IMG/VR virus record: IMGVR_UViG_3300030101_001482
Span: 368 to 29,375 of that record
Length of the DNA: 29,008 bases
From: a virus
Strand: one strand, 5' to 3'
In this document: positions 1 through 29,008 of the stretch, one piece after another
How positions within the stretch are numbered: position 1 is the first letter of the stretch
Layout of the letters: each line of letters starts with the position of its first letter
Position numbers and translations under genes: made by a program
The notes under the pieces: model-generated
What the model was told of the DNA's origin: nothing
Seen by the model: only the letters and a program-made list of their open reading frames with translations
Databases searched by the model: none

Positions 1-3000
1 CTTCTAATGAAATAACAGTATCAGGTTCTGGAAGTGAAAGTGCTTCTGTAACTATATCTTTACCTGATGATGTAACTATAGGTAGAGACTTAGTTGTAAC
101 TAGAAACCTAACAGTAAGTGGTACAACTACTACAATTAACACAGATGAAATAAATATTGCAGACAATCAAATAGTTCTAAATAGTGATTTTACTGGAAGC
201 AATCCAACTGAAAGTGCTGGTATTGAAGTTGAAAGAGGAACACAAACAAACAAATCTTTACAATGGAATGAATCAGATGATAAGTGGACAGTGGGTAGTG
301 AAACTTTTGTAGCAGGTACATTTGAAGGTAACTTAACAGGAACTGTAAATACAGCTACTCAAGGAACTATAGACCACGACAGTCTTGCAAACTTTGTAGC
401 TAATGAACATAAAAACCATGCTACTATTGATATAACAGCAGGAGCTGGTTTGACAGGCGGTGGAAACATTGCAGCAACAAGAACACTTGCTGTTGGAGCA
501 GGTTCAGGAATTGCAGTAAACGCTAATGATGTAGCGGTAGACATAGCAGGAACTACTTTAAATAACTCTCCAGCTACAGGAGATTTAGTTTTAACATCTG
601 ATAGTAGTGATTCAGACGCAATAAAAGCTGTAAGTATATCTGATATAGTTGCTTTAGCACCTCAAGGAGATATTACATCTGTATCTATATCAGCAGGAAC
701 TGGTCTTAGTGGTGGAGGTAGTGCAAACACTGGAGCTTTAAGCACTAGTCTTGCATTAGACTTTAGTGAACTTACAGATATGACAGGAGATATATCTGGT
801 TCAACAGAATTTATTTTACAAAACGGAACTACAGAATCAAGAAAAGCAGCAAGTGAAATAACACTATCTGCATTCAATAATGATTCTAATTTTACATCAA
901 ATGCTGGTACAGTAACATCTGTTACAGCTGGTACTGGTATGACACAGAGTGGAACAAACACTGTAAATCCAACATTGAATGTTATTGCAGGAACTGGTCT
1001 TACAGCAAATGCAAACGACGTAGAAGTAGACATTCAGGGAACTAGCTTAGGTTCAGAAGTTGCAACAGGTGATTTGGTATTATATGCTGACATAAGTGAT
1101 TCTAATAATGTTAAATCTATGGATGTTGGAAGTATCGTAGCACTAGCACCACAAGGAGACATAACCGCAGTTGTTGCAGGTACAAATCTAAGTGGAGGAG
1201 GTAATGGTCCTGGCTCAGTAACACTAAACGTAGATGATGCTTTCTTAGTCAATGACGCTAACGATACTACAACTGGAACAATAACTGCAGCTGGATTCAC
1301 TACAGCAGGTAATTTAACTCTTGGTGGACACGCAGTAAATGATATTGATTTAGGTGGAGAGTTTAATGATGTAGATGACCATTTAATGACTTCTGCAGCT
1401 ATTAATGATAGAATTTTATCCTTTGGATATACAACTAACACAGGTGATATAACAGCGGTAGTTGCTGGTACAGGACTATCAGGAGGTAACACAAGTGGTA
1501 GTGCAACTTTAAATTTAGACATTAATGGTCTAACATTAGCATCAGAAGCAGCTACAGGCGACACTGTTGCTATATACGATACTTCAGCCACAGCTGTTAG
1601 AAAAGTACCTTTGTCAGATGTAATAGCTCTTGCTTCATCAGGAGATATAACAGGAGTAACTGCAGGAGCAGGACTAACAGGTGGAGGTTCATCTGGTGGA
1701 GTAAGTTTAGCAGTTGGTGCTGGTAATCTTATTGATGTACAAGCAAACCAAGTAGACGTAGACTTGAGTGAACTTACAGACGGAACTGCTGACATAGTTG
1801 GTAGTGAAGACGAACTAGTATATTTAGATGACGGTGCTCAAAAGAGAAAACTTGTATCAGAAATAAAATTAAGTCAGTTTAATAATGACTCAGGGTTTAC
1901 TTCTAACGCAGGAGATATTACAAATGTGGTTGCAGGAAGTGGACTATCAGGAGGAAATACGTCTGGAACTGCTACTCTTAATGTAGATATACAAGGAACA
2001 CAATTAGCTGCAGAAATAGCTACTAATGACTTAGTTCTTATAGCAGACACTAGTAATTCTAATGCTATCAGGTCTATACAAGTATCTGACATTGCAGGAC
2101 TTGCACCACAAGGAGATATTACTTCTGTGGTAGCTGGTACTGGATTAACTGGTGGTGGTAGTTCTAGTGATGTTACTTTAAATGTAGCTGCTGGTAACTT
2201 AATAGATGTACAAGCTAATCAGGTTGATGTTGATTTATCTGAGCTTACTACATCTACATCAGACGGAGACGGAGATTTCTTTGCGGTAATAGATGCTTCT
2301 AACAATCAAAAGAAACTTACTAAGGGTAATATAAACATATCTGGTTTCAATAACGACTCAGGGTTTACCAGTAATACTGGTGATATTACAGCTGTTGTAG
2401 CTGGTGATGGTTTAAGTGGAGGTTCTAATAGTGGTTCTGCTACTGTTAGCTTAGATATAACTGGACAGACATTACTAAATGAATCACCTGCTAATGACGA
2501 TGAATTTATTGTATATGATACTAGTGCTAGTGCTTTTAAAAAGGTAGTTGCTAGTGATGTAGTTGGAAGTTCAGGAGATATAACTGCGGTTGTTGCAGGA
2601 AGTGGATTAACTGGAGGTTCAAATTCTGGTTCTGCTACTTTAAATGTGGGAGCTGGTACACTAATAGATGTATCATCAACTGCTGTAAGTGTAGACTTAA
2701 GTGAATTAACCACATCAACATCTAATGCAGACGGAGACCATTTTGTTGTAGTAGATGATTCTAATGCTCAGAAAAAACTTACAAAGGGAAATATTAATAT
2801 ATCAGGATTTAATAATGATTCAGGCTTTACTACAAACACTGGAGACATAACTGCAGTCGTAGCTGGTGACGGTATGACAGGCGGTGCAACATCTGGTAGT
2901 GCTACTGTAAATGTAGTTGGAGGAACAGGTATTACTGCTAATGCTAACGATATAGAAATAAGTATTGATGATGTTACTTTAACAAACTCAGTAACTACTT

Positions 3001-4910
3001 CTGATACTCTTTTAATATATGATGCTAGTGCATCTGCTGTTAAACAAGCAAGTATAGCTGACTTTCCTTTTAGTAATAATAATGGTGATATTACAGGTGT
3101 TACTGCAGGTAGTGGATTAACAGGAGGAGGTAATTCTGGAGGAGTTACTCTTAATCACGAAGATACTTCTTCACAATCATCAGTTAATAATAGTGGCAGA
3201 ACATATATACAAGATATAACTCTTGATACTTTTGGACACGTTACAGCAATAAGTTCTGCAACAGAAACAGTAACAAACACAGATACTAATACTAACCAGC
3301 TTACTACATTTCAAGTAGAAGACGGAGACGGAACTGAAGTTACTATTTCACAAGGTAAAGAACTTAAGTTTAGAGAAGGTGGTGGTATTGATATTAATTT
3401 TACTGACACTTCTACAGGTAGTGACGGAGACCCATTTGATTTAACATTTACAGTTTCATCTCAAACTGATAATAATTTTACAAATGCAGACCATAGTAAG
3501 TTAGATGGTATAGAAGCAGGTGCTACAGCAGACCAGTCAGCGTCTGAGATTAGAACTCTTGTAGGAAATGCTTCTGACTCTAATGTGTTCACTGACGCAG
3601 ACCACTCTAAGCTAGACGGTATTGCATCAGGAGCTACAGCAAACACTGGTGATATTACTAATGTATCTGCAGGTGTAGGACTATCTGGAGGAGGAAGTTC
3701 TGGTTCAGTAACCCTTACCTTAGATATGTCAGAATTAACAGATATGACTGCATCAGTTAATAGTTCACAAGATGAGCTTATTATTTTAGATAATGGTGCA
3801 GATAGAAGAAAATTAATTAGTGAAATACCTTTATCTGCTTTTAACAATGATAGTGGTTTTACAACTACTAATGGTGATATTACAGGTGTAACTGCTGGTA
3901 CTGGTTTATCTGGTGGTGGTACATCTGGTACAGTTACTGTGAGCTTAGGTAATCATAGTGGAGACTTAATAACAAGCGGTACAGTTGCAGCAGCTCGTAT
4001 AGCAGATTTACCTGCATCTAAAATTACTTCAGGTACTATACCTTCTGCTAGATTAGACTCAGACACTGCACACTTATCTGGAACACAAACATTTAGTGGT
4101 GCTAAAACATTTAGCAATATGGCAAGTTTTGCTATGGACGGTAATACTATTTCTGGTATTGACGATTCTGGTGAGTTTACTGATAATGATTCTCACATTA
4201 TGACATCTGCTGCTGTTAATGACAGAATACAAGCTTTTGGTTTTACAACTAATACTGGTACAGTAGATACAAGTGGTAGTCCTGTAGACAATGACTTTGC
4301 TAAGTTTACTGACTCCAATACTATTGAAGGTAGAAGTGCATCTGAAACAAGAAGTGATTTAGGTTTAGGTGATTTAGCAACTGCAGATGATATTGCTGCA
4401 AGTAAAATAGTTAGTGGTACTATTGCAGATGCTAGAATAGCTGCATCTAGTATTACACAACATACAGATTCTAAGTATTTAAGAAGTAATGCTACAGACA
4501 CTGCAAGTGGAGTAATAACTTTTAGTAATACAACAAACTCTACATCTAAAACTACTGGAGCAGTAAAAATAAGTGGTGGTTTAGGTGTAGCCAAAACTCT
4601 TAACGCTGGAGAAGATGTAGTTGCTTTTGCTTCATCAGATAAAAGATTAAAAGATAACTTAAAACCTATTGAAAATTCTTTAGATAAAGTTTCTAAACTA
4701 TCTGGCTATGAATTTGACTGGAACGATAAACAAGAAACATATCAAGGTAAAGATGTAGGTGTAGTAGCACAAGAAGTAGAAGAAGTAATGCCAGAAATAG
4801 TTACTACAAGAGATAATGGATATAAAGCTGTTAAGTATGAAAAGATTGTACCGTTATTAATTGAAGCAATTAAAGAACTTAAAGAAGAAATAGAGGAACT
4901 AAAGAAATGA
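1..4910 (+). CDS. Tail fibre/tail spike with GDIT repeats and C-terminal peptidase S74 chaperone (5' end outside window)
   Basis: The frame is already open at base 3 and runs through to TGA at 4908-4910, so the gene starts upstream of the window; the GTG at 291 is internal. The first residues in the window (TVSGTTTTINTDE, then IADNQIVLNSD) are typical of marine phage fibres. The body is built from about 14 glycine-rich units of the type GDITxVxAGxGLxGG, each followed by an SELTD/RKLxSEI/FNNDSGFT block, which suggests a long beta-structured shaft. The last ~95 residues (from about 4630) carry SDKRLKDN and VGVVAQEVEEVMPE and end in a Glu/Lys coiled coil: the peptidase S74 intramolecular chaperone, which trimerises the fibre and cleaves itself off at the Ser of the SDxR motif. 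It overlaps the next gene by ATGA. Family assignment is firm; the receptor is unknown. Confidence 0.9.
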   Translation, partial: SNEITVSGSGSESASVTISLPDDVTIGRDLVVTRNLTVSGTTTTINTDEINIADNQIVLNSDFTGSNPTESAGIEVERGTQTNKSLQWNESDDKWTVGSETFVAGTFEGNLTGTVNTATQGTIDHDSLANFVANEHKNHATIDITAGAGLTGGGNIAATRTLAVGAGSGIAVNANDVAVDIAGTTLNNSPATGDLVLTSDSSDSDAIKAVSISDIVALAPQGDITSVSISAGTGLSGGGSANTGALSTSLALDFSELTDMTGDISGSTEFILQNGTTESRKAASEITLSAFNNDSNFTSNAGTVTSVTAGTGMTQSGTNTVNPTLNVIAGTGLTANANDVEVDIQGTSLGSEVATGDLVLYADISDSNNVKSMDVGSIVALAPQGDITAVVAGTNLSGGGNGPGSVTLNVDDAFLVNDANDTTTGTITAAGFTTAGNLTLGGHAVNDIDLGGEFNDVDDHLMTSAAINDRILSFGYTTNTGDITAVVAGTGLSGGNTSGSATLNLDINGLTLASEAATGDTVAIYDTSATAVRKVPLSDVIALASSGDITGVTAGAGLTGGGSSGGVSLAVGAGNLIDVQANQVDVDLSELTDGTADIVGSEDELVYLDDGAQKRKLVSEIKLSQFNNDSGFTSNAGDITNVVAGSGLSGGNTSGTATLNVDIQGTQLAAEIATNDLVLIADTSNSNAIRSIQVSDIAGLAPQGDITSVVAGTGLTGGGSSSDVTLNVAAGNLIDVQANQVDVDLSELTTSTSDGDGDFFAVIDASNNQKKLTKGNINISGFNNDSGFTSNTGDITAVVAGDGLSGGSNSGSATVSLDITGQTLLNESPANDDEFIVYDTSASAFKKVVASDVVGSSGDITAVVAGSGLTGGSNSGSATLNVGAGTLIDVSSTAVSVDLSELTTSTSNADGDHFVVVDDSNAQKKLTKGNINISGFNNDSGFTTNTGDITAVVAGDGMTGGATSGSATVNVVGGTGITANANDIEISIDDVTLTNSVTTSDTLLIYDASASAVKQASIADFPFSNNNGDITGVTAGSGLTGGGNSGGVTLNHEDTSSQSSVNNSGRTYIQDITLDTFGHVTAISSATETVTNTDTNTNQLTTFQVEDGDGTEVTISQGKELKFREGGGIDINFTDTSTGSDGDPFDLTFTVSSQTDNNFTNADHSKLDGIEAGATADQSASEIRTLVGNASDSNVFTDADHSKLDGIASGATANTGDITNVSAGVGLSGGGSSGSVTLTLDMSELTDMTASVNSSQDELIILDNGADRRKLISEIPLSAFNNDSGFTTTNGDITGVTAGTGLSGGGTSGTVTVSLGNHSGDLITSGTVAAARIADLPASKITSGTIPSARLDSDTAHLSGTQTFSGAKTFSNMASFAMDGNTISGIDDSGEFTDNDSHIMTSAAVNDRIQAFGFTTNTGTVDTSGSPVDNDFAKFTDSNTIEGRSASETRSDLGLGDLATADDIAASKIVSGTIADARIAASSITQHTDSKYLRSNATDTASGVITFSNTTNSTSKTTGAVKISGGLGVAKTLNAGEDVVAFASSDKRLKDNLKPIENSLDKVSKLSGYEFDWNDKQETYQGKDVGVVAQEVEEVMPEIVTTRDNGYKAVKYEKIVPLLIEAIKELKEEIEELKK

Positions 4911-6004
4911 GCTTGACTGCATCAGGACAAATATCTATGAGTGACATAAGAACTGAGCTAGGAGATTCTGGTTCTATATCTTTGAAAGAAGCATCAGACG
5001 GTACTATAGCAACTATTAACACACAAAATGATAGTGCTGACAGACCAGACGGTAATGCTCCTCACGCTATGACTGAGTTTTATAACTATGACCACGATTT
5101 AGCTGGTACATCTTGGAGTGTTGCTGATAATACTAGTGTAAATATAGCAGGTTTCCCTGGAGATACTGAAGTATCTAATAAAGATGCACAGATGACAGTA
5201 TCTAATGGTAGTGGTGGAACAAGTTGCTCAGTATCTACTACTGGTGGACCATTTGGTACATTTACATTAGCTATTTCAAGTAGTGGTGACCCTGGTTTTA
5301 ATGGTACAGGTAATAGTGGTACAGGGTTTATAAGCACATCATCAGCTAATAGTAATAGTAAATTTACTGGGCATAATTCAGGTACAAGATTTATTAGAAC
5401 TAGGTGGGCACACTCTCCTTCTAATAAAGATGGTACTGGTGCATATACATTAACACTTACTAATAATGGTGTAGGAGCTACTGTTACTGGAACTATTACT
5501 TTCCAAGGCGGTGGAGGTGGATTTGGTTTCTGTATTTATGAAAACATACCAGTTAATTTGAAAGAAGGTACTGCAAACATACACGACTTAGATGTTGGAG
5601 ATATGATTATGTCTTACAACTGGGAGACTGGACAAGAAGAAGAAGTTGAGATACAACAGATAGAAAAAATATTACACGACAATTTATACAAGATTATGCT
5701 ATCTGACCCAAATGATAAGACGGAAGGAGAAGAATTAAAAGAACTAATACTTACAGAGGACCACCCTGTATACAAAGAGGATGGTAGTATGGTATCAGAG
5801 GACCCAAGTAGAACTGCAGCTAATTATGATTTAGAAGCAGCTTCTATACAACCTAATGATTTACTAAAAGTATTAGATGGCAAGTACTATGCACAGGTAC
5901 ATAGACTAGAAGGATTTCCAAAGAAACATTGGACATATACTATATTAACAAAAAACAATAACTTTTACGCAAATGGCGTATTAGTACACAGTGAATTAAC
6001 ATAA
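4907..6004 (+). CDS. Tail-associated protein with C-terminal Hint (hedgehog/intein-type) domain
   Basis: 365 residues, translationally coupled to the fibre gene (ATGA). Residues 1-60 (SGQISMSDIRTELG...) are an N-terminal module I associate with marine phage tail proteins; residues 65-205 are Ser/Gly/Thr-rich and probably beta-structured, ending in a Gly run. From Cys209 the sequence changes to a Hint-like domain: Cys209 after Gly-Phe-Gly-Phe, DLDVGDMIMSYN at 227-238, the block-B-like TEDHPVY at 283-289, and a C-terminal NNFYANGVLVHS at 351-362. Hint domains break the peptide bond before the first Cys by an N-S acyl shift. The usual terminal His-Asn is His-Ser here, and only three residues follow it, so protein splicing is unlikely and N-terminal cleavage or a purely structural role is more plausible. 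Probably a virion tail component; self-cleavage is inferred. Confidence 0.75.
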   Translation: MSLTASGQISMSDIRTELGDSGSISLKEASDGTIATINTQNDSADRPDGNAPHAMTEFYNYDHDLAGTSWSVADNTSVNIAGFPGDTEVSNKDAQMTVSNGSGGTSCSVSTTGGPFGTFTLAISSSGDPGFNGTGNSGTGFISTSSANSNSKFTGHNSGTRFIRTRWAHSPSNKDGTGAYTLTLTNNGVGATVTGTITFQGGGGGFGFCIYENIPVNLKEGTANIHDLDVGDMIMSYNWETGQEEEVEIQQIEKILHDNLYKIMLSDPNDKTEGEELKELILTEDHPVYKEDGSMVSEDPSRTAANYDLEAASIQPNDLLKVLDGKYYAQVHRLEGFPKKHWTYTILTKNNNFYANGVLVHSELT

Positions 6005-6014
6005 AGGGGCAATA

Positions 6015-6311
6015 ATGGAAGTTGGCAAAGATACTAAATTTACATTATCTATAGAAACAGGTATTAGTATATTGGTTACTGTAGGAATGATTATTGGTAT
6101 GTGGTATTCATTACAAGCAGAAATAGAACTTGCTAAAGAATTACCAGAACCAGAGGTTTCACGTATGGAGTATGATTTAAAAGACCAAATGATACGTGAT
6201 TCAATATTAAACACGGAAGAAAAAGTAGATAAGCTTGAAGAAAAAGTAGATTCTGTTAAAGATGACACAAGAATGATTCAAGAAACTTTACTTGACATGA
6301 ACAATAAATGA
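6015..6311 (+). CDS. Small single-TM protein with C-terminal coiled coil (possible lysis or virion membrane protein)
   Basis: 98 residues with an AAGGGG ribosome-binding site ahead of ATG. Residues ~12-33 (SIETGISILVTVGMIIGMWYSL) form one clear membrane helix; the rest is highly charged, with heptad-like EEKVDKLEEKVDSVKDD and a tail ending in MNNK. This layout (short N-terminus, one TM, long cytoplasmic coiled coil) occurs in many small phage membrane proteins, including some holins and spanin-like proteins, but nothing in it fixes a role. It sits between the tail genes and an exported thioredoxin-fold protein, ten bases after the Hint-domain gene. Confidence 0.7.
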   Translation: MEVGKDTKFTLSIETGISILVTVGMIIGMWYSLQAEIELAKELPEPEVSRMEYDLKDQMIRDSILNTEEKVDKLEEKVDSVKDDTRMIQETLLDMNNK

Positions 6312-6320
6312 GGTTTACAG

Positions 6321-6704
6321 ATGAACAACAGATTTATATCATACTTGGTATTAACGCTCTTCTCATCGCTATCTTGGCTGCAATCACAATCAGTCAACTT
6401 AACTAGCTTTCAGGAGATACAAGCACTAAATATACAGGAGTGTGCAGTAGTACAGGTTAATGCTTCTTGGAACTATCAAAACAGAGTTGAGATAGAAAAA
6501 CTTGCCAACCTTTGTTATGTAGCAGAAATAGATTTAAGTAATAAAACTATTGGTGCTGTAATTCAAAAAGAATGGAAAGTAAAAGTTGTCCCTACTATTA
6601 TTATCTTGAAAGAAGGTAAGGAAGTTATGAGGTACGAACCTGGTATCAGTATGAGATTTGATGAAAGAGAAGTCTTTGAAAAGATTAAGAAGGAGATAAG
6701 ATAA
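6321..6704 (+). CDS. Exported thioredoxin-fold protein lacking the CxxC active site
   Basis: 127 residues. Residues 1-23 look like a signal peptide (MNNRF, then a hydrophobic ISYLVLTLFSSLSWL, then polar QSQS), so the product is probably periplasmic or lipid-face. The remainder follows a thioredoxin pattern: a VVQVNASW strand (43-50) where Trx has the FWAxWCxxC segment, a helix, the second strand YVAEIDLS (66-73), the cis-Pro strand VVPTIIIL (89-96) and a C-terminal helix. Both cysteines of the active site are replaced by Asn (NYQN, 51-54), so it cannot be an ordinary disulfide oxidoreductase; Cys41 and Cys65 remain elsewhere. It may be a binding scaffold or processivity-type partner. It ends in TAATG coupling to the next gene. 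Confidence 0.7.
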   Translation: MNNRFISYLVLTLFSSLSWLQSQSVNLTSFQEIQALNIQECAVVQVNASWNYQNRVEIEKLANLCYVAEIDLSNKTIGAVIQKEWKVKVVPTIIILKEGKEVMRYEPGISMRFDEREVFEKIKKEIR

Positions 6705-6835
6705 TGCCTGGACTATCAAAAAAACAAATGAAAATAGCTAGAGTGGCACCACCTAGAGATAAAATTACAGCATTAGATTTTAAGATGTTGAAACAAAATG
6801 GAAAGATGAAAAATGCCGCCAAAAAGAAAAAGTAA
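6704..6835 (+). CDS. Conserved-looking 43-residue basic phage protein
   Basis: Starts within TAATG at the stop of the thioredoxin-like gene and overlaps the next gene by 23 bases. The product begins MPGLSKKQMKIARVAPPRDK and continues ITALDFKMLK before a Lys-rich tail. The pattern LSKKQxKIAxxAxPxxKIT..DFxxLR is one I recall from small marine phage proteins, which supports a real gene. Function unknown; a nucleic-acid or virion-associated role is only a guess from its charge. Confidence 0.6.
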   Translation: MPGLSKKQMKIARVAPPRDKITALDFKMLKQNGKMKNAAKKKK

Positions 6836-7115
6836 AAAAGACCCTAGATTAGCAAGAGCTGGTGTATCTGGTTTTAACAAACCTAAACGTACACCAAGTC
6901 ATCCAAAGAAATCACATATTGTGGTAGCTAAAGAGGGAGACAAAGTAAAGACTATACGCTTTGGACAACAAGGTGCTAAGACTGCAGGTAAACCTAAGAA
7001 GGGCGAGTCAAGAAGAATCAAGATGAAACGTAAAAGTTTCAAGGCGAGACATAGAAGAAACATAGCCAAAGGTAAGATGAGTGCAGCTTACTGGGCTAAT
7101 AAAGTAAAATGGTAA
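6813..7115 (+). CDS. Highly basic 100-residue conserved phage protein
   Basis: The product is dominated by Lys/Arg (begins MPPKRKSKKDPRLARAGVSG and ends MSAAYWANKVKW) and has almost no hydrophobic core apart from HIVVAKEGDKVKTIRFG. Similar Lys-rich proteins with GVSGFNKPKRTPxHPxKSH and FKARHxxNIxKGKMSAAYWANKxKW are, from memory, common near tail genes of marine phages, without a known function. The charge suggests DNA, RNA or capsid binding. The start overlaps the previous gene; a 12-base gap containing GAGGAGAC leads to the next gene. Confidence 0.75.
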   Translation: MPPKRKSKKDPRLARAGVSGFNKPKRTPSHPKKSHIVVAKEGDKVKTIRFGQQGAKTAGKPKKGESRRIKMKRKSFKARHRRNIAKGKMSAAYWANKVKW

Positions 7116-7127
7116 GAGGAGACTAAC

Positions 7128-7280
7128 ATGAATATAGTAGTAAGTAAATTATTGACAGGCTTATTGAGTGAAAAAATTCTAAAAGCTGTGTTATTAAAAC
7201 TTGGTGATTATTTCATTAAGAAATCAGACAATAAACTAGATGATGAAATCTGGGCTGAAGTTAAAAAAGCCCTAAAATAA
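7128..7280 (+). CDS. Small 50-residue amphipathic protein
   Basis: ATG at 7128 follows a strong AGAGGAGA ribosome-binding site and the frame stops at TAA 7278-7280. The protein (MNIVVSKLLTGLLSEKILKA, then VLLKLGDYFIKK, then an acidic/basic tail ending in EVKKALK) is predicted to be two amphipathic helices. There is no clear transmembrane segment. It lies within a row of very small genes between two tail genes, each with its own GAGGAGA motif. Function not recognised. Confidence 0.6.
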   Translation: MNIVVSKLLTGLLSEKILKAVLLKLGDYFIKKSDNKLDDEIWAEVKKALK

Positions 7281-7291
7281 GAGGAGACAAT

Positions 7292-7321
7292 ATGAACTGT
7301 GAATGTGGATGTGGGTGCTAA
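7292..7321 (+). CDS. Nine-residue Cys-rich leader peptide MNCECGCGC
   Basis: A strong GAGGAGA motif with ideal spacing precedes ATG 7292. The frame encodes MNCECGCGC and stops at TAA 7319-7321, directly abutting the GTG start (7322) of the tail gene, which has no good ribosome-binding site of its own. The order SD, mini-frame, stop, start suggests translational coupling. Four Cys in nine residues could bind a metal, or the frame may serve only to bring ribosomes to the downstream GTG. Coding is inferred from the ribosome-binding site and spacing, because the length alone is uninformative. Confidence 0.45.
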   Translation: MNCECGCGC

Positions 7322-9760
7322 GTGCCTAAACAAATGTTACAACTAAACGACTTTAGTGGAGGACTCAATACGAAGTCCTCACCTAGAGATATAAACGTAA
7401 ACCAGTTAACAAAAGCTGATAATGCAATCGTATCTAAAGCTGGACTAATTCAGTCATCAAAAGATGCTGAAGATAAATCAGGCAATACGGACTTAAATCA
7501 CGCTTCTAACCATGGTAATGGTGCGTTTTTGTTTACATCTCAGTTTGATATTAATAATACTGATGCTTTAGCTCAAGGAGAAACTCCAGATGCTGGCAAT
7601 AGGGTTGATGAAACTGCTAGAGAAATAGTTGCATACCCAGACTCACAGAATATAAAGTTCTTTTTTAGAAACTTTAATACTACAGGAAACTTTTCTCACG
7701 CAGGTACAACTAATCAGGTAGCAATATCTGACGGTAGTTGTGAACCTGTATATTATTTTGTTGATGGTAGTTTGTATATAGCAGATAAAGATAGAGTAGA
7801 TACATCTGGTTCTTTTACACAGAAGGTTCTTAGATTGCTAAACAAACCAAGATTCGGACAAGATATAAGAGAATGGTTTATAGGAGATGCCGCACCAGCT
7901 CAAGACAATAATGCTTTTGAAGCTCTGCATGTAGATTCATCTATAACAAATCCTAGTGCTGAAGGAGAGTTTGAAGTATCTTTTGTTACAACACCTACTC
8001 AACCTAATATATCTAATATAACAGATGGTGGTATAAATATTGTAACAACTGCTAATCCAGATAGTGCAACTGATAATGTAGTTGGCATAGAAAGCACTAG
8101 AATGTTTGTAACAAAAGCATCTAGCCCTGGAGATATTTCATCTAATACAGATTTACAGGTTGATGATATAATTTATTTAGGTGATGAAGCAATGAAAATT
8201 ACAGCTAATTCTAGCACTAGTAGTACTAATGTTAGAAAGCTTTCAGTAACTAGAGGAGAGTTTGGTACAGGTATTTTGGAATATGAAGCTGGAACTCAGT
8301 TGAAAAAATCAACAGATGAACCTATTGGTGGCGGTGGATGGGCTAGTGGTCAGTATGAATTTACTCACACTTTAGTAAATTATACAGGAGACGAAACACT
8401 TCCTCACACTCCTATATCAACTACTGCTTCTATAACGATAGGAGATTTCTTTAGTGACATAAATGTTAGAGTAAATGCAAGTAATGTGTTTAGAAGAAAC
8501 GAAAAAGGTTTTAGAGTCTATACAAGATTAAAAGATACGAATGATAGATTTATTTTATTTTTAGATGCTGATTATGAAAGAGGAGTTAGAACTAATTTAT
8601 TTGATGAGTATACAGCATGGGACTCTACTAGTTACCCTGCTTCAGGAGAGATGGCTAATGTAACAGGATTGTCAGCAAAAAATCCAAGTTTAGATACATA
8701 TGAAAGTGTCACTGGTTATTCTCAAACAGAGAAAAGTATTTCACTAGGTACAAAAGGTGGATACAAAGCAGCTACAGTGTGTTCTAGAAGAGCGTGGATA
8801 GCAAATGTTAGAAAAGATGATATTGTTTATGATGATAGAATATATTATAGTCCTGTCAACAGATTTGCTACTTTTCCAGATTCTTTCTTTTTAGATATAG
8901 GTATCAATGATGGTGACTCTTTTACAGCTTTACATAGTTTAGGAGATAAACTTCTTGCATACAAAAAGAAAAAATTGTTTATTATAAATGTTCAATCTAC
9001 TTCAGATGCTGGTTGGTATTTAGAATCAGAACACGAAGGAGTTGGATGTAATAATCAAGAGTCTGTTGTTAAGACTCCTTTTGGAATATGTTGGGTAAAC
9101 GATGAAGGTGTATTTATTTATACAGGACAAAGTGTACCTGTAGAAATATCTTTACTATTAGATGATAATACTTTTAAATCTAATTCTGGAGAGAGAAGTT
9201 CTATAGGTTACAATCGTAAATACAAACAATTAGTAGTTTGTCAAGATACCACAGGCACAGATGATTTTCTTGTATATGATTTCTCTTCTCAAGGTTGGAG
9301 TATTACAAAATCTATGAGCAATGGTATGTCAAACTTTATCGACTCTGTTGATGGTTTGTATTTTATAGAGTATGCTAATGGTAACAATAATAAAGTAGTA
9401 AAGAAGTTATCAGGAGATAAAGGAACAGAACAGATAACAGTTAGAACAAAAGATATAGATTTTGGTGCACCAGGTAAAGTTAAAAAGATTTATAAAGTAT
9501 ACATTACAGCAAAGGACGATGGAGGTTCTAGTAATGGTAATACTTTAACTTTAAAATATGCATTGAATGGTAGTACAAGCTATAGCAATGCTACTACTGC
9601 AACTCCTACAGATGGTTTAGGTCAGTTTGATACTTTAGTCTATACTTTGGGTGTAGATTGTGAATCAATATCATTTGAACTTCAAGATGAATCAGGAGAA
9701 GAAATAGAAATAAATGACATCTCTATAGAATTTAGAGCAAAATACAAAAGAGCATCATGA
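7322..9760 (+). CDS. Tail nozzle/tail tubular-like virion structural protein
   Basis: 812 residues from a GTG start. The N-terminus (LQLNDFSGGLNTKSSPRDIN, then QLTKADNAIVSKAG) is the pattern seen in phage proteins that form the tail tube or nozzle of short-tailed phages: 'FSGGLNTxxxP..I..NQ....DN......G.L'. The middle is Ser/Thr/Asn-rich beta structure; residues ~485-640 contain RRAWIANVRKDDIVYDDRIYYSP and LGDKLLAYKKKKLFII, resembling a beta-propeller-like repeat of 'launch/plot value' blades. The C-terminus is a beta-sandwich-like segment (ITVRTKDIDFGAPGKVKK). Assignment rests on motif style and position between fibre and ejection proteins, not on a named family match. Starts right after the mini-leader stop; ends in ATGA with the next gene. 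Confidence 0.65.
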   Translation: MPKQMLQLNDFSGGLNTKSSPRDINVNQLTKADNAIVSKAGLIQSSKDAEDKSGNTDLNHASNHGNGAFLFTSQFDINNTDALAQGETPDAGNRVDETAREIVAYPDSQNIKFFFRNFNTTGNFSHAGTTNQVAISDGSCEPVYYFVDGSLYIADKDRVDTSGSFTQKVLRLLNKPRFGQDIREWFIGDAAPAQDNNAFEALHVDSSITNPSAEGEFEVSFVTTPTQPNISNITDGGINIVTTANPDSATDNVVGIESTRMFVTKASSPGDISSNTDLQVDDIIYLGDEAMKITANSSTSSTNVRKLSVTRGEFGTGILEYEAGTQLKKSTDEPIGGGGWASGQYEFTHTLVNYTGDETLPHTPISTTASITIGDFFSDINVRVNASNVFRRNEKGFRVYTRLKDTNDRFILFLDADYERGVRTNLFDEYTAWDSTSYPASGEMANVTGLSAKNPSLDTYESVTGYSQTEKSISLGTKGGYKAATVCSRRAWIANVRKDDIVYDDRIYYSPVNRFATFPDSFFLDIGINDGDSFTALHSLGDKLLAYKKKKLFIINVQSTSDAGWYLESEHEGVGCNNQESVVKTPFGICWVNDEGVFIYTGQSVPVEISLLLDDNTFKSNSGERSSIGYNRKYKQLVVCQDTTGTDDFLVYDFSSQGWSITKSMSNGMSNFIDSVDGLYFIEYANGNNNKVVKKLSGDKGTEQITVRTKDIDFGAPGKVKKIYKVYITAKDDGGSSNGNTLTLKYALNGSTSYSNATTATPTDGLGQFDTLVYTLGVDCESISFELQDESGEEIEINDISIEFRAKYKRAS

Positions 9761-9990
9761 TAGAGGATAATTTTTTTAGAACAAGACCTTCTAGTGAAAA
9801 TATACAAGAAGGAGATTCAGTTACCTTTCTAGAAAGAGGTAATTTGATTAGAGCTGAAAAAAGACAAGGAGTAATATACGAAAGTATATTAAAAGAAAAT
9901 GATACAAAAAATGATATCAGTGTTGTAAGACAAGAATTATTAAAAGAAATAGACTTTTTAAGACGTAGAATTGAGAAACTAGAGGGATAA
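9757..9990 (+). CDS. Small 77-residue protein with C-terminal coiled coil
   Basis: Starts in the ATGA overlap with the tail protein. The N-terminal half (MIEDNFFRTRPSSENIQEGD, then SVTFLERGNLIRAEKRQGVIYES) looks like a small beta domain; the C-terminal half (VVRQELLKEIDFLRRRIEKLEG) is a short coiled coil. It may be a minor virion or assembly protein that travels with the tail gene. No family recognised. Confidence 0.65.
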   Translation: MIEDNFFRTRPSSENIQEGDSVTFLERGNLIRAEKRQGVIYESILKENDTKNDISVVRQELLKEIDFLRRRIEKLEG

Positions 9991-9995
9991 AATGC

Positions 9996-10025
9996 TTGAC
10001 ACAAGTACTAAATATTTGATATTTT
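9996..10025 (+). promoter_or_regulatory. Candidate sigma70-type promoter ahead of the transglycosylase gene
   Basis: TTGACA (9996-10001) is followed after 18 bases by TATTTT (10020-10025), in a 98-base gap between genes, about 60 bases before ATG 10089. The -35 is a perfect consensus and the -10 matches four of six positions. It is one of very few gaps of this size in the + strand block, so a separate start of transcription for the transglycosylase/ejection genes is plausible. Sequence-only inference. Confidence 0.35.
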
Positions 10026-10088
10026 ATAGTGGTGAGGTGTATAAAGACTATACTCATAGCACTACTACTTACTTTAAGAGGAGAAACA

Positions 10089-10577
10089 ATGAGCGTAAAT
10101 AATAATCAAATAAAAGATTTAATTAAAGATGTTTGCGTTCTGATGGGAGAGAAGTATGCAAAACAAGAAGCGTTGGACATCGTCTATGCTACAGGGCTTG
10201 TGGAGAGCAAGTACGAATATATCGAACAAATTGGAAGAGGTCCTGCTAGAAGCTTCTGGCAAGTGGAACCCAGTACAGCCGTGGACAATTGCAAGAATTT
10301 TATATCATCTCGTCCTGAACTGCTTCAGGCATCTGCTGATATTCTTGGCATTGACCCTTATTATTTCATTGACGCTAATATCGATGATTGGGACTGGATT
10401 CTTCGTACTAATATTGCTGCTGGTATTTTACATTGTAGAATTAAGTACTGGCGTATACCAGAACCGATTAAAGAAGGCGAGAAAGAATTAGCAAAGTATT
10501 GGAAAAAACACTACAACACTGAACAGGGTGCAGGTAGTGTAGAACATTTTTTAGAATTAACGGAAGGTAAATTATAA
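10089..10577 (+). CDS. Transglycosylase/lysozyme-like peptidoglycan hydrolase
   Basis: The strong AAGAGGAGAAACA motif favours ATG 10089; an upstream in-frame GTG at 10029 would add a 20-residue hydrophobic leader but has no ribosome-binding site. The 162-residue product contains YATGLVESKYEYIEQIGRG (residues ~33-51) and PARSFWQVEPST, which match the catalytic Glu plus 'S-x-W/GLxQV' arrangement of SLT-type transglycosylases; Glu39 is the likely acid. The C-terminal YWKKHYNTEQGAGSVEHFLE segment is familiar from marine phage homologues. It may act in lysis or in local wall opening during DNA ejection, since ejection-type proteins follow. It ends in TAATGG overlap with the next gene. Base use differs from its neighbours, with many C- and T-ending codons. 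Confidence 0.65.
   Translation: MSVNNNQIKDLIKDVCVLMGEKYAKQEALDIVYATGLVESKYEYIEQIGRGPARSFWQVEPSTAVDNCKNFISSRPELLQASADILGIDPYYFIDANIDDWDWILRTNIAAGILHCRIKYWRIPEPIKEGEKELAKYWKKHYNTEQGAGSVEHFLELTEGKL
10156..10491 (+). CDS. Possible overprinted holin-like membrane protein inside the transglycosylase gene
   Basis: In the +1 frame of the hydrolase gene, ATG 10156 follows GGGAGAGAAGT and opens 111 codons to TAG 10491. The peptide has a polar N-terminus, then two adjacent hydrophobic segments (residues ~60-78, LLIFLALTLIISLTLISMI, and ~80-94, GTGFFVLILLLVFYIV) and a short basic tail (NRLKKARKN). That is a holin-like layout. It is the only long same-strand alternative frame in the whole + strand block. 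Against it, the hydrophobic run follows from a stretch of T/C-ending codons in the main frame, so chance remains possible. No homologue can be tested here. Confidence 0.3.
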   Translation: MQNKKRWTSSMLQGLWRASTNISNKLEEVLLEASGKWNPVQPWTIARILYHLVLNCFRHLLIFLALTLIISLTLISMIGTGFFVLILLLVFYIVELSTGVYQNRLKKARKN

Positions 10578-11185
10578 TGGCAACATTTTCACAACTATTA
10601 AGTAGATTTAAAGCAGAACAATCATTAGGTCAGAGACTTAGTCAAGCTGACTTAGGTATTGCTGTTGAAGAAGAAAAACAAGATATAAACAAAGCTAGAG
10701 CAGACTATCAATTACAGGTAGAGAAAGCCGAAAGAGAAATGGCAAAGAAGGCACGTAAAAGAGGTCGAGGCAAACTTGTTTCTCAGATTGTAGGTACTGC
10801 TGTAGGGTTAGGTACAGGAAATCCTATGCTAGGAGCAAAGATAGCTGCAGGAGGTACTCTTGCTACTGGACTTGCTGTTGGTTCTTATGATGATTTTGTG
10901 TCATCAAACCTGCAAGGTGGTAGATTTTTTAAACAAGGAAGAGCAGACTTTGAGGCAGATATCAATGCTACTAATCAATTTATTTCAGATGCTTCAGAAG
11001 GTCAGACATTGTTAGACTTGACAGATGCATTATCAGCAGGTTTTTCAGCCTATTCAATGGGACAAGCTTTTGGAGATGAAGCTTTAGAATTTTTAAGAAG
11101 TTCTGATAGACCTTTTTTCTCAGATTTATATAACACAAGACAAATTGCTAGTGGAGACATTAGTTCTTTAATACCAGACGTATAA
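10577..11185 (+). CDS. Internal virion/ejection-type protein with hydrophobic Gly-rich segment
   Basis: 202 residues beginning in TAATG overlap with the hydrolase gene. A charged N-terminal helix (residues ~20-70, EEEKQDINKARADYQLQVEKAE) leads to a Gly/Ala-rich hydrophobic stretch (~72-102, VSQIVGTAVGLGTGNPMLGA and onward), able to insert into a membrane, then a soluble C-terminus. The position, first in a run ending in a 1476-residue giant, is that of the small internal core proteins of T7-type phages (gp14-like role). No direct family match is claimed. Confidence 0.6.
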   Translation: MATFSQLLSRFKAEQSLGQRLSQADLGIAVEEEKQDINKARADYQLQVEKAEREMAKKARKRGRGKLVSQIVGTAVGLGTGNPMLGAKIAAGGTLATGLAVGSYDDFVSSNLQGGRFFKQGRADFEADINATNQFISDASEGQTLLDLTDALSAGFSAYSMGQAFGDEALEFLRSSDRPFFSDLYNTRQIASGDISSLIPDV

Positions 11186-11195
11186 GGAGATACAG

Positions 11196-11918
11196 ATGCC
11201 ACACATACCAGGACACGGATTTACAACAGACATGAGCGGTAGCATATCAGACATCTTGTCTTCACAAGGTTTCAATATGTCAGCACTCACATCACCAGGA
11301 AGTCTTTACGGCTTTGGAGCTGGACAAAGATTTGGTTCAGATTATGATGAATTTTTTAGACCTTTTGATTTAGAAGGTTTTCAACAAGCTAGAATTGAGT
11401 TACAAAACTTAGAGTCAGATTTATTACAAAATGTTAGTGCAGATTATAGAGCTGCTCAATCAGGTTTACAAGCTAGAACAGCTGCTACACAACAAACTAT
11501 TATGGGTCAAGCTGGTAGAAGTGGACTAACTGGAGGGGCTTCAGAGAGAGCTATGAGACTTGCAAGAGAGCAAGGTGCTTCACAATTAGAAGACCAATCA
11601 AGACAAAGAGAATCTAGAGCTATGGGAGTACAAGAAACTATAGGTGCTAGATTAGGAGAGCTTGAAGGAACTCTATTTGACTTCTTAGGTGGAGCAGCAC
11701 AAACAGCACTTCAAATTAGAGGTTTCGACCCTACTATGAGAGGTTCAAATCAAGGTCAACTTTTATCCGCAGACCAAGCTAGAGCTATAGCAGAAACTGC
11801 AGGGTTAAACTCAGCACAAATAAATGATGCTATGACTTTCTTTGGAATGAGTGCCCTTACTTTTGAACAATGGAGTGACTATTTAGAAGATGAATTTGGA
11901 GATAATTACGATGGCTAG
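11196..11918 (+). CDS. Virion-associated coiled-coil protein (putative ejection component)
   Basis: 240 residues, AAGGAGATACAG ribosome-binding site before ATG 11196. The N-terminus is Gly/Ser-rich (MPHIPGHGFTTDMSGSISDI); residues ~60-165 are long amphipathic helices rich in Gln, Arg, Ala (ARIELQNLESDLLQ, ARTAATQQTIMGQAGRSG, EDQSRQRESRAMGVQET); the C-terminus is acidic. Such Gln/Ala-rich helical proteins are typical of internal virion layers. The last bases overlap the start of the next gene by eight bases. Confidence 0.55.
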   Translation: MPHIPGHGFTTDMSGSISDILSSQGFNMSALTSPGSLYGFGAGQRFGSDYDEFFRPFDLEGFQQARIELQNLESDLLQNVSADYRAAQSGLQARTAATQQTIMGQAGRSGLTGGASERAMRLAREQGASQLEDQSRQRESRAMGVQETIGARLGELEGTLFDFLGGAAQTALQIRGFDPTMRGSNQGQLLSADQARAIAETAGLNSAQINDAMTFFGMSALTFEQWSDYLEDEFGDNYDG

Positions 11919-13434
11919 AAATCCTTTGATACCAAGAACACCTGGAGAACAGGCTGTAGATAGATTGTTAAATCAAACTTTACCTCAACTTATTCAAAAT
12001 CAACAAAGAAAGCAAGAAAGAGAAGAAAATATTGCAAGAGCTGATAGAATTAGAGAAGAGGACTTAGCAAGAGACCAAGAAAGATATCAAGCTAGAATAG
12101 AACAAGACGGTAAAGACAGAGATAAAAGAACAGAAGAACAAGCTTACACTTATTATATAACAGCTCAACAAAGATATAGCCAAGGTGAAGACAGTCAAGG
12201 AGAAGCTCTTCTTGAAAAATCTAGTAAGATGTATACAGAACTAGGAGTAGCAGCACCCTTTGTTTTAGAAGATGAAAAAACATTTTATCAAGACAAAAGA
12301 ACTGCAATGGATGGTTTTGAGAGTGCAAGACAAAACTTTATGTTAGCCAAAGCTGGTGATGTAGAAACAGAACTAGACAACATTGTTAAGTTTTATGAAG
12401 ACAATAAAAAGTTTTTAGACAGCAAAACAACATTACAACCAATCTTAAACCACGTTCTTGAAAATGCAGACTCAGAAAGATATAGAGATGTTTTTGATTC
12501 AGTAGACTTTAGAGCGTTAAATTCTGAGATAAAAGCTAATCAAACATATACTGCTCAAATGGAATTTAAATCAAACAATACTCTTTCAGATGCTTGGTAT
12601 AATGCAGAAACAAATGGTATACAAAATAGTTCACTAAATCGTCCTCCAACAACTGAAGAGTTAAGAAAGTTTTACTATGCTCAAAATCCAGAATTATTTA
12701 AAAACGTAGGTAGAAGTTATTTAGATAGCACTATGTCAGCTTACAAAACTACTGATATGAGTGAAACATATAATAATATGTCTAAGTTTGAACAAGAAAG
12801 AATATTGAAAAATTTTAATGATGCTGGTTCAACTGCTATGTTTGGAGATGGTAGAAGTTATGAACAACTAGACGTAGCAGAAAAAAAACAAGTTGACAAA
12901 TTCTTACAAGATACTTATAACTTCCCTATTATAAAATACACTGACGAAGACCCTAATGCTAATGAAGATAATGTAGACCCTAATGAAGCAGTAAAAAAAC
13001 GTAAAAAAGAATATGTTAGTTTGTCAAATAAAAATTTTAGTGAGATGACAAATGATGAAAAAGCAAAAAGAAATGAATTGGCACAAGAGTTTGGTTCATC
13101 AAAAGAAGTCACACAAGAATTTAAAAGTGCTGCTAGATTAGACAAACAAATACAAACTTTTGAAAATCAAATTGAAGCAGTTAAAAGTGACTTTGATACT
13201 TATAAAGAATTATTAAATCGTATTCAAGAGGGAGAACTGCAGCCAGGTAGAGGTGGAAAATACAAAGCTCCTAATGACTTAAGAAAAGCAGGAGCAGCTA
13301 GTGCTGCTGGTATTGCATTTAGAGGAACAGAGCAACAAGTGAAGGCACAGTTAGAAAGATTACAAACTAAGCTTGATAATTTACAAGGACGACTAGGACA
13401 GGTACAGTCTGCTAGAGAAGGACTTGATGTATAA
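11911..13434 (+). CDS. Putative internal virion protein, helical and Gln/Lys/Glu-rich
   Basis: I chose ATG 11911 (product MARNPLIPRTPGEQAVDRLL) over the upstream ATG 11890 because GGAG lies eight to nine bases ahead of it. The 507-residue product is almost entirely charged helix (QQRKQEREENIARADRIREE, ...QIQTFENQIEAVKSDFDTYKE, ...QLERLQTKLDNLQGRLGQVQ), with no membrane segment. In position and character it parallels the middle ejection protein of short-tailed phages. TAATG overlap joins it to the giant gene downstream. Confidence 0.55.
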   Translation: MARNPLIPRTPGEQAVDRLLNQTLPQLIQNQQRKQEREENIARADRIREEDLARDQERYQARIEQDGKDRDKRTEEQAYTYYITAQQRYSQGEDSQGEALLEKSSKMYTELGVAAPFVLEDEKTFYQDKRTAMDGFESARQNFMLAKAGDVETELDNIVKFYEDNKKFLDSKTTLQPILNHVLENADSERYRDVFDSVDFRALNSEIKANQTYTAQMEFKSNNTLSDAWYNAETNGIQNSSLNRPPTTEELRKFYYAQNPELFKNVGRSYLDSTMSAYKTTDMSETYNNMSKFEQERILKNFNDAGSTAMFGDGRSYEQLDVAEKKQVDKFLQDTYNFPIIKYTDEDPNANEDNVDPNEAVKKRKKEYVSLSNKNFSEMTNDEKAKRNELAQEFGSSKEVTQEFKSAARLDKQIQTFENQIEAVKSDFDTYKELLNRIQEGELQPGRGGKYKAPNDLRKAGAASAAGIAFRGTEQQVKAQLERLQTKLDNLQGRLGQVQSAREGLDV

Positions 13435-16400
13435 TGCCAGAAACAATTAAAGTAGGTTTTTCTAACCCTTACGCAAAACCTAAAAAATCTCCATCAACAA
13501 TATCGGTAAACTTTTCAAATCCTTACGACGAAGAAAAAGAACCAGATAGAGAGACAGATAAGGGAAACTTCTTTGACAGCTTACCAGCTGTATTTAAACA
13601 AGCATACAATGAATCATTAGGTGGTATTATGTACCAAATGATGGAAGGTAAAAAAAGATTTGACTTGAGTCAAGCACCTGAAAGTTTTGCAAGAGATATT
13701 ACTGCTGGTATATTATCATTCTTTGCTTCACCTCAAGACTTAGCACTTACTTTTGGTACTATGGGTGCAGGTAGATTTTTAGCAAAAGGAGCTATGAAAG
13801 CAGCAGTTGGTGGAGGTCTAAGCGGAAATCCTAGCAAAAGAGCTGCAGCTTTACTAAGAGCTAGAGGTGGATTATCATCATCACAAGCTAATAAAATAGT
13901 AAAAGATGTTGTAGACATTGGTGCTCCTCAGGCATTTATGCTTGGTGCACACGATGGTTTATATGATGCTGCAAGAGAAGCTAGAGATAATATGCTTGAG
14001 CAAGGAATAGACTTTGAAGGAATACAAAAGAATTCTAGAGGAGATGTTTTATCTGAGGTTATGAAAAATGCTAAGCTTTCTAAGTTTGGTCAAGGTTTTG
14101 CTTTAGGAGGAATTTCTGGTGCAGCTAGATTAGGTAGGCTTACTAAATTAGGGAAGATTACAGGAGAGGGAGAGATAGCAGCAACAGGTTTAGAAATTGC
14201 AAGTTTTGCTGGATTAAGTCCTGTAGTTTATGAAGGAAGAGCTCCTGAGTTTCAAGATTTTGTAGCTGCTGCAGGTATTGTTGGTGGATTGGGATTAGGT
14301 AATAGAGGTGCTAGAGCAGTATTAAATAGACGTAAAAATTTAAAAGAACAGAAGCTAGTAGAAGAAGCTTTTGGAAGTGAAAATATAGATGAGATTTTAG
14401 AAGAATCTTATAAGATTGAGAAAAGAAAGGGAGACCCTACAGAAACAATTGCTTTTGAACAAGTAGCTCCTACAAGAATAGAAGGTATCAGAGTAGAATC
14501 AGAGTTTAGAAAAGGTAGAAGAAGAACAAGAGAAGTAGATAGAAGAAGAAAGAAAGAAGTTTTATCTGACAAAGATATGTTGTCTAGTGTTACTGTTGTT
14601 CCTGGAAGTTTTAGACTTACTGGTAAAGGTGCTACTATCCAAATCAATACAAAGATGGGTCCAGATGGAACTCTAAAAGATAAGTTCTTTTTAGATGAAG
14701 TAAATACAGAAAAATTATTTAGATACTACGCAGAAACAGACAATGTTACAGCTGAAGGTTATAGAATTGCTAATAGATTAACAACAGCATCTGATTTAAA
14801 AAAGAATAGAAACATATACAAAGAAATGCAAATAGCTGAGTTTGAACATATCAAGGGTAAAATGGCTAAAGGGCAAGACGGATATAGTAAAGACGACTTT
14901 AGAAAAGCAGTCCTTGAAACAGCAAATCAATTATCTAGCAAAAACCAAAAGCATCCATTTGTAAATGAATTAAAAAAATCTGGAGCAGTAAAAGATTTAG
15001 TAGATTTAGATTCTATTAATATAAGAAAACTTGATTCTGTGACTAGAAAGTTTTTAGTTGACAATATGTATGAAAGAAATCAAATTAATAATTACATAAA
15101 AGAAGCTAAGAAAATTCAGGCAGATGGACTAATATATCAGACCATTGGAGGTAGAACTAGAGATAATACTAGTGGTGTATTTAGAGCTTTTGAACCATTC
15201 TACTATCAAGTTAGAGACAAAAAAGCTAGAAGGTTAATTAGAAACTTGCAGACTGTAAATAGAAACACTCAGCAAAAAACTGACTCTAGATTAAATGCTG
15301 TTGGTCTTGCTATTAATGGACAAGAAGCTGCTATGAGAAAGCCTACTAAAAAATTGTTTAGAGAATATGTACAAGGTACAGGAAAAAGAAGTGCTTTTGA
15401 TGATTTCAAAAAGATAGAAGAAACTGATGGAATGACTGTTAAGAAGTTTGTAAAAGATTTAAGAAAAAAAGCAGACAACGAATCTTTCAATGTTACTGAA
15501 AAAGAATTTTTATATGCTAGAGCAAATATGATTGAAGGTATTTCAAAAGTAACTGATGATATATACTCTGATGCTCAAAATGTATTACCAAGACTTCAAG
15601 ATTATATTGAAGGTTATGTTCCAATGATGTTTAAAAGAGAGACTTTAGATTTAATGATGGACGGATTGAAAACAATAAATCAAAAAAAACAAATACTACT
15701 TGATAAGTTTAGTAAGAAGTATGAAGGTACATTATTAGACAATTTAGATGATGACTTTCCACCAGATTTTCTTGAAGAGTTTAATGAAGAATTAAAAACA
15801 ATATTGAAATCCTTTGGTAAAGGTAGTAGAAGACAAAGAGAATTTAAGAAAGTATTTGAACAATACAGCGATAGTCTTGGTGGAGCAGGTGCAACTAAAG
15901 ATGACTATGAAGTATTTAGATTGTTAGAAATGAATATGTATGACAATACTTTAAAACCATTTTCACCTTTAGAAAGACCAAGAAAAAGGTTTGGTAAAGG
16001 AGATGTAAGAGACTCTAACCTTCTTAAGCTAGCAAAAAGAGACTTGTTAGAAACTGACATTACTGTTCTTATGGGAAATTATATAAGTGGTGCTTCTAAA
16101 AGAGTTGAGTTTGCAAAAGCCTTTGGTTCAAGAGGAGAAATATTTAATCAGATACAAAAAAGAATAGACCCTAGCAACAGAATGCCTTTAGCTAAAATGC
16201 CTGCATTTTTAGGAGGAGGAGAGCTTCCTGGTATGGCACAGACTGAAGCAGATGCTGTCAAAATGTTAAAAGAAATATTCACTGGAGAAATAAATTACAA
16301 TGGAACTGGTGGAGGAAAGGCTATTGAAGCTTTTCAAAGTATAGGTAATTTACAGATGATGGGTAAGATATCTTTAGGTTTTGCTGTTATACCTAACTTA

Positions 16401-17864
16401 ACACAAACTATTATATCTACTATGACAGACTTAGGATTTACTACTGGACTAAAAGCTATTGCTAAAGCATACGGTCCAACTGCTGACGCAGGATTAAGAA
16501 AAAGAATATCTCAAAGTGGTGCGACATTAACAAATACTATTGAAGAGATGTTAAGTTATTCTCCAGCTATTGGTATGCAAAAAGGTGTAGAAAGAAAGAT
16601 TGGTAATCAAAGTTTAACGTCAGAGTTTGCCTTAAGAATGACTAACTACAAAGACGGTATTGAGTTCGCTACACAAAAGACTGCGACATTGTTCTCTTTT
16701 ATAAATAAAACAAATCAAATTGTTGCTGCTTCAGCTTTTGAAGAATCTGTAAAGAAACTAGGTAGAATATTAAGAGGAGATAAGGTTGGACTTCTTGATA
16801 CATTAGCACCAGAAGCTAGAAAGAATTGGGCAAGAAATAAATTAAATAGACTTGGACTAAGTGAGAAAGAAGTTGTAGATAATCTAGATACTATTATTAG
16901 TGGTAATTACTCTAAGACTGCAAAGTTTATTAGAACTGGTGGTAAGAGAAAGAAAGTATTAGTAGATAGTCCTTTGAAAGAAAAGATGTTAAGAGGTATG
17001 CAGAAGTTTTCTGTAACTAGTCAGCTACAAAGAGACTTTACTTTAGACCCTTATCTATTTAACGACCCTTACATCAAACCTTTACTTTTGTTTAAAAGAT
17101 TTGGATACAGACAAGCACAATATGCAGGTAATGTTTTACAAAGAGAGTTTACAGATGGTAATGTTATGCCTTTATTAACTCTTGCTGCTGGAGGTTTAGC
17201 TGGAGGACAGTTTGTTTTGTTTGCAAAAGAACAGATAGGAAAAGTTTTAACTGGAGAAGAAGAATATTATGCTAGAAGTGGTAGACAAAAACTTCTTGAA
17301 ACTCCAGAGTTTAATAAGATAATAAACAATATAGCTGCAGTCGGTAGCTTTGGTGTTGTGACAGATATTGTTGGAGACGATGACCCTATATCTTCTCTAT
17401 CATTTTTCTTGACACCAGTTGTTATAGACGATATTCAAAGAATAAGTAGAGCTTACAACTCTTTTGCTGGTAGTATGGAAACACAATATCCAGAGAACTG
17501 GGACGTACCACTTAGAAAAGCAGCAGTAGTACTAGCTCCAATAGGTGGTGGTATAACGTCAAGAGTTGTCAGAAAAGGAATAGGTGTAGGAGAGTTTAGA
17601 CTTACAGGAGGAGCAGAGACAGAAGGAATGGAAGCAGACAGAGTCAGAGCTAGAAAGAGAGACGCAGTTAGAGCTATCAAAGACGCTATCATTGTAGATA
17701 GTCCTGATGAAGCTGCTGAAATTATGAGAGAGTTTAATAAAACATATGGAGGTAGATTTCCTAGTTTGAGAATAAAACCTTCAGAAGTAAGCTACAGTCA
17801 AGTTATAAAAGACAAAGTAGAAAGATTAAAAAAACAAAGAGAAGAAGTAGAATTTAGAGGATAA
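13434..17864 (+). CDS. Giant internal virion/DNA ejection-type protein (1476 aa)
   Basis: Largest gene of the right part of the + strand block. It begins with two copies of an 'xVxFSNPY' peptide (residues 5-13 IKVGFSNPY and 23-31 ISVNFSNPY), has hydrophobic Gly-rich segments near residues 95-150 and 265-290, long charged helical regions, and further hydrophobic stretches near ~975-1000 (FAVIPNLTQTIISTMTDLG) and ~1240-1260 (LLTLAAGGLAGGQFVLFA). Size, position last in the structural block and alternation of helices with membrane-active segments fit the large ejection protein that short-tailed phages thread into the cell envelope (gp16-like role). It has no embedded transglycosylase motif that I can see; that function is the separate gene at 10089. 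Family membership is inferred, not shown. Confidence 0.6.
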   Translation: MPETIKVGFSNPYAKPKKSPSTISVNFSNPYDEEKEPDRETDKGNFFDSLPAVFKQAYNESLGGIMYQMMEGKKRFDLSQAPESFARDITAGILSFFASPQDLALTFGTMGAGRFLAKGAMKAAVGGGLSGNPSKRAAALLRARGGLSSSQANKIVKDVVDIGAPQAFMLGAHDGLYDAAREARDNMLEQGIDFEGIQKNSRGDVLSEVMKNAKLSKFGQGFALGGISGAARLGRLTKLGKITGEGEIAATGLEIASFAGLSPVVYEGRAPEFQDFVAAAGIVGGLGLGNRGARAVLNRRKNLKEQKLVEEAFGSENIDEILEESYKIEKRKGDPTETIAFEQVAPTRIEGIRVESEFRKGRRRTREVDRRRKKEVLSDKDMLSSVTVVPGSFRLTGKGATIQINTKMGPDGTLKDKFFLDEVNTEKLFRYYAETDNVTAEGYRIANRLTTASDLKKNRNIYKEMQIAEFEHIKGKMAKGQDGYSKDDFRKAVLETANQLSSKNQKHPFVNELKKSGAVKDLVDLDSINIRKLDSVTRKFLVDNMYERNQINNYIKEAKKIQADGLIYQTIGGRTRDNTSGVFRAFEPFYYQVRDKKARRLIRNLQTVNRNTQQKTDSRLNAVGLAINGQEAAMRKPTKKLFREYVQGTGKRSAFDDFKKIEETDGMTVKKFVKDLRKKADNESFNVTEKEFLYARANMIEGISKVTDDIYSDAQNVLPRLQDYIEGYVPMMFKRETLDLMMDGLKTINQKKQILLDKFSKKYEGTLLDNLDDDFPPDFLEEFNEELKTILKSFGKGSRRQREFKKVFEQYSDSLGGAGATKDDYEVFRLLEMNMYDNTLKPFSPLERPRKRFGKGDVRDSNLLKLAKRDLLETDITVLMGNYISGASKRVEFAKAFGSRGEIFNQIQKRIDPSNRMPLAKMPAFLGGGELPGMAQTEADAVKMLKEIFTGEINYNGTGGGKAIEAFQSIGNLQMMGKISLGFAVIPNLTQTIISTMTDLGFTTGLKAIAKAYGPTADAGLRKRISQSGATLTNTIEEMLSYSPAIGMQKGVERKIGNQSLTSEFALRMTNYKDGIEFATQKTATLFSFINKTNQIVAASAFEESVKKLGRILRGDKVGLLDTLAPEARKNWARNKLNRLGLSEKEVVDNLDTIISGNYSKTAKFIRTGGKRKKVLVDSPLKEKMLRGMQKFSVTSQLQRDFTLDPYLFNDPYIKPLLLFKRFGYRQAQYAGNVLQREFTDGNVMPLLTLAAGGLAGGQFVLFAKEQIGKVLTGEEEYYARSGRQKLLETPEFNKIINNIAAVGSFGVVTDIVGDDDPISSLSFFLTPVVIDDIQRISRAYNSFAGSMETQYPENWDVPLRKAAVVLAPIGGGITSRVVRKGIGVGEFRLTGGAETEGMEADRVRARKRDAVRAIKDAIIVDSPDEAAEIMREFNKTYGGRFPSLRIKPSEVSYSQVIKDKVERLKKQREEVEFRG

Positions 17865-17865
17865 T

Positions 17866-18165
17866 ATGATTGAAAAAAGAGACGAACCAGCAAAGTTAAC
17901 AGGACTAAAAAAATTCATCAAAAGATTAGAGCTTGAGATTCTTTTAAAAAAAACAGAGAATGAGTTTAATTTAGGAGTCTTAACAGACACAATGACTGAA
18001 GAGAAAGCAGATAGCTTATTTAGTGTTCAAGATTCTTTGGGAGTTGAGTTAGATAAACTCAAGAAGCCAAAAAAGAAAGAAGAAAAAAAGCCTATGGACG
18101 CTATGAAGAATAGAGAGATGTTACAAAAGTTGGCTAACAAAGTTGCTGAACTTAGAAAAAATTAG
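17866..18165 (+). CDS. Small charged coiled-coil protein ending the + strand block
   Basis: 99 residues, starting one base after the giant gene's TAA, which itself follows AGAGGATAAT. The product is Lys/Glu-rich (GLKKFIKRLELEILLKKTEN; KKPKKKEEKKPMDAMKNREM) and probably helical throughout. Its TAG stop (18163-18165) overlaps the stop of the convergent helicase gene. Function not recognised; a minor virion or scaffold role is possible from context. Confidence 0.6.
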   Translation: MIEKRDEPAKLTGLKKFIKRLELEILLKKTENEFNLGVLTDTMTEEKADSLFSVQDSLGVELDKLKKPKKKEEKKPMDAMKNREMLQKLANKVAELRKN

Positions 18166-19475
18166 AATGGAACGTCTGAACTTTGAGTTGAGACGCTCGC
18201 TTCTGCTTCTTCCACAGTATCATACAACGTACATAAATCTGGTGAGAACCCAACCGTTGCTTTCCCTGTTGACCCATACCTATTTTTAGCTACAACTATT
18301 TCTAGTCCATACTTTCCGTGTCTTGCATTTTCAAAATTTACAGTCCAAGGGTAGTGTGTAAACGCTACAATCTCTGCGTCTTGTTCTAGATTACCAGACT
18401 CTGCTAGGTCACTAAGTTTTGGTATACGTTCTGTTCTGTATTCTATATTACGATTAAGTTGTGAAACAAGTATTACAGAAATACCTTCTGATTTACACAA
18501 CCATTTATATCTTCTTGATGTGTCACCTATCTTTAATCTTAAGTCTCTCATATCATTACTAGGATATTCAATCAAACCAATGTGGTCGTCAATGACTACA
18601 TCAGGTTTTATACGTCTTATCTCACGAAAAGTTCCCTCTAAATTTTTTATATTGTCAAACATAAATAGTTTGTCAGTATACTTTTCTTTAATAATTTTTA
18701 AACTTTTTTCAATATCCTCTTTATTAGTGACAGCGTTATGTCTTAACATATGGTATGTCACATGTTGAGACTCCATTGCAATAAACTTCTTCATCATCTC
18801 TGTGTTAGGCATTTCTCTATTAAACATAACAACCTTTTTGCCAGACAACACAAGATTTCTAGCTATATTGGCAACAGTAGTGGTTTTAGCATTACCTGGT
18901 CGCCCAGCAAAAATGGTTATTTCACCTCTGGTCATACCTGAAATAATATTATCAAGTGGTTCAAACCCAGTGGTTGTTAGATTGCGTTTGTTGAACAGAG
19001 AATCTTTTGTCATAGATAATAAAGTATCTAAGTCAAACTTTTGTCCTGGCTCTAAGTTGAGTAAAGAACTAGCCGTATCGTGGACGTCAACTAGTAACGC
19101 ATTAATATCTAAAGTATTGTCAGAAGCTTTGTTTGCTATCTCATAAGATTGTCTAACTAGTTTTCTTCTCAACCAGTCAGAGTTTACTTGTTTAGCATAC
19201 GACTCAGCTCTTGCAGTACTAGGGACTGTATCTTGCAGTCCACTTAAGTAAAATGTAATACCTTTTATTTTAGCAGAAACATTTACCAAGTCTATTGGTA
19301 TGTTCTCTGATTTTAAACTTACAATAGTTTCCCATATCTCTTGATGTTTATCTACATAGAATGCATCTTTCTCTATGATATAGTCTTTTACTACATCATA
19401 ACATTTTTCATCTTGTAGGATACACCCTAATACAGCTCTTTCAGATTCGTCGTTAAATATATTTAGTCCCTGCAT
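18162..19475 (-). CDS. dnaB: Replicative DNA helicase, DnaB family
   Basis: A hexameric 5'-3' helicase that unwinds the phage replication fork. ATG 19475 (product MQGLNIFNDESERAVLGCIL) is preferred over GTG 19484, because AAGGA lies 11 bases before the ATG but only two before the GTG. DnaB N-terminal domain ~1-110 (RAVLGCIL, PIDLVNVSAKI, TARAESYAKQV); RecA-like core with Walker A AGRPGNAKTT (~190-199), Walker B VVIDDH (~293-298), sensor motif ILVSQLNR and DLAESGNLEQDA. Length is typical. It is the last gene of the early block, and no primase or DNA polymerase is visible upstream within the window. The C-terminus ends DVPF, similar to SSB-type tips. Confidence 0.93.
   Translation of the reverse strand: MQGLNIFNDESERAVLGCILQDEKCYDVVKDYIIEKDAFYVDKHQEIWETIVSLKSENIPIDLVNVSAKIKGITFYLSGLQDTVPSTARAESYAKQVNSDWLRRKLVRQSYEIANKASDNTLDINALLVDVHDTASSLLNLEPGQKFDLDTLLSMTKDSLFNKRNLTTTGFEPLDNIISGMTRGEITIFAGRPGNAKTTTVANIARNLVLSGKKVVMFNREMPNTEMMKKFIAMESQHVTYHMLRHNAVTNKEDIEKSLKIIKEKYTDKLFMFDNIKNLEGTFREIRRIKPDVVIDDHIGLIEYPSNDMRDLRLKIGDTSRRYKWLCKSEGISVILVSQLNRNIEYRTERIPKLSDLAESGNLEQDAEIVAFTHYPWTVNFENARHGKYGLEIVVAKNRYGSTGKATVGFSPDLCTLYDTVEEAEASVSTQSSDVPF
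18173..18195. terminator. Weak hairpin at the convergent gene junction
   Basis: CGTCT (18173-18177) pairs with AGACG (18191-18195), and AAC/GTT inside it pair around a TTTGA loop, with one mismatch between the two stems. On the - strand a run of six T follows, but 11 bases after the stem, so it is not a canonical terminator. It lies inside the 3' end of the helicase gene. No better terminator is seen between the two blocks. Confidence 0.25.
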
Positions 19476-19822
19476 TCTTGACACAATCCTTTCACCATAG
19501 GTATGTTTTTATAAACAGACTGGTCTAGATAGCTAGGTCCTACTTTACCATTGTCTTGAGTTTCTATAGCCCAGGCTTGTTTACACATAGGACATCTAGT
19601 AGGTACTCTTACCATAGAAACCTTTTCATGACTAGGTTTTACTCTTTGTGCAAAGTAGTATGGATTCATTTTACTTTTTGTATACAAGTCATATACTTCT
19701 TTGTCAAACCAATCCTCGTAATTATCAGGGTCAACTGATTTTATATAATGCAGGTACGATTCGAACTCTGCTTTTTCTTTCTCGAACTCCTCTTTAGACT
19801 TATAGTCAAAGACACTTCTCAT
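19463..19822 (-). CDS. Small zinc-ribbon protein upstream of DnaB
   Basis: 119 residues with an AAAGGGAG ribosome-binding site. The N-terminal half is acidic and helical (FDYKSKEEFEKEKAEFESYL), the C-terminal half carries two CxxC knuckles: CPMC at 77-80 and CQEC at 114-117, a zinc-ribbon arrangement. Its gene overlaps the helicase start. Co-location suggests a replication accessory (loader, primase-like zinc finger or DNA-binding adaptor), but the sequence shows only the metal site. Confidence 0.6.
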   Translation of the reverse strand: MRSVFDYKSKEEFEKEKAEFESYLHYIKSVDPDNYEDWFDKEVYDLYTKSKMNPYYFAQRVKPSHEKVSMVRVPTRCPMCKQAWAIETQDNGKVGPSYLDQSVYKNIPMVKGLCQECRD

Positions 19823-19840
19823 AATATACTCCCTTTAGTA

Positions 19841-20182
19841 TTATTTATTTAATTGAAAAGTAAGTTGTATTAATTCCAACAAATCTTTGTATCGAATAGT
19901 TGCGTATATTTCTCCTCTATCTTGTTTGATAAGAGTAATATCACAGTCTTCTGGTGGTAAAAGATAACTAGCTATTGACTTTCTGACTTTACATTGAACC
20001 TTCATAGTTCTTGAAGTCTCTTCGTCTAACAGATAATTAACAACTATGTCAACTTCTGGAGACAAACCTAGACTTCTTCCGTCACTGCCCCAAGCACGTT
20101 TAGCTGCAAAGCCATGTGACTCTGCAATATCTACACACTCTTTTTCAAAGCGGTTACCTTTTGCTTTTGATTTACTTGCCAT
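19841..20182 (-). CDS. PD-(D/E)XK nuclease resembling Hjc-type Holliday junction resolvase
   Basis: 113 residues. KGNRFEKECVDIAESHGF opens the fold with Glu13; SPEVDIVV (Asp45) and VQCKVRK (Gln63-x-Lys65) complete the D...(E/Q)xK site of archaeal-type Holliday junction resolvases; the usual Glu of ExK is Gln here. The SDGRSLGLSPEVD segment also fits. It would cleave four-way or branched DNA made during replication and recombination. A TTGACA lies in the stop codon of the gene upstream (20214-20216 stop), with a weak -10 near the start, so a promoter close to the start is possible. No clear ribosome-binding site. Confidence 0.7.
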   Translation of the reverse strand: MASKSKAKGNRFEKECVDIAESHGFAAKRAWGSDGRSLGLSPEVDIVVNYLLDEETSRTMKVQCKVRKSIASYLLPPEDCDITLIKQDRGEIYATIRYKDLLELIQLTFQLNK

Positions 20183-20187
20183 AATAC

Positions 20188-20217
20188 AATTTACTCATTT
20201 ATTGTTATTAGTGTCAA
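20188..20217 (-). promoter_or_regulatory. Candidate promoter for the Hjc-like nuclease and helicase genes
   Basis: Read on the - strand, TTGACA (20217-20212) is separated by 18 bases from TAAATT (20193-20188). The -35 is perfect, the -10 matches four of six. It overlaps the stop of the upstream nuclease gene and would start transcription almost at the downstream ATG 20182, giving a nearly leaderless message. That makes it uncertain. Confidence 0.3.
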
Positions 20218-20615
20218 CCCAAACCTTTTAGTTTGTCGACATCAAATTTTTCTGCAATGTTTCTAATAAACTGTGTGAACACAGTATTTGCTTTATGCCA
20301 CTTACCCTCATAATATATTTTAGTCACAACAGTATTTGCTAAGACTATTGATTGCTCAGGACTAGTGCTATGTGTGGCAATTACTCCAACAGATATTTTT
20401 CTGGTCGCTCTCCAGTTGTCAACAATTCTTTCTATTACTAGTCTTTGCCCTAATGGAAACGGAGCGTCGTCTTTTTTACAGTCTCCTATTAATAGAAACT
20501 TATTGTTAACTTCGAAACAAAAATCAATATCTGTTGGAGATACTAGTCCTTTTTGCAATCCTTCGAATATTATAGGTTGTTTGAATCTTTCTTTATATTT
20601 TATCGGTCTTTTCAA
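20214..20615 (-). CDS. Second small PD-(D/E)XK nuclease
   Basis: 133 residues starting at TTG 20615, which follows AAAGGAAAATTT; no in-frame ATG exists near the N-terminus. IIFEGLQKGL (Glu18), SPTDIDFCFEV (Asp29/Asp31), LLIGDCKKDD (Asp45-x-Lys47) and LGQRLVIERIVD follow the order of a PD-(D/E)XK core, with Asp in place of Glu in the last motif. The remainder is compact alpha/beta. Phage proteins of this size include nicking or junction-resolving nucleases. Nuclease class is well supported; the substrate is not known. Confidence 0.6.
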   Translation of the reverse strand: MKRPIKYKERFKQPIIFEGLQKGLVSPTDIDFCFEVNNKFLLIGDCKKDDAPFPLGQRLVIERIVDNWRATRKISVGVIATHSTSPEQSIVLANTVVTKIYYEGKWHKANTVFTQFIRNIAEKFDVDKLKGLG

Positions 20616-20698
20616 AAATTTTCCTTTCGAGAATGCCCCTCTAAGCGTTTATAATTACACTTTCGACATAAGTGTCGACTAAATTGTGTTTCGTCCAT
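20612..20698 (-). CDS. Possible 28-residue zinc-knuckle peptide
   Basis: ATG at 20698 opens MDETQFSRHLCRKCNYKRLE and ends with TGA inside the TTG start of the next gene (TTGA overlap). The peptide holds one CxxC knuckle (HLCRKCNYK). The frame is open eight further codons upstream (including a Cys-Pro) but without any start codon, and there is no good ribosome-binding site, so this could be a shortened remnant of a longer gene. It fills most of a 112-base gap between genes. Confidence 0.35.
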   Translation of the reverse strand: MDETQFSRHLCRKCNYKRLEGHSRKENF

Positions 20699-20727
20699 AG
20701 AAGGGCAAGCTCGTGCGTAATTCTAAT

Positions 20728-20928
20728 TTAAGCCTCAAATCTCTCTAAATAGTAGGTCATATCCATGAAAGTTCTGTCTCCAGCTATGGACATACCTTTA
20801 TTTCTAAGATTTCTTATAACTCTTTTTAATTGTTTAGGTGGAACACCGTATTGAACAAAGGCATTTAGTTCTGTGATACCTTTATTCTTTATCAGGTGTT
20901 CTAGTATTTTCTTTTCTCTTAACTTCAT
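20728..20928 (-). CDS. Small helix-turn-helix protein
   Basis: 66 residues with an AGGGAG ribosome-binding site. The sequence KILEHLIKNKGITELNAFVQYGVPPKQLKRVIRNLRNKGMSI matches a winged or plain helix-turn-helix: a short helix, a turn around GITELNAF, a recognition helix PPKQLKRVIRNLRN, then a beta hairpin (MSIAGDRTF). It may regulate early transcription or modulate a replication protein. Its start lies inside the end of the upstream gene (47-base overlap). Confidence 0.6.
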   Translation of the reverse strand: MKLREKKILEHLIKNKGITELNAFVQYGVPPKQLKRVIRNLRNKGMSIAGDRTFMDMTYYLERFEA

Positions 20929-21127
20929 CTATGCACTCCCTATATCTTTTGCGTAAGATGTGGACGAGATATTTCTCCTCTCGCCCACTTAGTGTTTCAA
21001 TATCCTTAAATCCAATGCGACTTAATCTTTTAGTTACCAACACTTCATTGATACCTGACTGATATCCCATCAAGTCTTGGAAAGATTTCATTATGGTATT
21101 CCATTTTGAAATATCCATTAGTCGCAT
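20882..21127 (-). CDS. Unknown 81-residue basic protein
   Basis: The frame overlaps the genes on both sides. ATG 21127 and ATG 21118 are both possible; the second sits in TAATG with the upstream stop. The product (KWNTIMKSFQDLMGYQSGIN, then EKYLVHILRKRYRECIDEVK) is helical and basic. No motif recognised. The dense overlapping layout suggests co-translation with its neighbours. Confidence 0.5.
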   Translation of the reverse strand: MRLMDISKWNTIMKSFQDLMGYQSGINEVLVTKRLSRIGFKDIETLSGREEKYLVHILRKRYRECIDEVKRKENTRTPDKE

Positions 21128-21354
21128 GTTTCACAGAATGAAGGACCCATTACTGATGCTGCATTCTTTAAGACATCTTCTTTAGTCACAGGTTCTGTCT
21201 TTTGTATTTCATCAAACTGAACTTGAAACTGAGTCTTTATTTTATGTCTTAACTCTACAGTAGACTCATCCTCATCCTCTTTCCTGAACAGTTCTAATAT
21301 TTCTATTAGACCCATACATTCTTCTTCTTTTAGTTTGAGTATGTAATCTTTCAT
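21118..21354 (-). CDS. Unknown 78-residue acidic protein
   Basis: ATG 21354 is in TAATG with the stop of the SSB-like gene. The sequence is Glu/Lys-rich and helical (MKDYILKLKEEECMGLIEIL; QVQFDEIQKTEPVTKEDVLK) with a C-terminal FCETCD containing one CxxC. No family recognised. The position directly after the SSB-like gene suggests a recombination or replication accessory role, without direct evidence. Confidence 0.5.
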   Translation of the reverse strand: MKDYILKLKEEECMGLIEILELFRKEDEDESTVELRHKIKTQFQVQFDEIQKTEPVTKEDVLKNAASVMGPSFCETCD

Positions 21355-21929
21355 TAGAATGGCAACTCGTCATCTACTAATGCCTGGTCTCCCTTGTTCA
21401 CTTCTACGACTCTATTAGACTTGAACACATTAATAGCAGTTGGTGTTATTCTTTCATCTCCTGACTGGTCAGTCCACTTGTCGTGAACAACCTTGATAGT
21501 CACTGGATTGCCTGCAATGTCAGACTCCATAACCATAGGTAAAAGATATCTACCTTGGTCGTCTTTCTGCATTTCAAAACCACAAGCTTCTGCGAATATC
21601 ATATATCCTTTGTTATTGCCTTGGTTGTCTTCAAGTTTAGGATATTTCTTTTTGTCAGGAGTTTTGAATCTAAAGTAACCTTTAGACTTTACTTCTCTAC
21701 CTTTTAAGTCTGGGTATCTTTTATCGTCTATCTTGTAAGTAGCTTCAAAGATATCACTAAGGTATTGACTTCTAACGACTATATCTTTCTTAATCGTTAA
21801 CTTACTGACAGTAGCTTCATAAGAACCTTCTTCGATAGTAGCATACTTCTTTCCTGCCGTATCTTCCGAAGGATTATAATAAGCTACATTGTTATCTATG
21901 TCGTTTAATACATCGGTAACATTACTCAT
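21354..21929 (-). CDS. ssDNA-binding-protein-like (DUF669/SSB-type fold)
   Basis: 191 residues, ribosome-binding site GGGAGTTAAAG. Contains the pattern GSYEATVSKLTIKKD, FEATYKIDDKRYPDLKGREV, KGYFRFKTPDKKKYPKLEDN and GNPVTIKVVHDKWTD, as in phage DUF669-like single-strand binding proteins, and ends in VDDELPF, a typical acidic SSB tip (DDxxPF) that recruits partner proteins. It would cover ssDNA during replication and annealing. Its start overlaps the Rad52-like gene by eight bases, as expected for a working recombination pair. Strong by context and tail, moderate by sequence. Confidence 0.7.
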   Translation of the reverse strand: MSNVTDVLNDIDNNVAYYNPSEDTAGKKYATIEEGSYEATVSKLTIKKDIVVRSQYLSDIFEATYKIDDKRYPDLKGREVKSKGYFRFKTPDKKKYPKLEDNQGNNKGYMIFAEACGFEMQKDDQGRYLLPMVMESDIAGNPVTIKVVHDKWTDQSGDERITPTAINVFKSNRVVEVNKGDQALVDDELPF

Positions 21930-22557
21930 CTTTAACTCCCTTTTTTAGTTTATCAATTACTTTATCATAATTGTCTTTATTTATCTTACCAGATACTATA
22001 GCGGCTTCGACTTTCTTCGCTTCGCCAGTATCCATTTGAGACATACATAGATATAAATAATCAGACTGTTCTTTATTAAGAGATTTGTCTACATATTGTT
22101 TTCTATATACATCGTCTGCTACATTACATAGCCTATTTACTGCAACCTTGAATGCATCTGAGTTAGCAGCTTTTAGGTCATTACCTAAGTCTACATACCC
22201 TGAGCCATTTCTAGACACTGCTATTCTATGTGCTGCAACTGAGTCAAAACTACGAGGTACACCTTCGTCCATAACTTTAAGACGTCCGTGAACTACAATA
22301 GCTTTATCTCCAAGAGTTTCATACTTGATTACTTCCCAAGACCAGATAGGATAATTTTGGTTTAGTCGCCAACGCATATATCCTTCGTCTACATAGTCAA
22401 AACCATTTCTACTTTTAACTACGTCGCTTGGAGTAGGTGTTTCTGAAACCTGTTGATGCTTATTTATCAATACATCATCTGAAGTGTTAAGCATTGCTTG
22501 GTCTTGCAATGATTCTATATCAGATTGATACATATCTAGTTCAGACATTTTACCCAT
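21922..22557 (-). CDS. Rad52-family single-strand annealing protein (Sak-like)
   Basis: 211 residues. The core shows YVDEGYMRWRLNQNYPIWSWEV (residues ~55-76), VVHGRLKVMDEGVPRSFDSV (~88-107) and DLGNDLKAANSDAFKVAVNRL (~123-143), the order of the Rad52/Sak domain whose ring promotes annealing of complementary ssDNA. GGGAG sits five bases before ATG 22557, which overlaps the nuclease stop. The C-terminus is Lys-rich (KVIDKLKKGVKDE). With the adjacent RecB-like nuclease and the SSB-like protein it makes a classic phage Exo-SSAP-SSB recombination module. Confidence 0.8.
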   Translation of the reverse strand: MGKMSELDMYQSDIESLQDQAMLNTSDDVLINKHQQVSETPTPSDVVKSRNGFDYVDEGYMRWRLNQNYPIWSWEVIKYETLGDKAIVVHGRLKVMDEGVPRSFDSVAAHRIAVSRNGSGYVDLGNDLKAANSDAFKVAVNRLCNVADDVYRKQYVDKSLNKEQSDYLYLCMSQMDTGEAKKVEAAIVSGKINKDNYDKVIDKLKKGVKDE

Positions 22558-23431
22558 TTATACTCCCATTGTTGTAAGGACATAGATGTCTGACATCACA
22601 AAATGACTCACACTTTCTACCGTCCCAAGTTTGTTCATTATTACATTTTTGAGGTAAGTTTCCTGTCTCTAGTGCTTTGACTAGTTCATCTCTAGCAGAT
22701 AGAAACTTATTCTCTAATACTTCATCGTCGTACTTTGGCACTTCAATAAGATATATATGCTTGTCTAGACCTCTATCTCTAGATACTGCAAGACCTCCGT
22801 CTCTTAATGTAACTTGTATGTACATACTATCGACTGGATATCCTGCTTTGTCTAGCAAATATCTATACCAATTTAGTTGCCAACCCCAATCTCCGAAGTC
22901 TGCTAAACCTTCGTCGCGGTACCATTGTTTAACCATTTTAGGAGAACCTTTTTTTCCCCACTTACCGCTTGACTTGTATCTAGCACCAGACGGGTCTGGA
23001 ATTAGTTTATATGTCATCCCTAATAGTTTAGCACATTTGTAAGAGCCAGTATTCTTGTAGTCTAACAATGTATTAGTCTCCTTGTCATACAAGTCGGCTA
23101 TACCAGTTATGTCAAACTGCTCTAACTCTTCTTCTAGCAATAGTCTATCGTCCTCATGCTGCTCTAATTTAGCGTGGTGCATTGTTCCTGCTAGTGAAAA
23201 TGCTCTGTCTTGTGGGTCTACATAATACTCTTTTGTTCTTTTGAGATATGACTCACAAGTACCGACTAATAGTTCTGTTGTAGAAGGCTTTCTATCAGGG
23301 TCTCTTTCTTTCGACATTTCAATTAAAGTGGGTAATGACATACCCATTTCAACGATATCGACATTGCCCTTCTTTACTTCATCAAATGATACTTTATTTC
23401 CATTTGGGTAAACGAAACCAATTGCGGGCAT
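22550..23431 (-). CDS. RecB/Cas4-like PD-(D/E)XK exonuclease with C-terminal Cys cluster
   Basis: 293 residues. GTMHHAKLE (residues 82-90) is the GxxxH motif, FDITGIADLYD (106-116) the acidic motif and LLDYKNTGSY (122-131) the D-x-K motif of RecB-type nucleases. Four cysteines at 263, 274, 278 and 284 (spacing C-x10-C-x3-C-x5-C) could bind an Fe-S cluster or zinc, as in Cas4/AddB-type enzymes, although all four lie C-terminal here. It would resect DNA ends so that the Rad52-like protein, whose gene overlaps, can anneal strands. Its start (ATG 23431) lies inside the upstream gene. Confidence 0.8.
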   Translation of the reverse strand: MPAIGFVYPNGNKVSFDEVKKGNVDIVEMGMSLPTLIEMSKERDPDRKPSTTELLVGTCESYLKRTKEYYVDPQDRAFSLAGTMHHAKLEQHEDDRLLLEEELEQFDITGIADLYDKETNTLLDYKNTGSYKCAKLLGMTYKLIPDPSGARYKSSGKWGKKGSPKMVKQWYRDEGLADFGDWGWQLNWYRYLLDKAGYPVDSMYIQVTLRDGGLAVSRDRGLDKHIYLIEVPKYDDEVLENKFLSARDELVKALETGNLPQKCNNEQTWDGRKCESFCDVRHLCPYNNGSING

Positions 23432-23591
23432 CTAGTCGCTCCTTATCGTTGACATAGTCTAGCATTAAACTATGTAATTTATCTTTAATTGATACTCCTT
23501 CTTTGAGTGTTGCAGACTTAAACTTTATCCAAAGTTTCTTGTCTACAACAAAAGAAGTTTGATATCTATTTTTCATAGTGCAATCTACCAT
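23394..23591 (-). CDS. Ribbon-helix-helix DNA-binding protein (putative early regulator)
   Basis: 65 residues. RYQTSFVVDKKLWIKFKSA is the beta-strand and first helix, TLKEGVSIKDKLHSLMLDYV the second helix, the pattern of Arc/MetJ-type ribbon-helix-helix repressors that bind as dimers to short repeats. ATG 23591 has TAAGAG four bases upstream; an in-frame ATG at 23576 is a weaker alternative. It overlaps the RecB-like gene by 38 bases. The 36-base gap in front of it holds tandem octamers that could be its operator (see separate entry). Confidence 0.65.
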   Translation of the reverse strand: MVDCTMKNRYQTSFVVDKKLWIKFKSATLKEGVSIKDKLHSLMLDYVNDKERLDARNWFRLPKWK

Positions 23592-23605
23592 AGTACTCTT
23601 ACTTG

Positions 23606-23640
23606 TGTCAAGTAAAACTTTAAAACTTTATAAGTCAAGT
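23606..23640 (-). promoter_or_regulatory. Candidate operator/promoter for the ribbon-helix-helix gene
   Basis: On the + strand, AAAACTTT occurs twice in tandem (23614-23629) and is framed by two copies of GTCAAGT (23607-23613 and 23634-23640). Read on the - strand those frames contain TTGACT and TTGACA, both -35-like. No good -10 follows at the right distance outside the gene. The tandem octamers fit the repeat-binding habit of ribbon-helix-helix dimers. Confidence 0.35.
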
Positions 23641-23840
23641 TTCATAAGTTGTTTATCTACATCCCTCTTTACATCCTCAGGAAAACTATCAAAATAATCG
23701 TGAAGTATATCAAATCCTTCTTTATATTTTTGCAGATTGCTTTCTGCTCTTAGATAGTCTTCTTCTAATTTCTCTAGATAAAGAAGTAGTGCGTCTAACT
23801 CTTTATCTACTTTTTTAAACTGCTCGTAACCTTTGCTCAT
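23628..23840 (-). CDS. Small coiled-coil protein, 70 residues
   Basis: GGAGAGAATC precedes ATG 23840. The product is a nearly continuous helix (FKKVDKELDALLLYLEKLEE, then LRAESNLQKYKEGFDILHDYF), with a leucine heptad pattern that would give a dimeric coiled coil. Its start is in a 26-base overlap with the upstream gene. Function not recognised; one of a row of small early genes that may act on the host. Confidence 0.6.
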   Translation of the reverse strand: MSKGYEQFKKVDKELDALLLYLEKLEEDYLRAESNLQKYKEGFDILHDYFDSFPEDVKRDVDKQLMKLDL

Positions 23841-23997
23841 GATTCTCTCCAGTGTTGTTGTTTACTATTTCACTTGTCCATCCTGCACCTGCGACGTATT
23901 TAGTTTCTATTCTGAAACCTAACTCGTCTAGTTCTGCAGTCAGTTCAAGTATCTTTCTATTAATTTTTATTGCTCTTTTGTCTCTATCTTTACCCAT
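23815..23997 (-). CDS. Small early protein, 60 residues
   Basis: The strong GGAGGATAA ribosome-binding site lies before ATG 23997. The product starts with a basic helix (MGKDRDKRAIKINRKILELT), continues to an ELGFRIETKYVAGAGWTSEIV strand-turn region and ends polar (NHEQRLRAV). No family recognised. Coding is supported by the ribosome-binding site and by overlap with genes at both ends. Confidence 0.6.
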   Translation of the reverse strand: MGKDRDKRAIKINRKILELTAELDELGFRIETKYVAGAGWTSEIVNNNTGENHEQRLRAV

Positions 23998-24155
23998 TTA
24001 TCCTCCTGGTCAAGTACATAGTATCCTAGACTTTGATTAACTCTTTCTAGGTTTCTTATTAATCTTCTCATCTTGTCAGTAAATATAATGTTATTCTTAT
24101 TAAGATGACCTTCGTGTTTTATAGACCACGTTTTGTCTATGACTTTTTTACTCAT
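23967..24155 (-). CDS. Small early protein, 62 residues
   Basis: GGAAAGAAA precedes ATG 24155. The product is basic and mixed helix/strand (MSKKVIDKTWSIKHEGHLNK, then FTDKMRRLIRNLERVNQSLG), ending YYVLDQEDKWVKIETKEQ. It overlaps both neighbours (eight and 31 bases). No family recognised. Confidence 0.55.
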   Translation of the reverse strand: MSKKVIDKTWSIKHEGHLNKNNIIFTDKMRRLIRNLERVNQSLGYYVLDQEDKWVKIETKEQ

Positions 24156-24360
24156 TTTCTTTCCACTCCTCTATCCATTCTTTAATAATATCTATTTCTT
24201 CGTTGAACTCACCTTGCATTGTTATTTCGTCAAGCGTTCCATCGTCGCCTAGATATTGTTCTACTTTGTATATTCCTTGTAACCAAAACCATGTTGACCC
24301 AGATTGTGCGTCTTCAAGTTTCTTGTCTAGAAATTCAATTAGTTTTTTATCTTTATTCAT
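24148..24360 (-). CDS. Small acidic early protein, 70 residues
   Basis: GGAGGAAGA precedes ATG 24360, in ATGA overlap with the upstream gene. Acidic, with several Trp (FWLQGIY, EWIEEWKENE) and helical ends. Small acidic Trp-containing proteins of this kind are common among phage host-takeover and anti-restriction proteins, but no homology can be claimed. Confidence 0.55.
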   Translation of the reverse strand: MNKDKKLIEFLDKKLEDAQSGSTWFWLQGIYKVEQYLGDDGTLDEITMQGEFNEEIDIIKEWIEEWKENE

Positions 24361-24671
24361 TCTTCCTCCAGTTCAAAGTCTGCCCAATCACGACACTCGC
24401 TACATATAGCAACTCCTATGTCGCCATCTTCTATTAATTCTGTAATAGCAGTCCCAGTACAACAAGTAGATATCCATTCCATATCGTCTCTATCTACTAC
24501 GACTACATTACCTTCTTCATGTTCAATCATTTCACATTGTTCACATTCATTCACATAAACACTAGGCTCGTCGCCATCTAGCATATTACCACATTTACAT
24601 TTTACTGTTGGTGTCCATATACCTTTTGACGACTTACCTTTCTCGTCTGATATATACTGCAAGTAACTCAT
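24357..24671 (-). CDS. Double zinc-ribbon small protein
   Basis: 104 residues with eight cysteines: CxC at 25-27 and CxxC at 43-46 form one site, CC at 70-71 and CxxC at 90-93 the other. The second unit (STCCTGTAITELIEDGDIGV, then AICSEC) resembles phage zinc ribbons. The acidic tail (DFELEEE) could mimic nucleic acid. ATG 24671 overlaps the upstream stop (ATGA). A copy of the CGCCATCTAGC element (24572-24582) lies inside its coding sequence. Function unknown. Confidence 0.6.
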   Translation of the reverse strand: MSYLQYISDEKGKSSKGIWTPTVKCKCGNMLDGDEPSVYVNECEQCEMIEHEEGNVVVVDRDDMEWISTCCTGTAITELIEDGDIGVAICSECRDWADFELEEE

Positions 24672-24856
24672 CTTGAGTCGTTTGCGTAGTCTCTTTGCTT
24701 ATCATTCCAACCTTCGACAATCATATCATTGTAAATCTCAAACTCTTGCATAAGGTTACTGAACATATCAAAAGCAAACTGTATATCAAATAAGTCGACA
24801 CCCATCTCCTCGTCGTGAGTTATAGGTATGTCTATTGTTATCTGTTTATCTTTCAT
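24668..24856 (-). CDS. First gene of the small early cluster, acidic 62-residue protein
   Basis: AAAGG lies six bases before ATG 24856, after the leader region. The product (MKDKQITIDIPITHDEEMGV, then LFDIQFAFDMFSNLMQEFEI) is acidic and amphipathic. As first gene behind the candidate promoter at 24954-24982 and the leader hairpin, it is the most directly exposed to that regulation. No family recognised. Confidence 0.55.
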   Translation of the reverse strand: MKDKQITIDIPITHDEEMGVDLFDIQFAFDMFSNLMQEFEIYNDMIVEGWNDKQRDYANDSR

Positions 24857-24883
24857 AATGTGCCTTTATATTGTTAATCTTAA

Positions 24884-24949
24884 TTATGCTAGGCGATGTC
24901 CAACCAAAGTAAAGTATTTGTAATAATCTCTTTGCACCACCTAGCATAA
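24884..24949 (-). ncRNA. Structured leader RNA element upstream of the early cluster
   Basis: On the - strand, TTATGCTAGGTGGTG (24949-24935) pairs with CATCGCCTAGCATAA (24898-24884): 13 Watson-Crick and two G-U pairs in 15. Inside, CAAAG pairs with CTTTG and UAUU with AAUA around ACA. On the + strand the two G-U positions would be C-A mismatches, so the fold is favoured only in the - strand transcript. No U-tract follows, and 27 bases of unstructured leader separate it from ATG 24856. Could be a regulator of the early cluster or an operator palindrome. Confidence 0.5.
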
Positions 24950-24953
24950 AAAC

Positions 24954-24982
24954 AATCTATGTATAAATAAAATCAAAGTCAA
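24954..24982 (-). promoter_or_regulatory. Candidate early promoter for the small-gene/recombination block
   Basis: On the - strand, TTGACT (24982-24977) and TAGATT (24959-24954) are 17 bases apart. The -35 matches five of six, the -10 four of six, in the 258-base gap before the small-gene cluster. Transcription from here would begin about at 24947, just at the start of the hairpin element. A cluster of repeat motifs lies directly upstream of the -35. Confidence 0.45.
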
Positions 24983-24998
24983 GCAAAATTTAGCCAGG

Positions 24999-25042
24999 CA
25001 ATATCTAGCACATAGTCTAGCCTAGCCTAGGCACCATCTAGC
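24999..25042. repeat. Repeat cluster upstream of the early promoter
   Basis: Holds CAATATCTAGC (24999-25009), CATAGTCTAGC (25011-25021), the palindrome GCCTAGGC (25025-25032) and CACCATCTAGC (25032-25042). On the - strand two copies read GCTAGAT-NN-TGCC(A)GG-like and align over about 20 bases with a single gap. The cluster ends 17 bases before the -35. Related copies lie at 24935-24945, 24572-24582, 27957-27967, 28919-28929 and 28946-28956. Probably protein-binding sites. Confidence 0.55.
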
Positions 25043-25114
25043 AAATAACATAAAATAAAACACACAACCTTGTAGACCGACGAAACTAATCGCCAGTCTA
25101 CTTGTTGCGACTAT

Positions 25115-26884
25115 CTATAAATTGTCATAATTTATATCAGTCCTAATTGGAACTCCTATGTCTCTATGTATTGTTTGTTCGTTAGTACCTCGACCATAAT
25201 ACATAAACGACACCTGATGATTCTTGAAGTATCCATCACTTGCATTGTCTATTGTAGCCCAATATCGTCCAATCGACCTTGTATATTCAAATAGATTGGT
25301 TGCGACATTAAACTCTACGACTTGCTTTACATCTGCGTAAAGATTTCTAATATGACTATCTTCTCGTTCTGTAAAGTGCTTCTTTCGTCCTGCAAAGTAT
25401 TCTTGCGTCTCTTTTGGTATATTGAATATTCTCATCATATTCGACCAACCTAAGACATGTGGACGATTTCCGTGAAGTAAGTCGTAAAGATGGTGGACTA
25501 ATGGTTGAACAAGATAAGGTTTGTCCTTCTTCGGAAGTTTCATAAAACGACGAATCAGTTCGCTATCCTTGTAATATTGTTCAATGTTAGTACTCTCAGA
25601 ATAGTCGGAGTACCTATTGTATAGTTTACTTACTGTCGTATATATTTTGTCTCCTCCAAGAATAGACTTGAAAAGAGATGAGTGTCGTAGTTCTCTTTGG
25701 CTATAAGGTTTATCTCGCAATTCGTCTGCGACCTTATTACCAATTTCAAAACAAACATCTACGACATTCGTCCAAAATATAGTCCAGTGTTTTATCTTGT
25801 CGGCATTCAATGTACCACCATGATATCGTATTTCTAGTCCCTGATTTGCTTGAAAATGACAATGCAAATTCAGTCCATGATATCTTTTCTCGTTATACTT
25901 CTCATTTGAGTAGTAGCCATTGTCGTACCATACATCAATAAAGTCGTCTCTACCTTCAACATACTTAAATGTAGATAGTCGTTGACTCACTTTTCTACAC
26001 CATTGAGAGGTTGCTCTCGACGGAGGACACCATGAATAGACATGAGGTTCAATTAGTTTCGTCATCATTGATAAGACGCAGAAGTGAATGTAGTCGTAAT
26101 CTCTTACATCAATATGCAAATGTAATCCACATTTTCTACTGACATAAGCGTCGCAACTATTCACTAATGTATTACAAACTAATTTAGTATCCTCATAGAG
26201 TCTGTCGCCCCTTCTTGGACGCATAACTACTTCATATCCGTAGGGGTGAGATTCGTCTGTGATACTACCATCATAGACTACTGATAAATCTGTTTCCAGT
26301 TTCATGTTTTGTCTAAAAGAGTGGCGAATTTCTTCTCTAATATCCTCAGTCGTAGGCTCGTTGTCCCATTCGTCTTGGTGAAAGTTAGTCTCTATCTCTA
26401 ATCCGACATATCGTTTTGACTTAATTTCGTTGAATGTGTCTTTGTCGTATCCATTGTCTAATGGGTTTACAAAGTCTGTATTTGTCTCAACAAAATTATT
26501 AGTATAGACTTCCCAATCGGGACGATTGTTTGACGCGTCTTCGTTATAACAATGTTCACAAAGACATTCGTCGTTGCTATTGTAATAGGCGTCGCTATCA
26601 CTCATGTCTGTATCGCAATGTTCACAATGTCTAATCTCGTCGTCATAACAACCTTGACATCTGTACATTCCGTCGCAATCTGAGTAATAACTATCTGAAT
26701 TTCCTATTGCGTCTCCACAACTATCGCAGTTAGTGTAGTTATTGTCGTAGCAAACCTGACAGATATTATCTCCCATCGGGTCTTGTAATTCATCTCCGAC
26801 TTCTATCTCACAACCACAATCATTACAATCGATAGTCTCTACATCATAATCGTCGTTAGTATGTTGGTATCTTTCAGGAGGCAT
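25115..26884 (-). CDS. Zinc-ribbon/amidoligase fusion protein
   Basis: 589 residues. Residues ~17-113 hold a string of CxxC/HC knuckles (C20/C23, C42/C45, C53/C56, C76/C79, C87/C90, C107/C112), about three treble-clef or LIM-like zinc fingers. Then the putative amidoligase fold (PF12224-type, glutamine-synthetase-like): GLEIET 161-166, GYEVVMRP 216-223, CGLHLHIDV 252-260, YHGLNLHCHF 335-344 and LEIRYHGGTLN 350-360. These are the expected metal/ATP and substrate residues (E163, E165, E218, H255, H257, E351, R353). Such enzymes join a carboxylate to an amine using ATP. Overlap with the amidotransferase gene by 11 bases suggests that glutamine-derived ammonia or a shared substrate links them. 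The product is unknown; zinc fingers may recruit a nucleic acid or protein. Confidence 0.8.
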   Translation of the reverse strand: MPPERYQHTNDDYDVETIDCNDCGCEIEVGDELQDPMGDNICQVCYDNNYTNCDSCGDAIGNSDSYYSDCDGMYRCQGCYDDEIRHCEHCDTDMSDSDAYYNSNDECLCEHCYNEDASNNRPDWEVYTNNFVETNTDFVNPLDNGYDKDTFNEIKSKRYVGLEIETNFHQDEWDNEPTTEDIREEIRHSFRQNMKLETDLSVVYDGSITDESHPYGYEVVMRPRRGDRLYEDTKLVCNTLVNSCDAYVSRKCGLHLHIDVRDYDYIHFCVLSMMTKLIEPHVYSWCPPSRATSQWCRKVSQRLSTFKYVEGRDDFIDVWYDNGYYSNEKYNEKRYHGLNLHCHFQANQGLEIRYHGGTLNADKIKHWTIFWTNVVDVCFEIGNKVADELRDKPYSQRELRHSSLFKSILGGDKIYTTVSKLYNRYSDYSESTNIEQYYKDSELIRRFMKLPKKDKPYLVQPLVHHLYDLLHGNRPHVLGWSNMMRIFNIPKETQEYFAGRKKHFTEREDSHIRNLYADVKQVVEFNVATNLFEYTRSIGRYWATIDNASDGYFKNHQVSFMYYGRGTNEQTIHRDIGVPIRTDINYDNL

Positions 26885-27917
26885 TTGTTTCTACCAACTC
26901 ATCATCGTCAGTAGCCTCCCATTGTTGTCGTTGTAGTTGAGATTCAGCCCATTCCTGTTCTTCTCTCTCATACCACATTTCCGACATTACACTCTCCGAC
27001 ACTACATAACCATCGACACTACACATCCATTCGTCTTCCGACTCATCATAGTACCATTGTTCTGGTTTTGTGTCGTAGAGTTCTGCTAAGTGATTCATCT
27101 CATCCTCGACATAATTCTGAGGTATGATTGGTTCCCACTCATCATCGTCCCAACCATAACTATTCATACCATAGTTATATGTACGACTATTATATTCGAA
27201 TTGAATAGCAGAGTAATTAGTTTGTACATCAGTGAAAAGCGTCGTATCGAATGCATATAATGTATTCTTATGCAGACTAACTATTTCTGTCTGAATGTTA
27301 ACTTCGTCTAATGCGTCCTCAATGAAGCCTTCTTCACTTGCGTAAAACAATGTTTTAAGCGAAGGGACATAAGCGACATAAAGTGGACGATTACTCTCTC
27401 TACAAAGATATAATATATTAGGGTTATCTTTGACGAATGACAATGCAAAGTCGCTGTCAAAATGTTTGACTGCTTCTTGTATATTGTCGTTATCATTGAT
27501 AGCCTTGAAGATTAACTGACTATCGACTGGACATTGTTTGCCTAGTTTAGTCGTCATCTCCTCTATATTATAGACACAACCATTGTGTGCTCCGACAACA
27601 TTGCCGACTCTAAATGGGTGTGCATTTGATTTGACTATTGCTCCTTCTGTCGCAAAGCGTGTATGTCCAAGCAATATATTATTACCAGTCTGTAATGATT
27701 TAATTGACTGATTGAATTGCTTTGTGTCTACAAACTTGCTAGACGGCAATAGTGATTTATGTATTCTAGTTTCAGTCCCGACTTGTGCAATACCAGACGA
27801 ATGAGCCCCACGACTCTCGCTATCTATTGCCATTTGTCTTATCACCTTTTTGACAACCTTGCGTTGTCGCTTAGTGTAAGTAGTCGGAGACTTTGCTATA
27901 CCATATATACCACACAT
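26874..27917 (-). CDS. Class II glutamine amidotransferase (Ntn hydrolase)
   Basis: 347 residues, AAAAGGAG eight bases before ATG 27917. Cys2 becomes the N-terminal nucleophile after Met removal (MCGIYGIAKS). Other hallmarks: SRGAHSSGIA (35-44), GHTRFATEG (84-92), HPFRVGNVVGAHNG (100-113, with Asn112-Gly113 oxyanion hole) and Asp132. It hydrolyses glutamine to glutamate plus ammonia. After the ~210-residue GATase domain comes a Trp/Tyr-rich acidic tail (residues ~225-347: WDDDEWEPIIPQ, YYDESEDEWMCSVDGY), which I do not recognise and which carries no synthase domain such as the GlmS isomerase. The overlapping amidoligase is the likely partner. Confidence 0.88.
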   Translation of the reverse strand: MCGIYGIAKSPTTYTKRQRKVVKKVIRQMAIDSESRGAHSSGIAQVGTETRIHKSLLPSSKFVDTKQFNQSIKSLQTGNNILLGHTRFATEGAIVKSNAHPFRVGNVVGAHNGCVYNIEEMTTKLGKQCPVDSQLIFKAINDNDNIQEAVKHFDSDFALSFVKDNPNILYLCRESNRPLYVAYVPSLKTLFYASEEGFIEDALDEVNIQTEIVSLHKNTLYAFDTTLFTDVQTNYSAIQFEYNSRTYNYGMNSYGWDDDEWEPIIPQNYVEDEMNHLAELYDTKPEQWYYDESEDEWMCSVDGYVVSESVMSEMWYEREEQEWAESQLQRQQWEATDDDELVETNAS

Positions 27918-28091
27918 AGTCTAATCTCCTTTTTATTTAGTTTAAGTTTAGTAGGACGCCATCTAGCGTCTACTCTATTGTTAGTATTACTACTAATTCT
28001 TTGCGACGAACTTACAAACGACGCAGAAAGGAAGTGCGTCCCAATCGCCTCGACTAGTTGATTAGTATAGTCTGTAAGTCGCCGCCACAAC
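27918..28091. other. Gap ahead of the amidotransferase with repeat element and palindrome
   Basis: 174 bases. It includes CGCCATCTAGC (27957-27967) inside GACGCCATCTAGCGTC, a 5-bp hairpin, about 40 bases before the amidotransferase ATG, and the inverted repeat TTAGTA-TTAC-TACTAA (27981-27996). A TTG-started frame of 64 codons (28090-27896) crosses it into the amidotransferase start, but with no ribosome-binding site. I read it as mainly regulatory; a promoter could not be placed confidently. Confidence 0.45.
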
Positions 28092-28328
28092 TTATAATCT
28101 GTCGTTTATGACTTTTCTGACTGCTTGTTTACAGTAGTCTAACTTGTCATATGTACGACTCATCTCGTTCATTGTCTGAACTTTTATGTTTTCTGTAATA
28201 TCTAAATCGTCGAATAATAAACCTGTGTCAATTCGTAGGTTTAGTAGACGCTGTTTAATTACTGCTAATTCATTAGTAATGCGTCTGCTTTCTTTGATTT
28301 GTCTAGTTATATTGCATTGTCTACACAT
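28092..28328 (-). CDS. Small CxxC-containing helical protein
   Basis: ATG 28328 follows AAAGGA at eight bases and sits one base after the stop of the upstream gene; ATG 28346 is an alternative lying inside that gene. The product (MCRQCNITRQIKESRRITNE, then LAVIKQRLLNLRIDTG) has a CxxC at positions 2-5 and is otherwise helical with a basic end (CKQAVRKVINDRL). No family recognised. It may be a partner of the zinc-finger gene upstream. Confidence 0.55.
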   Translation of the reverse strand: MCRQCNITRQIKESRRITNELAVIKQRLLNLRIDTGLLFDDLDITENIKVQTMNEMSRTYDKLDYCKQAVRKVINDRL

Positions 28329-28329
28329 T

Positions 28330-28794
28330 TTATTTGTCCTTTCCATAGCCTAGTCTATGTATTTTGTTTGACGCTTTGGTAGTCTGTCTGCCCATCTTCT
28401 GGACTAACTTCTGATACCAGTCGTCTTTCTTTTTCTTAGTCTTAAATGTATCGTCTATCCATTGGTTATATTCCAACCTGTTGATACGACTGTGTGTCTC
28501 AAAACGACTACGAGGTGTACATACGACCATCCTATACCCGTCTTTCATCAACAACTTACGACATTGCTCTACTACAAACAAGCATTCTTTCATACTCGTC
28601 GCGTCTAGAACTGTCGTCGTGTCTTGTATGTTATTGACTAAGGTAATCTCCCAAGTCTTATCATACTCGACTGGAACGATAGATATGTCTATCCCAACAG
28701 GTAGCGTCTCCATCTCTACGACTTTCTCTACCCAATGACTATGTCCACACTTGTCGCATGAACACTTGTGTCGTTGTATCATAGTATCTGTCAT
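28330..28794 (-). CDS. Small zinc-finger protein, first gene of the right early block in view
   Basis: ATG 28794 is chosen because AAGGA lies seven bases upstream; a TTG 28845 in frame has no such site. The 154-residue product begins MTDTMIQRHKCSCDKCGHSH: C11, C13, C16, H18 and H20 could form one zinc site. A beta-rich middle (VGIDISIVPVEYDKTWEITL) follows and a very basic C-terminus (TKKKKDDWYQKLVQKMGRQT, then NKIHRLGYGKDK). It may bind nucleic acid. No named family. Confidence 0.6.
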   Translation of the reverse strand: MTDTMIQRHKCSCDKCGHSHWVEKVVEMETLPVGIDISIVPVEYDKTWEITLVNNIQDTTTVLDATSMKECLFVVEQCRKLLMKDGYRMVVCTPRSRFETHSRINRLEYNQWIDDTFKTKKKKDDWYQKLVQKMGRQTTKASNKIHRLGYGKDK

Positions 28795-28848
28795 AACTTT
28801 GTCCTTCCGTCGGAGTGGCCTAGTCCCGACAATATTATCAGCCAAGAC

Positions 28849-28877
28849 AATTTACGAATTTTTTAAATAAGTTGCAA
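28849..28877 (-). promoter_or_regulatory. Candidate promoter of the right early block
   Basis: On the - strand, TTGCAA (28877-28872) and TAAATT (28854-28849) are 17 bases apart, with an A/T-rich spacer; both match four of six consensus positions. The position, 55 bases before ATG 28794 and just downstream of the repeat cluster at 28892-29008, mirrors the arrangement at 24954-25042. Sequence-only inference. Confidence 0.35.
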
Positions 28878-28891
28878 CCGATACTTTTGAC

Positions 28892-29008
28892 GCTATCGAG
28901 TTTCCGACGCGGGGAAATCGCCATCTAGATAATATAAATAGGACGCATAGTCTAGCTTCCGACGCGGGGAAGTCCGTCAGGCATAGTCGAGCTCCGTCGG
29001 AGGGGAAC
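28892..29008. repeat. GC-rich repeats and CATCTAG/CATAGTC elements at the right edge
   Basis: TTCCGACGCGGGGAA occurs twice exactly (28902-28916 and 28957-28971), a related CTCCGTCGGAGGGGAA at 28992-29007 (containing the palindrome CTCCGTCGGAG). Each copy is preceded by a variant of GCATAGTCTAGC: GCTATCGAG (28892), GCATAGTCTAGC (28945-28956), GCATAGTCGAGC (28981-28992). CGCCATCTAGA sits at 28919-28929. The array runs off the window. GC content is far above the rest of the window. No gene is seen here; possibly control region, origin or terminal sequence. Confidence 0.6.

Follow-up and report, generated by a model that had tools for sequence, protein, structure and literature searches.

Overlapping phage genes for a class II glutamine amidotransferase and a zinc-module amidoligase, with a gamma-glutamyl cyclotransferase gene elsewhere in the genome

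Gene cores that pair a class II glutamine amidotransferase (GATase) with an amidoligase have been described repeatedly in phages, including phiEco32, LUZ24/PaP3, PA11, RIO-1, and the OM43 phages. In the cassette typified by phiEco32, LUZ24/PaP3, and PA11, a class II GATase and an Amidoligase_2 protein, usually together with a gamma-glutamyl cyclotransferase (GGACT), are encoded beside replication genes; phiEco32/LUZ24-type cassettes additionally contain genes for a PF14395 COOH-NH2 ligase and an ATP-grasp ligase. The cassette is assigned, as a prediction, to a modification of peptidoglycan that blocks superinfection (PMC5498523, PMC11945000; discussed in PMC10580990). Its label of peptidoglycan modifier dates back to about 2009 and, as far as we found, has prediction alone behind it: our literature search returned no biochemical test of any phage amidoligase, and the published functions that we found are predictions. 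GatD and MurT, a class I GATase and a Mur ligase with folds unrelated to those of the phage pair, offer a functional parallel. They are reported to amidate peptidoglycan through a GATase-fed ligase and, like the phage pair, are two co-transcribed proteins, a glutaminase and an ATP-dependent ligase (PMC3267633).

The stretch of DNA analyzed here (the window) comprises 29,008 nucleotides, positions 368 to 29,375 of the 44,836-base virus record IMGVR_UViG_3300030101_001482 (G000:C1), and a run of N lies just past its end. Its minus strand encodes a class II (Ntn-hydrolase) GATase of 347 amino acids (26874..27917), identified by its match to PF13522, its residues, and its model, and, on the same three grounds with PF12224, a glutamine-synthetase-like COOH-NH2 ligase of the Amidoligase_2 family with 589 amino acids (25115..26884). 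Both reading frames lie where an earlier note, made from the letters of the window, had placed them, and, as it had reported, the ligase gene starts before the GATase gene stops, so that the two share 11 bases (26874..26884, from the ORF coordinates). The overlap, which is the same or similar in nearly all relatives, suggests translational coupling. The surrounding minus-strand block encodes a DnaB helicase, a Cas4-like exonuclease, and a small resolvase-like protein, and it is plausible, given these replication genes, that the pair is expressed early. The plus strand carries packaging and virion genes, among them that of a 1635-amino-acid tail-fibre protein (window 3-4910) with a C-terminal intramolecular chaperone domain (Peptidase_S74, 6.8e-17).

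Within 6 kb of the pair, the conserved neighbouring genes encode replication, packaging, and small unknown proteins; we looked among them for a target gene and rejected this possibility, as no conserved neighbour was specifically tied to the pair. One gene that recurs at these loci, beyond the window (G000:C1:31211-31531), encodes an IrrE/SprT-like small metallopeptidase; it is kept in 44 of the 45 loci compared, with a match to PF06114 slightly below cut-off (E=0.00044). No host can be named, because only five weak matches (28-33% identity) came up when the GATase profile was run against 84,980 genome species. The terminase was similarly uninformative as to host: over most of its length it is no more than about 24-26% identical to its counterparts in named phages.

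The GATase matches PF13522 (GATase_6) above the gathering score (E=5.1e-15). It begins with MCGI, and Cys2 is invariant in all aligned relatives, as expected for an N-terminal cysteine nucleophile after removal of the methionine. Across the 33 to 37 relatives aligned, R87, N98-A99-H100-P101, H111-N112-G113, and D132 are likewise invariant, so the set that had been listed as complete (Cys2, Asn112-Gly113, Asp132) is both present and conserved; the glutamine-binding and oxyanion residues R87, N112, G113, and D132 are invariant in distant phages too. Roles were assigned to the residues of this protein and of the ligase from family knowledge and alignment. The catalytic domain occupies residues 1 to about 230 and is followed by a poorly conserved, variable extension (231-347). 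The description of this protein as a GATase without a synthase domain holds at the family level, since family searches matched only GATase families. Its AlphaFold2 model (pLDDT 81) has the Ntn-hydrolase fold and superimposes on PurF with a Z-score of 22.6 and an rmsd of 2.4 over 200 residues, on GlmS with a Z-score of 21.5, and on EgtC, an Ntn hydrolase of the ergothioneine pathway, with a Z-score of 19.4; it is thus nearer PurF/GlmS (Z 21-23) than EgtC, by a small margin.

The ligase matches PF12224 (Amidoligase_2) with E=2.4e-19 and 70.6 bits against a cut-off of 22, and contains all of the conserved ExE, D-S, E, HxH, and ExR residues of that family. The motifs that had been reported as intact, GLEIET (E163, E165), HLH (H255, H257), and ExRxHxGT (E351, R353, H355, G357, T358), are present with their key residues invariant, and the full set of invariant positions comprises E163, E165, D205, E218, H255, H257, E351, R353, and H355. 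We take the ExE, HxH, and ExR motifs to resemble the metal and ATP residues of glutamine synthetase. A search by sequence returned no solved homologues apart from weak LIM matches. The model of the ligase (pLDDT 78) matches YbdK with a Z-score of 13.2 and an rmsd of 4.5 over 251 residues, and also glutamine synthetases, plant glutamate-cysteine ligase, and GmaS with Z-scores of about 11-13; only enzymes of the glutamine synthetase fold class are among the structural matches listed. These matches span residues 121-510 and delimit a glutamine-synthetase-like catalytic domain at residues 155-510 (25355..26422, minus strand). The phage ligase shares this fold with glutamine synthetase, YbdK, and glutamate-cysteine ligase at about 10% identity and differs from them in its added zinc modules. 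As modelled, the folds of GATase and ligase fit glutamine-fed formation of an amide bond, and they accommodate ammonia transfer and gamma-glutamyl hydrolysis alike.

The added N-terminal region, which the earlier note had overlooked, consists of three tandem LIM-like zinc-ribbon modules (ligase residues 20-112; 26549..26827, minus strand) defined by six CxxC motifs at a regular spacing of 18-19 residues within modules and 7 between them. Ten of the 12 cysteines are invariant across the lineage and the other two, C20 and C53, nearly so. A profile of these modules built from the lineage matched solved LIM-domain structures weakly (best E=0.0028), and Pfam LIM (PF00412), which does not match the window ligase, passes its cut-off in a distant relative (L148). 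Modules of this kind also occur in the majority of the distant ligases of the zinc type, whose genes are in the opposite order, whereas no CxxC motif was found in the other named phage amidoligases examined. We found no published description of zinc-bearing amidoligases among the papers searched.

IMG/VR contains 47 loci with a GATase closely related to that of the window phage. The ligase gene directly follows the GATase gene in all 41 that reach past it; the remaining six end within the GATase gene and were left out of this count. The conserved pairing that the earlier note had named as a check is therefore seen in every complete locus, which excludes chance. Identity to relatives falls to about 47-51% for the GATase and about 31-35% for the ligase with the catalytic residues unchanged in the aligned set, so that the loss of these residues in close homologues that had been named as grounds for refutation was not seen. 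We considered chance or decaying reading frames and rejected them on the full conservation of the pair and on dN/dS values of 0.12-0.34 between close relatives, which indicate purifying selection. Between close relatives, the ligase diverges much faster than the terminase: in the L016 record, the terminase (G000:C1:34139-35722) is 100% and the ligase 80% identical to that of the window phage, as if the ligase were under host-facing pressure or had been exchanged by recombination. Separately, a frameshift, real or a sequencing error, splits the ligase near its C-terminus in one contig (L045:8289-8407, the contig of L013).

A search with the ligase profile identified eight further loci (L148-L155; 24-31% identity), and in all eight a class II GATase with a Met-Cys-Gly start is encoded directly downstream of the ligase, in reversed order relative to the window phage. 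Five of these records have no similarity to the terminase of the window phage and three only weak similarity. As the proteins of L150 and L151 are identical, the swapped-order pairs represent seven distinct cases. That the two genes also stay paired when their order is swapped argues more strongly than anything else that GATase and ligase work together. Combined with the conserved pairing, residues, and folds, it makes a functional, amide-bond-forming pair well supported; this much of the earlier proposal stands. Two of the swapped-order records contain additional genes of these families. L153 (3886-8618) has two ligase-GATase pairs in tandem with zinc motifs only in the second ligase, and L149 (G033:C1:18277-18633) has, besides the paired GATase, another GATase_6 domain with a stronger match, within a 515-amino-acid frame that is perhaps a synthase in its own right.

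Outside the window, and hence absent from the earlier note, is a plus-strand gene for a GGACT/AIG2-like gamma-glutamyl cyclotransferase (G000:C1:33766-34167, extrapolated window coordinates 33399-33800; PF06094, 1.7e-14). It lies directly before the large terminase gene, about 5.5 kb from the pair and in another transcription unit, and its product retains a conserved YGTLR motif and a conserved Glu that is presumably catalytic. Of the 32 records of the lineage, 31 contain the gene, the exception being a contig that begins 2.6 kb before the GATase gene, and the designation of the locus as a two-gene system is for this reason probably wrong. Within the lineage of the window phage alone, such co-presence could reflect common descent. 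In unrelated phages, too, GGACT recurs together with the pair or the ligase (in the cassettes of PaP3, phiM6, Bas93, and UFV-P2, and in Alcaligenes phage QDWS535, Bacillus phage 035JT001, and Arthrobacter phage Edmundo), which makes a functional link to the pair more likely. Searches for it gave nothing in the majority of the distant zinc-ligase records or in MEP401, PA11, and Phriendly, and it is thus not obligatory everywhere. The earlier statement that no neighbour indicates the target is correct inside the window; beyond it, GGACT points to gamma-glutamyl chemistry.

Against the described systems, the locus shares its three families and their catalytic residues with the phiEco32/LUZ24/PaP3/PA11-type cassette. 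Ten lineage records gave no match to the PF14395 ligase, with PaP3 and PA11 as positive controls, and none to the ATP-grasp (R2K-like) ligase with PaP3 Orf43 as the query, a single sequence that could miss a distant relative; PA11 and phiM6 were positive controls for the latter search. With neither ligase detectable, we do not file the module as a full phiEco32/LUZ24-type cassette. Genes of that cassette are clustered and the amidoligases examined are without zinc modules, whereas the window phage has a dispersed GGACT gene and a zinc-module ligase. The module nevertheless probably works like the core of that cassette. Another such system is the set encoded by genes 96-98 of Arthrobacter phage Edmundo (cluster AL, Laroyevirus), which likewise comprises GGACT, Amidoligase_2, and class II GATase, has no PF14395 match, and lies near helicase and Cas4 exonuclease genes; unlike in the window phage, it is a compact operon of three consecutive genes with the ligase, free of zinc modules, ahead of the GATase. 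An AIG2-like protein and an amidoligase had already been listed for cluster AL phages (PMC5513430). In OM43 phage MEP401 an amidoligase also adjoins a class II GATase (gp05-gp06; PMC10580990), with the differences that family scores are weak, the ligase precedes the GATase, and no GGACT was found. The pair is therefore the core of a cassette known in many phages, the three-family set itself occurring in cluster AL, and the novelty of the system as a whole, which had been proposed, is not borne out. What is new is the branch of zinc-module ligases, the pairs with swapped gene order within it, and the location of the GGACT gene apart from the pair.

We think it reasonably probable that GATase, amidoligase, and GGACT constitute a three-protein module for amide-bond chemistry, a judgement that applies to the enzymatic reading and not to any one target. 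Beyond the families, folds, residues, gene overlap, and co-occurrence established here, the reaction steps are read from the families. The GATase, with Cys2 as the nucleophile, would hydrolyse glutamine or a gamma-glutamyl amide and pass ammonia to the ligase, which would use ATP to activate a carboxylate, by way of an acyl phosphate, before the amide bond is formed. GGACT would take off gamma-glutamyl groups as 5-oxoproline and so edit or recycle the product of the module. Its role in the infected cell would be a remodelling of the host that serves, for instance, to keep other phages out. Reduced to three proteins and to a single ligase family, where there are otherwise two or three, it offers a simple setting for a search for the substrate.

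Several targets can be weighed. Amidation of peptidoglycan stem-peptide precursors, or an unusual peptide link on them, by which the infected cell would resist other phages or lysins, is quite possible, though we put it somewhat below an even chance. The core genes (GATase, Amidoligase_2, and GGACT) are those of the cassette so read in PMC5498523 and PMC11945000 and discussed in PMC10580990, and MurT-GatD provides an analogy in GATase-fed peptidoglycan amidation (PMC3267633); the other two ligases predicted in the cassette pathway were not found in the ten lineage records, however, and the zinc modules are unexpected and fit peptidoglycan poorly. These modules point rather to a macromolecule, perhaps a protein, as the target. 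LIM domains typically bind proteins, and gamma-glutamyl-epsilon-lysine is among the known substrates of GGACT. LIM-like modules could accordingly bring the ligase into contact with a host or phage protein that is amidated or gamma-glutamylated, GGACT reversing gamma-glutamyl-lysine links, an explanation that we rate as rather unlikely but worth pursuing. It would account for the retention of the three modules, with their largely invariant cysteines, in the majority of the distant swapped-order relatives as well, and the lower conservation of the ligase than of the terminase fits a host-facing protein; yet the modules may only serve to bind the GATase or to make the fold more stable. We consider doubtful the more specific proposal that the amidoligases with zinc modules are a distinct branch, widespread among phages, which, with the GATase and in some lineages GGACT, reversibly modifies a host protein and not the cell wall. 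If true, the branch would write and erase amide or gamma-glutamyl marks, and phages would thus have a system for reversible protein modification. Both the zinc modules and the opposite-order pairs in other phages speak directly for considering proteins, alongside the cell wall, as targets to be tested.

Ammonia transfer would be beside the point if the ligase gamma-glutamylated an amine and an EgtC-like GATase and GGACT later removed the group from the resulting small metabolite. GCL, EgtA, GmaS, and PuuA gamma-glutamylate amines, and the GGACT family cleaves gamma-glutamyl amides. The matches of the ligase model to YbdK, plant glutamate-cysteine ligase, and GmaS, the match of the GATase model to EgtC, and two phages of Gram-positive hosts that have an amidoligase and GGACT with no GATase annotated nearby are consistent with such a pathway; we nonetheless find it unlikely, as no transport, carrier, or other biosynthetic gene was seen near the pair and the GATase ranks, if by a small margin, nearer the ammonia-transferring PurF and GlmS. 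Modification of a DNA base or nucleotide of the phage genome is highly improbable. The location of the pair within the replication block would suit it, but no nucleotide-modifying enzyme family was matched among the subset of ORFs scanned, and the literature on cassette phages, in the portions consulted, mentions no linked base modification; the nucleotide named in the earlier note among possible targets thus gains no positive support.

At the intergenic end of the window, we also observed two 24-base direct repeats (28896-28919 and 28951-28974) that are 88% identical and spaced 55 bases apart, with a chance expectation of none. They have in common the exact 15-mer TTCCGACGCGGGGAA, and related pieces of the TCCGTCGGAG type lie close to them.
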